Assembly (NCBI GenBank): GCA_030681795.1
Contig: JAUXRG010000078.1
Coordinates: 186,001-250,000, forward strand
Length of the DNA stretch: 64,000 bases
DNA from: Rubrivivax sp.
GTDB lineage: Bacteria; Pseudomonadota; Gammaproteobacteria; Burkholderiales; Burkholderiaceae_C
Direction of reading: 5' to 3'
Position numbers and translations under genes: made by a program. Under the pieces are notes generated by a model. It searched no databases and was not told the origin of the DNA. It saw nothing but the letters and a program-made list of their open reading frames with translations. Below are positions 1 through 64,000 of this stretch, one piece after another (the stretch's first letter is position 1; each line of letters opens with the position of its first letter).

Positions 1-1099
1 GGCCGGGGCCCACCTCCAGCGTTCTCGCACCCGGCAGGTCATCGACTTCGCGATTTCGATCGAGCAGCGTGAACATCTTGTCCAGGTCGGTCAGCGCCTG
101 CTTGATCTCGCGGTAGATCACGCCCAGGAAGTTCAGCGGGATATAGAGCTGGATCATGAAGGCGTTGATCATCACCAGGTCACCCAGCGTCAGCCGCCCT
201 TCGGTCACGCCCAGCGTGGCGCGCCAGAGCATGGCCACCAGCGCCACGGCGATGATCATCTGCTGGCCGGTGTTGAGCAGGCTCAGCGTGCGCTGGCTCT
301 TCAGCGCCGCGCGGCGCAGGCCTTCCAGGTTCTCGTCGTAGCGGCGGGCTTCGAAGTCTTCGTTGTTGAAATATTTCACCGTCTCGTAGTTCAGCAGCGC
401 GTCGATGGCGCGCGAATGCGCCGCCGAGTCGAGCTCGTTCATGTGCTTGCGGAACTGCGTGCGCCACTCGGTGACGACGATGGTGAAGCCGATATAGAGC
501 GCCAGCGCGGCGATGGTGATCCAGGCGAACCAGGCGTCGAACTTCACCGCCAGCAGCGTCAGCACCAGCCCCACTTCGATGAGCGTGGGGAAGACGTTGT
601 ACAGCGAGTACGAGATCAGCGACTGCACGGCGCGCCGGCCGCGCTCGATATCGCGCGTCATGCCGCCGGTCTGGCGCTCGAGGTGGAAGCGCAGGCTCAG
701 CGCGTGCAGGTGGCGAAAGACCTGCAGGCTGATGCTGCGCGAAGTGCCCTCGGTGGCCTTGGCGAAGATCAGCTCGCGCAATTCGGTGAACATCGCGGTG
801 GAAAACCGCAGCGCGCCATAGGCCACCACCAGCCCGGCCGGCACGACGAGCAGCGCTGCCGGGTCGCCGGGCTTGAACGCGAGCGCATCGACCAGGCTCT
901 TCAGCAGCATCGGCACGCCCACATTGGCGACCTTGGCCGCCACCAGGAAGGCGAGCGCGATGCCGACGCGCCAGCGGTAGCGCCACAGGTAGGGCAGCAG
1001 CCGCACCAGCGTGCCCCAGTCGGAACGCGGCGCGGCGGATGTGCCCGGGGACGCGGCCGGGGCGTCCAGCGCCGCGGCGTGACGGTGCAGGCCCCTCAT
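1..1099 (-). CDS. Atm1-type ABC exporter, permease part (partial)
   Basis: N-terminal membrane half of a fused ABC exporter of the Atm1/ABCB7 heavy-metal or Fe-S-precursor class; the ATPase domain lies beyond the left edge. The translation starts MRGLHRHAAALD at an ATG at 1099 and stays open to base 1. It shows several hydrophobic helices (for example around YLWRYRWRVGIALAFLVAA), the intracellular loop RQTGGMTRDIERG, and the segment LLNYETVKYFNNEDFEARRY, which is the hallmark of Atm1-family exporters. It diverges from the thioesterase gene across about 130 bases. Substrate is inferred from family only (glutathione-linked sulfur or metal complexes). Confidence 0.9.
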   Translation of the reverse strand, partial: MRGLHRHAAALDAPAASPGTSAAPRSDWGTLVRLLPYLWRYRWRVGIALAFLVAAKVANVGVPMLLKSLVDALAFKPGDPAALLVVPAGLVVAYGALRFSTAMFTELRELIFAKATEGTSRSISLQVFRHLHALSLRFHLERQTGGMTRDIERGRRAVQSLISYSLYNVFPTLIEVGLVLTLLAVKFDAWFAWITIAALALYIGFTIVVTEWRTQFRKHMNELDSAAHSRAIDALLNYETVKYFNNEDFEARRYDENLEGLRRAALKSQRTLSLLNTGQQMIIAVALVAMLWRATLGVTEGRLTLGDLVMINAFMIQLYIPLNFLGVIYREIKQALTDLDKMFTLLDRNREVDDLPGARTLEVGPG

Positions 1100-1227
1100 G
1101 CCACCGAACGCCCGATGAGGCAGGCCTGGCGAGCGGCGAGGGATAAAGTGCGGGCAAGACGCATGCGGTGATTGTCGCCGCGCGCCGCCTTCATCCCCGT
1201 ACAGCCCAGCGCACCCCAGGACCCGCC

Positions 1228-1656
1228 ATGCCCGACCCGACCCCAGATACCCGCGCCATCTTGCACATGGCCCCGGCCACGCTGCCCGGCGGCGCCGAAC
1301 TCGTGCTGCGCGTGATGCCCCTGCCGGCCGACGTCAACGCCAACGGCGACATCTTCGGCGGCTGGATCATGGCCCAGGTCGACCTGGCCGGCGCGGTGCT
1401 GCCCTCGCGCATCGCCAAGGGGCGCATCGCCACGGTGGCGGTGAATCAGTTCGTCTTCAAGCAACCCGTGAGCCTGGGGGACCTGCTGAGCTTCTACGCC
1501 CGCGTCACGCGCATCGGCCGCACCTCGATCAGCGTGCATGTGGAGGTCTGGGCCGAGCGCAACCCGGCCAATCTGCAACGCGTCAAGGTGACCGAGGCCG
1601 ACCTCACCTACGTGGCCATCGATTCGAACGGCCAGCCGCGGCCGGTGCCGGCATGA
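1228..1656 (+). CDS. yciA: YciA-type acyl-CoA thioesterase
   Basis: Single hotdog-fold acyl-CoA hydrolase of 142 residues, cytosolic, cleaving a range of acyl-CoA esters. The segment [19 protein letters not shown] carries the N..GD.FGGW.....D motif of the YciA family, followed by a typical [11 protein letters not shown] strand and an [15 protein letters not shown] end. I chose the ATG at 1228 because family proteins start about 30 residues before the motif; an in-frame start at 1168 would add an unlikely arginine-rich leader. The stop overlaps the start of the next gene (ATGA), so the two are translationally coupled. Confidence 0.9.
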
Positions 1657-2639
1657 AAAGCCTCTCCGTCCTCGACCTGGCCCCCATCGTCGAAGGCAGC
1701 GATGCCGCTACGGCGTTGCGCCACACGCTGGACCTGGCGCGCCACGCCGAGGCCTGGGGCTACCGCCGCTACTGGGTGGCCGAGCACCACAACATGGAAG
1801 GCGTGGCCAGCTCGGCCACCGCCGTGCTGGTGGCGCATATCGCCGCCGGCACGCGCAGCATCCGCGTCGGTTCGGGTGGCGTGATGCTGCCCAACCACGC
1901 GCCGCTGGTCATCGCCGAGCAGTTCGGCACCCTCGCCACCTTGCACCCGGGGCGCATCGACCTCGGCCTGGGCCGCGCGCCGGGCACCGACCGGCTCACC
2001 GCGCGCGCCCTGCGCCGCCATCTGGCCAGCGAAGAGGAAGAAGGCTTTCCGCGCGATGTGGTCGAGCTCATGGCCTACCTGGGCGATGCCCAGCCCGGCC
2101 AGGCGGTGCGCGCCATCCCCGGCACCGGCACCCATGTGCCGATCTGGCTGCTGGGTTCCAGCCTGTACAGCGCGCAACTCGCGGCGCACCTGGGCCTGCC
2201 CTTCGCCTTCGCCTCGCACTTCGCGCCCGACCTGCTGCTGCAGGCGCTGGAGGTCTACCGCACCGGCTACCGCCCCTCGGCCGCCTGGCCCGGGCCGCAC
2301 GCGATGGTGGGTGTGAACGTCATCGCCGCCGACAGCGACGAGGCAGCGGCCTTCCTCTTCACCTCGGTGCAGCAGCGCTTCCTGGGCATGCAGCGCGGCC
2401 AGCGCGGGCCGCTGCCCCGGCCGATTTCGCCGGCGCTGATGGAGACGCTGTGGAGCGCCCAGGAAAAGGCCGGCGTGCAGCGCATGCTGGCGGCCACGGC
2501 CGTCGGTTCGCCCGAGAGCGTGCGCCGGCAGCTCGACGCCATCGTGGCGCGAACGCAGGCCGACGAGCTCATCGTCGCCGGCGCCATCCACGACCACGCG
2601 GCGCGCCTGCGTTCCTACGAGCTGCTGGCCGCTCTTTGA
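1653..2639 (+). CDS. Luciferase-like flavin monooxygenase (MsnO8 type)
   Basis: A 328-residue member of the bacterial luciferase-like (LLM) flavin-dependent oxidoreductases, expected to be a reduced-FMN-using TIM barrel. The start [11 protein letters not shown] and the segments [27 protein letters not shown] and ERFGTL-like [20 protein letters not shown] are the usual signature of the MsnO8 subgroup. C-terminal [24 protein letters not shown] is the standard end-of-barrel motif. It overlaps yciA by four bases. The substrate cannot be read from sequence. Confidence 0.9.
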
Positions 2640-2658
2640 GCCGTGGCAGGCTGCTGCC

Positions 2659-3249
2659 TCAAGGCCCGGGTGCGTCGAAACGCTGGGCCAGCCACTGCAG
2701 GTCATCGGCGAGCAGGGCGGGATCGCTGTCGCGCAGGCCGCGAAAGGGCATCTCCAGGCCGCGGCGGCGCAGCTCGGATTGCAGCTCGCGCATGAAGACC
2801 CCCGACGAGGACTGCAAGGCCTGCCCGTCCAGGTGCACGGCACAGCCCGGGCTTTGCGGGTTGCCCCCCAGCACCGCCAGCACGCGGTAGCCGGCGCGCG
2901 CATAGGTCTCCAGCCGGTCCGCGGCCTGGGCACTGATTTCGGCGCAACGCGCGCGCCCGGCCTCGGTGTCCAGCGCGGCGCGGATCGAACCGCCCGGGGC
3001 ACGCGCACGCGCCATGCCCAGGCAGGCGATTTCCGGGCAAGGCAGCTGGACCATCCCCACGCCATGTTCGTGGCACAAAGCCACGACCTCCCAGGACAGG
3101 GCCGGCGAGGACGCGGCACCCTCGTCGCGCGCGTTCTGGTTCAGGATGCACTCGATCACGGCGACGATGCGGCGACCCCGGCTGTCGACCGGCTGCTGCG
3201 GGGGCATGTGACTCAACGCCCGCTGGAGGATGGACTTGATCGAAGGCAT
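2659..3249 (-). CDS. TudS-related putative desulfidase
   Basis: A 196-residue protein with the pattern of the TudS (DUF523-related, CD3072-type) family. Cys34 sits in CILNQNARDEG, Cys71 in PCPE and Cys136 in GGNPQSPGC; in TudS three such cysteines hold a [4Fe-4S] cluster used to remove sulfur from thiouracil. The core (residues 28-196) is complete. The ATG at 3249 gives the MPSIKS start; another at 3207 (MPPQQP) is possible and neither has a clear ribosome site. It lies downstream of the beta-oxidation genes on the same strand but 66 bases away, so cotranscription is uncertain. Substrate unknown. Confidence 0.75.
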   Translation of the reverse strand: MPSIKSILQRALSHMPPQQPVDSRGRRIVAVIECILNQNARDEGAASSPALSWEVVALCHEHGVGMVQLPCPEIACLGMARARAPGGSIRAALDTEAGRARCAEISAQAADRLETYARAGYRVLAVLGGNPQSPGCAVHLDGQALQSSSGVFMRELQSELRRRGLEMPFRGLRDSDPALLADDLQWLAQRFDAPGP

Positions 3250-3315
3250 GGTGCAGGAGAGCGCACCCAAGAGTCAGGGTGCAAGAGGCAATCGGCGCGC
3301 GACCACGCCGACTCG

Positions 3316-4089
3316 TCAGAACTTGCTGAAGTCGGGCTTGCGCTTCTGGAAGAAGGCCTGGAAGGCTTCCATCGCCTCGGGGCTGCGCAGCCGGCGGGCG
3401 AAGATTTCGCTTTCGCTGCGTATGACCGCTAGCGTCTGCTGGGCCTGCGGCGCGCGCAGCAGCTGCTTGGCCTCGCGCACGGCGCCGGGCGGCAGCGCGT
3501 TGAAACGCTCGGCCACGCGGCGGGCATGGTTCACTACCTCGCTGGCCGGCAGCACGGCGTTGGCAATGCCGCACTCCACCGCCTGTTCGGGCGTGAAGGG
3601 GTCGCCGAGCAGGAGCTTCTCCGCGGCCCTGCGGTGGCCCATGAGCTGGGGCACGATGAGGCTGGAGGCGAACTCGGGCACCAGGCCCAGCGCGACGAAG
3701 GGCATGGCCAGGCGGGCTTCGTCGGAAACATAGACGAAGTCGCAGTGCAGCAGCATCGTGGTGCCGATGCCGATGGCCGCGCCGGTGACCGCCGCCACCA
3801 CCGGCTTGTCGCACTCGAGCAGCGCACGCATGAAGCGCAGCACCGGCGAGTCCAGGGCATCGATACCCTGGCCCGGGGCGCGCGTCATGAAGTCCTCGAT
3901 ATCGTTGCCCGAGGTGAATACCCCGGGCTGGCCGGTGATGAGCACGGCGCGCACGGCGGCGTCCTCGCGCGCCGCGTGCAGGGCATCGGCCATGGCCTGG
4001 TACATGGCCACGGTGAGCGCGTTCTTCTTTTCCGGCCGCGCGATCTCGATGGTGGCCACGCCATTGAGAGTGGCGGTCTTGATGCTCAT
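3316..4089 (-). CDS. Enoyl-CoA hydratase/isomerase
   Basis: A 257-residue crotonase-fold protein at the end of a beta-oxidation operon. The oxyanion-hole segment VTGAAIGIGTTMLLHCDFVY is clear. The residue matching the first catalytic glutamate of hydratases appears replaced within the TTMLLHCD helix, whereas a glutamate is present in GLVPEFASS. Together with the FTSGNDIEDFM segment this resembles delta3,delta2-enoyl-CoA isomerases (ECI2-like), needed for unsaturated fatty acids, more than a plain hydratase. That reading is an inference from motif comparison. GGGAGA lies just upstream of the ATG. Confidence 0.85.
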   Translation of the reverse strand: MSIKTATLNGVATIEIARPEKKNALTVAMYQAMADALHAAREDAAVRAVLITGQPGVFTSGNDIEDFMTRAPGQGIDALDSPVLRFMRALLECDKPVVAAVTGAAIGIGTTMLLHCDFVYVSDEARLAMPFVALGLVPEFASSLIVPQLMGHRRAAEKLLLGDPFTPEQAVECGIANAVLPASEVVNHARRVAERFNALPPGAVREAKQLLRAPQAQQTLAVIRSESEIFARRLRSPEAMEAFQAFFQKRKPDFSKF

Positions 4090-4126
4090 GCAAGGTCTCC
4101 CGGCTTGGTGACGCGGCGGCTGCGCC

Positions 4127-5326
4127 TCACACCCTTTCGAGGATACCGGCTGCGCCCTGCCCCATGCCCACGCACATCGTCACCATGCCGTATTTCAGCT
4201 GGTGGCGTTGCAGCGCGTGCACCACGGTGGCGGCGCGGATGGCACCGGTGGCGCCCAGCGGGTGGCCCAGTGCGATGGCGCCGCCCATCGGGTTGACCTT
4301 GGCCGCGTCGAGCCCCAGGGTATTGATCACCGCCAGCGACTGCGCGGCGAAGGCCTCGTTGAGCTCCATCCAGCCGATATCGGCCAGGTTGAGGCCGGCC
4401 AGGCGCAGCGCCGCGGGGATGGCCTCGATGGGGCCGATGCCCATGATCTCGGGTGGCACACCGCGCGCGGCGAAGCAGACAAAGCGCGCCAACGGCTTGA
4501 GGCCGTAGGTCTTCAGCGCCTTCTCGCTGACGACAATCAGGGCGCCGGCACCGTCGCTGGTCTGCGAGCTGTTGCCGGCCGTCACGCTGCCCTTGGCGGC
4601 GAAGACCGGCTTGAGCCTGGCTAGGCCCTCGAGCGAGGTGTCGGCGCGCGGGCCTTCGTCGACGCTGACCGTGCGCGTCTTCAGCTTGACGCCGCCGGTG
4701 GCGAGGTCGGGGCTGCGCTCGGTCACCGTCACCGGCGTCATCTCGTCGGCGAACTCGCCGGCGGCGATGGCCGCCAGGGCGCGCCGGTGCGATTCCGCCG
4801 CGAAGGCGTCCTGCGCTTCGCGGCCCACCTTCCATTGCGTGGCCACCTTCTCGGCGGTGAGGCCCATGCCGTAGGCGATGCCGATGTTTTCGTCCCGGGC
4901 GAAGACCTCGGGGTTGAAGCTGGGCTTGGCGCCACCCATGGGCACCAGGCTCATGCTCTCCACGCCGCCGGCGATCATCACGTCGGCTTCGCCCACGCGG
5001 ATGCGGTCGGCCGCCATCTGCAGCGCCGTGAGGCCGCTGGCGCAGAAGCGGTTCACCGTGACACCGCCCACCGCTTGCGGCAAGCCGGCCAGCAACATGG
5101 CCACGCGGGCCACGTTCATGCCCTGCTCGCCCTCGGGGAAGCTGCAGCCGATGATGGCGTCCTCGATGGCCTTGGGGTCCAGGCTGGGCACCTGCGACAG
5201 CGCGTGCTTCACGGCAGCCACCAGCAGGTCGTCGGGCCGCGTGTTGCGGAAATAGCCGCGGCCGCTGCGGCCGATCGGCGTGCGTGTGGCGGCAACGATG
5301 TAGGCGTCTTGAATTTGCTTGCTCAT
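4127..5326 (-). CDS. Acetyl-CoA acyltransferase (3-ketoacyl-CoA thiolase)
   Basis: Thiolase of 399 residues that splits 3-ketoacyl-CoA with CoA in the last step of beta-oxidation. The acyl-accepting Cys95 is in NRFCASGLTALQ; GHPLGATGA carries the catalytic histidine and CVGMGQGAA the second cysteine. Family length is about 390-400, so it is complete. I chose the ATG at 5326, preceded by AGGA at good spacing, rather than the TTG six bases earlier. Its start lies two bases after the stop of the hydroxyacyl-CoA dehydrogenase gene, so the pair forms a FadBA-like trifunctional set. Confidence 0.94.
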   Translation of the reverse strand: MSKQIQDAYIVAATRTPIGRSGRGYFRNTRPDDLLVAAVKHALSQVPSLDPKAIEDAIIGCSFPEGEQGMNVARVAMLLAGLPQAVGGVTVNRFCASGLTALQMAADRIRVGEADVMIAGGVESMSLVPMGGAKPSFNPEVFARDENIGIAYGMGLTAEKVATQWKVGREAQDAFAAESHRRALAAIAAGEFADEMTPVTVTERSPDLATGGVKLKTRTVSVDEGPRADTSLEGLARLKPVFAAKGSVTAGNSSQTSDGAGALIVVSEKALKTYGLKPLARFVCFAARGVPPEIMGIGPIEAIPAALRLAGLNLADIGWMELNEAFAAQSLAVINTLGLDAAKVNPMGGAIALGHPLGATGAIRAATVVHALQRHQLKYGMVTMCVGMGQGAAGILERV

Positions 5327-5328
5327 GA

Positions 5329-7755
5329 TCAATTCCTCACCGGCTTGCCGGTCTGCAGCATGCCCATGATGCGTTCCTGGGTCTTGGGGTGTTCGAGCAG
5401 CGAACAGAAGCGTTCGCGTTCCATCGCCATCAGGTATTCCTCGCTCACCAGGCTGCCGGCGTCGACGTCACCGCCGCAGACCACTTCGGCGATCAGCGTG
5501 GCGATGTGGAAGTCGTGCGCGCTGATGAAGCTGCCGTCGCGCATGTTGGTGAGTTGCGCCTTGATGGTGGCGATGGCCGAGCGCCCGGCCACCGGGAACA
5601 GCACCTTGGTCGGCGGCCGGTAGCCGCTGTCGAACATCGCCTTGGCCTGCGCCAGCGCCACGAAGAGCAGTTCGTCCTTGTGCGGCACGATCACGTCGCC
5701 CCATTGCAGGTAGCCCAGCTTGCGGCATTCGATGGCGCTGGTGCCCACCTTGGCCATGGCCGCGCTGGTGAAGCCGTCGAAGAGGAACTTCTGGATGTCG
5801 GCATTGGCGTTGCCGGCGGCCGCCATTTCGGCCGCGCGGCGCGCGATGTAGGTCAGCCCGCCGCCGGCCGGGATCAGGCCCACGCCGACTTCCACCAGGC
5901 CGATATAGCTTTCCATCGCCGCCACGCGCCGCGCGGTGTGCAGGGTCATCTCGCAGCCGCCGCCCAGGGCAATGCCGCGGATGGCCGCGACCACCGGCAC
6001 CTGCGCGTAGCGCATGCGCAGCATGGCGTCCTGCAGCTTCTTCACCTCAGGCGCGATGCCCTTGGCGCCGAGCTTCATGAATACCGGCATGAGCGATTCG
6101 AGGTTGGCGCCGGCAGAGAAGACATCGTCGGGCGACCAGATCACCAGGCCCTTGTAGCCCTGCTCGGCCAGCTCGACGGCCTTGAGCAGGCCTTCGGTGA
6201 CGGTGGGGCTGATGAGGTGCAGCTTGCAGGTGATGCTGGCGATGAGCACCTCGCCGTCCAGCGTCCAGACGCGCATCTCTTCGTTCCTGAAGACCTCGGT
6301 GCCGGCCTTCAGTGCGGGGGTGGCGCCCGAGCCGAGCACGTCTTCGGGGAAATGCTGGCGCTGGTAGACGGGCAGCGCGCTGCGCGGCACGTAGGCCTTC
6401 TTGGCCGGGCTCCACGAGCCCTGCGGTGTGTGCACGCCCGAATTTGCGGCGACCGGGCCGTCGAAGACCCAGGCCGGCAGCGGCGCCTTGCACAGCGCCT
6501 TGCCGGCGTCGATATCTTCCTTGACCCACTGCGCCACGGGCTGCCAGCCGGCGTCCTGCCAGAGCTCGAAGGGGCCCTGCTTCATGCCGAAGCCCCAGCG
6601 CATGGCGAAGTCGACGTCGCGCGCGGTTTCGGCGATATCGCCCAGGTGCACCGCGGCATAGTGGAAGGCGTCGCGCAGGATCGCCCAGAGAAACTGGGCC
6701 TGCGGGTTGCTGCTCTCGCGCAGCAGCTTCAGGCGCTCGGCCGCCGGCTTCTTGAGCATGCGCTCGACGATGGGTTCCGCCTTGCCTCCGCCCGCCACAT
6801 AGTCGGCCTTGGCGGGGTCCAGGCGCAGGATGTCCTTGCCCACCTTCTTGTAGAAGCCCGCACCGCTCTTCTGGCCGAGTGCGCCCTTGGCGATCAGCGC
6901 GGAGAGCACCGCCGGCGTGGCGTAGCTCGGGTAGAAGGGGTCGTCCTTGAGGTTGTCCTGCAGCGTCTTGATGACATGGGCCATGGTGTCCAGGCCCACC
7001 ACGTCGGCGGTGCGGAAGGTGCCGCTGGAGGCGCGGCCCAGCTTCTTGCCGGTCAGGTCGTCGACCAGGTCGTAGGACAGGCCGTAGGTCTCGGCCTCCT
7101 TCATCGTCGCCAGCATGCCGGCGATGCCCACGCGGTTGGCGATGAAGTTGGGCGTGTCGTGGGCGCGCACCACGCTCTTGCCCAGCGTGCTGGTGACGAA
7201 GGCTTCGAGCTGGGCCAGCACCTCGCCCTGCGTGGCCGGGGTGTCGATGAGCTCCACCAGCGCCATGTAGCGCGGCGGGTTGAAGAAATGGATGCCGCAA
7301 AAACGCGGCTTGATCGATTCCGGCAGCACCTCGGCGAGCTGGGTGATCGACAGCCCCGAGGTGTTGCTGGCCACGATGGCGTGCGGCGCGAGCACCGGCG
7401 CGATCATCGTGTACAGCGCCAGCTTCCAGTCCATGCGCTCGGCGATGGCCTCGATGACGAGGTCGCATTCCCCCAGCAGCGCCAGGTGCTCGTCGTAGTT
7501 GGCCTGCTGGATGCGCGCGGCATCCTCGGGCACGCCCAGCGGCGCGGGCTTGAGCTTCTTCAGCCCCTCCACGGCCTTGCTGACGATGCCGTTCTTCGCG
7601 AACGTGGAAGACGGAGCCCCTCCCCCGTCTTTGTCCTTGGCGGCCAGGTCGAAGAGCACCACGGGCACCTTGCAGTTGACCAGATGGGCGGCGATCTGCG
7701 CACCCATCACCCCGGCGCCGAGCACGGCGACCTTGCGGACTTGGAATCGATTCAC
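5329..7755 (-). CDS. 3-hydroxyacyl-CoA dehydrogenase / enoyl-CoA hydratase fusion
   Basis: An 808-residue bifunctional beta-oxidation enzyme with the dehydrogenase first and the hydratase last (FadN-like order, opposite to E. coli FadB). An NAD-binding Rossmann motif AVLGAGVMGAQIAAHL opens the protein, and SNTSGLSITQLAE, HFFNPPRYMALVE and two dehydrogenase C-terminal domains follow. The crotonase domain covers roughly the last 250 residues (AIRGIALGGGCEMTLH). The start codon is GTG at 7755, supported by GGAGA upstream. It sits between the DUF2147 and thiolase genes on one strand. Confidence 0.94.
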   Translation of the reverse strand: MNRFQVRKVAVLGAGVMGAQIAAHLVNCKVPVVLFDLAAKDKDGGGAPSSTFAKNGIVSKAVEGLKKLKPAPLGVPEDAARIQQANYDEHLALLGECDLVIEAIAERMDWKLALYTMIAPVLAPHAIVASNTSGLSITQLAEVLPESIKPRFCGIHFFNPPRYMALVELIDTPATQGEVLAQLEAFVTSTLGKSVVRAHDTPNFIANRVGIAGMLATMKEAETYGLSYDLVDDLTGKKLGRASSGTFRTADVVGLDTMAHVIKTLQDNLKDDPFYPSYATPAVLSALIAKGALGQKSGAGFYKKVGKDILRLDPAKADYVAGGGKAEPIVERMLKKPAAERLKLLRESSNPQAQFLWAILRDAFHYAAVHLGDIAETARDVDFAMRWGFGMKQGPFELWQDAGWQPVAQWVKEDIDAGKALCKAPLPAWVFDGPVAANSGVHTPQGSWSPAKKAYVPRSALPVYQRQHFPEDVLGSGATPALKAGTEVFRNEEMRVWTLDGEVLIASITCKLHLISPTVTEGLLKAVELAEQGYKGLVIWSPDDVFSAGANLESLMPVFMKLGAKGIAPEVKKLQDAMLRMRYAQVPVVAAIRGIALGGGCEMTLHTARRVAAMESYIGLVEVGVGLIPAGGGLTYIARRAAEMAAAGNANADIQKFLFDGFTSAAMAKVGTSAIECRKLGYLQWGDVIVPHKDELLFVALAQAKAMFDSGYRPPTKVLFPVAGRSAIATIKAQLTNMRDGSFISAHDFHIATLIAEVVCGGDVDAGSLVSEEYLMAMERERFCSLLEHPKTQERIMGMLQTGKPVRN

Positions 7756-7774
7756 GGTCTCTCCAGTTGGGATG

Positions 7775-8203
7775 TCATTCGACCCGTTGCCAGGTCTGGT
7801 TGCGGTAGAAGAAGGCGATGAAACCGCGAACTTCCATCGTCTTGCCCCCGTCCTTGGGCGTCATGCGAACCTTGTAGGTCTTGCCGTTGTTGGGGTCGAG
7901 GATGGTGCCGCCGTCCCAGTACGGTTCATCGGCCTGCTTCTTCACGCCTTCGATGATGGTCATGCCCAGCTTGGGCTGGTCCTTGCGGGCGTCGGTGCAC
8001 TTGTCGCACTTCTCGTCCTGCTTGCTGGGGTCGAGGATCTTCTCGATCTTGCCGCTGAGCACGCCACCGGTGTCGGTGATGCGCACCAGCGACTTCTCCT
8101 GCTTGGTCTCGTCGTCGATGGTCTTCCACAGGCCTGCGGGCGTGGCCTGGGCGAAGGCAGTGCCGGCCAGGGCGAGCAGGGTGAGGGCGAGGAATTTCTT
8201 CAT
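7775..8203 (-). CDS. Secreted DUF2147 protein
   Basis: A 142-residue exported protein: residues 1-18 form a Sec signal peptide (MKKFLALTLLALAGTAFA). The rest has the DUF2147 pattern, with PAGLWKTIDDETKQEKSLVRI at the start of the mature part, an intervening KCDKC pair, and DGGTILDPNNGKTYKVRM near the middle. Function is not established for the family; some members influence lipid or envelope phenotypes. GGAGA precedes the ATG. Its position inside this beta-oxidation operon recurs in Burkholderiales as far as I recall, which hints at a link to fatty-acid uptake or envelope lipids. Confidence 0.88.
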   Translation of the reverse strand: MKKFLALTLLALAGTAFAQATPAGLWKTIDDETKQEKSLVRITDTGGVLSGKIEKILDPSKQDEKCDKCTDARKDQPKLGMTIIEGVKKQADEPYWDGGTILDPNNGKTYKVRMTPKDGGKTMEVRGFIAFFYRNQTWQRVE

Positions 8204-8248
8204 GGATGTCTCCAGTGTGGCGAGTTGAGTGGACAGGGAAACCCGACT

Positions 8249-10039
8249 CTAGAACAGCGCATCGTCCATGGCCATCAGTGGCGCCGCTCCGGTTCGCACG
8301 GTGCGCATCAGAGAAGCCGTCTCGGGCAGCAGTTTGGCGAAGTAGAAGCGCGCGGTGTGCAGCTTGGCGGTGTAGAAGGGGTCGCCGCTGTCCTTCTTCG
8401 CCAGCGCCACCTTGGCCATGCGTGCGAAGAGGTAGGCGAATACCAGGTGCCCGCACACGCGCAGGTAGTCCACCGCCGCCGCGCCCACCTCGTCGGCGTT
8501 GGCGAAGGCCTTCATGCCGAGCTCGGTGGTCAGCTTGGTGACCTTGTCGCCCAGGTCGGCCAGCGGGTTGACGAACTCCTGCATCGCCTCGTTCGTGCCT
8601 TCCTCCTCGACGAACTCGGCAATCAGACGGCCGAACTTCTTCAGCTTGGCGCCGTTGTCGCCCAGCACCTTGCGGCCCAGCAGGTCCAGGCTCTGGATGG
8701 TGTTGGTGCCCTCGTAGATCATGTTGATGCGGGCGTCGCGCACGAACTGCTCCATGCCCCACTCGTGGATATAGCCGTGGCCGCCGTAGACCTGCATGCA
8801 ATGCGAGGTGGCGATCCAGGCGTTGTCGGTGAGGAAGGCCTTGACGATGGGGGTGAGCAGCGCCACCTGGTCGGCGCAGTCCTTGCGCACGGTTTCGTCG
8901 TCGCTGGCGAGTTCCTTGTCGATGAGCAGGGCGATGTGCACGGCCAGGGCGCGCCCGCCCTCGGCATAGGCGCGTGCGGTGAGCAGCATCTTGCGCACGT
9001 CCGGGTGCACGATGATGGGGTCGGCCGCCTTGTCCGGGGCCTTGGTGCCGGTCAGGCTGCGCATCTGCAAGCGGTCCTTGGCGTAGGCCACGGCGCTCTG
9101 GTAGGCCACTTCGGTCAGCCCCAGGCCCTGGTTGCCCACGCCCAGGCGCGCGGCGTTCATCATCACGAACATCGCCGCCAGGCCCTTGTTGGGCTGGCCC
9201 ACGAGCGAGGCACTGGCCCCGTCGAGGTTGATGGTGCAGGTGCAATTGCCGTGGATGCCCATCTTTTCTTCGAGCGCGCCGCAAAAGACGGGGTTGCGCT
9301 CGCCCACGCCACCCTGCGCGGTGACATTGAACTTGGGCACCACGAACAGCGAGATGCCCTTGATGCCGGGCGGTGCGTCGGGCAGGCGGGCCAGCACGAG
9401 ATGCACGATGTTGGGCGCCAGGTCGTGGTCGCCGGCGGAGATGAAGGTCTTCTCGCCGGTGAGCTTGTAGCTGCCATCGGCCTGCGGTTCGGCCTTGGTG
9501 CGCAGCAACCCGAGGTCGGTGCCGCAGTGCGCCTCGGTCAGGCACATCGTGCCGGTCCATTCGCCGCTGGTGAGCTTGGGCAGGTAGACGGTCTTTTGCT
9601 CGTCGGTGCCGTGCGCATGCAGGCACTCGAGGGCGCCATGCCCCAGGCCCGGGTACATCGTCCAGGCCTGGTTGGCCGAGTTGAGCATCTCGTACAGGCA
9701 CTGGTTGAGGACGATCGGCAGGCCCTGGCCGCCATGCACCGGGTCGCTGCTCAGCGAGGGCCAGCCGCCTTCCACATACTGGGCATAGGCCTGCTTGAAG
9801 CCCTGGGGCGTGGTGACTTGGCGGGTGGCCTTGTCCAGCGTGCAGCCCTCGCGGTCGCCGCTGATATTGAGCGGGAAGATCACTTCGGCGGCGAACTTGC
9901 CGCCCTCTTCGAGCACGGCGTTGATCGTCTCTTCGTCGATCTCGGCGTGGCGCGGCAGCTGCTTGAGTTCATCCGTGACCTTGAACAGCTCGTGCAGCAC
10001 GAAATGCATGTCTCGCAAAGGCGGGGTGTACTGGGCCAT
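8249..10039 (-). CDS. Acyl-CoA dehydrogenase (FadE-like, long form)
   Basis: A 596-residue FAD enzyme that introduces the first double bond in acyl-CoA beta-oxidation. Recognisable are TMCLTEAHCGTDLGLLRTKA and GEKTFISAGDHD (FAD/substrate motifs), MQVYGGHGYIHEWGMEQFVRD, and YEGTNTIQSLDLLGRK with the expected catalytic glutamate region, followed by the C-terminal extension typical of the 590-600 residue subfamily. I chose ATG 10039 (MAQYTPP) because AGGAG lies just upstream; a start at 10072 would run through that ribosome site. It is the first enzyme gene after the TetR regulator. Confidence 0.94.
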   Translation of the reverse strand: MAQYTPPLRDMHFVLHELFKVTDELKQLPRHAEIDEETINAVLEEGGKFAAEVIFPLNISGDREGCTLDKATRQVTTPQGFKQAYAQYVEGGWPSLSSDPVHGGQGLPIVLNQCLYEMLNSANQAWTMYPGLGHGALECLHAHGTDEQKTVYLPKLTSGEWTGTMCLTEAHCGTDLGLLRTKAEPQADGSYKLTGEKTFISAGDHDLAPNIVHLVLARLPDAPPGIKGISLFVVPKFNVTAQGGVGERNPVFCGALEEKMGIHGNCTCTINLDGASASLVGQPNKGLAAMFVMMNAARLGVGNQGLGLTEVAYQSAVAYAKDRLQMRSLTGTKAPDKAADPIIVHPDVRKMLLTARAYAEGGRALAVHIALLIDKELASDDETVRKDCADQVALLTPIVKAFLTDNAWIATSHCMQVYGGHGYIHEWGMEQFVRDARINMIYEGTNTIQSLDLLGRKVLGDNGAKLKKFGRLIAEFVEEEGTNEAMQEFVNPLADLGDKVTKLTTELGMKAFANADEVGAAAVDYLRVCGHLVFAYLFARMAKVALAKKDSGDPFYTAKLHTARFYFAKLLPETASLMRTVRTGAAPLMAMDDALF

Positions 10040-10081
10040 GGTGGGACTCCTGGGAGGATGGTCGAAAGACAAAAGGGGAAC

Positions 10082-10783
10082 TCAGCGTCGCGCCCGGCGC
10101 GGCCGGGCGGCAACGGATTCGGGGGAGGGCGAAGGCGGTGCGACGGCGTAGTGCGACAGCGTGCGCTCGAAGCCGGCGCGCACGCGGTCCAGCGCGCCGG
10201 GGATGCGCAGGAAGCGTGCGTCGTGGTGCAGGGCGAGGATCAGGCCGTGCAGCTCGAAGAGCATCTGCGTGGGGTCGGTGTCGGCGCGCAGGTGGCCGGC
10301 TTCGATGGCCTGTCGGATCGCGCGCTCCAGCGCGGCCTGCCAGGCCCGCACCATCGAGGCCAGCGCATCGCGCACGGGGCCCGGCCGGTCGTCGAATTCG
10401 ACCGCCCCGCTGATGTAGATGCAGCCCGAATCCAGCTCCACGGAGACGCGCCGCACCCAGCGCTCGAACAGCGCGCGCAGGCGCGGCACGCCGCGGGGCT
10501 CGCGGATGGCGGGGGCGAAGACCTCTTCCTCGAATTTCGCGTGGTACTCGCGGATGACGGAGATCTGCAGTTCCTCGCGCGAGCCGAAGTGCGCGAACAC
10601 GCCCGACTTGCTCATCTGCGTGACCTCGGCCAGCGCGCCTATGGACAAGCCCTCCAGCCCCATGTGCGAGGCCAGCGAGAGCGCGGCGTCCAGGATGGCC
10701 GCACGCGTCTGCTGCCCCTTGTGCATGGCACGCGAGGCGGGGCGAGGCGGGTCGGACAGGGCGGCGGGTTCGGGCAGAGTCAC
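10082..10783 (-). CDS. TetR-family regulator of the beta-oxidation operon
   Basis: TetR/AcrR regulator of 233 residues (GTG start at 10783; ATG at 10726 would give 214). The helix-turn-helix is in residues 24-70 (TRAAILDAALSLASHMG to SKSGVFAHFGSREEL). The C-terminal ligand domain is unspecific. It is the first gene of the acyl-CoA operon, 42 bases before the dehydrogenase, and a 24-bp palindrome lies 12-35 bases upstream of the GTG. Autorepression relieved by acyl-CoA, as for FadR/PsrA-type TetR proteins, is an inference from position. Confidence 0.9.
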   Translation of the reverse strand: MTLPEPAALSDPPRPASRAMHKGQQTRAAILDAALSLASHMGLEGLSIGALAEVTQMSKSGVFAHFGSREELQISVIREYHAKFEEEVFAPAIREPRGVPRLRALFERWVRRVSVELDSGCIYISGAVEFDDRPGPVRDALASMVRAWQAALERAIRQAIEAGHLRADTDPTQMLFELHGLILALHHDARFLRIPGALDRVRAGFERTLSHYAVAPPSPSPESVAARPRRARR

Positions 10784-10794
10784 GGGGGGACGAC

Positions 10795-10818
10795 AAAATC
10801 GAACGATCGTGCTATTTT
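10795..10818. promoter_or_regulatory. Palindromic operator for the TetR regulator
   Basis: A 24-bp near-perfect palindrome: AAAAT, then a central perfect ACGATCGT, then ATTTT, with 18 of 24 positions symmetric. It is strikingly AT-rich at its ends in a 70% GC setting and lies between the divergent TetR and HNH genes. Size and symmetry suit a TetR dimer. It probably controls the beta-oxidation operon through its first gene; an effect on the HNH gene 126 bases away is possible. Confidence 0.75.
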
Positions 10819-10860
10819 GCAGACTTCGGCACCCGCCCGCACAGGCGCTGCATGACTTTT

Positions 10861-10880
10861 TCTAGGGTCACCGTCCTAGA
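10861..10880. promoter_or_regulatory. Inverted repeat upstream of the HNH gene
   Basis: Six-base arms TCTAGG and CCTAGA separated by eight bases. It lies 64 bases before the HNH start. CTAG is rare in such genomes, so the symmetric pair is notable. It could be a binding site or a small hairpin; nothing here identifies the partner. Confidence 0.35.
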
Positions 10881-10944
10881 ACCAGGGCACCCGCGCAGCG
10901 CCCGGCGGCCGAGCCACCCCGCCGCGATGCGCTACGCTATAAAC

Positions 10945-11502
10945 ATGGACGTGCTCCAGCTCGACATCTCGGGGCGCCCGCAAGCGTGGATCGCAGCGCG
11001 CGAGGCGGCCTTGCTGTACGCCTGCGACACCATCGCGTGGACCCTGGGCCGCGCCCTGCATGTGTTGCGCGGCGGCGTGCAGCGGGCCACCGGTGTGCAG
11101 TCGCGCATCGAGGTGCATCCCATCATCGCCGTGCGCGGCGCTGTCCCCAGCCGGGCCTGGCGCCTGGTGCCGGCGCTATCCAACCCCAAGCTCTTCGTGC
11201 GCGACCGTGGCGTGTGCGCGTATTGCGGCGACGCCTTCCATTTCGACGAACTGACGCGCGAGCACATCGTTCCGGTGTCCCGTGGCGGCACCGATTCGTG
11301 GATGAATTGCATCACCGCCTGCCGCAGCTGCAACGGGCGCAAGGGCAACCGCATGCCCGAAGAAGCCCACATGAGCCTGCTGTACCTGCCCTACGTGCCC
11401 AGCCTGCACGAGGACATGATCCTGCGGGGCCGCCGCATCGTGGCCGACCAGATGGATTTCCTGCTTGCTTCGGTGCCGCGCAGCTCGAGGTTGCGAACCT
11501 GA
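10945..11502 (+). CDS. HNH endonuclease family protein
   Basis: A 185-residue protein with a C-terminal HNH nuclease domain. Zinc-type pairs are seen in CAYCG and CRSCN, and the active-site core is REHIVPVSRGGTDSWMNCITACRSCNGRKGNR (cited in part: REHIVP and NGRKGNR). The first 90 residues (VLQLDISGRPQAWIAAREAA) are typical of a conserved, chromosomally encoded group in Burkholderiales rather than of restriction systems. Start ATG 10945 was chosen because the conserved region begins there; no ribosome site is visible and a TATAAA hexamer abuts the ATG. Substrate and role are unknown. Confidence 0.85.
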   Translation: MDVLQLDISGRPQAWIAAREAALLYACDTIAWTLGRALHVLRGGVQRATGVQSRIEVHPIIAVRGAVPSRAWRLVPALSNPKLFVRDRGVCAYCGDAFHFDELTREHIVPVSRGGTDSWMNCITACRSCNGRKGNRMPEEAHMSLLYLPYVPSLHEDMILRGRRIVADQMDFLLASVPRSSRLRT

Positions 11503-11640
11503 ACCCCACCCAGGCAACGATTATTTACGGCTGGCGCGCGGAACTTCGCTTGCGGGCCGCGCCCCAACCGTCCGCACATCGCGGCAGCCTGGGGTGACCG
11601 TTCGCCCCGCGCTGATCTGCACACCCCAGGAGAAATCACC

Positions 11641-12138
11641 ATGAAGCGCCTGTTCGTCACCACCACCGCAGTGGCCACCTTGCTTGCACTGGGCGCCTGC
11701 ACCACCACCAGCCCCGACGTCGTCAGCCGCAACGACGCCCAGCGCATGGCCACCGTCATCGACGCGGTCGTGCTCACCACCCGCCCGGTGGTGGTGGACG
11801 GCACGCAAAGCGGCATCGGCGCCACCGCCGGCGGCGTGGTCGGCGGCATCGCCGGTTCCAGCGTCGGCGGCAGCCGCGAGGCCGTGGCCGTGGGCATCAT
11901 CGGCGCCGTGGTCGGTGGCGTGATCGGCAATGCGGCCGAACGCTTCTCCACCAAGGAAGAAGCCGTCGAGATCCTGGTGCAGCTGCGCAACGGCGACCGC
12001 CGCTCGGTGGTCCAGGCCAAGGCCGGCGAGACCTTTGCACCCGGCGACGCCGTGATCCTGGTCACCACCGGCGGCAGGGTGCGCGTCACCAAGGCCCCGG
12101 CGGTGGCGCCGCAAGCCGGCGCGCCCGCCAGGAGCTGA
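11641..12138 (+). CDS. Glycine-zipper outer-membrane lipoprotein
   Basis: A 165-residue predicted lipoprotein. The signal peptide ends in a lipobox with Cys20 (LLALGAC). Residues about 58-100 hold two glycine-zipper segments (GATAGGVVGGIAGSSVGG and VGIIGAVVGGVIGNAAE), as in SlyB/17-kDa antigen proteins. The C-terminal part (ILVQLRNGDRRSVVQ and FAPGDAVILV) is the small beta domain found in SlyB relatives. AGGAG precedes the ATG at ideal spacing. Likely envelope stability; no functional partner adjoins it. Confidence 0.85.
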   Translation: MKRLFVTTTAVATLLALGACTTTSPDVVSRNDAQRMATVIDAVVLTTRPVVVDGTQSGIGATAGGVVGGIAGSSVGGSREAVAVGIIGAVVGGVIGNAAERFSTKEEAVEILVQLRNGDRRSVVQAKAGETFAPGDAVILVTTGGRVRVTKAPAVAPQAGAPARS

Positions 12139-12160
12139 CGCCGCGCCGGGCTGGTTCGGC

Positions 12161-14020
<1,860 letters not shown>

Positions 14021-14052
14021 GTTCGCTCCGTGGCGGGGCCCAGAAACACGAA

Positions 14053-14080
14053 CCCCTCCGGTTCTTGCGAGCCGGAGGGG
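14053..14080 (-). terminator. Probable intrinsic terminator after ubiD
   Basis: A perfect 9-bp stem (CCCCTCCGG / CCGGAGGGG) with a 10-base loop lies between the end of ubiD and the start of the ABC exporter, both on the minus strand. On that strand it is followed by TTCGTGTTTC, a moderately T-rich tail. It would separate the two transcripts. Confidence 0.6.
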
Positions 14081-14239
14081 CGGGTGGCCGAAACCACCAA
14101 TGGAGCTCCAGAGGAATGAGGTCCGGGGCTCCTGACGCGCAGGGTCTGCGCCGTCGAGGGTACCTGCAAGCAGGCAAGCTCAATATAAGCCTTGGCCGAC
14201 GCCGCCGCAAGTCGCTTTGCGCTTGCCCCTTGCGCAGCG

Positions 14240-15796
14240 TCAAAGGGGAGCCAGCAAGCCTTCCACGACCGCCTGCACACGCTGCTCGACTTCGGGCGTC
14301 ATGCGAATCGTCAGTCCCCACTCGCGCTGGGTTTCGCCCGGCCACTTGTTCGTGGCGTCCAGGCCCATCTTTCCGCCCAGCCCGCTCACCGGCGAGGCAA
14401 AGTCGAGATAGTCGATCGGCGTATGTTCCACCAGCGTGGTGTCGCGCACCGGGTCCATGCGCGTGGTGATGGCCCAGACCACTTCCTTCCAGTCGCGGAT
14501 GTCCACGTCGTCGTCGGTCACGACGATGAACTTGGTGTACATGAACTGGCGCAGGAAGCTCCACAGCCCGAACATCACGCGCTTGGCGTGCCCCGGGTAG
14601 GCCTTCTTGATGGAGATGATGGCCATGCGGTAGCTGCAACCTTCGGGTGGCAGGTAGAAATCGACGATCTCCGGAAACTGCTTTTGCAGGATGGGCACGA
14701 AGACTTCGTTCAATGCCACGCCCAGCACCGCCGGTTCGTCCGGCGGCTTGCCGGTGTAGGTGGAGTGGTAGATCGGGTCGCGGCGGTGCGTCAGCCGCTG
14801 GATGCGCAGCACCGGGAACCAGTCCTGCTCGTTGTAGTAGCCGGTGTGGTCGCCGAACGGGCCTTCCAGCGCATGGAGATAGCCGCCCTTTTCCTTCAGG
14901 CGCACGCCGTGCTCCGACTCGCCCTCGAAGCCCGCCGGTGCCGTCGGGATGTGACCCTCGAGCACGATCTCCGCGCTCGCCGGCACCTGCAGCTTCAAGC
15001 CGCCTTCGCCGACGCCGGAGTCGGTGACCTCGGTGCGGCTGCCGCGCAGCAGGCCGGCGAACTGGTATTCGGAAAGCGTGTCCGGCACCGGCGTCACCGC
15101 GCCCAGGATGGTCGCCGGGTCGGCGCCCAGCGCCACGGCCATCGGGAATGGTTGACCCGGGTTGGCGCGCGCGAAGTCGCGAAAATCGAGCGCCCCGCCG
15201 CGGTGCGCCAGCCAGCGCATGACGACTTCGCGACGGCCGATGACCTGCTGGCGGTAGATGCCCAGGTTCTGCCGGCTGCGCGGTGCCGCCACGCCCTGCG
15301 GGCCCCGCGTGATGACCAGGCCCCAGGTAATCAGCGGCCCGGCGTCGCCAGGCCAGCAGGTCTGAACCGGCAACTGCGTCAGGTCGACCTCATCGCCCTC
15401 GCGCACCACCTCCTGGCAGGGCGAACCACGCTGCACCGCCGGCTTCATGTCCCACAAGGCCTTGGCCATCTGCAGGAGCTTGCCGGCATCCTTCAGGCCC
15501 CTGGGCGGCTCGGGCTCCTTCAGGCTGGCCAGCAAGCGCCCCACGTCTCGCAACTCGGCCGGGGAGTCCGCGCCCATCCCCAGCGCCACTCTCCTGGGGG
15601 TACCGAAGAGGTTGATGAGGCAGGGAATTTTGTAACCCAGGGGCTGGGTGCAGAGCACGGCCGGGCCGCCGGCGCGCAGCAACTTGTCGCCGATTGCCGT
15701 CATTTCCAGGCGCGGCGATACCGGTTCGGTCAGCTTTCGAAGCTCACCGAGGCGTTCCAGCTGGCCGAGGAAGTCGCGCAGATCCCGATATTTCAT
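14240..15796 (-). CDS. ubiD: 4-hydroxy-3-polyprenylbenzoate decarboxylase UbiD
   Basis: A 518-residue prenylated-FMN decarboxylase acting in ubiquinone synthesis. It begins [14 protein letters not shown] and contains the family motifs [23 protein letters not shown] (prFMN/metal region), and [12 protein letters not shown] near the C terminus. Length matches the E. coli-type enzyme (about 490-520). The start is ATG 15796, with a purine-rich GAGAAGA ahead. The prFMN synthase gene ubiX is not adjacent. Confidence 0.95.
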
Positions 15797-15829
15797 TCTT
15801 CTCAGGAATTAGAAACGCTTTTTATATGC

Positions 15830-15858
15830 TTGACTGTGTATTAGTCGGTTCCTAGAAT
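15830..15858 (+). promoter_or_regulatory. Strong sigma-70 promoter toward the transglycosylase
   Basis: TTGACT (15830-15835) and TAGAAT (15853-15858) are separated by exactly 17 bases in an AT-rich patch between the divergent ubiD and transglycosylase genes. It is the best sigma-70 match I saw in the window. It would start a leader of about 180 bases before the transglycosylase ATG at 16046. The leader (15866-16045) holds no recognisable gene or known RNA family, only a small CCCC/GGGG hairpin. Confidence 0.7.
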
Positions 15859-16045
15859 CCGCCCAGTCCTGAAATATCAGGGTTAACCCGCGACACCGGT
15901 GTTCGAACCCGCCGACCCGAGTTGACACCGCCCCGGCAGGGGTCTGCGCCGCCCCCCACGGCCACCACCCGCCAGTTGATTATCACAGCGGCCCCCACCC
16001 ACCCCAGAGGCAGGGCGCGGAGGTCGCGGAAGTCAGGAGAGAGTC

Positions 16046-16951
16046 ATGATGCAAGCCCTTGCCTTGCTGCGCCAGACGCGGCGCGCCGCCGCGCAGTCCT
16101 TGTCGGTATTCGTCCGCGACGTGGGTCATGGCCTGCTAGAAGTCAGCCACAACACCCTGGCGCTGGTGGGCCTGGCGGCCGTGGCCGTGCTCGTATTCGC
16201 GCTGGGCCGCGCCGATTTGCGCGGCCAGTTCGAAGTGCAGGCGCTGGAATGGCTGCAGACGCGCCAGGAGCAGCGCGATCCCACCCGCGGGGAGTTGCTG
16301 GCGGAAGTGGCTGAACCCCAAGGCGTGGCCCGCGCCACCGCCGTCAACCTGAGCGACCTGACCCGCCAACAGGCCACGCTGGCCACCTGGATCGCCCGCC
16401 GCTACAAAGTGGCGCCGGAGCCCATCAGCGCGTTGGTGCAGGAGGCCTGGGCCATCGGCAGCCGCGCCGGCCTGGACCCGACGCTGATCCTGGCGATCAT
16501 GGCTGTGGAGTCGAGCTTCAACCCCTTTGCACAGAGCGCGGTTGGAGCCCAGGGGCTGATGCAGGTGATGACGCGGGTGCACGACGACAAGTACGAGGCC
16601 TTCGGAGGCACGCGCGCCGCCTTCGACCCGATCAGCAACCTGCGCGTGGGCGTGCTGGTGCTCAAGGAATGCATCACCCGCGCGGGCAACCTGCAGGAGG
16701 GCCTGCGCTATTACGTGGGTGCAGCATTGCTCGAAAGCGACGGGGGCTATGTCGGCCGGGTGATGGCCGAGCAAGTGAGCATGCGCAACGTGGCCGACGG
16801 CCGGCCGGTCTCTGTGAAAACCGTGTCTGCAGCACCCTCGGACGTCAGCCGCGATCGCGAGATCCGCAAGCCAGCGGCCCCGCCCGCCGCGTTGCCGATG
16901 CTTGAGGCCGGGGAAACCAGCCCGGCAGAACAGGTTGCACTGCTGCGCTGA
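16046..16951 (+). CDS. Membrane-anchored lytic transglycosylase (SLT domain)
   Basis: A 301-residue protein with a signal-anchor helix near residues 34-54 ([17 protein letters not shown]) and a periplasmic SLT domain at about 130-250. The catalytic glutamate is in [13 protein letters not shown], followed by [10 protein letters not shown], the classic transglycosylase motif. It should cleave peptidoglycan between MurNAc and GlcNAc. The C-terminal 50 residues are low-complexity. AGGAGAGA lies before the ATG. It precedes the riboswitch-controlled glyA but is probably a separate unit. Confidence 0.88.
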
Positions 16952-16984
16952 GCCAGATGCCCCGGCCCCTGCGGGCGATACACT

Positions 16985-17098
16985 TCAGGCCTGCGTAACT
17001 GGCGATAGGGGCGGCTCGGCCCCGAGGTGGATTCCCACCGGGAAGCGCAGCCCGCTGCGCCTGCCGCAGCGGTGTCAGCCGTGCGCCTGGGCAGCCCC
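16985..17098 (+). ncRNA. ZTP (pfl) riboswitch upstream of glyA
   Basis: The leader matches the ZTP/pfl riboswitch architecture: the conserved GTAACTGGCGAT (16995-17006), a GGTGG/CCACC stem (17026-17039) running into CCGGGAAGCG, and the distal CGCCTGGGCAG block (17084-17094). These RNAs sense ZTP/ZMP, which build up when 10-formyl-tetrahydrofolate runs low, and glyA is a known target class. Binding would raise expression of serine hydroxymethyltransferase to refill one-carbon units. Family assignment is from consensus recall; a covariance search would settle it. Confidence 0.85.
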
Positions 17099-17101
17099 AG
17101 A

Positions 17102-17131
17102 CCGACGAAGCGGCACGCCTGCCGCCGTCGG
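17102..17131 (+). promoter_or_regulatory. Hairpin after the ZTP aptamer (expression platform)
   Basis: A two-part stem: CCGACG pairs with CGTCGG and, inside it, CGGCA with TGCCG. It starts a few bases after the conserved CGCCTGGGCAG block and ends 34 bases before the glyA ATG. No T-tract follows, so it is not a canonical intrinsic terminator; it may act on translation or through Rho. Confidence 0.5.
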
Positions 17132-17165
17132 CCCCCGAAGGCCCTTCCACACGAAGAGTACCGCC

Positions 17166-18416
17166 ATGTTCGACCGCAATGTCTCCACGCTTGCCTTGAC
17201 CGACCCCGAGATCTGGGCCGCCGTCCAGGCCGAGAACCGCCGCCAGGAAGAGCACATCGAGCTCATCGCCAGCGAAAACTACACCTCGCCGGCCGTGATG
17301 GCCGCCCAGGGCTCGCAACTCACCAACAAATACGCCGAGGGCTACCCGGGCCGGCGCTATTACGGCGGCTGCGAGAACGTCGACATCGTCGAGCAGCTGG
17401 CCATCGAGCGAGCGAAGCAGCTCTTCGGCGCGGCCTTCGCCAACGTGCAGGCGAATTCGGGCTCGCAGGCCAACCAGGCGGTGTTCTTCGGCCTGCTGCA
17501 ACCGGGCGACACCATCATGGGCATGAGCCTGGCCGAAGGCGGCCACCTCACCCACGGCATGCCGCTGAACATGAGCGGCAAGTGGTTCAAGGTGGTGAGC
17601 TACGGCCTGGACCCGGCCGAGGCCATCGACTACGACGCCATGGAGCGCCTGGCCTTTGAGGCCCGCCCCAAGCTCATCATCGCCGGCGCCTCCGCCTACA
17701 GCCTGCGCATCGACTTCGAGCGCTTTGCCAAGGTCGCGAATGCCGTGGGCGCCTACTTCATGGTCGACATGGCGCACTATGCCGGCCTGATCGCCGCCGG
17801 CGTCTACCCGAACCCGGTGCCTTACGCCGACGTGGCGACCTCCACCACCCACAAGAGCCTGCGCGGCCCGCGCGGCGGCCTCATCGTGATGAACGACGAG
17901 ACCATCGCCAAGAAGATCAACAGCGCCATCTTCCCGGGCATCCAGGGCGGGCCGCTGATGCATGTCATCGCCGGCAAGGCGGTGGCCTTCAAGGAGGCCT
18001 TGACCCCGGAATTCAAGGTCTACCAGCAGCAGGTGGTGGCGAATGCGCGCGTGCTCGCCGAGACGCTCATCGAACGCGGCCTGCGCATCGTCAGCGGCCG
18101 CACCGAGAGCCACTTGATGCTCGTCGACCTGCGCCCCAAGGGCCTGACCGGCAAGGAGGCCGAAGCCATCCTGGGCGAGGCCCACATGACCTGCAACAAG
18201 AACGGCATCCCGAACGACCCGCAAAAACCCATGGTCACCAGCGGCATCCGCCTGGGCACGCCCGCGATGACCACGCGCGGTTTCATGGAGGAACAGGCCC
18301 GCCTCACCGCGCACCTGATCGCCGACGTGCTCGACCGGCCTCACGACGCTGCGCACATCGCCGCCGTGCGCGCCAGGGTGGCCGCGCTGACGCGCGATTT
18401 CCCGGTCTACCGCTGA
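17166..18416 (+). CDS. glyA: Serine hydroxymethyltransferase
   Basis: PLP enzyme of 416 residues that converts serine and tetrahydrofolate to glycine and methylene-tetrahydrofolate. Motifs include [42 protein letters not shown], and the PLP-lysine segment [13 protein letters not shown]. Length and start ([10 protein letters not shown] at ATG 17166) match the family. A reading frame extends upstream but runs through the riboswitch and is not coding. It is followed after 12 bases by nrdR, a common proteobacterial pair. Confidence 0.97.
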
Positions 18417-18428
18417 AGCCAGGGCCGG

Positions 18429-18872
18429 ATGCGCTGCCCCTTCTGCACCCACGAAGAAACCCAGGTCGTCGAGACGCGCGAGTCCGACGAAGGCGACGTC
18501 ATCCGCCGGCGCCGCCGCTGCCTGCACTGCGAGAAGCGCTTCACCACCTACGAACGCAGCGAAATCGCCTTGCCGGCGGTGGTGAAGAAGCACGGCGCGC
18601 GCGAGGATTTCGACCCCGCCAAGCTGCGCGCGTCGATGATGCTGGCGTTGCGCAAGCGCCCGGTGAGCATGGAGTTGGTTGACGCCGCCGTCGACCGCAT
18701 CCAGGACGAGCTCCTGGCCAGCGCCGAGCGTGAAGTGCCCAGCGCGCGCATCGGTGAGCTCGTGATGCAGGAGCTCAAGCTCCTCGACAAGGTCGGCTAC
18801 GTGCGCTTCGCCTCGGTCTACCGCAAGTTCGAAGACGTGGACGAGTTCCGGCAGCTGATCCGGGACATCTGA
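18429..18872 (+). CDS. nrdR: Ribonucleotide reductase repressor NrdR
   Basis: A 147-residue ATP/dATP-sensing repressor of ribonucleotide reductase genes. The N-terminal zinc ribbon [19 protein letters not shown] with the second pair [13 protein letters not shown], and the following ATP-cone domain (residues 49-140), are diagnostic. Its targets, the nrd genes, are not in the window. AGGG lies just before the ATG and it is cotranscribed with glyA. Confidence 0.97.
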
Positions 18873-18906
18873 GCCGGAGGATGCCCCCGTCGGGGGGATG
18901 CACCAG

Positions 18907-18952
18907 GGGGGCTGTGTCGGGTGCCCCCGCGAGGGCCGGTGCCCGGGCCCTC
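18907..18952. terminator. Paired GC hairpins after nrdR
   Basis: Two adjacent stems: GGGGGC/GCCCCC (18907-18928) and GAGGGCC/GGCCCTC (18931-18952). They lie between nrdR and the pilin operon and could end the glyA-nrdR transcript, though no T-tract follows. The G/C-block composition resembles the hairpin repeats seen elsewhere in this window. Confidence 0.45.
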
Positions 18953-19021
18953 CCCATGGGGTCGCGCCCAACGCCGCGAATTCCTAAAGTGAGCGTCATC
19001 CACTCACCGAACGGAGTCCCG

Positions 19022-19570
19022 ATGAACCCGCTGCAAATCCGCAAGCCGCTGCGCCACCAGGCCGGCCTGACGCTCGTCGAGCTGCTCATCACGCTGGCGG
19101 TCAGCGCCGTGGCGCTGGGGGCGGCGGTGCCGGGCTTCAACCAGCTGCGCGAGCGCCACCAGATCGAAGGCGCGGCAGCACAGCTGGAAACCGACATCCA
19201 GCACGCCCGCAGCCTGGCGGTTGCGCGCGGCGCTTCGGTGCGCATGAGTTTCGAAACCACCGCCGACGCCAGTTGCTATGTCGTGCACACCGGCAATGCC
19301 GGCGACTGCCGATGCACCGCCCGCGGCGATGCGGTGTGCCGCGGCAACGCTCAGGCCATGCAGACCGTTCGATGGGGCGCCGAGACCTCGGTGCAGGTGG
19401 CGGCCAATGCGCCATCGATCCTGTTCGATGCCACCAGGGGGACAGTCACCCCCACGGCGACCATCAGGGTCCAGGGCCGCAACGCGGCCATCCAGCAGGT
19501 GGTCAACATCATGGGGCGGGTTCGCAGTTGTTCGCCGGCCCCGGCACTGCCCGGCTACCGCGCCTGCTGA
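19022..19570 (+). CDS. fimT: FimT/GspH-type minor pilin (first copy)
   Basis: A 182-residue pseudopilin. The prepilin site is AGLTLVELLITLAVSAVALG: cleavage after Gly, Glu at +5, then a hydrophobic N-helix. The globular part carries cysteines in SCYVVHT, DCRC, VCRG, RVRSCS and at the C-terminal residue. The same pattern recurs in the second FimT-like protein of this operon. Such proteins prime type IVa pilus assembly, and some FimT proteins bind DNA during uptake. ATG 19022 is chosen; the open frame upstream has no pilin features. Confidence 0.88.
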   Translation: MNPLQIRKPLRHQAGLTLVELLITLAVSAVALGAAVPGFNQLRERHQIEGAAAQLETDIQHARSLAVARGASVRMSFETTADASCYVVHTGNAGDCRCTARGDAVCRGNAQAMQTVRWGAETSVQVAANAPSILFDATRGTVTPTATIRVQGRNAAIQQVVNIMGRVRSCSPAPALPGYRAC

Positions 19571-19680
19571 GTGCCGCGGGCAGCCACCGCAGAGGATTCA
19601 TGACGGGCGGCAAGCCAGCGGCGACGAGCGGCGAGCCCGGGGCTGGCCCAGACCTTGTCACGATCCAATAATTCCGCTCA

Positions 19681-20160
19681 ATGAAGCATCGCCTCCACTG
19701 CAGCCCGAATTCGTGCGCCGGCGCCGGATTCACGCTGATCGAAATCATGATCGCGGTGGCCATTGTCGGAATCCTGGCCGCCGTGGCGCTGCCTTCGTTT
19801 CTGGATTCGATACGCAAGAGCCGGCGAGCGGAAGCCTTTGCGGCAGTGGCCTCGATCCAGCAATCGCAGGAGCGCTGGCGCAGCAACAACGCCACCTACA
19901 CCACGGTGCTGGCCAACCTCGGCGGCGCCGCCGCCACGCCGTACTACGACCTGTCGATCGCTGCACCAACGGCGAATGCCGCCGACTTGGCCATTGGCTA
20001 TATCGTGACGGCACAAGGCAAGGCGGGCACCTCGCAGGCCAACGATGCACAGTGCCGCAAGCTCAGCGTTCGGATCCTCTCGGGCGCGGTCACCTATGCA
20101 GGCTGCGGTGCTTGCGCCGTCTTCACCTACAACGCCTCCGACCCATGCTGGAGCCGATGA
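19681..20160 (+). CDS. pilE: PilE-type type IV pilin
   Basis: A 159-residue pilin with prepilin motif AGFTLIEIMIAVAIVGILAAVALPSF and an N-helix running to about residue 65 (SIQQSQERWRSNNATY). C-terminal cysteines (CRKLS, GCGAC, DPCW) give a disulfide-bounded D-region. It lies within a minor-pilin operon, so it is more likely the PilE-like minor pilin than the major pilin. The 110 bases before it contain only the end of the previous gene and an AT-rich CAATAATT. Confidence 0.88.
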   Translation: MKHRLHCSPNSCAGAGFTLIEIMIAVAIVGILAAVALPSFLDSIRKSRRAEAFAAVASIQQSQERWRSNNATYTTVLANLGGAAATPYYDLSIAAPTANAADLAIGYIVTAQGKAGTSQANDAQCRKLSVRILSGAVTYAGCGACAVFTYNASDPCWSR

Positions 20161-20750
20161 TGAGGCGTCATTGCCGGCGCGAGTCGGGCTTCACGCTGAT
20201 CGAACTCTTGATCGTGGTGGCGCTCGTCGCTGTGGTGCTGGCCCTGGCCGCGCCTTCGTTCAAGGACTTCATCCTGATGCAGCGGCTCAAGGGCATCAAC
20301 GCCCAGCTCGTCACCGATCTGCAGTTCGCGCGCAGCGAAGCGGTGAGCCGACGCGTCGAAGTGCATTTGAAGTTCCGCGCGGCGGCCGGCACACCGCTGT
20401 CGTGCTACATCCTGTATACCAAGCCCGCAGGCGCAGCGGACTGCAACTGCGCGGAGGCCGTAGGGGCGCGCTGCGTGCCCCTGGAACGGGAGATCCGCAC
20501 CGTGCAAGTACCCACCAGCCAGTCGGTGTTCATTGCGGCCATCGCGAACCAGGCCGACAACTTTGCCTTCGATCCGCGCACCGGGGGCATTGCCATCCCG
20601 GCGGTCGATTTCATCGTTGCCGATCCGAACGCGTTCTCCATCGACACCTTCATCGATGGCGCGCGCAAGCTGCGCGATACGGTGGGTCTGTCCGGGCGGG
20701 TGAAGGTCTGCATTCCGGCGGGCTCCAATGTCCAGGGGGACGCATGTTGA
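20160..20750 (+). CDS. fimT: FimT/GspH-type minor pilin (second copy)
   Basis: A 196-residue pseudopilin with motif SGFTLIELLIVVALVAVVLA. It shares with the first copy the cysteine signature SCYILYT, DCNC, ARCV, RVKVCI and a C-terminal cysteine, so the two are paralogs, this one with an insertion. I chose ATG 20160 (overlapping the pilE stop as ATGA) with GGAG six bases ahead; 20157 and 20145 are in-frame alternatives. It overlaps the next gene by seven bases. Confidence 0.85.
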   Translation: MRRHCRRESGFTLIELLIVVALVAVVLALAAPSFKDFILMQRLKGINAQLVTDLQFARSEAVSRRVEVHLKFRAAAGTPLSCYILYTKPAGAADCNCAEAVGARCVPLEREIRTVQVPTSQSVFIAAIANQADNFAFDPRTGGIAIPAVDFIVADPNAFSIDTFIDGARKLRDTVGLSGRVKVCIPAGSNVQGDAC

Positions 20751-21457
20751 GCTTGCCGCACGCATCGCCTGGGATGCAACGGCCGCAGCGCGGCCTGTCG
20801 CTCGTGGAGATGATGGTCGGCGTGGCCGTGGGCCTGATCGTGGTCGCGGGCGCCTCCATGCTCATGTCGACGCAGTTGGTCGAAAACCGGCGCCTGCTGG
20901 TCGAAACCCAGATCCAGCAGGACATGCGAGCGTCCATGGACATCATCACGCGCGAGTTGCGGCGCATCGGCGTGCAGAGCGAAGCACTTGCTTTGCAGAC
21001 CCTGTGGGTATCAGGAAGCGGCGGCGTGCTGGAAAACGAGTATGCGTTGAGCCCCACGGCCACCGTTAGCGGGGTGCCGGTGACCGACATGGGCTTTGGG
21101 TATTGGCAGCCCGGGGCAGGATTCAGGGATTGGGGCTTCAAGCTGGAGAACGGCACCGTCAAGACCTTGCTCTCCCGCGGGGGATGGCAGGAGCTCACCG
21201 ACGCCAATGTTCTCAACGTCACGGCCTTCACGATCACACCGCGCAACAGCACACTGCTGCGCCTGCCCTGCCCCAAGCTGTGCCCTGATGGCACGACAGG
21301 TTGCTGGCCGCAAGTGCAGGTGCGTGAATTCGAAGTCGCGATGACCGCGCAGGCCAGGACGGTGCCGGGCGTCGACCGAAGCCTCTCCAGCAACGTTCGC
21401 CTGCGCAACGACCACGTGCGCTTCGACCCCGCTGCCGCCCAGATCTGCCCGCCATGA
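20744..21457 (+). CDS. pilW: PilW-type minor pilin
   Basis: A 237-residue prepilin-like protein with the motif RGLSLVEMMVGVAVGLIVVAGASML, the usual PilW sequence, and a typical QDMRASMDIITRELRRIG helix end. The globular domain has a CPKLCPDGTTGCW cysteine cluster. It belongs to the pilus priming complex with PilV, PilX and FimT. GGGGA precedes ATG 20744; a longer open frame upstream is read in pilE and fimT sequence and is not coding. Confidence 0.9.
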   Translation: MLSLPHASPGMQRPQRGLSLVEMMVGVAVGLIVVAGASMLMSTQLVENRRLLVETQIQQDMRASMDIITRELRRIGVQSEALALQTLWVSGSGGVLENEYALSPTATVSGVPVTDMGFGYWQPGAGFRDWGFKLENGTVKTLLSRGGWQELTDANVLNVTAFTITPRNSTLLRLPCPKLCPDGTTGCWPQVQVREFEVAMTAQARTVPGVDRSLSSNVRLRNDHVRFDPAAAQICPP

Positions 21458-22794
21458 AGCAGCATCTTCATTCCAGGTTGGGTTCGGACCAGCGCGGCGT
21501 GGCGACGCTGGTCGTGGTGATGATCCTGTTCTTCATCATCTCGCTGGTCGCCGCCTACACCAACCGCAACCTCATCTTCGAGCAGCGCACTTCGGCCAAC
21601 CAATACCGCTCCACGCAGGCACTCGAAGCCGCCGAGGCGGGCGTCGAATGGGCGCTGGCGATGCTCAACCACCAGCGCATCACCGCCAGTTGCCTGACCA
21701 GCGCCGCGGCCGGCGACGCAAGCTATCGCCAGCGCTACATCGTCCCCGACCCGCTCACCGGCAATCTCACGCCCAAGACCAAGGCCGCCGGCGGCGAACT
21801 CTCCCAGATCTGCGTGCTCAACGGCGCACAGTGGGATTGCTCCTGCCCCGAGGACGCCGACCCGGTGGTCGCGGCACCGGCCGGCGGCGGCGTCTACCCG
21901 GCATTCCGCGTGCGCTTCGAGCAGATCGGTGCGCTGCCCCCGGTGGGCCCGCCCAGCCAGCCGGGGGTGATCCGGCTGCGCGTGGTGGGCTGCACGCGGC
22001 TGGACAACACCTGTCTCGATTTCGACGGCCAGGGCGTGACCAATGAAGGCCGTGCGGCCGTGAGCCTGCTCGTGGCCTTGACGGGCAACCTGGCTGCCCC
22101 CCCGGCCGCCGCCCTGCTCGCCCGGGGCAATATCGACTTCGGTGGCGCAGCCGCTTCGGTCTACAACACCGACCCGGCAGGCAGCGGGGTCACCGCGCAC
22201 GCCTGGGGCACGATCGCCAGCGCCCCCCCTCTGGTGTTGCACAGCGTGCCCGGCACCCCCGGTGACCAGTCGGTTGTTGAAAATGACTTGGCGCTGACCC
22301 TCGCCGCTGCCCCACCGTTTTCCACCGAAGACCGCATGTTTGCCAGCGTCTTCAATATGACCCCGGCGACCTTCAAGGATCAGCCGGCGGCGGTGCTGCT
22401 GGCCTGCGCCGGCGCCGGTTGCTGGGTCGGCGCCGACGAGCTGCGCACGGCGATCACCATGAATCCGGGGCGCCCGATCTGGGTCCAGGGCGACCTCAAG
22501 GTGGATACGGCGGGCCCCATCGGCGCGGCGTTAGCCCCCGTGCTGCTGGTCGTGGAAGGCGATCTGACCTTCCCGACAGCGGCGCCGATCTACGGGCTGG
22601 TTTACGTGCGCAAGGCCAACTGGGTCACCTCCGGCGTCGTCGACAGCCAGGTGCAAGGCGCAGCGGTCGCCGAGGGCAGTGTCAGCGGGAACAGCACCAC
22701 AACCTTCGTGCGCGACGCCGATGTGCTGGCCCGGCTGCGCGGCAGCAGCGGCTCTTTCGTTCGCGTGCCCGGAAGCTGGAAGGACTTCAAATGA
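21454..22794 (+). CDS. pilX: PilX-type pilus assembly protein
   Basis: A 446-residue protein with the divergent prepilin start QRGVATLVVVMILFFIISLVAAYTNRN and the helix EQRTSANQYRSTQALEAAEAGVEWAL that identifies PilX-like members. It has a Cys-rich segment LNGAQWDCSCPED recalling the DCxC motif of the two FimT proteins. The C-terminal half is a beta-rich region (GDLKVDTAGPIGAALAPVLLVVEGDL). It is longer than usual PilX (about 150-200), so it is a fused or extended form. It overlaps both neighbours by four bases. Confidence 0.85.
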   Translation: MKQHLHSRLGSDQRGVATLVVVMILFFIISLVAAYTNRNLIFEQRTSANQYRSTQALEAAEAGVEWALAMLNHQRITASCLTSAAAGDASYRQRYIVPDPLTGNLTPKTKAAGGELSQICVLNGAQWDCSCPEDADPVVAAPAGGGVYPAFRVRFEQIGALPPVGPPSQPGVIRLRVVGCTRLDNTCLDFDGQGVTNEGRAAVSLLVALTGNLAAPPAAALLARGNIDFGGAAASVYNTDPAGSGVTAHAWGTIASAPPLVLHSVPGTPGDQSVVENDLALTLAAAPPFSTEDRMFASVFNMTPATFKDQPAAVLLACAGAGCWVGADELRTAITMNPGRPIWVQGDLKVDTAGPIGAALAPVLLVVEGDLTFPTAAPIYGLVYVRKANWVTSGVVDSQVQGAAVAEGSVSGNSTTTFVRDADVLARLRGSSGSFVRVPGSWKDFK

Positions 22795-23945
22795 AAACGA
22801 CAGCGTGGCGCACACGCGGCGTTTCGCTCATCGAAGCCCTGGTGGCGCTGGCCGTCATGGCCTTCGGCCTGCTGGGCGTGGTGGGCATGCAGGCCACGCT
22901 CCGTTCGAACTCCGATGTCTCCAAGCAGCGCGCCCAGGCCGTGCGCATCGCACAGCAGGAGGTAGAAAACCTGCGCGCCTTCGAACAACTCGCCAGCGGC
23001 GGCGTAGCCAACTTCGCCGACATCGCCGACGTGGCCGGCCAGGTGGTGGTCGACCCCAACCTCATCACCAACGCCACCTACACGCGCTCGGTGGTGGTCA
23101 TGCCCGCGGCCATGGCCGCCAGCGCCCCCAAGCTCAAGACCGTGACCCTGCGTGTGACCTGGCAAGACCGCGCCGGCCAGACGCCCGAGATCAGTCTCGT
23201 CAGTTCCATCGCCGGCATCGCGCCCGAACTCGCGGGTTCACTCGGGTTGCCCGGCGACCGCTCGCCGGCGCAGCGCCCGCTCGGCCGGCATGTCGCCATT
23301 CCGCCTGGCGCGGTGGACCAGGGTGATGGCACCAGCATCTTCGCGCCGCCCGGCGCCCCACCGGGGTTGACCTGGGTGTTCAACAACACCACCGGCGTCA
23401 TCACCTCGTTGTGCCTGCCCGCCGCGCCCTGCGTGGCGTCGGACCTGTTGGTCCTGAGTGGCCATGTGCGATTTGCCACCGGCGCGGCACCCACGCCGGC
23501 CGAGGGCGAATTTCCCTCGGACGCCGCGCTGCCGGGCGTGGGCGTGGCCGTTGACCTCACGGTGCCGGCGGTGTCCACGGAAACCTGTTTCAAGCAGGCC
23601 TTCGCCACGCATGTGTCGTACTTCTGCGCCCTGCCGACGACGGCGCTACCGCCGAGCAAGTGGTCGGGGCGTGCCGTGCTCACGGGCCTGCCCATCTCCG
23701 CCGCGCTGGCCGACGTGAATGCCGCGCGTTACAAGGTCTGCCGCTACACGCCCGCCCAGAACCATGTGCCGCCGCTCGGCAATACCAGCCACCCGCTGGA
23801 CTATGTGAACGTCACCGGACCCCTGGCCAACCAGAACTTCCTGGTCATCAGCGCCGGCGACGGCGCCGTGGCGTTCGATTGCCCGGCTGACGGCCCCAGC
23901 GCCTTCATCAACAGCAATACCTACCGCCACCAGCCGCTGCTCTGA
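22791..23945 (+). CDS. pilV: PilV-type minor pilin with long C-terminal domain
   Basis: A 384-residue protein whose N-terminus RGVSLIEALVALAVMAFGLLGVVGMQ is a standard PilV prepilin motif, followed by an N-helix with RAQAVRIAQQEVENLRAFEQ. Residues after about 150 form an extra globular domain absent from ordinary PilV (about 160-200 residues), with GDGTSIFAPPGAP and several cysteines. In other species such tip domains can serve adhesion. It is the last gene of the pilin operon. Confidence 0.86.
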   Translation: MKTTAWRTRGVSLIEALVALAVMAFGLLGVVGMQATLRSNSDVSKQRAQAVRIAQQEVENLRAFEQLASGGVANFADIADVAGQVVVDPNLITNATYTRSVVVMPAAMAASAPKLKTVTLRVTWQDRAGQTPEISLVSSIAGIAPELAGSLGLPGDRSPAQRPLGRHVAIPPGAVDQGDGTSIFAPPGAPPGLTWVFNNTTGVITSLCLPAAPCVASDLLVLSGHVRFATGAAPTPAEGEFPSDAALPGVGVAVDLTVPAVSTETCFKQAFATHVSYFCALPTTALPPSKWSGRAVLTGLPISAALADVNAARYKVCRYTPAQNHVPPLGNTSHPLDYVNVTGPLANQNFLVISAGDGAVAFDCPADGPSAFINSNTYRHQPLL

Positions 23946-23983
23946 GCCCCCGCTCTGAGGGTGCACGCGCCTACACTGGCGCG

Positions 23984-25165
23984 ATGAGCACCACGCCGCT
24001 GGACCGCACCCGCCTGCTGGAGGCGCTGGCGCTGGCCGAAACCTCGTTCGGCCTCAGTGAACCCAACCCCCGCGTCGGCTGCATCGTCGGCAGCCCCGAC
24101 GGTCGCGTGCTCGGCCGTGGCGCCACCCAGCAAGCCGGCGGCCCGCACGCCGAGGTCATGGCCTTGCGCGAGGCCCGCGCGGCCGGCGCCGACCTGCGGG
24201 GTGCGATCGCCTGGGTCACGCTGGAGCCCTGCGCGCACCACGGCCGCACGCCACCCTGCTGCGACGCCTTGATTGCCGCGGGCCTGTCCCGCGTCGTGGT
24301 GGCCATCGAAGACCCGTTTGGGCAGGTCGCCGGCGACGGCATCGCCCGCATGCGCGCCGCGGGTGTGTGTGTCGAGATGGCCGAGGCCGAGATCGCCGCG
24401 GCCGCACGGGACCTCAACATCGGTTTCTTCTCGCGCGTGCAGCGCGGTCGGCCTTGGGTGCGGGTGAAGATCGCCGCTTCGCTCGATGGCCGCACGGCCT
24501 TGCCCGATGGCCGCAGCCAGTGGATCACCGGCCCGGCGGCGCGGGCCGACGGCCATGCCTGGCGCAAGCGCGCCGGCGCGGTATTGACGGGCCTGGGCAC
24601 GGTGCTGGCCGACGACCCGCGGTTGGACGTCCGCCTGGTGCCAACCGCCCTGCAGCCCTTGCGTGTGGTGGTCGATTCGCGGCTGCGGATTCCGCCCACC
24701 GCTGCGCTGTTCGCATGGCCTGGTGCGGTGCTCGTGGCCACCACGGTCGACGAGCCAGCACGGTGCGCGCCATTGCGCGACCGCGGGGCCGAGGTCGTCC
24801 AGCTGCCCGCGCAGGCAGGCCGAGTCGATCTGCAGGCGCTGTTGGCCGAGCTGGCCCGCCGCGAGGTCAACGAACTCCACGTCGAGGCCGGCCCGCGCCT
24901 GAACGCCGCGCTCGTGAATGCCGGGCTGGTCGACGAACTGCTGGTCTATCAAGCACCCACGCTGATCGGTGCCGGGCGCGATATGGCAGCCATTGGCCCC
25001 TTGCCCGATCTCGGCAGCGCACCTCGATTCGTCTACCGCGACGTGGCGCTCGTGGGCGCGGATCTGCGCATCCTGGCCCGAGCCGCGGGCCGAGGCGAGT
25101 TTGCCTGGCCTGAGCTGGAACGCTCGCAAAGTGTCGGAATACTTGACGGCAAGACCCCCACCTGA
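23984..25165 (+). CDS. ribD: Riboflavin biosynthesis deaminase/reductase RibD
   Basis: A 393-residue bifunctional enzyme of riboflavin synthesis. The deaminase half has the zinc motif GPHAEV and EPCAHHGRTPPC; the reductase half starts near residue 160 (RVKIAASLDGRTALPDGRSQWITG) and contains HVEAGPRLNAALV. A TACACT hexamer ends six bases before the ATG, so a leaderless message is possible. In many relatives ribE (riboflavin synthase) follows; here an intrinsic terminator and a PEP-CTERM gene follow instead. Confidence 0.95.
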   Translation: MSTTPLDRTRLLEALALAETSFGLSEPNPRVGCIVGSPDGRVLGRGATQQAGGPHAEVMALREARAAGADLRGAIAWVTLEPCAHHGRTPPCCDALIAAGLSRVVVAIEDPFGQVAGDGIARMRAAGVCVEMAEAEIAAAARDLNIGFFSRVQRGRPWVRVKIAASLDGRTALPDGRSQWITGPAARADGHAWRKRAGAVLTGLGTVLADDPRLDVRLVPTALQPLRVVVDSRLRIPPTAALFAWPGAVLVATTVDEPARCAPLRDRGAEVVQLPAQAGRVDLQALLAELARREVNELHVEAGPRLNAALVNAGLVDELLVYQAPTLIGAGRDMAAIGPLPDLGSAPRFVYRDVALVGADLRILARAAGRGEFAWPELERSQSVGILDGKTPT

Positions 25166-25182
25166 ACAGGGGGTGCCGACGC

Positions 25183-25209
25183 AAGCCTTTGATACGCAAA
25201 GGGCTTTTA
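25183..25209 (+). terminator. Intrinsic terminator after ribD
   Basis: AAGCC/GGCTT and TTTG/CAAA arms form a stem with one bulged G and a five-base loop, followed by TTTTAT. It lies 18 bases after the ribD stop and directly before the sigma-54 promoter, so it isolates ribD from the PEP-CTERM gene. Confidence 0.75.
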
Positions 25210-25212
25210 TGA

Positions 25213-25230
25213 TTGGCACGCAGCTTGCGG
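25213..25230 (+). promoter_or_regulatory. Sigma-54 (RpoN) promoter
   Basis: TTGGCACG with the invariant GG at 25215-25216, and TTGC with the invariant GC at 25227-25228, exactly 10 bases apart. This is a full match to the -24/-12 consensus TGGCACG-N4-TTGC. Predicted start of transcription is near 25240, about 43 bases before the PEP-CTERM ATG. Sigma-54 plus PrsK/PrsR control is known for PEP-CTERM genes in floc-forming betaproteobacteria. Confidence 0.88.
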
Positions 25231-25282
25231 CACTTACATTGTTGCCACATCCGTGGCCGAGATTGCCCAGTTGGAGCACCCC

Positions 25283-26005
25283 ATGATCAAGAAACTCTTC
25301 GCCTCTGCCTGTGTCTTCGGGTTGGCATCGGCGGCCTTCGCCGCACCGGTGGTGTACTTTGGTGAGAATCAGGCCCCTGCCGGCAAGGTGGGCGGCAATC
25401 CGGCCGCGGCGCGCGCGAGTTTTCTGGGCGGCCTCAGCGGCGTGAGCAGCGAGGGTTTCGAGACGTTTGTTTTCGAGGACGAGGCGCCGGTCGACCTCTC
25501 GTTCACCGGCTCCGGTGGCGCCTTGTCGGCTCAGCTCACCGGCGACGGACAGATCGAGAATCGCCTCGCCACAAGTCGATTCAATACGACGACCGGCGGC
25601 AGCCAGTGGTGGGACGTCTCGGGCGACTTCACGATCACTTTTGGCACCGCGGTTTCGGCCTTCGGCTTCTACGGCACCGACATTGGCGAGTTCGGTGGCC
25701 GAGTCACCGTGGCGCTGACCGACATCGCCAATAAAGTGACCAACTTCACGGTCGACAGCACCGAGCCAAGCGCCGATGGTGCGCTCCTGTTCTGGGGCTT
25801 CATCGACGGGGCCAATTCATACAAGAAGATCGTCTTCGGCAATACCAACGCCGGTACGGACTTCTTCGGCTTCGACGACATGGTCATCGGCGATCTCGGG
25901 CAAGTAGACCCCGGCCCCGGCCCCATCCCCGAACCCGCCAGCCTGGCCCTCGCCGGTCTGGCCTTGGCCGGCCTGGGCCTGAGCCGGCGCAAGACCCGCG
26001 CCTGA
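25283..26005 (+). CDS. PEP-CTERM exosortase-sorted protein
   Basis: A 240-residue exported protein: signal peptide in residues 1-20 ([20 protein letters not shown]), a beta-rich body with no recognised enzyme domain, and a C-terminal sorting tag with [17 protein letters not shown] followed by a SRRKTRA basic end. Exosortase cleaves such tags; the products often join an extracellular matrix with polysaccharide. GGAG lies seven bases before ATG 25283. It has its own sigma-54 promoter and terminators on both sides, and sits between ribD and ribBA. Exosortase genes are not in the window. Confidence 0.9.
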
Positions 26006-26026
26006 CGCACCGGTTTCTTCCCGAAC

Positions 26027-26064
26027 AAGAGGGCGGGCGCCTGGGGGCGGCTCGCCCTCTTTGC
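26027..26064 (+). terminator. Intrinsic terminator after the PEP-CTERM gene
   Basis: A perfect 9-bp stem AAGAGGGCG / CGCCCTCTT with a G-rich loop, running into TTGCGTT. It lies 22 bases after the PEP-CTERM stop and ends that unit before ribBA. Confidence 0.7.
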
Positions 26065-26104
26065 GTTGTGTGGCGGCCCGGACGCCCCACCTACAATCCC
26101 GCCC

Positions 26105-27202
26105 ATGCCCATCTCCCCCGTCCCCGAGCTGGTGGCCGAGCTTGCCGCCGGCCGCATGGTGATCCTCGTCGACGAAGAAGACCGCGAGAACGAGGGTGAT
26201 CTCGTCCTCGCCGCCGAGCACGTCACGCCGGAGGCCATCAACTTCATGGCCCGCCACGCGCGCGGGCTGATCTGCCTGACCCTCACGCGCGAGCGCTGCG
26301 AGCGGCTGCACCTGCCGCCGATGGCCTCGCGCAACGGCAGCAAGCATGGCACCGCGTTCACGGTGTCGATCGAAGCCGCCAGCGGCGTGACCACCGGCAT
26401 TTCGGCGGCCGACCGCGCGCGCACCATCCAGGTGGCGGTGGCCCACGACGCCAGGCCCTCCGATCTGGCGCAGCCCGGGCATATCTTCCCCTTGCAGGCG
26501 CAGGACGGTGGCGTGCTCATGCGCGCCGGCCACACCGAGGCCGGCTGCGACCTCGCCGGTATGGCCGGCCTGCTGCCCGCTGCGGTGATCTGCGAGATCA
26601 TGAAGGACGACGGCACCATGGCGCGTCTGCCCGACCTGCAGGTCTTCGCCGAGCAGCACGGCCTGAAGATCGGCACCATCGCCGACCTCATCGGCTACCG
26701 CAGCCGCAACGAGACGCTCATCGAACGTGCCGCGACGCGCCCGCTGCGCACGCCCCAGGGCGAGTTCGAATGCACCACCTTCCGCGACAAGAGCGGTGGC
26801 CTGCACCTGGCACTCACGCATGGCCACTGGTCGGCTGCTGACGAGGTGCCGGTGCGCGTGCACGAGCCCTTCACGGTGCTGGATTTGCTCGATGCCGGAG
26901 GGGCCGGTCACTCCTGGCCGCTGCCCGCCGCGTTGCAGGCCTTGCACGAGGCCGGCAAGGGCGTGGCGGTGTTGCTCAACTGCACGGGTGACGCGGCGAC
27001 GCTGCTGCCGCAGCTCTTGCCGCAGGCGGCGGATGCGTCGGAGCCACGCGCCCAGATCGATCTGCGCACCTACGGCATAGGCGCGCAGATCCTGCGCGAG
27101 CTCGGCGTGCGGCGCATGCGGCTGCTGGGCAGCCCACGGCGCATGCCCAGCATGACGGGCTACGGCCTGGAGATCACCGGTTTCACTGCGGCCCCGGCCT
27201 GA
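26105..27202 (+). CDS. ribBA: RibB with degenerate GTP cyclohydrolase II domain
   Basis: A 365-residue protein. Residues 1-200 are 3,4-dihydroxy-2-butanone-4-phosphate synthase with [27 protein letters not shown] and [15 protein letters not shown] intact. The C-terminal 160 residues have the GTP cyclohydrolase II fold outline ([23 protein letters not shown]) but lack the zinc-binding cysteine cluster and catalytic segment of active RibA. It is thus probably monofunctional RibB with a non-catalytic RibA-like domain. A TACAAT box ends seven bases before ATG 26105, compatible with a leaderless message. Confidence 0.92.
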
Positions 27203-27215
27203 AGGAGCAACACCC

Positions 27216-27680
27216 ATGCAAGGCGCTGACACCGGCACGACGGGCGAACTCATCGGCGAAGGGCTGCGCATCGGCATCGTGCGCGCGCGCTTCAACGAAG
27301 CCCTCACCTCTGTGCTGGCGAAAGCCTGCTTTGCCGAGCTCGAGCGGCTCGAGGTCGACGACACCGACATCAAGCATGTCACCGTGCCCGGCGCGCTGGA
27401 GATCCCGGTGGCGCTCAAGGCCATGGCCGAGTCGGGCGACTTCGACGCCCTCATCGCCCTGGGCTGCATCATTCGCGGCGAGACCTACCACTTCGAACTG
27501 GTGGCCAACGAAAGCGCCGCCGGCATCAGCCGCGTGGTGCTGGACCACCAGGTGCCGGTGGCCAATGCCGTGCTCACCGTCGAGAACGAAGCCCAGGCCT
27601 GGGCCCGCGCCGAGGTCAAAGGCCGCGACGCCGCCCGGGTCGCCGTGGAAATGGCCAACCTGCTGGAAGATCTCTCATGA
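27216..27680 (+). CDS. ribH: 6,7-dimethyl-8-ribityllumazine synthase
   Basis: A 154-residue lumazine synthase, the penultimate enzyme of riboflavin synthesis, forming large oligomers. Motifs: [46 protein letters not shown] with the catalytic His, and a C-terminal [15 protein letters not shown]. It follows ribBA after 13 bases and overlaps nusB by four bases, the usual ribH-nusB arrangement. Confidence 0.96.
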
Positions 27681-28153
27681 CCGAGGCCCCGGCCGCGCCG
27701 GCGAAGAAGCGCGCCCCGCCCAAGTCGGCACGCCGCCGCTCGCGCGAGCTCGCCATGCAGGGCCTGTATCAGTGGCTGCTCGCCGGCAGCGCGGTGGCCG
27801 ACCTGGTGGAGCATGTCCGCGAACAAGACGGCTTCGAGAAGTGCGATCGCGCGCACTTCGACGCACTGCTGCACGGCGTCATCGAGCAGGCGGCGGCGCT
27901 GGACGCCGTGCTCACCCGGCATGTGGACCGCAAGACCACGCTGCTCTCGCCGGTGGAACATGCGGTGCTGATGATCGGCGTCTACGAGCTGATGCATTGC
28001 CTGGAGATCCCCTACCGCGTGGCCATCAACGAGGCGGTGGAGCTGGCCAAGACCTTCGGCGGCACCGACGGCCACAAATACGTCAACGGCGTGCTCGACC
28101 GCTGCGCCGCCGAACTCCGCCCCAACGAGGCTCGGCCGGCCCGCGCGACATGA
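27677..28153 (+). CDS. nusB: Transcription antitermination factor NusB
   Basis: A 158-residue all-helical factor that joins NusE in rRNA antitermination complexes. [45 protein letters not shown] and [10 protein letters not shown] are diagnostic. It overlaps ribH at the start and the aminotransferase gene at the end (ATGA), so the set is translationally coupled. Confidence 0.96.
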
Positions 28154-29349
28154 TCCGCACGGCCCGCCGGCTCGAACATATCGAGCCGTTCTATGTGATG
28201 GAGTGCGCCAAGGCGGCCGACGCCATCGCGCGCGGCCCCGAGTGCGACGCGGCGCGCGGCGGCGAGCCGATGATCTACCTGAATATCGGCGAACCCGATT
28301 TCACCGCCACCCCGGCCGTGCAGCGCGCCGCCGTGCAGTGCCTCGCCGACGGACTCACGCAGTACACCCCCGCCACCGGCCTGCCGGCGCTGCGCGAGCG
28401 CATCGCGGCCTGGTACGGCACGCGCTTTGGCGTGGCCGTGGCACCCGATCGCATCGTCGTCACGGCCGGCGCCTCGGCGGCATTGCAGCTCGCCTGCCTG
28501 GCCTTGTTCGAGGCCGGCGACGAAGTCCTCATGCCCGACCCCAGCTACCCCTGCAACCGGCACTTCGTGGCCGCGGCGGGAGCCACCGCGCGGCTGCTGC
28601 CGGCCAGCGCGGCGGCACGCTTTCAGCTCGACGCCGCCTCGGTGGCCGGGGCCTGGGGAGCGAATACCCGCGGCGTGCTGCTGGCCTCGCCGAGCAACCC
28701 CACGGGCACCTCCATCGCGCCGGCCGAGATGGCGGCCATCGTGCGCGAAGTGCGCCAGCGCGGGGGGGTCACGCTGGTCGACGAGATCTACCTCGGCCTG
28801 AGCTACGACGAGGCCTTCGGCCACAGTGCGCTCACCCTGGGTGAAGACCTCATCAGCATCAACAGCTTCAGCAAATATTTCGGCATGACGGGTTGGCGCC
28901 TGGGCTGGATGGTGCTGCCACCGGAACTCGTGGCGCCGGTGGAAAAGCTGGCGCAAAACCTCTACATCTGCGCCAGCACGCTCGCGCAGCGCGCCGCGCT
29001 GGCCTGCTTCGAGCCCGAATCCCTGGCCGAATACGAACGGCGGCGAGAGGAGTACCGGCGCCGTCGGGATGACCTCGTGCCGGCGCTGCAGGCCCTCGGC
29101 CTGGACGTGCCCGTGGTCCCCGACGGCGCCTTCTACGCCTGGTTCGATTGCTCGCGCTACAGCGCCAGCAGCTGGGACTTCTGCTTCGACATGATGCGCC
29201 GCGCGCATGTGGCTCTGACCCCCGGCCGCGATTTCGGCCCGGCGCAGGCCGAGAGATTCGTTCGCCTGTCCTTCGCCAGCGGCATGCCGCAGTTGAAGGC
29301 CGCCGTAGCCCGGCTGGCACGCGAACTCGCCCTCATGCAAGAACGGTGA
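28150..29349 (+). CDS. PLP-dependent class I/II aminotransferase
   Basis: A 399-residue fold-type I aminotransferase. YLNIGEPDFTATPAVQ, YTPATGLPALRERIAAWYG, SPSNPTGT and the PLP-lysine region NSFSKYFGMTGWRLGW are all present; a C-terminal arginine in ERFVRLSFA suits carboxylate binding. Substrate is uncertain: the family includes aspartate, alanine and aromatic transaminases. Start ATG 28150 overlaps the nusB stop; the long open frame upstream lies in ribH/nusB sequence. Confidence 0.9.
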   Translation: MIRTARRLEHIEPFYVMECAKAADAIARGPECDAARGGEPMIYLNIGEPDFTATPAVQRAAVQCLADGLTQYTPATGLPALRERIAAWYGTRFGVAVAPDRIVVTAGASAALQLACLALFEAGDEVLMPDPSYPCNRHFVAAAGATARLLPASAAARFQLDAASVAGAWGANTRGVLLASPSNPTGTSIAPAEMAAIVREVRQRGGVTLVDEIYLGLSYDEAFGHSALTLGEDLISINSFSKYFGMTGWRLGWMVLPPELVAPVEKLAQNLYICASTLAQRAALACFEPESLAEYERRREEYRRRRDDLVPALQALGLDVPVVPDGAFYAWFDCSRYSASSWDFCFDMMRRAHVALTPGRDFGPAQAERFVRLSFASGMPQLKAAVARLARELALMQER

Positions 29350-29425
29350 CAAGCGGTTAACACCCCGGCAAACCTGCCGCTTATGACCGCGACACCCGGG
29401 CCGCAGCCCCTTAAGCTGCCGCATC

Positions 29426-31162
29426 GTGGGCTACAACCTCTTTCAAAGGCGCGGCAGGACCGACGCGGCGGTGAGCGAGTTCGCCACCACCGTGGCGATG
29501 CCGCCGCCCGGCACCGAATGGCTGGCTGCGCCTGATCCGCTCGAACCCGCGGATTCACTGCCCGCGGTCGATTCACTGCCGCCTTCGGATTCCCTGCCCT
29601 CGGGCATCGACTCGACGCCGGCCGAGTTGCTGGTGGACGTCGGCGACAGCCTGCCGGCACCGCCGGACGCCACCGTCGAACACCAGCCCACCCTCTCGCA
29701 CATCGGCCGCTATGCGCTCAAGGGCCTGCTCGGCCAGGGCGGCCTGGGCCAGGTCCACGAGGCCTGGGACCCGCTGCTGTCGCGCACGGTGGCCGTCAAG
29801 ACCCTGCAGTTCGACATCGACACGCCCAGCCGCGTCTCGCTGGACGGCCTGTTCCTGAACGAGGCCCGCGCCGCTGCCGGGCTGTCGCACCCGCATATCG
29901 TCACCGTCCACGACGCCGGCCTGTCGGCCCGCGGCGTGTACATCGCCATGGAGCGGCTGCACGGCTGCGACCTGAGGCAACGGCTGGCTGAAGGCTGGCA
30001 GCCCACGCCTGGCCAGGCCGCGCAACTGGTGCGCCGTGTCGCCGACGCGCTGGCCTATGCGCACGCGCGCGGCGTCGTGCACTGCGACATCAAGCCGGCG
30101 AATATCTTTCTCAGCAAGCGCGACAAGCCCAAGGTGCTTGATTTCGGCATCGCACGCGTCGCCCACGGCTCGGCCCTGCCCGCGCTCGACGGCGCGGTGG
30201 CCGGCTCGCCGCACTACCTGGCGCCCGAGCAGTTGCAGGGCGGCGTCCTGGATGCGCGCACCGACATCCACGCCCTGGGCGCCGTGTTCTACGAGCTGCT
30301 CACCGGGCGCAAGGCTTTCGGCGGCGACAGCATCGAGCAGATCACCACCGCCGTGCTCACCAACCACCCGGCGCCGGCGCACGAGTTGCGCCCTGGCGTG
30401 CCGCGCACGCTGTCGCACATCGCCGCCAAGGCCATGGCGCATGAGCCCGCCGAGCGCTACGCCAGCGCCGCCGAGATGGCCCATGCCTTGCGCCGCTGGG
30501 TGGACCGCCACACCGGCAGCGCCATGCAAGAGCCCGCGGCCGCGGCGGCCCCGCACGAAGCCAACCCGCCCCAATCCGTTACACCCCGCCAGAGCCGCCG
30601 CACCACGGTGTGGGTGGCGGTGGCGGTGCTGGCCACGGCGGCCGGTCTGGCCCTGGCCCTGCGCCCGCGCTCGCCGGTGGCAACCGAGACCGTGCCCACA
30701 ACGCCGCCCCTGGCCACGGCACCCGCGGCCGTGGCCCAGGCCGCGCCGCAGGCGCAGGCGCAAGCGCATGACGCAGCACCCGAGGCCCACGCGCCGGCGA
30801 CGGCGCTCGCCGCTCCAGCAACTGTCAAGGAAGTCGCCGGCACGGCGCCTGTGGGAACGGCGCCGCGCGCCCGACCCGCCACGCCGGCCAGGCTCAGCCC
30901 GCCCTGGGTGCCGCGCGATACGCACCTGCCGCTGGCCGCCGCGGCCGTCGTCAACGGCTCGGTGCAACTGGCCATCAGCCCCTGGGGCCTGGTCGAGGTG
31001 GACGGCGCACCCGCCGGCACCGCCCCGCCGCTGGCCCGCCTGACCCTGAGTGAAGGCACGCACACCGTGACCGTGCGCAACGCGGACTTCCCGCCCTTCA
31101 CCACCACCGTGCAGGTCAGCGCCGACAAGCCGGTGACCGTGCGCCACCGCTTCGCCCAATGA
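29426..31162 (+). CDS. Membrane Ser/Thr protein kinase with PEGA domain
   Basis: A 578-residue Hanks-type kinase starting at GTG 29426. The kinase domain covers about 92-365: Gly loop LGQGGLGQVHEA, catalytic lysine AVKTL, VVHCDIKPANIFLS with Asp221 and Lys223 (HCD replaces the usual HRD), VLDFGIARV and APEQL. A single transmembrane helix (WVAVAVLATAAGLALAL) follows, then an Ala/Pro-rich linker and a PEGA-like domain (WGLVEVDGAPAGTAPP) outside the membrane. The N-terminal 90 residues hold three short D-S-L-P repeats. It overlaps the next lipoprotein gene by four bases. Confidence 0.88.
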   Translation: MGYNLFQRRGRTDAAVSEFATTVAMPPPGTEWLAAPDPLEPADSLPAVDSLPPSDSLPSGIDSTPAELLVDVGDSLPAPPDATVEHQPTLSHIGRYALKGLLGQGGLGQVHEAWDPLLSRTVAVKTLQFDIDTPSRVSLDGLFLNEARAAAGLSHPHIVTVHDAGLSARGVYIAMERLHGCDLRQRLAEGWQPTPGQAAQLVRRVADALAYAHARGVVHCDIKPANIFLSKRDKPKVLDFGIARVAHGSALPALDGAVAGSPHYLAPEQLQGGVLDARTDIHALGAVFYELLTGRKAFGGDSIEQITTAVLTNHPAPAHELRPGVPRTLSHIAAKAMAHEPAERYASAAEMAHALRRWVDRHTGSAMQEPAAAAAPHEANPPQSVTPRQSRRTTVWVAVAVLATAAGLALALRPRSPVATETVPTTPPLATAPAAVAQAAPQAQAQAHDAAPEAHAPATALAAPATVKEVAGTAPVGTAPRARPATPARLSPPWVPRDTHLPLAAAAVVNGSVQLAISPWGLVEVDGAPAGTAPPLARLTLSEGTHTVTVRNADFPPFTTTVQVSADKPVTVRHRFAQ

Positions 31163-31566
31163 ACACGCGGCCCATCCGCCGCGTCCTCGCTTGTGCCTGC
31201 CCCGTGGTGGCGCTGCTGGCCGGCTGCGCTGCACCGCCGCCGGCCCCGGCGCCCGGCGGGCTGGCCGAACTGATGGAGCGGCCCGGCGAGCGGGCGCTGT
31301 TCGAAGGCATACGCGCCTACGACGACGGCCAGTACGCGCAGGCCGAGGCCGCGTTGCGCAAGGCGCTGGCCGCGGGCCTGCGCAGCGGGCGCGACCAGGC
31401 CAGCGCCTACAAGCTGCTGGCCTTCATCACCTGCACCAGCGCGCGGCTGGCCGAATGCCAAGCCGCCTTTCGCGCCGCACGCCGCGCCGACGCGGACTTC
31501 GCCCTCAGCCGCTCCGAAGCCGGCCACCCGATGTGGGGGCCGGTGTACCGCCAGGCGATGCAGTAA
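31159..31566 (+). CDS. TssQ-like lipoprotein
   Basis: A 135-residue predicted lipoprotein with lipobox VALLAGC (Cys24), then a TPR-like helical region (GIRAYDDGQYAQAEAALRKAL, AYKLLAFITCTS, CQAAFRAARRADADFALS) ending in EAGHPMWGPVYRQ. This layout matches the TssQ family of lipoproteins associated with type VI secretion in Burkholderiales, as I recall it. No other T6SS gene is in the window, so the assignment is by family resemblance only. It is coupled to the kinase gene by an ATGA overlap. Confidence 0.7.
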   Translation: MNTRPIRRVLACACPVVALLAGCAAPPPAPAPGGLAELMERPGERALFEGIRAYDDGQYAQAEAALRKALAAGLRSGRDQASAYKLLAFITCTSARLAECQAAFRAARRADADFALSRSEAGHPMWGPVYRQAMQ

Positions 31567-31640
31567 GCGGCGCCATTGGCAGCACCGCAGGCGGTACAAG
31601 AAGGCCCGCCTCATGCGCGGCAGCATAATTCGCGCCGCCC

Positions 31641-32068
31641 ATGCAGCCACCCGCACCGACCCCCACGGCCCCCCCGGGCGCAACCTTCCGCCACGCCTTG
31701 CGCGTGTATTGGGAAGACACCGATGCCGGCGGCGTGGTGTTCTATGCCAACTACCTGAAATTCTTCGAACGCGCCCGCACCGAGTGGCTGCGCCACCTTG
31801 GCGTGGGGCAGCAGGCGCTGCGCGAGCGCACCGGCGCGCTCTTCGTCGTCACCGACGCCCGTGTGAGCTATCGCGCACCGGCCCGCCTGGACGATCTGCT
31901 CGAGGTGACGGTGGCCCTGCACCGCCTGGGCAGCGCCTCGATGACCCTGGCCCAGCAGGCCTGGCGCGGCAGCCTGCTGTTGGCCGAAGGCGAGATCCGC
32001 ATCGGCTGCGTCGACGACGGAACCTTCAGGCCACGCCGCATTCCGATCGAAGTGACGCAGAAACTGAC

Positions 32069-32072
<4 letters not shown>
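31641..32072 (+). CDS. ybgC: Tol-Pal associated acyl-CoA thioesterase YbgC
   Basis: A 143-residue 4HBT hotdog thioesterase. RVYWEDTDAGGVVFYANYLKFFERARTEWLR contains the catalytic aspartate motif D.DAGGVVYH-like of YbgC. It is the first gene of the tol operon and overlaps tolQ by four bases. A CATAAT box ends 11 bases before the ATG and no ribosome site is visible. Confidence 0.95.
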
Positions 32073-32772
<700 letters not shown>

Positions 32773-32773
<1 letters not shown>

Positions 32774-33201
32774 TGCCTTCCGTCACCCACCGCAGCTCGC
32801 GCGGCCGGCGCTCGATCAACGAGATCAACATGGTCCCGTTCATCGACGTGATGCTGGTGCTGCTCATCATCTTCATGGTCACCGCGCCGCTCATCACCAC
32901 CGGCGTGGTGGACCTGCCTTCGGTGGGCAAGAGCCAGCTGCGGCCGGCCAGCGTCATCGAGATCATCGTCGGCAGCGACGAGAAGTTGCGCCTGCGCGTC
33001 GACCCGCAGGAGCCCGTGGGCGTGGCGCTGGCGCAGCTGGCCGCGCGCGTGCGCGAGAAGCAGGCGGGCCACGACGATGTGCCGGTGGTGATCAGTGCCG
33101 ACCGCAGCGTGCGCTACGAAGCCGTGGTGCGCGTGATGGACACGCTGCAGCGCGCCGGTGTGCGCCGCGTCGGGCTCTCTGTCAAGCAGGCGGCCAACTA
33201 G
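32773..33201 (+). CDS. tolR: Tol system subunit TolR
   Basis: A 142-residue ExbD/TolR protein: one transmembrane helix MVPFIDVMLVLLIIFMVTAP with the essential aspartate, and a periplasmic domain ending VMDTLQRAGVRRVGLSVK. The ATG overlaps the tolQ stop by one base (TGATG). Confidence 0.96.
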
Positions 33202-33209
33202 GCCCGGGC

Positions 33210-34088
33210 ATGCCGCGCGCCGCCTTCGCCCACGACGCCCTGCTGCCACGCGCACCGGGCGGCAACGGCGTGGGCGCGCTGCTGGCGCTGCTGGTGCACG
33301 CGGCCCTGGTGGCGGCGCTGACCACCGCGGTGGACTGGCGCGCGCGCACGCCGGATGCCGTCAGCGCCGAGCTCTGGGCCAGCGTGCCGCAGGCGGCGGC
33401 CCCCAAACCCACGGAGACCGCAGCGGTCACCCCACCGGTCACGCCCGTCGCCCCGGCCGCGCCCACGCCGGTGGTGCCGCGGCCCGCGCGGCCCGCGCCA
33501 CCCGTCGCTGCGCCGCCGGTCGAACCCGACATCGCCATCGAACGCGAGCAGCGCCGCAAGGTGGAAGCCGCGCGCAAGAAGGCCGAGGCCGAAGTCGCCG
33601 CCGAGCGCAAACGCCTGGACGCCGAGAACCGCAAGACCGAGGCCGCGCGCAAGAAGCGCGAACAGGAAGCGCAAGAGCAGGAGCAACAGCGCGTAGCCAA
33701 GGTCGAAGAACAGCGCCTGGCCCGCCAGCGCGAAGAGAACCTGCGCCGCATGATGGGCCAGGCCGGCGGTGCCACCAGCGCCACCGGCGGCACGGGCACG
33801 GCGGCGCAGAGCGCGGCCCCTTCGGCCGCTTATGCCGGGCGGCTGGCGGCGCTGATCCGCCGCAACTCGGTCTTCACCGGCACCGTGCCCGGCAACCCCG
33901 CCGCCGAGGTCGAGGTGCGCGCCGCGCCCAACGGCACCATCATCGCCCGCCAGTTGGTCAAGAGCAGCGGCCACAAGGAATGGGACGAGGCCGTGCTGCG
34001 CGCCATCGACCGCGCCGGCACGCTGCCGCGCGATGTCGATGGCCGCGTGCCGCAGACGCTGATCGTCGCCTTCCGCCCCAACGAGTAG
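33210..34088 (+). CDS. tolA: Cell-envelope integrity protein TolA
   Basis: A 292-residue protein with an N-terminal anchor (GVGALLALLVHAALVAALTTAV), a Pro-rich stretch, a long charged coiled coil at about 110-175 (EREQRRKVEAARKKAEAE), and a TonB/TolA C-terminal domain (YAGRLAALIRRNSVF, VRAAPNGTIIARQLVKSSG). It links the inner membrane motor to Pal/TolB. The operon stops here: tolB and pal, which usually follow, are absent and the next genes are on the other strand. Confidence 0.93.
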   Translation: MPRAAFAHDALLPRAPGGNGVGALLALLVHAALVAALTTAVDWRARTPDAVSAELWASVPQAAAPKPTETAAVTPPVTPVAPAAPTPVVPRPARPAPPVAAPPVEPDIAIEREQRRKVEAARKKAEAEVAAERKRLDAENRKTEAARKKREQEAQEQEQQRVAKVEEQRLARQREENLRRMMGQAGGATSATGGTGTAAQSAAPSAAYAGRLAALIRRNSVFTGTVPGNPAAEVEVRAAPNGTIIARQLVKSSGHKEWDEAVLRAIDRAGTLPRDVDGRVPQTLIVAFRPNE

Positions 34089-34162
34089 CGCTCCGGCACT
34101 CCGCCGCTCAGCCGCGTCGGCCCTTGCGCCAACCGCGCCAACTGCGCCCGCTGCGACAGGCT

Positions 34163-34612
34163 TCAGACGAAACGGCGTGCGAACCGGGCATCCAGCGACC
34201 AGCGGCCCGGCCCCCACAGCAGCAGCCCGACCAGCAGGCTGCCCCACAGCTCATGCTGGGCCAGCGCCGCCGGCGCGATCTCGGCCAGGCTGATCACCGC
34301 CACGACGTTGACCACCGACAGCCCCGCCGCCGCGAAGCGCCCGGCCAGGCCCAGCGCCAGCAGCACGGGCAGGATGAGTTCGCCGGCCGTGCCGGCCAGC
34401 GCCGCCGCCTGGGGCGATAACAGCGGCACGTGGTACTCGTCGGCAAACAGCGCCAGCGTGGTATCCCAGTCGCGGATCTTGGTCAGCCCCGAAAGAAAGA
34501 AGGCCCGCGCCACGTAGAGCCGCGCCGCCAGCAGGGCCAGCGGCTGCAAGGTGTCGAGTGCAGCGATGACCCGGCGCGCGAGGGCCAGGGGTGCAGAAGC
34601 GGTCGTCGTCAT
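34163..34612 (-). CDS. bufD: DoxX-family membrane protein of the bufferin operon
   Basis: A 149-residue protein with four hydrophobic helices (LLAARLYVARAFFLSGLTKI, LAGTAGELILPVLLALGLAG, AGLSVVNVVAVISLAEI, GSLLVGLLLWGPG). ARAFFLSGLTKIRDWDTT is the typical DoxX start. Last gene of the operon; its ATG overlaps the bufC stop (ATGA). The equivalent in Cupriavidus gold-induced gene clusters is gigT. Exact role unknown. Confidence 0.85.
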   Translation of the reverse strand: MTTTASAPLALARRVIAALDTLQPLALLAARLYVARAFFLSGLTKIRDWDTTLALFADEYHVPLLSPQAAALAGTAGELILPVLLALGLAGRFAAAGLSVVNVVAVISLAEIAPAALAQHELWGSLLVGLLLWGPGRWSLDARFARRFV

Positions 34613-35406
34613 GTCGTCTCCTTGTGTGGCCGTGCCGTCACCGCCGCCAGGCCTTGCCGCTGCAGCACGGCGACCAGCCAGGGTTCGAAAGCGAAGTCCG
34701 CGCCGGCCGCCAGCAGCGCCTGCGCCAGCGGCCGGCCCGCGAGAACCGCTTCGGTGAAACGGGCTTCATCGTCGGCCAGGGCCCGCACCGTCGCTTGCCA
34801 GCCCTGGCGCGATACGAGCGCGGCTTCGCCCCGGCCCGCGGCGAAGGCCGCGCGCACGGCGTCGAAGCGGTCTTCGGCCTGGCTGCGATGGGCATGCCAG
34901 ATCGTCGCCACCGGGTGCGGCGAGCGGACCAGCGCCGTGCCGGGCGCCAGGCGCAGCCAGAGTTTTTCGGGGTCGTCGGTACCCAAGAGGTGAAGACCCG
35001 CCACGGCGCCGCCGTCGGCTGCGCGCTCGGCCCGGTGCACGGCCCACTCGAGGCGCGCCACGTCGCCCAGATAGGGTTCTTCGGCCAGCGATTCGGCGTC
35101 GGCCACGAAGGCCGGCAGCGCTTCGCCCCACAGGCCCATATCGCCGCGCAAGGGCGGGTGGCGTAGCCAGAAGGCGCGCGCCAGCGCGGCGAAGGACTCC
35201 TCGCCCAGCAGCTGCTGCAGCGTGGGGAAGGCCGCCGCGAGCGCGCGCTCGGCCAGCGCACCGGCGTTGGCGCGGTACGCCGCCAGGCCGCGCGCCAAAC
35301 CCTCGCCGTCGCGCAGCCAGCCGCCCACCACGCCGGGCCGGGCATCGGCGAGCAGGGCGCGCAACAGCATCTGCTGGCGCAGGGCTTCCTTGTCGCTTCC
35401 GGTCAT
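34609..35406 (-). CDS. bufC: DUF2063 partner of the bufferin-modifying enzyme
   Basis: A 265-residue DUF2063 protein (putative DNA-binding domain by name only). The start LRQQMLLRALLAD, GLAAYRANAGALAERALAAAFPTL and FWLRHPPLRGDMGLWGEALPAFV are the family pattern. In MNIO operons this protein acts as the peptide-recognition partner of the DUF692 enzyme. No ribosome site is seen before ATG 35406; a 9-bp RNA hairpin ends at the base preceding the ATG. Confidence 0.88.
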   Translation of the reverse strand: MTGSDKEALRQQMLLRALLADARPGVVGGWLRDGEGLARGLAAYRANAGALAERALAAAFPTLQQLLGEESFAALARAFWLRHPPLRGDMGLWGEALPAFVADAESLAEEPYLGDVARLEWAVHRAERAADGGAVAGLHLLGTDDPEKLWLRLAPGTALVRSPHPVATIWHAHRSQAEDRFDAVRAAFAAGRGEAALVSRQGWQATVRALADDEARFTEAVLAGRPLAQALLAAGADFAFEPWLVAVLQRQGLAAVTARPHKETT

Positions 35407-35439
35407 GTCAGTACCGCCCGGCCGCCCGAAGGTACTGAC
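35407..35439 (-). promoter_or_regulatory. Hairpin abutting the bufC start codon
   Basis: A perfect 9-bp inverted repeat (GTCAGTACC / GGTACTGAC) with a 15-base GC-rich loop. In the bufB-bufC mRNA its 3' arm is immediately followed by the bufC ATG, so it takes the place of a Shine-Dalgarno sequence. It could lower bufC translation, stabilise mRNA or mark a processing site. Confidence 0.55.
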
Positions 35440-35441
35440 GC

Positions 35442-35480
35442 GCCCCCTTGGGGGGCAGCCAACAAAGTGAGCGTGGGGGC
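35442..35480. repeat. GC-block hairpin repeat between bufB and bufC
   Basis: GCCCCC-TT-GGGGGGC (35442-35456) followed by CAGCC AACAAAGTGAGCG TGGGGGCTG. The CAGCC..GGGGGCTG part gives a second way to fold. It resembles the other G/C-block intergenic elements at 49515-49668 and 63455-63500. Confidence 0.55.
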
Positions 35481-35484
35481 TGTT

Positions 35485-36327
35485 TCATCTTAGAAGCACC
35501 GCTTCGGCCAACGCCGCCTCGTCGAGCAGGACCTCGAGCGCCGGCAGGTCGGTGTCCCATTCGATCAGCGTGGGCCGCGCGCCCAGCCGCTGCACGGCAT
35601 GGCGGAAGACCTGCCACACCGGCGCATGCACGCGGCTGCCGTGGTCGTCGATGACGAGGCTGCCGGTATCGTTGTAGCCGGCGAGGTGGATCTCGCCCAC
35701 GCTGGCCGGCGCGATGGCATCGACCCAGCGGCAGGCGGCCTGCACCGCGGCCGCTTCGCCGCCGCCCTCGTTGAGCGCATTCACCACCAGGTTGTTGACG
35801 TCCAGCAGCAGGCCACAGCCGCTGCGGCGCACCAGCTCGTTGAAGAACTCGGGCTCGGCGATGCAGTCGTCGGCCCAGTGCAGATAGGCCGAGAGGTTCT
35901 CGACCAGCAGCGGCCGGCGCAGCCGCTCCTGCACGCGCTGCACATTGGCCACCATGAGGTCCAGCGCGGCGGCCGTGAAGGCCACCGGCAGCAGATCGTT
36001 GCCGTGCACCACCGGGCCGCCCTGGCGGCGCGGGGCGCGGGCGAAGGAGGCGTGGTCGCTGACCCGGACCGGATCGATGCGCTGCACCAGCGCGGCCAGC
36101 CGCTCGAGGTGCCACTCGTCCAGGCCGGCCGCCGAGCCCAGCGACAAGCCCACGCCGTGCAGGCTCACCGGCCAGTGCCGCCGCGCCGCGTCCAGCACTT
36201 GCAGCGCCGCGCCGCCCTCGGCGAAGAAGTTTTCCGAGTGGACTTCCACGAAGGCCAGCGGCGGCGGCGCCGCGAGCAGCGCGGCGTAGTGCGGCTGGCG
36301 CAGGCCGATGCCGGTGTGATGAAACAT
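35485..36327 (-). CDS. bufB: DUF692 multinuclear non-heme iron oxygenase (MNIO)
   Basis: A 280-residue TIM-barrel enzyme of the DUF692/MNIO family. Metal-ligand and family motifs are visible: [76 protein letters not shown] and LIEWDTDLP. MNIOs use two or three irons to oxidise cysteines of a precursor peptide, in bufferins to thiooxazoles. It lies 34 bases after the precursor gene bufA. DUF692 proteins next to DUF2282 and DUF2063 are the defining bufferin-1 arrangement. Confidence 0.93.
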
Positions 36328-36361
36328 GACGGCGTCGGCCTGTGCGGAGTTCGGTGCCGGC

Positions 36362-36646
36362 TTACTTCTTGGCGCGGGCCTTGGCTTCTTCGGCCGTCAT
36401 GCCCTTCATGCTCTTGCAGGTGCCCTTGGGCACGTACTTCCACTCGTCGGGGCCCATGTCCACCTTGGCCTGGCCGGCGCAGGAGTGCGTGCCCGAGAGG
36501 TTGGCGCAATCGTTCTGGCCCGCCTTGGCGATGCCGAAACACTTTTCCTTGGCGCCGGCGTCCTTGTCCTGGGCAGCAGCCTGGCTGGCCAGGCCGAGAG
36601 CGAAGACGGAAGCGAGGGCGGAAGAAACGGCGATACGTGGGTTCAT
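36362..36646 (-). CDS. bufA: Bufferin precursor peptide (DUF2282)
   Basis: A 94-residue secreted precursor. Residues 1-25 are a Sec signal peptide ([20 protein letters not shown], then SQAAA). The mature part has four cysteines at 36, 47, 56 and 77: [15 protein letters not shown], then [13 protein letters not shown], and KGTC near the end, the DUF2282/bufferin-1 signature. In characterised relatives the two inner cysteines become thiooxazoles and the peptide binds copper. AGGAG lies upstream of ATG 36646. It is the first gene of bufABCD, the same content as the gig genes of Cupriavidus metallidurans. Confidence 0.92.
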
Positions 36647-36711
36647 GGGGCAATACTCCTGGGAGTGGGTTGTGGGCGCTGCCGGGCACCCAGCCATGGC
36701 AGACGCAGGCA

Positions 36712-36739
36712 TAGTCGCGGCCGCCGCGCGCTTCTTACA
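36712..36739 (-). promoter_or_regulatory. Candidate ECF-sigma promoter of the buf operon
   Basis: On the minus strand TGTAAG (36739-36734) and CGACTA (36717-36712) are 16 bases apart, about 65 bases before the bufA ATG. The pair resembles ECF-sigma promoters of the SigF type (TGTAAC and CGTC), which control bufferin genes in Caulobacter. Two positions differ from that consensus, so this is a candidate only. Confidence 0.4.
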
Positions 36740-36783
36740 CGGACCCGCGATGAAATCGAAATTCAGGCGTGCAGCCGCGGCGC

Positions 36784-37428
36784 TCAGGCCTCGGTGCCCC
36801 CGCTGACGCGCAGGTCCACCACCGTGGCCAGCGCCGTGGCCAAGGCCAGCCGCACCCCCTGGATCTGCGTGGCCAGCGGCAGGCTGGGCTGCGGCGTGGA
36901 CCCCACCGCCTGCTCGGGCAGCAACGGCAGGTGCATGAACCCGGCACGGCAGGCGCGGCGGCGCCTGAGGGCATGCATCAGGCCGAAGAACACATGGTTG
37001 CAGACATAGCTGCCCGCCGATGGCGACACCGAGGCCGGCAGACCGGCCTGGCGCAGCGCCTCCACCATGGCTTTCACGGGCAGCGTGCTGAAGTAGGCCG
37101 CGGGTGCGCCGCGCACCACGGGTTCGTCGATGGGCTGGGCACCGGCGTTGTCTTCGATGCGCGCGTCGTCGAGGTTGACGGCCACGCGCTCGATCGAGAA
37201 CTCGCCCCGCCCCGCGGCTTGGCCGAGTGCCAGCACCAGCACCGGCCGCTGCGTGGCCAGGGCATCCTGCAGCGCCTCCAGCGCCAGGCCGAAAGCGCAG
37301 GGCAGGCGCAGCACCTGCACCGTGGCCGGGCCGATGCGCTCGCCGTGCAGCGCCTGCGCCACCTCCCACGAGGGGTTGAGGGTCTCGCCGCCGAACGCGT
37401 CGAAGCCGGTGAGCAGGATCTTCTTCAT
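36784..37428 (-). CDS. pcp: Pyrrolidone-carboxyl peptidase
   Basis: A 214-residue C15 peptidase removing N-terminal pyroglutamate from peptides. [24 protein letters not shown] opens it, [22 protein letters not shown] follows, and [19 protein letters not shown] contains the catalytic Cys; the catalytic Glu ([13 protein letters not shown]) and His ([11 protein letters not shown]) regions are also present. ATG 37428 (MKKILL) with AGG ahead is preferred over 37437. It follows 5-oxoprolinase by 21 bases, so pyroglutamate made here can be opened to glutamate. Confidence 0.93.
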
Positions 37429-37449
37429 GCGCCTCATCGTAGCGCTGCG

Positions 37450-41085
<3,636 letters not shown>

Positions 41086-41180
41086 CGAAACGGTCCTCGT
41101 TCGGGGAAGCCCCTGGCCGGAGGCCACCGGGCACAGCCTATGCTAGCTGCCTTGTCACAGACCTACACGTTGGAGTGCCC

Positions 41181-42149
41181 ATGCGTCTATCCCGTCCCCT
41201 GCTGCTGGCCGCCGCCGCGCTGGCCGCCTTTGCCGCCCAGGCCCAGACCAAGTGGGACCTGCCTTCGGCCTACCCGGCCGCCAACTTCCACACCGAAAAC
41301 CTGGTGCAGTTCGCGGCCGACGTGGACAAGGCCAGCGCGGGCAAGCTCAAGATCACCGTGCACCCCGCCGCTTCGCTGTTCAAGGCCAACGAGATCAAGC
41401 GCGCCGTGCAAGGCGGCCAGGCGCAGATGGGCGAGGTGCTGCTCGTCAACTTCCAGAACGAATGGCAGATCTTCGGCGCCGATGGCCTGCCCTTCCTGGC
41501 CGACAGCTACGACGAAGCCGCCAAGCTCTGGAAGCTGCAGCGCCCGCTGCTCGACAAGAAGCTCGGCGAGCAGGGCATGATGGTGCTGTATGCCGTGCCG
41601 TGGCCGCCGCAGGGCATCTACAGCAAGAAGCCGCTGGCCTCGGCGGCCGACCTCAAGGGCATCAAGTGGCGCGCCTACAGCCCGGCCACCGCGCGCATCG
41701 CCGAACTGGTGGGCGCGCAGCCCGTCACCGTGCAGGCGGCCGAGGTGAGCCAGGCCTTCGCCACCGGCGTCACCGAAAGCATGATGAGTTCGGGCTCCAC
41801 CGGCTGGGACACCAAGCTCTTCGAGCACGTGAAGTACTACTACGACACGCAGGCCTGGCTGCCCAAGAACGCCGTGCTCGTCAACAAGGCCGCCTTCGCC
41901 GCGCTCGACAAGCCCGCGCAGGACGCCCTGCTCAAGGCCGGTGCCGACGCCGAGACGCGCGGCTGGGCCGCCAGCCGCAAGGCCAACATCGAGACGCTGG
42001 ACAAGCTCAAGGGCAAGGGCATGGAGATCCTGCCGCCCTCGCCGCAGCTCAAGGCCGATATGAAGAAGGTCGGCGACACCATGCTCAAGGAGTGGGTCGA
42101 GAAGGCCGGCCCCGAGGGCAAGCAGCTGATCGACGCTTTCCAGAAGTAG
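41181..42149 (+). CDS. dctP: TRAP transporter solute-binding protein DctP
   Basis: A 322-residue periplasmic binding protein with a signal peptide ending near residue 21 (ALAAFAAQAQ). WDLPSAYPAANFHTENLVQFAADV, the conserved IKWRAYSPATARIAELVGAQPV with the carboxylate-binding Arg, and EVSQAFATGVTE are DctP features. Next to 5-oxoprolinase and Pcp it probably binds pyroglutamate, as DctP6/DctP7 of Bordetella do; ligand is inferred. GGAG precedes ATG 41181. Confidence 0.92.
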   Translation: MRLSRPLLLAAAALAAFAAQAQTKWDLPSAYPAANFHTENLVQFAADVDKASAGKLKITVHPAASLFKANEIKRAVQGGQAQMGEVLLVNFQNEWQIFGADGLPFLADSYDEAAKLWKLQRPLLDKKLGEQGMMVLYAVPWPPQGIYSKKPLASAADLKGIKWRAYSPATARIAELVGAQPVTVQAAEVSQAFATGVTESMMSSGSTGWDTKLFEHVKYYYDTQAWLPKNAVLVNKAAFAALDKPAQDALLKAGADAETRGWAASRKANIETLDKLKGKGMEILPPSPQLKADMKKVGDTMLKEWVEKAGPEGKQLIDAFQK

Positions 42150-42156
42150 GGGCGGC

Positions 42157-42696
42157 GTGGTGCGCCCTGAGCAGCCCGCCGGTGCGGTGCGCCGCGCCCT
42201 GGACGCGCTGTACGAAGGGGCCGCCGGGCTGGCGGCCCTCTTCATGGTGGGCCTGCTGGTGATGGTGCTGTTGTCCGTCACCGGCCGGCAACTGAACTTC
42301 CATGTGCCCGGCACGGACGCCTACGCCGGCTACCTGATGGCGGCCTCGGGCTTCCTGGCGCTGGCGCACACCCTCAAGCGCGGTGAGCACATCCGCGTCA
42401 CCTTGCTGCTTTCGGCGCTGACGGGCCGCGCCCGGCAGGCGATGGAGATCTGGGCCCTGGCCGCGGCCTCGGTCCTGGCCGTGCTGAGCGCCTTCTACAG
42501 CGGGCGGTTGGCCTGGCAGTCGCACACCTTCAACGACATCTCGACCGGCAACGACGCCACGCCGCTGTGGATCCCCCAGCTCGCCATGGTCGCGGGCGCC
42601 ACCATCCTGGCCATCGCCCTGATCGACGAACTGGTGCTGGAACTGCGCGGCCGGCGCGCGCCCGCCCAGGCCGAAGAAGCGAAGCACAACGAGTGA
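42157..42696 (+). CDS. dctQ: TRAP transporter small permease DctQ
   Basis: A 179-residue membrane protein with four helices (GLAALFMVGLLVMVLLSVTG, YAGYLMAASGFLALAHTL, ALAAASVLAVLSAFY and LAMVAGATILAIALIDEL) and the family segment AHTLKRGEHIRVTLL. GTG start at 42157 (42160 also possible). It lies eight bases after dctP and seven before dctM. Confidence 0.92.
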   Translation: MVRPEQPAGAVRRALDALYEGAAGLAALFMVGLLVMVLLSVTGRQLNFHVPGTDAYAGYLMAASGFLALAHTLKRGEHIRVTLLLSALTGRARQAMEIWALAAASVLAVLSAFYSGRLAWQSHTFNDISTGNDATPLWIPQLAMVAGATILAIALIDELVLELRGRRAPAQAEEAKHNE

Positions 42697-42703
42697 ACAC
42701 TCC

Positions 42704-44005
42704 ATGAGCGACCTGGCCGTCACCTTCGCGCTCATCGCCGTGCTGTTCGTCATCCTGGGCAGCGGGGTGTGGATCGGCCTGACCCTCTCGGGCGTCGCCT
42801 GGATCGGCATGCAGCTCTTCAGCGCCCGCCCGGCGGGCGACGCCATGGCCGTCACCATCTGGGGCAGCGCCAGCAGCTGGACGCTGACCGCGCTGCCCTT
42901 GTTCGTCTGGATGGGCGAAATCCTCTTTCGCACGCGCCTGAGCCAGGATATGTTCCGCGGCCTCGCGCCGTGGATGCAATCGCTGCCGGGGCGGCTGCTG
43001 CACGTCAACGTGGTGGGCTGCGCGATCTTCGCCGCGGTCTCGGGCTCCAGCGCCGCCACCTGCGCCACCATCGGCAAGATGAGCCTGCCCGAACTGAAGA
43101 AGCGCGGCTACCCGGACGGCATCTCCATCGGCTCGCTGGCCGGCGCCGGCACGCTGGGCCTGCTCATCCCGCCGTCGATCATCATGATCGTCTACGGCGT
43201 GAGCGCCGAAGTCTCCATCGCGCAGCTCTTCATCGCCGGCGTGCTGCCCGGCCTCATGCTGGCGCTGCTGTTCTCGGGCTACCTCGTCTTCTGGGCGCTG
43301 CGCCACCCGACCCTGGTGCCGCCGGCCGACGCGCGCATGAGCCTGGCGGGCAAGCTGCGCGAATCGCGCTATCTGATCCCGGTGGTGCTGCTCATCATCG
43401 GCGTGCTGGGCAGCATCTACAGCGGCGTGGCCACCGCCACCGAGGCCGCCGCGGTGGGTGTGCTGGGCTCGCTGCTCATCTCGCTCGCCCAGGGTTCGCT
43501 GACCTGGCGGACCTTCAAGGAATCGCTGCTCGGCGGCACGCGGCTGTATTGCATGATCGCGCTGATCCTCTCCGGCGCGGCCTTCCTCACGCTGAGCATG
43601 GGCTACATCGGCCTGCCGCGGCACTTGGCCGAGTGGATCGCCTCGCTGGGGCTGAGCCAGTTCGAGTTGCTGCTCGCGCTGATGTTGTTCTACCTCGTGC
43701 TCGGCTGCTTCCTCGACGGCATCAGCATGGTCGTGCTGACCATGGGCGTGATCCTGCCCACCGTGCAGAAAGCGGGCATCGACCTGCTGTGGTTCGGCAT
43801 CTTCATCGTGCTGGTGGTCGAGATGGCGCAGATCACCCCGCCCGTGGGCTTCAACCTCTTCGTGCTGCAAGGCATGACGCGGCGCGAGATCGGCTGGATC
43901 GCCAAGGTCACCCTGCCCTTCTTCTTCCTGATGATCGCCGCCGTGGCGCTGATCTACTTCGTGCCGCAGATCGTCACCTTCCTGCCGGCACAGATGCTCG
44001 GGTAA
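42704..44005 (+). CDS. dctM: TRAP transporter large permease DctM
   Basis: A 433-residue membrane protein of about 12 helices that carries the sodium-coupled translocation path. GSSAATCATIGKMSLPELKKRGYP and AGAGTLGLLIPPSIIMIVYG are diagnostic of DctM, as is the late ITPPVGFNLFVLQGM. It ends the TRAP operon; a weak GCCGGG/CCCGGC hairpin (44067-44084) lies downstream. Confidence 0.94.
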   Translation: MSDLAVTFALIAVLFVILGSGVWIGLTLSGVAWIGMQLFSARPAGDAMAVTIWGSASSWTLTALPLFVWMGEILFRTRLSQDMFRGLAPWMQSLPGRLLHVNVVGCAIFAAVSGSSAATCATIGKMSLPELKKRGYPDGISIGSLAGAGTLGLLIPPSIIMIVYGVSAEVSIAQLFIAGVLPGLMLALLFSGYLVFWALRHPTLVPPADARMSLAGKLRESRYLIPVVLLIIGVLGSIYSGVATATEAAAVGVLGSLLISLAQGSLTWRTFKESLLGGTRLYCMIALILSGAAFLTLSMGYIGLPRHLAEWIASLGLSQFELLLALMLFYLVLGCFLDGISMVVLTMGVILPTVQKAGIDLLWFGIFIVLVVEMAQITPPVGFNLFVLQGMTRREIGWIAKVTLPFFFLMIAAVALIYFVPQIVTFLPAQMLG

Positions 44006-44149
44006 GGCGCGGCGGCCGCCGGACTGCCGCCGGACTGCCCCCTGACTGCCCCAAATGGGCGGCAAAGCCGGGCCACTTCCCGGCATTGCGCGGCGGCACC
44101 CCTGCCTAGACTGCAAGCGCGCGGAGCACCCTCCGCGAGGACCGCCTGC

Positions 44150-45094
44150 ATGTCCCTGCTGCAACGCCTGTCGCTTCGCCACCCGCGTGACGCCGACGCC
44201 GACGTGCGCGTCGGCCTGTGCATCGCGGCCGAACGCCTGGTGGGCGCGGTCGGTCACTTCCGGGCCGGCGCGCGGCCGCAGTTCAGCCCGGCGCCTTCGT
44301 TCGACGGCCCCGAGGCGGCCGCCGCCTGGGTCGCCTGGCAGCGGCACCACCAGCCGCGCAGCCGCACCTCGCTCCTGCTGCACAGCGAGCACTACCGCAT
44401 CCTGCCGCTGGATGCCCCGCGCGTGCCGCCCGAGGAGCGCAAGGCGGCCGTGCGCTACCAGGCGCAGGAGCTGCTCGACTTCCCGGCCGAGGAGGCCCAG
44501 ATCGATTGCCTGGACGTGCCCGCCGCGGCGCCCGACCAGAGCGTCTCGCGCGTCTTCGTGGTGGCCGGGCTCAAGCACGAGATCGCCCGCTGGATGGCGC
44601 GCTACCGCGATGCCCGCCTCGAGCTCGACGTCGTCGACATCCCCGAGCTGGCGCTGCGCAACGTCTCGGTGCTGGCCGCGGGTGAAAGCGCCCACATCTA
44701 CCTGCACGTGGGGTTTCGCAGCTCGCGCCTGGTCATCGTCTGGCAGCGCGAACTGTGTGCCTTTCGCCAGTTCGAACTCGGCGCGCGCCAGCTCGCCGCG
44801 GCCTCCGACGACGAGGTCGAGTCCCTGGTGGAACACCTCACGCTGGACATCCAGCGCACGGCCGACGCCTTCGCGCGCCAGTTCCACGGCGCCGACCTAG
44901 CGGCCTTGTGGGTGAGCAGCGTGGTCCGCGCCGATGCGCTGGTGGAGATCCTGGCGGCCTTGCAATCGCTGCCCGTGCGGCCGCTGCGGATCGAGGACCA
45001 CGCGGACTGGCGGGGCCCGGGCGCGGTATTCGACCTCGACGCCGGCGTCGACCACACGCTGGCCATAGGCGCCACGCTGCGCGGCGCCGTCTGA
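44150..45094 (+). CDS. mshI: MshI-like pilus biogenesis protein (PilM-type)
   Basis: A 314-residue protein with an actin-like/PilM-GspL cytoplasmic fold outline; LDAPRVPPEERKAAVRYQAQELLDFPAEEAQIDCL is the conserved inner-membrane platform segment. It should sit on the cytoplasmic side of the MSHA pilus platform, binding the PilN-like next gene product. No transmembrane helix is seen. First gene of the MSHA locus; the 144 bases upstream hold short imperfect GCCGCCGGACT repeats and no clear promoter. Confidence 0.82.
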   Translation: MSLLQRLSLRHPRDADADVRVGLCIAAERLVGAVGHFRAGARPQFSPAPSFDGPEAAAAWVAWQRHHQPRSRTSLLLHSEHYRILPLDAPRVPPEERKAAVRYQAQELLDFPAEEAQIDCLDVPAAAPDQSVSRVFVVAGLKHEIARWMARYRDARLELDVVDIPELALRNVSVLAAGESAHIYLHVGFRSSRLVIVWQRELCAFRQFELGARQLAAASDDEVESLVEHLTLDIQRTADAFARQFHGADLAALWVSSVVRADALVEILAALQSLPVRPLRIEDHADWRGPGAVFDLDAGVDHTLAIGATLRGAV

Positions 45095-45106
45095 ACCCGA
45101 GCGCGC

Positions 45107-45748
45107 ATGACGCAACAGATCAACCTCATCGCCGCCACGCTGCTGCCCACGCCGCAGCGCCTGGCGCCGGCCCGGCTGCTGGCGGTGACGGGCGCGGCCC
45201 TGGCCCTGGTGCTGGCGCATTTCGGCTGGGAGCGCATGGCCCTGGCGCAGGCCCTGGCACAGGCCCCGGCGGCCGCGTCGACCGTCGATGCCGCCGCTTC
45301 CAGTTCCCCCGGCGCCGTTCCCGACCCCGCGCTGCCGGAGCGCCTGGCCCAGCGCGAAGCCCTGCGCGACGTGCTGCGCCAGCAGGTGCGGGTCGCCGAC
45401 GGCAGCGCCTTGCTGCTGGCCGAGATCTTTCGCGTGCTGCCGGACGGGCTCTGGCTGACCGAGGTGGAACTCGGCGCCGAGCGCGCGCTGCGCATAGCCG
45501 GCGGCGCTGTCGACGCCGCGAGTTTTGGCCAGTTCACCGAGCGCCTGGCGCGGGTCCCCCAGTTGCAGGGCCTGCCGATCACCACCTTGCGGCTGGAGCC
45601 GCTGGCCGACAACCCTGCCACCGCGGCCACGGCCGAAGGCCACCCCGCGCTGCGGCCAGCCCACCAGCGCTTCGTGCTCGCCAGCGCGGCGCCCGGAGCT
45701 GGCACCTGGCAAGAGCCCAGCGCTGCCAGCGCGGAGGCCGCCCGATGA
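45107..45748 (+). CDS. PilN-like platform protein
   Basis: A 213-residue inner-membrane protein starting QQINLIAATLLPTPQRL, the N-terminal binding peptide typical of PilN/MshI2 proteins, then one helix (LLAVTGAALALVLAHFGW) and a ferredoxin-like periplasmic domain (LLAEIFRVLPDGLWLTEVEL). It overlaps mshJ by four bases and follows mshI by 12. Confidence 0.8.
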   Translation: MTQQINLIAATLLPTPQRLAPARLLAVTGAALALVLAHFGWERMALAQALAQAPAAASTVDAAASSSPGAVPDPALPERLAQREALRDVLRQQVRVADGSALLLAEIFRVLPDGLWLTEVELGAERALRIAGGAVDAASFGQFTERLARVPQLQGLPITTLRLEPLADNPATAATAEGHPALRPAHQRFVLASAAPGAGTWQEPSAASAEAAR

Positions 45749-46413
45749 AGCTCGCCCTACGCGCCGCGCTGGCTCGGCTGCTCCAGGCCCTGGGTAGGCT
45801 CAGCGAGCGCGATCGCCTGGCCTTGCTGCTGGCCGGGCTGAGCCTGGCCGGCGCCGCGGAATGGTTCTTCGTCTGGCCCATGCATAGCCAGCGGGGCCAC
45901 ATCGTCGACGCCGTGCGTGCCGAGGCGCAGGGCGTCAGCGACGCCGCACGCCAGGCCGAGCAGGCACTGCGCCAGGCGCACGCCGAGCAGCAGGCACGCG
46001 CCGCGGCGCTGGACGCCGATCTCGCCCAACTGGGCATGGCCCAGGTCAGCGGGCACAAGCTCGGTGAGCTGGTCGCACGCACGCTGAAGCCGCAGGCGGT
46101 GCGCGTGGTGACGCTGCGTGAACTCGCGGTCGAAGAGTTCCAGGTCAGCGCGGCCGCGCCCGCGGGTGCCGCGTTGGCCCTCCCGGAAGGGGCGCCGGCA
46201 GCGCCGGCGCCGCGCCCGCTGTACCGCCACCGCTTCGAGCTGCGGCTGGCCGGCGAAGTGCCGGCCCTGCTGGCCGCCGTGGCCGCGCTCGAGCGCGAGG
46301 TGCGCCCGCTGCGCACCGAACGTCTGCGCATGGCCTCCAGCGACGGCCGGGCAGTAGAACTGACGCTCGCCTTCGTGGTGGTGGGCACGGAGCGCGTATG
46401 GCTGACCCTGTGA
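45745..46413 (+). CDS. mshJ: MshJ-like (PilO-type) platform protein
   Basis: A 222-residue protein with one N-terminal helix (RLALLLAGLSLAGAAEWFFVWP), a coiled coil (VSDAARQAEQALRQAHAEQQARAAAL shown in part) and a periplasmic PilO-like domain. It corresponds by position and build to MshJ/PilO, partner of the PilN-like protein. Confidence 0.78.
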   Translation: MKLALRAALARLLQALGRLSERDRLALLLAGLSLAGAAEWFFVWPMHSQRGHIVDAVRAEAQGVSDAARQAEQALRQAHAEQQARAAALDADLAQLGMAQVSGHKLGELVARTLKPQAVRVVTLRELAVEEFQVSAAAPAGAALALPEGAPAAPAPRPLYRHRFELRLAGEVPALLAAVAALEREVRPLRTERLRMASSDGRAVELTLAFVVVGTERVWLTL

Positions 46414-46820
46414 GCCAACGCGCCCGCATGCGCCGCGCGCTGGCGGCCAGTGCACTGCTGCTGGCCTGCGCCCCGGTGCAGGCCCTGGGCCCGCGCGCGC
46501 CGTTCGAGGCACCGCGCCCGGCTGCGGTCGCGGCCTCGGGCGCCGAAACCGGCCCCACCGCTGCGCCGGTCGGTGGCGGCAGCACCGGCCTGAGCGGCGT
46601 GCACCTGGCGCCCAGCGGCAACGCCGCCCTCATCGACGGACTGTGGTGGCCCCTGGGCGGCACGCCGCGCGGCGCGCGGCTGGTCGCGGTGCAGCGCCAC
46701 CAGGTGCAGTTGCGCCACGCCGGCGGCCGGCTCGAGACCCTGGCCCTGCACCCGGCCGCCCACGCCGCCCCGGCCCGCGCTCCCAACCCCTCATCGCCGA
46801 CCCCGGCCCAGCCCAGATGA
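46398..46820 (+). CDS. mshK: MshK-like (PilP-type) pilus protein
   Basis: A 140-residue exported protein: signal peptide to about residue 30 (LAASALLLACAPVQALG), a low-complexity linker, and a short GspC/PilP-like beta domain (LSGVHLAPSGNAALIDGLWW, GARLVAVQRHQVQLRHAGG). Place between mshJ and mshL identifies it. It overlaps mshJ by 16 bases and mshL by four. Confidence 0.72.
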   Translation: MADPVSQRARMRRALAASALLLACAPVQALGPRAPFEAPRPAAVAASGAETGPTAAPVGGGSTGLSGVHLAPSGNAALIDGLWWPLGGTPRGARLVAVQRHQVQLRHAGGRLETLALHPAAHAAPARAPNPSSPTPAQPR

Positions 46821-48613
46821 ACCACCTTCTTGCCCGTCATCCCCATCGCCGAGGCCACCCAGGGCTCGCGGGCCGGCTGTGCGGCCTCTCGCTGCTGCTC
46901 GCCGGCTGTGCCGTCGGCCCGCCGCCCGCGGCCACGCAATCGGCCATCGCCGCCGCCCTGCAGCAGGCGCGCAGCGAGCGGCCCGCGCCCAAGGTACCCG
47001 AGCGCGTGGCGCAAGCCCTGCTCCCCCCGCTGGCCGCCGAGCCACTGGCCGCGGCCGTGGTGCCCGAGCCGCGCTTCGACCTGGTGGTCACCGCGGCACC
47101 GGCGGCGCAGGTCTTCCAGGCCATCGGCTCGAGCTCTCGCTACAGCATGCTCCTGGCACCGACGCTGGCCGGGACGGTGAGCGTCAACCTCAAGGAGGTC
47201 ACGGTGCGCGAGGCGCTGGAGGTCATGCGCGAGCTCTACGGCTATGAATTCCGCATCGACGGCACGCGCGTCTTCGTGCAGCCCGCCACGCTGCAGACCC
47301 GCATCTTCCAGATCGCCTACCCCGCCACGCGGCGCAGCGGGCGCAGCGACACCCGCGTGGTCTCGGGCTCGATTTCCAGCAACCCGGCCGGTGCCGGGGC
47401 AGGCTCCGCGACCACGGGTGCGCCCTCCGGCACGAGCCAGGAAGGCAGCCAGGTCTCGACGACCAACGACGCCGACTTCTGGAAAGAGACCGAGAGCGCG
47501 CTCAAGGTCATCGTCGGCACCGAGGGCGGTCGCCAGGTGGTGCTCTCGCCGCACAGCGGCGTGCTCGTCGTGCGCGGCATGCCGCGCGACCAGCGCGAAG
47601 TGGAGAGCTACCTGCGCGCGGCCCGCCTGGCCATCGAACGCCAGGTGATGCTCGAGGCCAAGATCGTGGAAGTGAGCCTGCGCGACGGCTACGAGTCCGG
47701 CATCAACTGGTCGGCCTTCACCGCGGCGGGCAACCACCGCTTCTCGGTGGGCGCGGACGCCGCGCGCATCAACGTGCCGGGCAGCCTGGGGCGGCAGGCC
47801 GGCATTCCCACCGGCTCGCTGGTCACCGGCATCGACGCCAGCACCACGCCGCCCACGGTGGTGCCCAATACGCTGGGGCAGTTGCTGACCAGCCCGCTGC
47901 TGGGCGGGGGCAGCGGCGCCCTGGGCCTGGCCTTCACGACGAACAGCTTTGCCGCGCTGCTCTCGTTCCTGGAGACCCAGGGTTCGGTGCAGGTGCTGAG
48001 CTCGCCGCGCGTGGCCGCCATCAACAACCAGAAGGCGGTGCTGCGGGTGGGCACCGACGACTTCTTCATCACCAATATCACCACCACCACCACCGCCAGC
48101 GCCTCCGGCTCGGTGACCACGCCGTCGATCCAGACCCAGCCCTTCTTCAGCGGCATCTCGCTGGACGTGACGCCACAGATCGACGAGGACGGCATGGTCA
48201 CGCTGCACATCCGCCCCTCGGTGAGCGTGGTGACCGAGCGCACGCGGGTGGTCAACCTGGGCAACCTGGGCAGCTTCACGCTGCCGCTGGCGAGCTCCAA
48301 TATCAACGAGGCCGACACCGTGGTGCGCGTGATGGACGGCGTGACGGTGGCCATCGGCGGCCTCATGCAGCAGACCCAGAGCGGCGACGACCAGCGCGTG
48401 CCCGGCGCCGGCGACGTGCCGCTGGTGGGCAACCTCTTCAAGCGCAGCGCACGCAACCTGCAAAAGCGCGAGCTGGTCTTCCTGCTCAAGCCCACCGTGA
48501 TCCGGGGCGACACCCAGTGGCAGGGCGACCTGGCCCAGGTCGAGCAGCGCATGCGCGGCTACCCCACGGCGCCACGCGAGCGCTTGCCCTTGGCCGCGCT
48601 CCAGGAGCCCTGA
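46817..48613 (+). CDS. mshL: MSHA secretin MshL
   Basis: A 598-residue outer-membrane secretin. Lipobox GLSLLLAGC gives a lipidated N-terminus. An N-domain follows (FQAIGSSSRYSMLLAPTLAGTVSVN), and the secretin core shows VRGMPRDQREVESYLRAARLAIERQVMLEAKIVEV (in part) and VNRD-like VMDGVTVAIGGLMQQ, with GAGDVPLVGNLFKR near the C-terminus. A Gly/Ser/Thr-rich insert with TTTTTASASGS may be the gate loop. It forms the pilus exit pore. Confidence 0.92.
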   Translation: MNHLLARHPHRRGHPGLAGRLCGLSLLLAGCAVGPPPAATQSAIAAALQQARSERPAPKVPERVAQALLPPLAAEPLAAAVVPEPRFDLVVTAAPAAQVFQAIGSSSRYSMLLAPTLAGTVSVNLKEVTVREALEVMRELYGYEFRIDGTRVFVQPATLQTRIFQIAYPATRRSGRSDTRVVSGSISSNPAGAGAGSATTGAPSGTSQEGSQVSTTNDADFWKETESALKVIVGTEGGRQVVLSPHSGVLVVRGMPRDQREVESYLRAARLAIERQVMLEAKIVEVSLRDGYESGINWSAFTAAGNHRFSVGADAARINVPGSLGRQAGIPTGSLVTGIDASTTPPTVVPNTLGQLLTSPLLGGGSGALGLAFTTNSFAALLSFLETQGSVQVLSSPRVAAINNQKAVLRVGTDDFFITNITTTTTASASGSVTTPSIQTQPFFSGISLDVTPQIDEDGMVTLHIRPSVSVVTERTRVVNLGNLGSFTLPLASSNINEADTVVRVMDGVTVAIGGLMQQTQSGDDQRVPGAGDVPLVGNLFKRSARNLQKRELVFLLKPTVIRGDTQWQGDLAQVEQRMRGYPTAPRERLPLAALQEP

Positions 48614-48616
48614 GCC

Positions 48617-49519
48617 ATGTACCTCGACCACTTCGGCCTGTGGGAGATGCCCTTCGGCCTGACCCCGGACACCGGCTTCACCTACCGCGCCAGCGCGCAC
48701 AGCGAGGCCCTGGCGACGCTGCGCGTGGCGCTGCGCGGCGGCGAAGGCTTCAACAAGATCACCGGCGAGGTGGGCACCGGCAAGACGCTGTTGTGCCGCA
48801 CGCTGCTCGCCACGCTGGCCGCCGAGGCCGAGGTGGTGAGTGCCTACCTGCCCAACCCCAAGCTCACGCCGCGCGAGCTGTTGCGCGCACTGGCCCGCGA
48901 ACTGCGGCTGCGCAACGACCGCCGGCTGGCCGAGACCGACCTGCACGGCATCCTGGAGGCCGGCCTGCTGGCCCTGGCCGCGCAGGGCCGCACCGTGGTG
49001 CTGTGCATCGACGAGGCGCAGGCCATGCCGCCCGAGACGCTGGAAGCACTGCGCCTGCTCTCCAACCTCGAGACCGAGAAGCGCAAGCTGCTGCAGATCG
49101 TGCTCTTCGGCCAGCCCGAACTCGACGCCCAGCTCGCCACGCCGCTGGGCCGTGCGCTGGCCAGCCGCATCGGCTTTGCGGCGCAACTCGCACCCTTGCG
49201 CCGCCGCGAACTGGGCCACTACCTGAGCCACCGCATGAGCGTGGCGGGCTGGCGCGGGCCCGATGCCTTCACCGCCCCCGCGCGCTGGGCCCTGTGGTGG
49301 GCCAGCGGCGGCCTGCCGCGCAAGGCCAATATCCTGGCCCACAAATGCCTGTTGCTGGCCTACGGCGGCGGCGGCCACCGCGTGCGCCTGCACCACGCCT
49401 GGGTGGCGCTGCGCGACAGCGAGTTCGAAGTCCATCCGTCGATGACGGTGCCCCCGCGCCACCGCACCGCCGCGGGGGCGCGCGCCGCGTCCGCCACCTG
49501 GGCCGGGGCACCTACATGA
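48617..49519 (+). CDS. mshM: MshM AAA ATPase (ExeA-like)
   Basis: A 300-residue AAA protein beginning MYLDHFGLWEMPFGLTPDTGF, the typical ExeA/MshM start. Walker A GEVGTGKTLLCR, Walker B VVLCIDEAQAMP, and sensor FGQPELDAQL are clear. ExeA-like ATPases help assemble the secretin through the peptidoglycan. It ends two bases inside the first copy of a 77-bp tandem repeat. Confidence 0.9.
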   Translation: MYLDHFGLWEMPFGLTPDTGFTYRASAHSEALATLRVALRGGEGFNKITGEVGTGKTLLCRTLLATLAAEAEVVSAYLPNPKLTPRELLRALARELRLRNDRRLAETDLHGILEAGLLALAAQGRTVVLCIDEAQAMPPETLEALRLLSNLETEKRKLLQIVLFGQPELDAQLATPLGRALASRIGFAAQLAPLRRRELGHYLSHRMSVAGWRGPDAFTAPARWALWWASGGLPRKANILAHKCLLLAYGGGGHRVRLHHAWVALRDSEFEVHPSMTVPPRHRTAAGARAASATWAGAPT

Positions 49520-49668
49520 GCGCCGCCGGGCCGTTCCCAAGGCGCTCATTCCCCCCTGGGGGGACCGGCGCGCAGCGCCGCAGGGGGTGGACATGAGCGC
49601 CGCCGGGCCGTTCCCAAGGCGCTCATTCCCCCCTGGGGGGACCGGCGCGCAGCGCCGTAGGGGGCCGA
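49515..49668. repeat. 77-bp tandem duplication between mshM and mshN
   Basis: Two direct copies, 49515-49591 and 49592-49668, differing at three positions near their ends. Each starts CATGAGCGCCGCCGGG, contains CCCCCCTGGGGGG and a GGCGC-GCA-GCGCC hairpin, and ends with AGGGGG. The mshN start (GATGAGTG at 49669) resembles the beginning of a third copy. The first copy includes the mshM stop codon. Confidence 0.9.
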
Positions 49669-49669
49669 G

Positions 49670-50761
49670 ATGAGTGTCATCAACCGCATGCTGCGCGACC
49701 TGGACGCGCGCGCCGCGCGCACGCCGCAGCCGCTGGACACCCTGAGCGCGCACGCCGCCCCGGGGCCCAGGCCGGCGCGCTGGCGCCTGCCCGCGATCGT
49801 GGCGCTGGGGGGTGTGGCCATTGCGGTGGCGGCCTTCGCCGATTTCTCGCCCCGGGCGACCCGGCCGGTGGGGCCGGCGCGGGAACTCGCGCCGGCTCCA
49901 GCGGTGCCGGCCGAGCCCACGCGGCAAGCCGACGCACCCGCACCCGCATCCGCATCCGCGCTCGCACCCGCCGCAAGCCAGGCCCTGCCCGCTGCGCCCC
50001 CCTCGGGCGAGCCGTTGCTGGCGCTGGCCGCGCCGCGCCTGGGCACCCCGATGCCCGGCGATGCACAAGCCGCGCCCGACGCCGCCCTCCCCGCAGCGGC
50101 ACCCGCCGCCGCGCCACTGGAGGCCCTGATCGCGCGCGCCGCGCCGGCGCCGCTGCTGGCCACGCCACCGCGCATCGACAAACGCAGCGTGCCGCCCAGC
50201 GATACCCAGCGCGCCGCGGCGGCGCTGAGCGAGGCCATGGACCTGGCACGCGCCGGCCAGCGCCAGGCGGCGCTGCAGCGCGCGCTGCAGGCCCTGGCCA
50301 TCGAGCCGCGCCACGCCGGCGCGCGCCAGCTGGCGGCGGTGCTGCAACACGAATCCGGCGCAAGTGCGCAGGCCCTGGCCTTGCTGCGCGAGGGCGCCAC
50401 CATGGACGCCCCGCCGCCGGCGCTGACGCTGCTGCTGGCACGCCTGCTGGCCGCCCAGGGCCTGGCCGACGAGGCGCTGGCCGTGCTCGAGCGCCACGCC
50501 CTGCACAGTGCCGATGCCGAAGGCCTGCGCGCCGGGCTGCTCGCCCAGCAAGGCCAGTACGCCCGCGCCCTGCCCGCCTACGAGAACGCCACGCGCCAGC
50601 AACCGGGCAACCCGATGTGGTGGTTCGGCCTGGCCGTGGCGCTGGACTCCGAAGGCCAGGGCCCGCGCGCGCGCCAGGCCTACACCCTGGCGCACCAGCT
50701 CGGCCTGCCGCGCGAGGACCTCGCCACCTACGCCGAGCAACGCCTGCGCGCGCTCGACTGA
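49670..50761 (+). CDS. mshN: MshN-like TPR protein
   Basis: A 363-residue inner-membrane protein: the start SVINRMLRDLDAR is the classic GspB/MshN cytoplasmic tag, one helix follows (LPAIVALGGVAIAVAAFADF), then a long Ala/Pro-rich periplasmic linker and TPR repeats from about residue 180 (MDLARAGQRQAALQRALQALAIEPRHAGARQ in part). It links MshM to the pilus machinery. ATG 49670 follows GGGG from the repeat, with no good ribosome site. Confidence 0.84.
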   Translation: MSVINRMLRDLDARAARTPQPLDTLSAHAAPGPRPARWRLPAIVALGGVAIAVAAFADFSPRATRPVGPARELAPAPAVPAEPTRQADAPAPASASALAPAASQALPAAPPSGEPLLALAAPRLGTPMPGDAQAAPDAALPAAAPAAAPLEALIARAAPAPLLATPPRIDKRSVPPSDTQRAAAALSEAMDLARAGQRQAALQRALQALAIEPRHAGARQLAAVLQHESGASAQALALLREGATMDAPPPALTLLLARLLAAQGLADEALAVLERHALHSADAEGLRAGLLAQQGQYARALPAYENATRQQPGNPMWWFGLAVALDSEGQGPRARQAYTLAHQLGLPREDLATYAEQRLRALD

Positions 50762-50794
50762 CCGCTTGCCACCACCTCCTGCCAAGACACCGCG

Positions 50795-52537
50795 ATGGAC
50801 CGCCCTGCCGCCCCTGCCTTCAACGCCACACGCTTTCGCCTGGGCGAGGTGCTCGTCAGCCGCGGGCTGATCAGCGAGTCGCAGCTCCAGCAGGCGCTGG
50901 CCACGCAAAAGACCACCGGGCGCAAGCTCGGGCGCGCGCTCACCGACCTGAAGCTCGTCACCGAGGCGCAGATCGGCGGCGTCGTCGCCGACCAGATGGG
51001 GCTGGAGTTCATCGACCTGGCGCAGCGCGACCTCGACCCCGCCACCGTCAAGCTGCTGCCCGAGGCCCGCGCGCGGCGCTTTCGCGCCCTCGTCATCGGG
51101 CGCCGCCCCGCTGGGCTCGAGGTCGGCCTGGTGGATCCCTCGGACATGGTGGCCTTCGACGCCCTGTCGCGCCTGCTCGGCACGACCGTGCACCCGGCGG
51201 TGGTGGCCGAGGACGCGCTGCTCGCCGCCATCGACCGCATCTACCAGCGCAGCGAAGAAATCTCCGGCCTGGCGCGCGAGCTCGCCGCCGACATGGGCGA
51301 GGGCGTGCTCAGCCTGGCCAGCCTGGAAACCAGCAGCGGCGCCGAGGAAGCGCCCGTGGTGCGGCTGCTGCACAGCCTCTTCCAGACCGCGGTGGCGCGC
51401 GACGTCAGCGATATCCACATCGAGCCGCAGGAGCGGCAGCTGCAGATCCGCTTCCGCATCGACGGCGTGATGCAGGTGCAAAGCGCGCCCGACCCGCGCA
51501 TCGCCGCGGCCGTGGTGCAGCGCCTCAAGCTCATGTCCAACCTGGACATCAGCGAAAAGCGCCTGCCGCAGGACGGGCGGTTCCGCATGACGGTGGGCCA
51601 CACGGTGCTCGACGTGCGCATCTCGACCCTGCCCACGCAGTACGGCGAGGCGGTGGTGATGCGCCTGCTGGCGCAGAACACCGAGCGCATGAAGCTCGCC
51701 GCCCTGGGCATCCCCGAGCCCATCCTCAAGCGGCTGCGCGCGGCGCTGGCCTCGCCCGCGGGCATGGTGCTGGTCACCGGCCCCACCGGCAGCGGCAAGA
51801 CCACCACGCTGTACGCCGCGCTGGCCGAGCTGAATACGCCCGAGACCAAGATCATCACCGTCGAAGACCCGGTGGAATACCGCCTGCCGGGCCTGACGCA
51901 GGTGCAGATCAACGACAAGATCGACCTCAGCTTCTCCCGCGTGCTGCGCTCCTGCCTGCGCCAGGACCCGGACGTGATCCTGGTGGGCGAGATGCGCGAC
52001 CAGGAAACCGCCGAGATCGGCCTGCGCGCCGCGCTCACCGGCCACCTGGTGCTCTCCACCCTGCACACCAACGATTCCGCCGGCACGCCAATGCGCCTGC
52101 GCGACATGGGCATCGCCCCCTACATGGTGGCGCTGGGGCTGCGCCTGGTCCTCGCGCAGCGCCTGGTGCGCACCATCTGCCCGAACTGCCGCGTGCCCGC
52201 CGAGCCCCCCGCGCACGAGCGCGAATGGCTGGGGGAGGACTTGAAGGACACGAGCGGCCCGAGCTCGGGCACAGGCGCCGGCAAATACACCGCCTTCCGC
52301 GGCACCGGTTGCAGCCAGTGCCACGACAGTGGCTACCGCGGCCGCATGGCGGTCTACGAGATGCTGGAGATGACGCCCGCGCTGGTGCACCTGGCCAACC
52401 GCGACGACCCGGCCGGCTTCATGGCCGAGGCCAGGCGCGCCTTCGCCGATTTCACGCTGCGCCGCGGCGCGCTGGCGCTCGTCGCCGAAGGCCGCACCAC
52501 GGTGGCCGAGGCCATGCGCGTGGGCGCCGGCGTGTAA
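50795..52537 (+). CDS. mshE: MSHA pilus extension ATPase MshE
   Basis: A 580-residue GspE/PilB-family ATPase. The N-terminal MshEN domain ([22 protein letters not shown] and [13 protein letters not shown]), known in Vibrio MshE to bind cyclic di-GMP, is followed by [20 protein letters not shown], Walker [13 protein letters not shown], the Asp box and [14 protein letters not shown] Cys tetrad ([12 protein letters not shown]) forms the zinc site. c-di-GMP control here is inferred from the domain. Confidence 0.93.
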
Positions 52538-52564
52538 GCCGCAGCCTGCGCCCGGTCACCCTCC

Positions 52565-53788
52565 ATGCCCAGCTTCGCCTACCGCGGCCGTGACGGCGCC
52601 ATGCAGCCCCGGCAAGGGCTGCTCGAATGCGCCAGCCCGCGCCATGCCGCCGAGATGCTGGCGGGCATGGGCATCGTGCCGGTGGCCATCGAGCTGCACC
52701 AGCCGCCGGCCGAGGCCGCCGACGTGCTCAGGCGCTGGCTGCGCCGGCGCGCCGTCGGTGAAATCGAGCTGCTGCTGTTCTCCAACCAGATGCACACGCT
52801 GCAAAGGGCCGGCGTGCCCATCCTGCGCGCGCTGCAGGGCCTGCAGGAGTCCACCCAGCACGAGGGTGTGCGCACGCTGCTGGGCGAGTTGCGCCACGGG
52901 CTGGATTCGGGGCTGGAGCTGTCGCAGGCCATGGCCCGGCGCGGCGATGTCTTCGACCGCTTCTACATCGCGATGATCCGCGTCGGCGAGACCACCGGCC
53001 AGCTCACCGAGGTCTTTGCCGCGCTGCACCAGCACCTCGAGTTCCAGCGCTTCATGCGCGAGCAGGTGAATACCGCCCTGCGCTACCCCAAGTTCGTGCT
53101 CATGGCCATGGCGGTGGCGGTGGTGGTGGTCAATATCTTCGTGATTCCGGCCTTCGCCAAGGTCTTCGAGAACCTCAAGACCGAGCTGCCGCTGATGACG
53201 CGCATCCTGCTCGGCAGCTCCAATTTCATGCTCGCGGCCTGGCCCGCATTGCTGGGGGCCACCGCGGCGGCCGGGATGGCGGCGCGCTCCTTCGTCGCCA
53301 CCGACCGCGGCCGCCTGTGGTGGGACCGCTGGAAGCTGCACCTGCCCATCGCCGGCAAGCTGGTGCGCAAGGGCGCGCTGTCACGCGCCTGCCGCAGCCT
53401 AGCGCTGGTGCTGCGCAGCGGCGTGCCCGTGCTCGACGGACTGAAGCTGTGCGCCGAGGTGACCGAAAACGCCTGGATGGAGCGCGCCGTGCTGGGCATG
53501 CGCAGCAGCGTGGAGCGCGGCGAGAGCCTTCTGGTGGCCAGCCGCAAGGCCGGCATCTTCACGCCCATCGTGCTGCAGATGATCATGGTCGGCGAGGAGT
53601 CGGGCACGCTGGACGAGATGCTCGACGAGGTCGGGCAGATGTACCAGCGCGAGCTCGAGTACGAGCTCAAGACGATGTCGCAGCAGATCGAACCCATCCT
53701 CATCTTCTTCCTCGGCGCGCTGGTGCTGGTGTTGGCGCTGGGCGTTTTCATGCCGATGTGGGACCTGGGCCGCGCCGCGCTCAAGTGA
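52565..53788 (+). CDS. mshG: MSHA platform protein MshG (GspF/PilC family)
   Basis: A 407-residue inner-membrane protein with two GspF domains. FAYRGRDGAMQPRQG starts it; LLLFSNQMHTLQRAGVPILRALQGL and MIRVGETTGQLTEVF mark domain one, and RACRSLALVLRSGVPVLDGLKL and MIMVGEESGTLDEML domain two. Hydrophobic helices lie between and at the end (IEPILIFFLGALVLVLALGVF). It anchors pilin assembly. Confidence 0.93.
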   Translation: MPSFAYRGRDGAMQPRQGLLECASPRHAAEMLAGMGIVPVAIELHQPPAEAADVLRRWLRRRAVGEIELLLFSNQMHTLQRAGVPILRALQGLQESTQHEGVRTLLGELRHGLDSGLELSQAMARRGDVFDRFYIAMIRVGETTGQLTEVFAALHQHLEFQRFMREQVNTALRYPKFVLMAMAVAVVVVNIFVIPAFAKVFENLKTELPLMTRILLGSSNFMLAAWPALLGATAAAGMAARSFVATDRGRLWWDRWKLHLPIAGKLVRKGALSRACRSLALVLRSGVPVLDGLKLCAEVTENAWMERAVLGMRSSVERGESLLVASRKAGIFTPIVLQMIMVGEESGTLDEMLDEVGQMYQRELEYELKTMSQQIEPILIFFLGALVLVLALGVFMPMWDLGRAALK

Positions 53789-53903
53789 GGCATCGATCGA
53801 GCCTTCAGGTCCGGGCAGCCGCTGCCGATAAACCCTCAAACCCAGGCGTGACAGACCGGCTGCCACGGGACTTCCAGCCACGTATCGATTGCGGAGAGAA
53901 ATC

Positions 53904-54452
53904 ATGAAATCAACCCAGCGCGGCTTCACGATGGTGGAGTTGATCGTCGTCATCATCATCCTGGGCATCCTGGCCGCCGTGGCGCTGCCGCGCTTCACCA
54001 ACCTGCAGCGCGACGGCCGCATTGCCAAGCTCAACGCCGCACGCGGCGCCGTGGCCTCGGCCAGCGCGCTGGTGCACGGCACCGCCATGGCACGCCACAA
54101 CCAGCTGCAGCCGGCCTGCCCGGTGGCCGGTTTCGGCGCCAATCCGCCCCTCATCAATGCCGCCGGCACCGGCAACCTGTGCACCGAGAACGGCAGCGTC
54201 CAGGTGACGCTGCTCTACCCCGCGGCCACGCTGGCCGGCGTGGTGGCCTCGGCGGGCGTCGTGCAGGTTTCGGGCACCCCCACCGCGGCGCAGCTCGCCG
54301 TGGACGGCTACGCCACGGCGGCCGCGGCCGGCGGCCTGCAGGTGCAGGTGCAGGGCGGCCCCACCCCGGCGAATTGCTCGTTCACCTATACCGCCCCGGC
54401 GGTATTGGGTGCAGCACCCCTGCTGACGGCCGCCGTCACCACGGGTTGCTAG
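53904..54452 (+). CDS. mshA: MshA-like major pilin
   Basis: A 182-residue type IVa pilin with a short leader and motif RGFTMVELIVVIIILGILAAVALPRF (cleavage after Gly, Glu +5). The body has cysteines in QPACPVAG, GNLCTENG, ANCSF and a C-terminal Cys. It is the first pilin after the assembly genes, has the best ribosome site of the cluster (GGAGAGAAATC-ATG), and a 115-base upstream gap that could hold a promoter, fitting the major pilin. Confidence 0.85.
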   Translation: MKSTQRGFTMVELIVVIIILGILAAVALPRFTNLQRDGRIAKLNAARGAVASASALVHGTAMARHNQLQPACPVAGFGANPPLINAAGTGNLCTENGSVQVTLLYPAATLAGVVASAGVVQVSGTPTAAQLAVDGYATAAAAGGLQVQVQGGPTPANCSFTYTAPAVLGAAPLLTAAVTTGC

Positions 54453-54489
54453 GACGAAAATTCAAAGAAGACTGACTTGGCCTCGAGTC

Positions 54490-54975
54490 ATGTCGGAACC
54501 CCGGGCCTGCCAGCGGCCGCAGCCACGCCAAGGCGGGCCCGCCCCGCGCGGCTTCACCACGGTCGAGCTGGTCGTGGTGATGCTCGTGATGGGCTTGCTG
54601 GCCGCCGTGGCCATGCCGCGCCTGACTGACCGTTCCGTCCTGCAAGAGCGCGGCGTGCAGGACCAGCTGCGCGGCCTGCTTCGCACCAGCCGCCAGCTCG
54701 CCGTGACGCAGCAGCGCGAGGTCTGCGTGCTGCTCGCCCCCAACCGCGCCAGCGCCGTCTATACCGCCGCGGGCGCCTGCTCGCCGGCCGCGCCGGTGGG
54801 CGGCCTGGGCGGTGAAGCCGAACTCGCCTTCAATCTGCCGCCCCGCGTGGTGCTGGGCGGCGCCACGCTGGTGCGCTTCAACACCCGCGGCCAGCTCGTG
54901 CCGGCGGCGGACCGGGGCATCACCATCGGCTCGCTCACCCTCAACGTCAGCCGTGAAACAGGCCACACGCCCTAG
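54490..54975 (+). CDS. mshC: MshC-like minor pilin
   Basis: A 161-residue GspH-type pseudopilin with a 20-residue leader and the motif RGFTTVELVVVMLVMGLLAAVAMPRL. A conserved helix QLRGLLRTSRQLAVTQQREVCVLL follows. It overlaps the next gene by 23 bases. Confidence 0.8.
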   Translation: MSEPRACQRPQPRQGGPAPRGFTTVELVVVMLVMGLLAAVAMPRLTDRSVLQERGVQDQLRGLLRTSRQLAVTQQREVCVLLAPNRASAVYTAAGACSPAAPVGGLGGEAELAFNLPPRVVLGGATLVRFNTRGQLVPAADRGITIGSLTLNVSRETGHTP

Positions 54976-55597
54976 ACCCAGCCCCAGGCGAATCCCGTGG
55001 CGGCGGGCCTCGCGTGGCTTCACGCTCATCGACGTGCTGGTGCTGATCGTGCTCGTGGGCACGGTGGCGGGCTCGCTCACGGTGCTCTTCAGTCGGCTGG
55101 CCGCGCAGTCGGCCGAGTCGGTGCGCGCGCGCCAGGCGCTGGCGCTGGGCCAGGCGCTGCTGGGCGAGGTGGGCATGATGCCCTTCAGCTTTTGCGACCC
55201 GCAAGACGCGCGCGCGCGCCTTGCCACCGGGGCTTTCGTCGGCGGCACCGGCTGCGCCACCACGGTGGACGCCCTGGGTCCCGAGCCCGGCGAGAGCCGC
55301 TACAACGCGGCGAATCGCTACGACGGCGTGAGCGACTACCAGGGCTTCGCCATGCCCGGCGCCGGCTGCGCCGGCCTGTGCGATATCGCCGGCAACCTGC
55401 TCAACTCGGCGGGCAGTGCGTTGACTGGCTGTTCGGCCGCCGTGGCCCTGGCGCCGGCGGCCTTGCCCGGCGTGGCGGCGCTGGACGCCAACGGCCGCGC
55501 CCAGGCGCTGCGCATCGACGTCACCGTGCGCTGCCCGGCGAGCCCGGCGATCACGCTGCAGGCCGTGCGACTGCGGCATGCGCCGCGCGCGGTCTAG
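54953..55597 (+). CDS. mshD: MshD-like minor pilin
   Basis: A 214-residue prepilin-like protein starting at GTG 54953, inside the end of mshC. The motif RGFTLIDVLVLIVLVGTVAGSL has Asp, not Glu, at +5, an unusual residue for N-methylation and subunit packing. The body (MMPFSFCDPQDARARLATGAF and GESRYNAANRYDGVSDYQGF) is the usual MshD pattern. Confidence 0.8.
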   Translation: MKQATRPRPSPRRIPWRRASRGFTLIDVLVLIVLVGTVAGSLTVLFSRLAAQSAESVRARQALALGQALLGEVGMMPFSFCDPQDARARLATGAFVGGTGCATTVDALGPEPGESRYNAANRYDGVSDYQGFAMPGAGCAGLCDIAGNLLNSAGSALTGCSAAVALAPAALPGVAALDANGRAQALRIDVTVRCPASPAITLQAVRLRHAPRAV

Positions 55598-55613
55598 GCG
55601 GCCGGCGAACGCC

Positions 55614-56552
55614 ATGGCCCACGCCCAACCGATCCGCCACGCACCGTGCACGGGCGCCCCGGCCCGGGCGGCGCGCGGTTTCACGCTGGTGGAGATGATC
55701 GTCGCCATCGCCTTGATCGGCTTGCTCTCGGTGATGGCCGCGCCGCTGCTGCGCATCCCCATGGTGGCCTGGATGGACGCCTCGCGCCGCGCCGACCTGG
55801 GCGCCACGGCCGACCTGGTGCAGGACAAGCTCGCCGCCGACCTGGCGCGCGCCCTGCCCAATAGCGTTCGCGTGCGCCAGGTCGGCACACGGGTCTGGCT
55901 CGAGTATCTGGAAGTGCGCGCCCAGGGCCGGCACCGTGCCGGCACCACGGCCGCCGCGCCGGCCTGCCCCGCCACCTGCAGCACACCCGGTGGCAACGAC
56001 ATGCTCGAGGCCGCCTGCAGCGAGACCTGCTTCACCAGCCTGGGCCCGCTGCAGGGCGACCCGCCGCTGGCCGGCAGCGACTGGGTGGTGGTCAACCCGC
56101 TGGGCCCGGGCGTGCCGGCGGGCGACCCCTACTTCGGCGGCAACGCGGCCGTGGCCGGCGGCATCAAGGTCCGGCTGGCCGATGTGCTGCCCGCCGCCGA
56201 CGGCTCGCGCCTGCGCCACGCGGCGCACACCTTCCCTGCCACCGCCGCGTCTCGCCGTTTTTACCTGGTGGCCACGCCCGTGAGCTACGAATGCAACCCG
56301 GCCACGCAGCGGCTGCTGCGCCACGCCGGCTACGCGGTGGCCGCCGTCCAGCCCACGGCGTTTGCCGGCGCCGACACGGTGCCCCTGGCCAGCAACCTGG
56401 CCGCCTGCAGCCTGCGCTACACGCCGGCCGGTGCGCTGGGGCGCGGCGGCGTGGTGTCGATGTGGCTGCGGCTCTCGCGCGTGGCCGCCGATACCGGCGC
56501 GCCCGAGAGCGTGGAGATCCACCACCAGTTCGCGGTGAGCGAGGCGCCATGA
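55614..56552 (+). CDS. mshO: MshO-like minor pilin
   Basis: A 312-residue prepilin-like protein with motif RGFTLVEMIVAIALIGLLSVMAAP and a long globular domain with cysteine pairs (CPATCSTPGG, CSETC). ATG 55614 (MAHAQP) gives a 16-base gap to mshD; ATG 55578 would overlap mshD by 20 bases and is the alternative. By size and place it is MshO (PilW-like). Confidence 0.8.
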   Translation: MAHAQPIRHAPCTGAPARAARGFTLVEMIVAIALIGLLSVMAAPLLRIPMVAWMDASRRADLGATADLVQDKLAADLARALPNSVRVRQVGTRVWLEYLEVRAQGRHRAGTTAAAPACPATCSTPGGNDMLEAACSETCFTSLGPLQGDPPLAGSDWVVVNPLGPGVPAGDPYFGGNAAVAGGIKVRLADVLPAADGSRLRHAAHTFPATAASRRFYLVATPVSYECNPATQRLLRHAGYAVAAVQPTAFAGADTVPLASNLAACSLRYTPAGALGRGGVVSMWLRLSRVAADTGAPESVEIHHQFAVSEAP

Positions 56553-56998
56553 AGCCGCCGCGGCAACGGGCCCGTCGCCAGCGCGGCTTCTCCGGCGTGA
56601 TGGTGATCGCGGTGCTGGTGCTGCTGGGCGGCCTGAGCGCCTATGCGGTGGGGCTGGTGACCTCGGCGCTGGGGGGCTACGCGAGCGAGATCTCGTTCGC
56701 CCGCGCCACGCGGGCGGCGCAGGCCGGGCTCGACTGGGGCCGCTGGCGCGTCACCGCCGCCGTGGCGCCCCTGTGCACGCCGACGCAGACCCTGGCCAAC
56801 CTGCCCGGCACCTTGCAACCCTATGCCGTGACGGTGCGCTGCAGCGCCAGCGGGCCCTACACCGAAGGGGCCGGCACGCTGCGCGTCTACCGCATCGACG
56901 CTGTCGCCTGCAACCTGCCCGCGGGCGGGCCCTGCCCCAGTGCGGCCAATAGCGCCGACTACGTGCAGGCCAGCATGACGGCGCAGGTCGAGCGCTGA
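56549..56998 (+). CDS. mshP: MshP-like minor pilin (PilX-type)
   Basis: A 149-residue protein with the divergent start RGFSGVMVIAVLVLLGGLSAYAVG and helix ISFARATRAAQAGLDWGRW, as in PilX/MshP members that lack Glu at +5. It overlaps mshO by four bases and ends the pilin series. The large tip protein MshQ, which follows mshP in Vibrio, is absent. Confidence 0.78.
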   Translation: MKPPRQRARRQRGFSGVMVIAVLVLLGGLSAYAVGLVTSALGGYASEISFARATRAAQAGLDWGRWRVTAAVAPLCTPTQTLANLPGTLQPYAVTVRCSASGPYTEGAGTLRVYRIDAVACNLPAGGPCPSAANSADYVQASMTAQVER

Positions 56999-57148
56999 GG
57001 CCGTGAATCCCTCTGCTGCGCGGGCCGATCTTCACTGCCTCCGGGTCGGATCAGGCCCCTCAATGACCCGCATTTCGGGCCGCTGCACCGGCCGGTGGCG
57101 GCCTACGATTCTTGCGCCAGCGCCCCTGCCTGAGCGCCCGGAGGCTTG

Positions 57149-59644
57149 ATGTCCGATCTGTCTCAACCGCCGCTGACCCCTCTGCCCACGGCAGGGCCGG
57201 GTTTCGCCTGGCCCACGCCCGACCTGCCTTCCTACCCCGCCCCGGCGCGCGCCACCTCGGCGCCGGCCTGCGAGGTCGAGGGCCTGAACGGCCACACCAT
57301 CAACGGTGAACTCCTTCACTTCGACCCCGAACTGGGCGTGATGCAACTGCGCACGCACGCGCGAAGCAAGCCCATGCCGCTGCGCCTGGACCAGTTCCGC
57401 CGCCTGCGCCTGGTGCAACCGCTGGCGCCGGCGGCGGCGCACGAGTCGAGCGACGACCCGACTTCCGCGCGGCCCCGGCTGCCCTTCACGGTGGAGTTCA
57501 AGAACGCGCCGCTGTGGCAGGGCGAGACGGTGGGCCACCTCGAAGAAGCCTGGGGTCTGTTCCTCTTCGAGCCGCTGGATGACGAAGGCCATGTGCGGCG
57601 CTGGTTCGTCCCGCGCGCGGCCTATGTGCAGGCCGAGGTCGGCCCGCGCCTCGGCGAGGCCCTGGTCGAGCAGCATTCGGCCACGCCCGAGCAGATCCGT
57701 GAAGCGCTGGCCGAGCAGACCGCCTTGCGCACGCGCAAGCTCGGCGACATGCTCGTCGTGCGCCAGATCATCACGCCCGAGGAGCTGGCCGCGGCCATCG
57801 AGCGCCAGTCGCACATGCCCATGGTGCGCATCGGCGAGGCGCTCCTGGCGCTGGGCTTCATCACCGAGACGCAACTGAAGGACGCCCTGGTGCTGCAGCG
57901 CGCCGACCGCAGCGTGCCGCTGGGCGAGCTGCTGGTGCGCAAGGGCCTGGTTTCGCGCACCGACCTGCAGATGGCCCTGGCGCGCAAGATGGGCTACCCG
58001 CTGGTCGACGTGCTGCAGTACCCGGCCGATGCCGAGGCCGTGGCGCGCCTGCCCTATACCGTGGCGACACGCGTGCCCGCCCTGCCGCTGATGCTGCGCG
58101 GCGGACGCCTGGTGGTGGCGGTGGAAGACCCCGGGCACCGCGGGCAGATCGACGAACTCGAGTTTGCCGCCCAATGCAAGGTGGTGCCGGTGCTGGCCCG
58201 TGCCGGCGTGCTGCTGGGCGCCATCGACCGCGCCTACGAAAAGGTCGGCGCCGCCACCTTCTCCCTGCGGCCGTGGGACGAATCCGGCACCCCGATCGAT
58301 TTCGAGCCCGACGACGCCAGCAAGCTGCTGGCGTCGATGGAGCGCGTCGAATCCCACGTCGACGAGGACGAAGACAACGCCGGCGAGCAGAGCGACAACA
58401 CGCTGGTGCGGCTCATCAACTCGATGATCCAGGAGGCGCACTCGCAAGGCGTCTCGGACATCCACATCGAGTGCCCGCCCGGGCGCGAAAAGGTGCGCAT
58501 CCGCTTCCGCAAGGACGGCCAGCTGCACCCCTACCTGGACCTGCCCACGAGCTACCGCAAGGCCATCATCGCGCGGCTGAAGATCATGTGCGAGCTCGAC
58601 ATCAGCGAAAAGCGCAAGCCGCAGGACGGCAAGATCAACTTCGCCAAGTTCGTGCCCGGCGTGCGGCTGGAGCTGCGCGTGGCCACCATCCCGACGCAGA
58701 ATAACCTCGAGGACGCCGTGCTGCGGCTGCTCGCCTCGACCAAGCCGCTGCCGCTGGACAGCCTGGGCCTGTCGCCGCGCAACCTGGAGCACTTCAAGGC
58801 CGCCGCCCAGCGCCCCTACGGCATGCTGCTGTGCGTGGGCCCCACGGGTTCGGGCAAGACCACCACGCTGCACTCGGTGCTGGGCTGCATCAATACGCCC
58901 GAACGCAAGATCTGGACCGCCGAGGACCCGATCGAGATCACCCAGAGCGGCCTGCGCCAGGTGCAGGTCAACCCGCGCATCGACTGGACCTTCGCCAAGG
59001 CCCTGCGCGCCTTCCTGCGCGCCGACCCGGACGTCATCATGGTGGGCGAGATCCGCGACCAGGAAACCGCCCAGGTGGCCATCGAAGCCTCGCTCACCGG
59101 GCACCTGGTGCTCTCCACGCTGCACACCAACAGCGCGCCGGAAACCGTGACCCGGCTGCTCGACATGGGCATGGACCCCTTCAACTTCGCCGACGCGCTG
59201 CTCGGCGTGCTCGCCCAGCGCCTGGTGCGCCGGCTGTGCCCCCAATGCCGCGTGGCGCGCGAGTCCAGCGCCCAGGAAGAGGACGAGCTGCTGCACGACT
59301 ACCTGCATGCGCTGGCCGGGGTGGAGCACGCGCCCAGTGCCGACGACGTGCTCGCCGACTGGCGCCAGCGCTTCGGCGGCGAGAACGGCCAGGGCGGGCC
59401 GCTGATGCGCTACCACGCCGTGGGCTGCGGGCATTGCGCGCAGACCGGGCTGCGCGGCCGTGCCGGCATCCACGAGCTGATGATGGTCTCGCGCGGGCTT
59501 CGCCACCTCATCCAGACCGGCACGCGCGCCGACGACCTGCAGCGCCACGCCCTCGGCGAAGGCATGCGCACGCTGCGCCAGGACGGCATCGAAAAGGTGC
59601 TCGCCGGCGTGACGACGATCGAGGAAGTGCGCGCCAATTCCTGA
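57149..59644 (+). CDS. Second GspE/PilB-family ATPase with extra N-terminal domain
   Basis: An 831-residue ATPase, about 250 residues longer than MshE. Residues 30-90 form a small beta domain (VEGLNGHTINGELLHFDPELG) possibly PilZ-like; two MshEN-type units follow (LGEALVEQHSATPEQIREAL, LGELLVRKGLVSRTDLQMAL), then the ATPase with Walker [13 protein letters not shown] and LHTNSAPETVTRL, and a zinc tetrad (CPQC, CGHC). ATG 57149 has GGAGG four bases ahead. It may drive another pilus or secretion step; its partner is unknown. Confidence 0.85.
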   Translation: MSDLSQPPLTPLPTAGPGFAWPTPDLPSYPAPARATSAPACEVEGLNGHTINGELLHFDPELGVMQLRTHARSKPMPLRLDQFRRLRLVQPLAPAAAHESSDDPTSARPRLPFTVEFKNAPLWQGETVGHLEEAWGLFLFEPLDDEGHVRRWFVPRAAYVQAEVGPRLGEALVEQHSATPEQIREALAEQTALRTRKLGDMLVVRQIITPEELAAAIERQSHMPMVRIGEALLALGFITETQLKDALVLQRADRSVPLGELLVRKGLVSRTDLQMALARKMGYPLVDVLQYPADAEAVARLPYTVATRVPALPLMLRGGRLVVAVEDPGHRGQIDELEFAAQCKVVPVLARAGVLLGAIDRAYEKVGAATFSLRPWDESGTPIDFEPDDASKLLASMERVESHVDEDEDNAGEQSDNTLVRLINSMIQEAHSQGVSDIHIECPPGREKVRIRFRKDGQLHPYLDLPTSYRKAIIARLKIMCELDISEKRKPQDGKINFAKFVPGVRLELRVATIPTQNNLEDAVLRLLASTKPLPLDSLGLSPRNLEHFKAAAQRPYGMLLCVGPTGSGKTTTLHSVLGCINTPERKIWTAEDPIEITQSGLRQVQVNPRIDWTFAKALRAFLRADPDVIMVGEIRDQETAQVAIEASLTGHLVLSTLHTNSAPETVTRLLDMGMDPFNFADALLGVLAQRLVRRLCPQCRVARESSAQEEDELLHDYLHALAGVEHAPSADDVLADWRQRFGGENGQGGPLMRYHAVGCGHCAQTGLRGRAGIHELMMVSRGLRHLIQTGTRADDLQRHALGEGMRTLRQDGIEKVLAGVTTIEEVRANS

Positions 59645-59752
59645 GCGCCCGGGCGCGCACAAGGGTTCGTGGGCGAGCGTGACCAGCCACCGCCATCGCA
59701 TCGCCGGCCCGGCTGATCTGCCTGGCTGATGGGCCCGGGCCCTGCAATGCAC

Positions 59753-59782
59753 ATTGAAGATTGATACTTCAATCTGTAGAAT
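59753..59782 (+). promoter_or_regulatory. Promoter with overlapping inverted repeat
   Basis: TTGAAG (59754-59759) and TAGAAT (59777-59782) are 17 bases apart, a good sigma-70 promoter. ATTGAAG and CTTCAAT (59753-59773) form a 7-bp inverted repeat across it, a possible operator. The -10 box overlaps ATG 59781, so transcription would begin near 59789 and favour the ATG at 59793 for the following gene. Confidence 0.6.
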
Positions 59783-60962
59783 GCCCGCGAAGATGATCGT
59801 TCGAGAAGCCGCCGCCGCCGCACGCCGCCTGGGAGCCGGGTTCCCGGTCGTTGCGATCACGGGGCCGCGCCAGTCGGGCAAGACCACGCTGGCGCGCGCC
59901 GTCTTCTCCGGCAAGCCCTACCTCACGCTGGAAGACCCCGACGAGCGTGCGCGGGCCGACGCCGACCCGCGCGCCTTCCTGGCCCGCCTGGACCGCGGCG
60001 CGGTGATCGACGAGGCCCAGCGCTGCCCTGATCTGTTCTCCTATCTTCAGGGCGTGGTCGATGCGCGTCAGCGAGTGGGCGAGTTCGTGCTCACCGGCTC
60101 GCAGCAGTTCGGGCTGATGTCGCGCATCGGCCAGTCGCTGGCCGGCCGGGTCGGGCTGCTGCAGTTGCTGCCGCTGTCGCTGGCCGAGCTGGAAGGCGCC
60201 GGCCTGGCGCCCGCGGGCATCGACAGCCTGCTCTGGCGCGGTGGCTACCCGGCGCTCTACGGCGACGGGCCGCAGCCGGGTGACTGGTTGCCCAACTACG
60301 TGGCGACCTACGTCGAGCGCGACGTGCGTCAGTTGCTCGCGGTGCGCAACCTGTCGCAGTTCCAGCGCTTCGTCGCGATGTGCGCCGCGCGCAGCGGGCA
60401 GTTGCTCAACCTGTCTTCGCTGGCGGCCGACTGCGGCATCACGCATGTCACGGCGCGCGAATGGCTCACCGTGCTCGAAGCGAGCTACCTCGTGCGGCTG
60501 TTGCCGCCGTACCACGTCAACTACGGCAAGCGCCTCGTCAAGACGCCCAAGCTGTACTTCCTCGATACGGCCCTGGCGGCCTGGCTTCTGGGCGTGCGCG
60601 AAGCCGCCACGCTGGCCACGCATGCGATGCGCGGCGCCCTGTTCGAGACCTGGGTGCTCGGCGAGATCCTCAAGCATGAGTTCAACCGTGGCCGGCGCAC
60701 CGAGCTCTGGTTCTGGCGCGACAACATCGGCCATGAGGTCGACCTGCTGCTGCCGGTGGGGTCGAAGTTGCAGCCGGTGGAAGTCAAGTCGGGCACCACC
60801 TTCGCAGCCGACTGGCTGCGCTCGCCGCAGCGTTGGGCTGCATTGGCCGGCTCCGACGCGCTGCCGCCGATCATCGTCTACGGCGGCCAGGTCAGCTTCG
60901 AGCGCGAAGGCTGCCGTGTCGTCGGCTGGCGCGACCTGGCGCACGCGCAGGAGGTGTCATGA
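59781..60962 (+). CDS. AAA ATPase with DUF4143
   Basis: A protein of 393 residues (389 from ATG 59793). Walker A AITGPRQSGKTTLARAV, Walker B-like RGAVIDEAQRCPDLF and FVLTGSQQFGLM make the AAA_14 domain; the C-terminal DUF4143 region has LLNLSSLAADCGITHVTAREWLTVLE (a winged-helix-like part) and DLLLPVGSKLQPVEVKSGTT, recalling the PD-(D/E)XK nuclease fold. Function of the family is poorly known; members are often horizontally acquired. It stands alone between the ATPase and aor genes. Confidence 0.88.
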   Translation: MPAKMIVREAAAAARRLGAGFPVVAITGPRQSGKTTLARAVFSGKPYLTLEDPDERARADADPRAFLARLDRGAVIDEAQRCPDLFSYLQGVVDARQRVGEFVLTGSQQFGLMSRIGQSLAGRVGLLQLLPLSLAELEGAGLAPAGIDSLLWRGGYPALYGDGPQPGDWLPNYVATYVERDVRQLLAVRNLSQFQRFVAMCAARSGQLLNLSSLAADCGITHVTAREWLTVLEASYLVRLLPPYHVNYGKRLVKTPKLYFLDTALAAWLLGVREAATLATHAMRGALFETWVLGEILKHEFNRGRRTELWFWRDNIGHEVDLLLPVGSKLQPVEVKSGTTFAADWLRSPQRWAALAGSDALPPIIVYGGQVSFEREGCRVVGWRDLAHAQEVS

Positions 60963-61108
60963 AGTTCCCGCGCCGTCGCCTGCGGCATGCGGGTTAAGCC
61001 TAGGTTCGCCGGGCCCTGCCTGTGAAGAAGATTGCAGACCTTGGCCGAGCGGCAACCGTCGTCCGGCCCGGGCCCCCTCAACGCATCGCTCGCGAAAGAG
61101 ACAACGAC

Positions 61109-61594
61109 ATGCAGAAGAGCCTCCATATCAACCCGGAGAAATGCACGGGTTGCCTGCAGTGCGAAATGGCTTGTTCGTACGAGAACTACGGCGTTTTCGC
61201 GCCGGCCAAGTCGCGCATCAAGGTCTTCGACTTCCACGAAACCGGCCGCAAGGTGCCCTACACCTGCACCCAGTGCGACGAGGCCTGGTGCCTGCACGCC
61301 TGCCCGGTGGAAGCCATCACGCAAGACAAGCTCACCGGCGCCAAGGTGGTGAACGACGCCACCTGCGTGGGCTGCAAGGTCTGCACCATCAGCTGCCCCT
61401 TCGGCACCATCAACTACGTGCAGGAGACCGGCAAGGTCCAGAAGTGCGACCTCTGCGGTGGCGAGCCGGCCTGCGCCGAGGCCTGCCCCACGGGCGCCAT
61501 CACTTTCATCGATGCCAACTGGACCGGGCTGGGCAAGATGCAGGCCTGGGCCGACAAGCTCGCGAATCAGTCAACTTCGCAACCTTCGGCCTGA
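61109..61594 (+). CDS. aorA: AOR electron-transfer polyferredoxin AorA
   Basis: A 161-residue ferredoxin with four [4Fe-4S] clusters' worth of cysteines: C12, C15, C18, C22 (KCTGCLQCEMAC), CTQCDEAWCLHAC, CVGCKVCTISC and CDLCGGEPACAEAC. In Aromatoleum the homologous AorA carries electrons between AorB and the FAD subunit and can polymerise into filaments. ATG 61109 is preferred (GAAAGAGA ahead). AorB follows after 12 bases. Confidence 0.9.
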   Translation: MQKSLHINPEKCTGCLQCEMACSYENYGVFAPAKSRIKVFDFHETGRKVPYTCTQCDEAWCLHACPVEAITQDKLTGAKVVNDATCVGCKVCTISCPFGTINYVQETGKVQKCDLCGGEPACAEACPTGAITFIDANWTGLGKMQAWADKLANQSTSQPSA

Positions 61595-61606
61595 GGAGCA
61601 AACATC

Positions 61607-63454
61607 ATGTCTTGGGCAGGAAAAATCCTTCGCGTCAACCTCACGGCCGGCACTGTCAAGTCGGAACCCCTCAACATGACCTGGGCCCGGGAATACCTCG
61701 GCTCGCGCGGCCTGGCGTCCAAATACCTGGTCGAGGAAATCGACCCCAAGGTCGACCCGCTGGCCGCGGGCAACAAGATCATCTGGGCCACCGGCCCGCT
61801 CACCGGCACCATGGCCTCCACCGGCGGGCGCTACACCGTCGTCACCAAGGGCCCGCTGACCGGCGCCATCGCCTGCTCCAACTCGGGCGGCTACTGGGGT
61901 GCCGAGCTCAAGTTCGCGGGCTGGGACATGGTGATATTCGAAGGCGCCTCGGCCAAGCCGGTGTACCTGTCGATTGCGGATGATGTGGCCGAGTTGCGCG
62001 ACGCCGCACACCTGTGGGGCAAGACGGTCTGGGAGACCGAAGCCGCTCTGAAGCAGGCCCATCAGGATCCGCAACTACGCGTGTCGAGCATCGGCGGGGC
62101 CGGTGAAAACAAGGTGCTGTTTGCCGCTGTCGTCAACGACCTGCACCGAGCGGCCGGTCGCTCTGGCGTGGGCGCCGTGATGGGCAGCAAGAACCTGAAG
62201 GCCATCGCCGTGCGCGGCACCCTGGGCGTGGGCAACATCGCCAACCCCAAGGAGTTCATGCGCGTCACCGCCGAGAAGAAGAAGATCCTGGCCGAGAACG
62301 GCGTCACCGGCCAGGGCCTGCCGGCCTATGGCACACAGGTGCTGATGAACGTCATCAACGAAATCGGCGCGCTGCCCACGCGCAACCACCGCGACAGCCA
62401 GTTCGAGGGCGCGAAGGACATCGGCGCCGAGGCGATGGCCACGCCGCGCAAGAGCGACGGCAAGAAGCAGCTCGTGACCAACCAGGCCTGCTTCGGCTGC
62501 ACCATCGCCTGCGGGCGCATCAGCAAGATCGACCAGACCCACTTCTCGGTCGTCAACAAGCCACAGTACTGGGGCGCCACCGGCGGCCTCGAATATGAAG
62601 CGGCCTGGGCACTGGGCGCCGCCAATGGCGTGAACGACCTGGAAGCGCTGCAGTACGCCAACACCATCTGCAACGAGCAGGGTTTCGACCCGATCACCTT
62701 CGGTGCCACCGTCGGAGCGGTGATGGAGCTCTACGAGATGGGTGTGCTGACCGAAGCTCAGCTGGGCATCAAGTCGCCCTTCGGCTCGGCGCAGGCCTTG
62801 TGCGAATTTGCCGACATGACGGCCAACGGCACGGGCTTCGGCAAGGAGATCGGTCTCGGTTCCAAACGCCTGTGCGAGAAATACGGCCACCCCGAGTTGA
62901 GCATGACCGTCAAGGGCCAGGAGTTCCCGGCCTACGACGCCCGCGGCATCCAGGGCATGGGCCTGGCCTATGCCACCAGCAACCGTGGCGCCTGCCACCT
63001 GCGCGGCTACACGGTGTCCAGCGAAGTGTTCGGCATCCCGGTCAAGACCGACCCGCTGGTCGCCGAAGGCAAGCCCGAACTGCTGAAGATATTCCAGGAC
63101 GTGACGGCTGTCAACGATTCATCTGGCGTGTGCCAGTTCACGATGTTTGCGTGGGGTCTGCCCGATCTGCAGGCGCAGGTAGCGGCCGCGTGCGGTGACG
63201 AGTTCACGTTGGAGAATCTGACCCTCATCGGCGAGCGCATCTGGAATATGGAGCGCGACTTCAACAATCGCGCCGGCTTCACCAGCAAGGACGACAACCT
63301 GCCGCCGCGCCTGCTCAACGAGCCGGCCAAGACCGGCCCGGCCAAGGGCCTGGTAAGCAAGCTACCCGAGATGCTGCCCAAGTACTACGAGCTGCGCGGC
63401 TGGGACCAGGACGGCCAACTCAAGGCCGCCACGCGCCAGCGCCTGGGGCTGTAG
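61607..63454 (+). CDS. aorB: Tungsten-type aldehyde oxidoreductase, catalytic subunit AorB
   Basis: A 615-residue aldehyde:ferredoxin oxidoreductase binding a bis-tungstopterin and one [4Fe-4S] cluster. SWAGKILRVNLTAG opens the N-domain; ATGPLTGTMASTGGRYTVVTKGPLTG and RAAGRSGVGAVMGSKNLKAI are pterin-binding motifs; C295, C298, C302 (CFGCTIAC) and C509 (GVCQF) hold the cluster. It oxidises aldehydes to acids, in reverse reducing acids. Tungsten, not molybdenum, is inferred from family. The third gene follows after a GC-rich repeat. Confidence 0.92.
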   Translation: MSWAGKILRVNLTAGTVKSEPLNMTWAREYLGSRGLASKYLVEEIDPKVDPLAAGNKIIWATGPLTGTMASTGGRYTVVTKGPLTGAIACSNSGGYWGAELKFAGWDMVIFEGASAKPVYLSIADDVAELRDAAHLWGKTVWETEAALKQAHQDPQLRVSSIGGAGENKVLFAAVVNDLHRAAGRSGVGAVMGSKNLKAIAVRGTLGVGNIANPKEFMRVTAEKKKILAENGVTGQGLPAYGTQVLMNVINEIGALPTRNHRDSQFEGAKDIGAEAMATPRKSDGKKQLVTNQACFGCTIACGRISKIDQTHFSVVNKPQYWGATGGLEYEAAWALGAANGVNDLEALQYANTICNEQGFDPITFGATVGAVMELYEMGVLTEAQLGIKSPFGSAQALCEFADMTANGTGFGKEIGLGSKRLCEKYGHPELSMTVKGQEFPAYDARGIQGMGLAYATSNRGACHLRGYTVSSEVFGIPVKTDPLVAEGKPELLKIFQDVTAVNDSSGVCQFTMFAWGLPDLQAQVAAACGDEFTLENLTLIGERIWNMERDFNNRAGFTSKDDNLPPRLLNEPAKTGPAKGLVSKLPEMLPKYYELRGWDQDGQLKAATRQRLGL

Positions 63455-63500
63455 CCCCCCCGAAGCGCCTGCGGCGCTCCCCCCAGGGGGCGCCGCCAGC
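63455..63500. repeat. GC-block hairpin repeat between aorB and aorC
   Basis: Right after the aorB stop: CCCCCC GAAGCGCC TGCGGCGC TCCCCCCAGGGGG, in opposite orientation to the 49515-49668 units, whose CCCCCTGGGGG and GCGCCGCAGG blocks it matches. The 126-base gap otherwise holds only a GGCGAAGCC hairpin and the aorC ribosome site (GGAG). Confidence 0.6.
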
Positions 63501-63580
63501 GGCCCGGCGAAGCCGGTTCCGCGGCGGCCGCTTGACGCGCCGCTCATGTGGCCGCGCTTCATGAATGCTGGAGAACCGAC

Positions 63581-64000
63581 ATGAAACACCTCATCCTAGG
63601 CGCCGGCCCGGCCGGCGTGATTGCCGCCGAAACTCTGCGCAAGCACGCACCCCAAGACGAGATCACCCTCCTGGGCGACGAGCCCGAAGCGCCCTACTCG
63701 CGCATGGCCATCCCCTACCTGCTGATGGGTCGCATCGGCGAGGCCGGCACGCATCTGCGTCATGCGGGCGACCACTACGCCCGCCAGCGCATCGAACTGC
63801 GGCGCGGCCGCGCCGTCAAGCTCGACAGCGCGGCGCGGCGCGTCACGCTGGACGACGGCGCGGTGCTCGACTACGACCGCCTGTTGATCGCCACCGGTTC
63901 GTCGCCGGCCACGCCCCCCATCCCCGGCATCGCCGGCCCCGGCGTGCATGCCTGCTGGACCCTGGCCGACGCGCGCGCCATCCAGTCACTGGCCCGGCCC
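63581..64000 (+). CDS. aorC: AOR FAD subunit AorC (partial)
   Basis: N-terminal 140 residues of an FAD/NAD-dependent oxidoreductase, cut by the right edge. ILGAGPAGVIAAETLRKHAP is the FAD-binding Rossmann motif, and YDRLLIATGSSPATPPIPG the second conserved motif of the pyridine-nucleotide-disulfide reductase fold. In Aromatoleum AorC is the NAD(P)-reactive subunit of the AorABC complex. GGAG lies before ATG 63581. Confidence 0.88.
   Translation, partial: MKHLILGAGPAGVIAAETLRKHAPQDEITLLGDEPEAPYSRMAIPYLLMGRIGEAGTHLRHAGDHYARQRIELRRGRAVKLDSAARRVTLDDGAVLDYDRLLIATGSSPATPPIPGIAGPGVHACWTLADARAIQSLARP

Follow-up and report, generated by a model that had tools for sequence, protein, structure and literature searches.

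The window, as we call the whole 64,000-nt stretch of Rubrivivax sp. DNA that was analyzed, contains four intact genes of a bufferin operon on the minus strand at 34163-36646, all of them where the earlier note had placed them, preceded by a conserved promoter motif:

36714-36739, minus strand: putative ECF (sigma-F-like) promoter upstream of bufA, TGTAAG-N16-CGAC (conserved motif)
36362-36646, minus strand: bufA, Buf1 (DUF2282) bufferin precursor, 94 amino acids (PF10048, 92 bits; cut-off 22.4)
35485-36327, minus strand: bufB, MNIO (DUF692) maturase, 280 amino acids (PF05114, 302 bits; cut-off 25)
34609-35406, minus strand: bufC, DUF2063 partner protein of the MNIO (PME-type 1), 265 amino acids (PF09836, 62 bits)
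34163-34612, minus strand: bufD, DoxX-type membrane protein, 149 amino acids (PF07681, 58 bits); its start overlaps the bufC stop (ATGA)

The proposal that this is a complete Buf1 or gig-type bufABCD operon was borne out by the family models, the predicted fold of BufC, and the gene order; the Pfam profile confirms that 36362-36646 belongs to DUF2282. BufA has cysteines at positions 36, 47, 56, and 77 (C36, C47, C56, and C77) and a hydrophobic N-terminus which, judged by eye, ends in AxA. For BufB, the top NCBIfam model is NF050167 (MNIO_BufB), yet the score of 307.1 bits is just below the cut-off of 310. Its relatives in the PDB are 3bww, 8hci, and 7fc0, and it retains the conserved residues of the family: across 80 sequences, many H, D, E, and N positions are at least 97% conserved. 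The AlphaFold model of BufC (mean pLDDT 92) resembles TglI of TglHI (8hci_A, E = 1.4e-5) and NGO1945 (3dee, E = 1.1e-3), and it indicates that BufC is a DUF2063 domain fused to an RRE-type domain, the RRE part being recognized by fold alone. When loci were fetched with BufA alone as the query, bufB was near bufA in 80 of 80, and a DoxX match was found in 64 of the 80, some of which end early; in Buf1 clusters generally, a DoxX gene is frequent but not universal. Because of the profile scores and the constant company of bufB, a chance arrangement can be excluded. BufB and BufC would turn the two inner cysteines of BufA into copper-binding thiooxazoles, the modified BufA would then be exported as a periplasmic peptide, and BufD would assist at the membrane.

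The operon is ordinary in kind, one further member of a large family. The earlier note had called the mature part of this BufA new ground, but that was not supported: there are 4,567 BufA-like proteins at E = 1e-3 (the window's own among them), 28 positions including all four cysteines are at least 95% conserved across 81 sequences, and the closest relative is 87% identical across 96% of the query. Thousands of Buf1 and Buf2 precursors were already counted in a paper on the bufferin landscape (PMC12452194). As for the metal, the gig genes are responsive to both gold and copper (PMC5413113; PMC10304878) and sigma-F of Caulobacter serves the responses to chromium and cadmium (PMC3511200), so one might suppose that the operon serves a metal other than copper, such as gold, zinc, or chromium. 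We consider this quite unlikely: characterized bufferins sequester copper (PMC12452194), and gigPABT is induced by copper and has a slight role in resistance to it (PMC10304878).

The promoter motif, which the earlier note did not mention, recurs in a loose form ahead of bufA: 58 of 81 sequences have it, as compared to a mean of 0.09 in 100 dinucleotide shuffles. The site for sigma-F in Caulobacter is GTAACC-N16-CGAA (PMC3511200). TGTAAG-N15..17-CGAC has two matches in the whole genome; since the reversed control pattern has seven, the second match is probably due to chance. (It sits among genes that, by eye, resemble secG and tpi.) In 40 of 80 relative loci, an ECF gene lies upstream of bufA, but a search of the window's genome for that type of ECF found nothing at E = 1e-20. 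NrsF had no matches in the genome either; sigF/nrsF is an optional feature of Buf1 clusters and is absent from this one. The genome has five matches to sigma70 region 2 and 14 to region 4, and none of these sigma matches in the 93%-complete assembly was identified as the cognate factor for the bufA promoter. These absences would fit an operon in decay, in which the cognate sigma factor was lost and an insertion (described below) uncoupled bufC. We view decay as very improbable, because all four ORFs are intact and both the conserved residues of BufB and the promoter motif are kept. Also, three genomes from the same genus (G008, G016, and G025) keep the motif without any match to the relatives' ECF, and the assembly, at 93% completeness, does have other ECF-like genes, one of them cut by a contig end.

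Genes for Pcp and 5-oxoprolinase lie upstream of the operon, and mature BufA would begin with glutamine, so we considered a link via pyroglutamate. Glutamine is at +1 after the last AxA in 13 of 22 BufA proteins with Pcp nearby and in 24 of 57 without (2 of the 81 BufA rows could not be scored). As the difference was not significant (P = 0.21, Fisher exact test), we dropped this idea.

The genes had been described as tightly spaced, which holds for bufA-bufB (34 nt) and for bufC-bufD (the ATGA overlap) but not for bufB-bufC. There, the earlier note passed over a gap of 78 nt, which is not a random spacer but a copy of a dispersed repeat with two hairpins:

35408-35488, minus strand: bridging mini-ORF of 26 codons, read directly from the sequence
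35407-35480, minus strand: copy of the dispersed repeat at the bufB-bufC junction (R1 match, 92 bits, E = 1.3e-17)
35442-35456, minus strand: repeat hairpin 1, GCCCCCC...GGGGGC (fold; 98.2% of cells paired in 46 copies)
35407-35439, minus strand: repeat hairpin 2, from the fold prediction, with its 3' arm ending at the bufC start codon

The ATG of the mini-ORF overlaps the TGA of bufB (ATGA), and its own TGA ends one base ahead of the ATG of bufC (TGACATG). Among 77 relatives that have both genes, 66 have a 4-nt overlap of bufB and bufC (ATGA or GTGA); ATGA is found at seven loci from the same genus (L130, L131, L137, L139, L141, L150, and L154). None of the 80 relative loci has an R1 match in this junction, and the two frames are 82 bases further apart in the window than in most relatives.

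The junction repeat folds with a predicted energy of -38.5 kcal/mol (z = -1.85), but 8 of 200 shuffled sequences were equally stable, so its stability alone is unexceptional. Across 46 copies, 11 of the 13 modeled pairs in hairpin 2 show changes on both sides, and the covariation score for the hairpins was 0.492, versus 0.133 for shuffled and at most 0.086 for slid alignments, although the alignment (A6) was fitted to the structure model, which favors the structure.

The genome has at least 51 R1 matches, including the junction copy (150 of 2,836 candidates were scored, and the count leaves out a tandem pair elsewhere in the window). Similarly, blastn found at least 32 matches, again including the junction copy (40 of 43 candidates scored). 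Among the 30 best copies are 22 whose right edge carries an ATG that opens an ORF of at least 80 codons, and 18 of those have a mini-ORF that runs from a left ATG to TGAnATG or ATGA. All 18 coupled copies also have the end of a long ORF at their left edge. All three features thus coincide in 18 of 30 copies, as compared with 25 of 12,000 positions picked at random in these loci and 1 of 30 when the opposite strand is read; these are not 18 independent events, because the copies share descent. When we included weak matches, 22 of 50 were coupled, and the weaker copies were mostly uncoupled. Inverted copies can be coupled as well (4 of the 50), and the window itself has an inverted example:

49516-49669, plus strand: two tandem copies (period 77) of a variant form of the repeat, in inverse orientation to R1 (R1 36.2 and 33.2 bits)

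In this pair, two mini-ORFs lie between two genes on the plus strand and are linked in a chain through three ATGA overlaps. The repeat has a GC content of 69% and a start-to-start distance of 77 to 89 bp. Duplication of the target is clear in just a few copies (14 bp in L170), and the overall signal is modest (permutation P = 0.002). No Rfam family covers the repeat, and no phage record matched one repeat copy at E = 1e-3.

The repeat also occurs in other Burkholderiales and in Azoarcus. In other genomes, 16 copies have a right edge that meets an ATG start, and 11 of these are coupled; one count across multiple genomes scored 32 candidates per genome and is a lower bound. Comparison of 29 coupled copies, drawn from 10 genomes, shows varying lengths and an entry that is not always read in the same frame (PPRS, PHA/PQA, or PTL/PKL), so it is the frame and not the peptide that is kept; the peptide as such probably does not matter. 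Among named plasmid or chromid records, 9 of 13 have the mini-ORF; the ORF that follows it has at least 80 codons in 8 of them and 77 in one. The other four are uncoupled; three of them share a single site, and the annotation of one of those three takes the left ATG as the start of the gene itself. Among the annotated gene pairs that flank copies are gnd-zwf and transporter genes in Variovorax, a kinase and cheB in Azoarcus, and UAAP2 and urea carboxylase in Burkholderia. Some of the foreign copies resemble orthologous insertions (L199/L209 and L207/L208). One copy (L189) is coupled from a GTG.

Our main reading, to which we give a probability of about 0.7, is that this is an apparently intact Buf1 bufferin operon whose bufB-bufC seam was interrupted by a mobile repeat without loss of translational coupling. 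A ribosome finishing bufB would re-initiate at the overlapping ATG of the mini-ORF, translate its 26 codons through both hairpins, stop at its TGA, and re-initiate one base further on at the ATG of bufC. BufB and BufC would thereby stay coupled despite the 82 additional bases.

Two hairpins, the second of which covaries strongly and ends at the start codon, could instead be a REP-like element that lowers or processes the downstream message, so that less BufC and BufD are made than BufA and BufB and the mini-ORF is incidental. This seems rather unlikely. Covariation alone does not explain why coupled copies keep the exit frame across R1 lengths of 72 to 82 nt and different entry frames, nor why inverted copies, including the pair at 49516-49669, are coupled. 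In addition, the second hairpin is followed by a start codon and not by a run of T.

If the junction copy is indeed a translational bridge, the repeat family would spread into stop-start junctions and survive where the bridge is kept. More broadly, we lean slightly towards a betaproteobacterial family of small mobile hairpin elements that colonizes stop-start overlaps and supplies a mini-ORF, in different frames and either orientation, that hands on the ribosome: a counterpart in another phylum of the MIRUs of mycobacteria. The odds are a little short of even that the coupling reflects survivorship only, that is, the repeat inserts widely, the other copies are lost, and the element has no adaptation for coupling. 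The frame is conserved but not the peptide sequence, and weaker copies are mostly uncoupled, as survivorship would predict; but the same anatomy is found in MIRUs, which insert at start codons and have an internal ORF that is coupled at -4 spacing (PMC12548453). Survivorship overlaps with our best explanation, as it concerns the origin of the pattern and not the bridge itself.

The repeat matters more than the operon does: there are many natural insertions, and the relatives have uninterrupted junctions. The insertions offer a test of how far coupling can be stretched and of whether mobile elements become adapted to maintaining it. If our reading is true, bridging repeats would account for a class of tiny ORFs and for odd gaps of 75 to 90 nt within operons.

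Like other Buf1 bufferins (the Caulobacter bufferin and the captophorins), the operon combines a DUF2282 precursor with four cysteines, an MNIO, a DUF2063 partner, and DoxX. Unlike them, it has no sigF-nrsF, has a repeat between bufB and bufC, and has the pcp and 5-oxoprolinase genes upstream. In Cupriavidus metallidurans, gigPABT is likewise an operon of four genes with a 94-residue precursor with four cysteines and DUF2063 and DoxX-like members; it has a divergent ECF gene (PMC10304878), as do many relatives of our operon, whereas the operon in the window does not.

The repeat shares with REP or REPIN sequences, which go with a RAYT transposase, a short, dispersed, palindromic form, but it is intercistronic with a bridging ORF, and the window's genome (93% complete) has no match to the Y1 transposase, which was detected in 5 of 14 control genomes. 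By description, it may be the beta-proteobacterial repeat element (BRE) of Hot et al. (2011), which is 75 to 91 bp long, has 69% GC, and occurs singly or in tandem in Bordetella and Comamonadaceae (PMC3110155). The comparison is with the published description, which is similar in size, GC content, and single and tandem occurrence; our repeat is found in Burkholderiales and Azoarcus. The passages of that paper on which the comparison draws do not mention stop-start coupling, and our search of the open-access literature, mostly at the level of titles and largely outside subscription papers, found no report of such coupling for a betaproteobacterial repeat. If the repeat is BRE, then the element gains a testable role, as its finders left its function open (PMC3110155).

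Judged by its anatomy, our repeat would work like the MIRUs, but in Betaproteobacteria. Tandem copies are also known for MIRUs. Both are short repeats found at start codons with an internal ORF that is coupled to the next gene (PMC12548453); they differ in phylum, and our repeat has two covarying hairpins and exits via TGAnATG as well as ATGA.

The earlier note had claimed four ORFs forming a bufferin operon, and all four are present and correctly placed, on the minus strand (34163-36646). It had also expected BufA to match DUF2282 by profile search, which it does (92 bits, Pfam); BufB matches MbnB_TglH_ChrH (302 bits), BufC matches DUF2063 (62 bits), and BufD matches DoxX (58 bits). In NCBIfam, BufB scores best with the bufferin maturase model (307.1 bits, just under the cut-off of 310). 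The source assembly (4.18 Mb, 122 contigs, 93% complete) contains a single DUF2282 match and a single match to MNIO, the maturase family. Counting the BufA of the window itself, a search with this protein listed 4,567 proteins with E-values of 1e-3 or lower. With BufA as the query, we fetched the best 80 of 432 qualifying stretches: bufB is present in all 80, bufC in at least 77, and bufD in at least 64, the last two being lower bounds because several loci end early. Conservation reaches 95% or more across 81 sequences at the four cysteines of BufA and at 24 further positions. The structure that AlphaFold predicts for BufC (mean pLDDT of 92) matches both NGO1945/3dee and TglI from the TglHI complex, a fold in keeping with a PME-type 1 partner.

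Published work already describes Buf1 clusters composed of these genes, puts Buf1 and Buf2 precursors in the thousands, and describes modification of the central cysteines of bufferin precursors (PMC12452194); another paper supports thiooxazoles and proposes captophorins as a name for the class (PMC12668002). The gigPABT system has a 94-residue precursor with four cysteines, is induced by copper, and contributes slightly to copper resistance (PMC10304878). Given these published clusters, the abundance of BufA, the relatives' gene set, the conservation, and the BufC fold, the operon is an ordinary Buf1. The bufferin finding is correct and ordinary, and the moderate interest of the operon comes from the repeat between bufB and bufC.

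Upstream of bufA, 58 of 81 sequences carry TGTAAG-N16/17-CGAC or a close variant (100 dinucleotide shuffles averaged 0.09 and never exceeded 1). The Caulobacter sigma-F site is GTAACC-N16-CGAA (PMC3511200).

36714-36739, upstream of bufA: putative sigma-F-like promoter motif, spacer of 16

Half of the loci (40 of 80) have an opposite-strand ECF gene upstream of bufA, no more than 300 nt away in 33 of those 40. Using an alignment of five bufA-adjacent ECF proteins as the query, with a cut-off of E 1e-20, we matched this type in 29 of 61 genomes; at that cut-off there was no match in this 93%-complete assembly. The window keeps the motif though the relatives' neighboring ECF gene has no match in the assembly, and the same holds for three genomes of the same genus (G008, G016, and G025).

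Pyroglutamyl peptidase and 5-oxoprolinase genes (36784-41127) lie directly upstream of bufA, and each flanks 22 of 80 related loci; a tie to the Gln at the predicted start of mature BufA was unsupported. Elsewhere, the window contains a ZMP/ZTP riboswitch (16985-17099, 50.9 bits).

Of the 77 loci in which bufB and bufC both occur, 66 have the end of bufB overlapping the start of bufC as ATGA or GTGA, in the bufC frame. In the window, 78 nt separate the two genes, and a copy of a two-hairpin repeat lies in this gap.

35407-35480, minus strand: repeat copy between bufB and bufC
49516-49669, between two plus-strand genes: tandem inverted variant pair of the repeat

The gap bases match at least 32 places in this genome (blastn, own site counted). 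A covariance model built from nine copies has at least 51 matches here at E 0.01 and at least 27 at E 1e-6. The scan that gave the 27 covered 150 genomes of the order, and at least 16 of them (this one counted) have a match; its per-genome counts are minima, capped by the 32 candidates scored. Tandem copies also occur (periods of 78, 82, or 83). At E 0.01, only two of the buf loci have the repeat out of 80, L007 (two copies) and L022 (one), and none has it at the bufB-bufC junction. The second hairpin covaries: across 46 copies, 11 of 13 modeled pairs show two-sided changes, and the score, from an alignment that had been fitted to the model, is 0.492 versus 0.133 when shuffled and at most 0.086 when slid. 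Four copies in this genome (L100, L103, L104, and L108) share the common 5' half of the repeat and have a different 3' half, which suggests a modular family.

In the window, an ATG at 35488 overlaps the bufB stop and opens a frame of 26 codons across both hairpins; its TGA (35410-35408) sits one base ahead of the bufC ATG. This bridge geometry recurs at other copies. We asked for three features together: a long ORF that stops at the left edge, a long one that starts with ATG at the right edge, and a mini-ORF running from a left ATG to TGAnATG or ATGA (coupled). All three occur at 18 of the best 30 copies. When 12,000 random positions were drawn from these loci, 25 qualified, although some of the positions may overlap the repeat; on the opposite strand, 1 of 30 did. 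Among copies with a right-edge ATG, 18 of 22 are coupled, or 19 if TTG counts as a mini-ORF start. Extending the set to 50 matches, with both strands considered, gives 22 coupled copies, of which 18 run the same way as the model and 4 are inverted, versus 434 of 17,576 control positions outside the repeat; if the stop of an upstream gene is also required, the counts are 21 of 50 and 70 of 17,576. The tandem pair at 49516-49669 follows a gene that looks by eye like an ATPase gene and precedes one that begins at 49670; a single mini-ORF makes up each 77-bp unit, and all three successive junctions are ATGA.

What is kept in coupled copies is the frame, not the peptide. We compared 29 coupled copies, drawn from 10 genomes: their left and right ATGs are 79, 82, 85, or 88 apart with a TGAnATG exit and 77, 80, 83, 86, or 89 apart with an ATGA exit; as these copies were chosen as coupled, the informative part is the variety of lengths and not the remainder. 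The mini-ORFs enter the repeat in different frames, starting PPRS, PHA/PQA, or PTL/PKL. Because copies share descent, counts of coupled copies are not independent. As for the target site, L170 shows a duplication of 14 bp, with the stop-start junction inside it. Across 32 left-right pairs, 60 bases match at both ATGs (permutation mean of 39.7, p 0.002), and 7 match up to the element boundary (2.1 permuted, p 0.001). Many left ends look element-borne (ATGAAACAG).

We also examined 26 of 27 newly fetched loci from other genomes (L211 was left out), with a limit of 60 codons. An ATG start lies near the right edge in 16, and 11 of these are coupled; these are not 11 events because L199/L209 and L207/L208 look like shared insertions. 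At L200, the left ATG shares its reading frame with the downstream gene. On plasmids and chromids (all 13 records found, one place each), 9 are coupled and 4 are not. Six are coupled from ATG (L190-L192 and L194-L196), L189 is coupled from GTG, and L258 is coupled through a longer, composite element with a mini-ORF of 52 codons; L193 is counted as coupled, with a downstream frame of only 77 codons. The uncoupled L254-L256 represent one shared site: at L255 (1495-1851), the left ATG is the annotated start of a gene for succinate dehydrogenase assembly factor 2, and this gene continues through the repeat, which would encode an N-terminal extension rather than a coupled mini-ORF. L257, also uncoupled, is flanked by genes of the other strand.

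Compared by description, BREs resemble this repeat in size and GC content, in the taxa that carry them, and in their tandem habit; in the portion of the BRE description available, MIRUs are named in a list only and coupling is not mentioned (PMC3110155). A further precedent for ORF-carrying repeats comes from enterobacteria, in the form of RU elements that contain ORFs (PMC2759123). According to a review, MIRUs are apparently mobile repeats inserted at start codons, with an internal ORF coupled at -4 spacing (PMC12548453), and the repeat between bufB and bufC would act like a MIRU.
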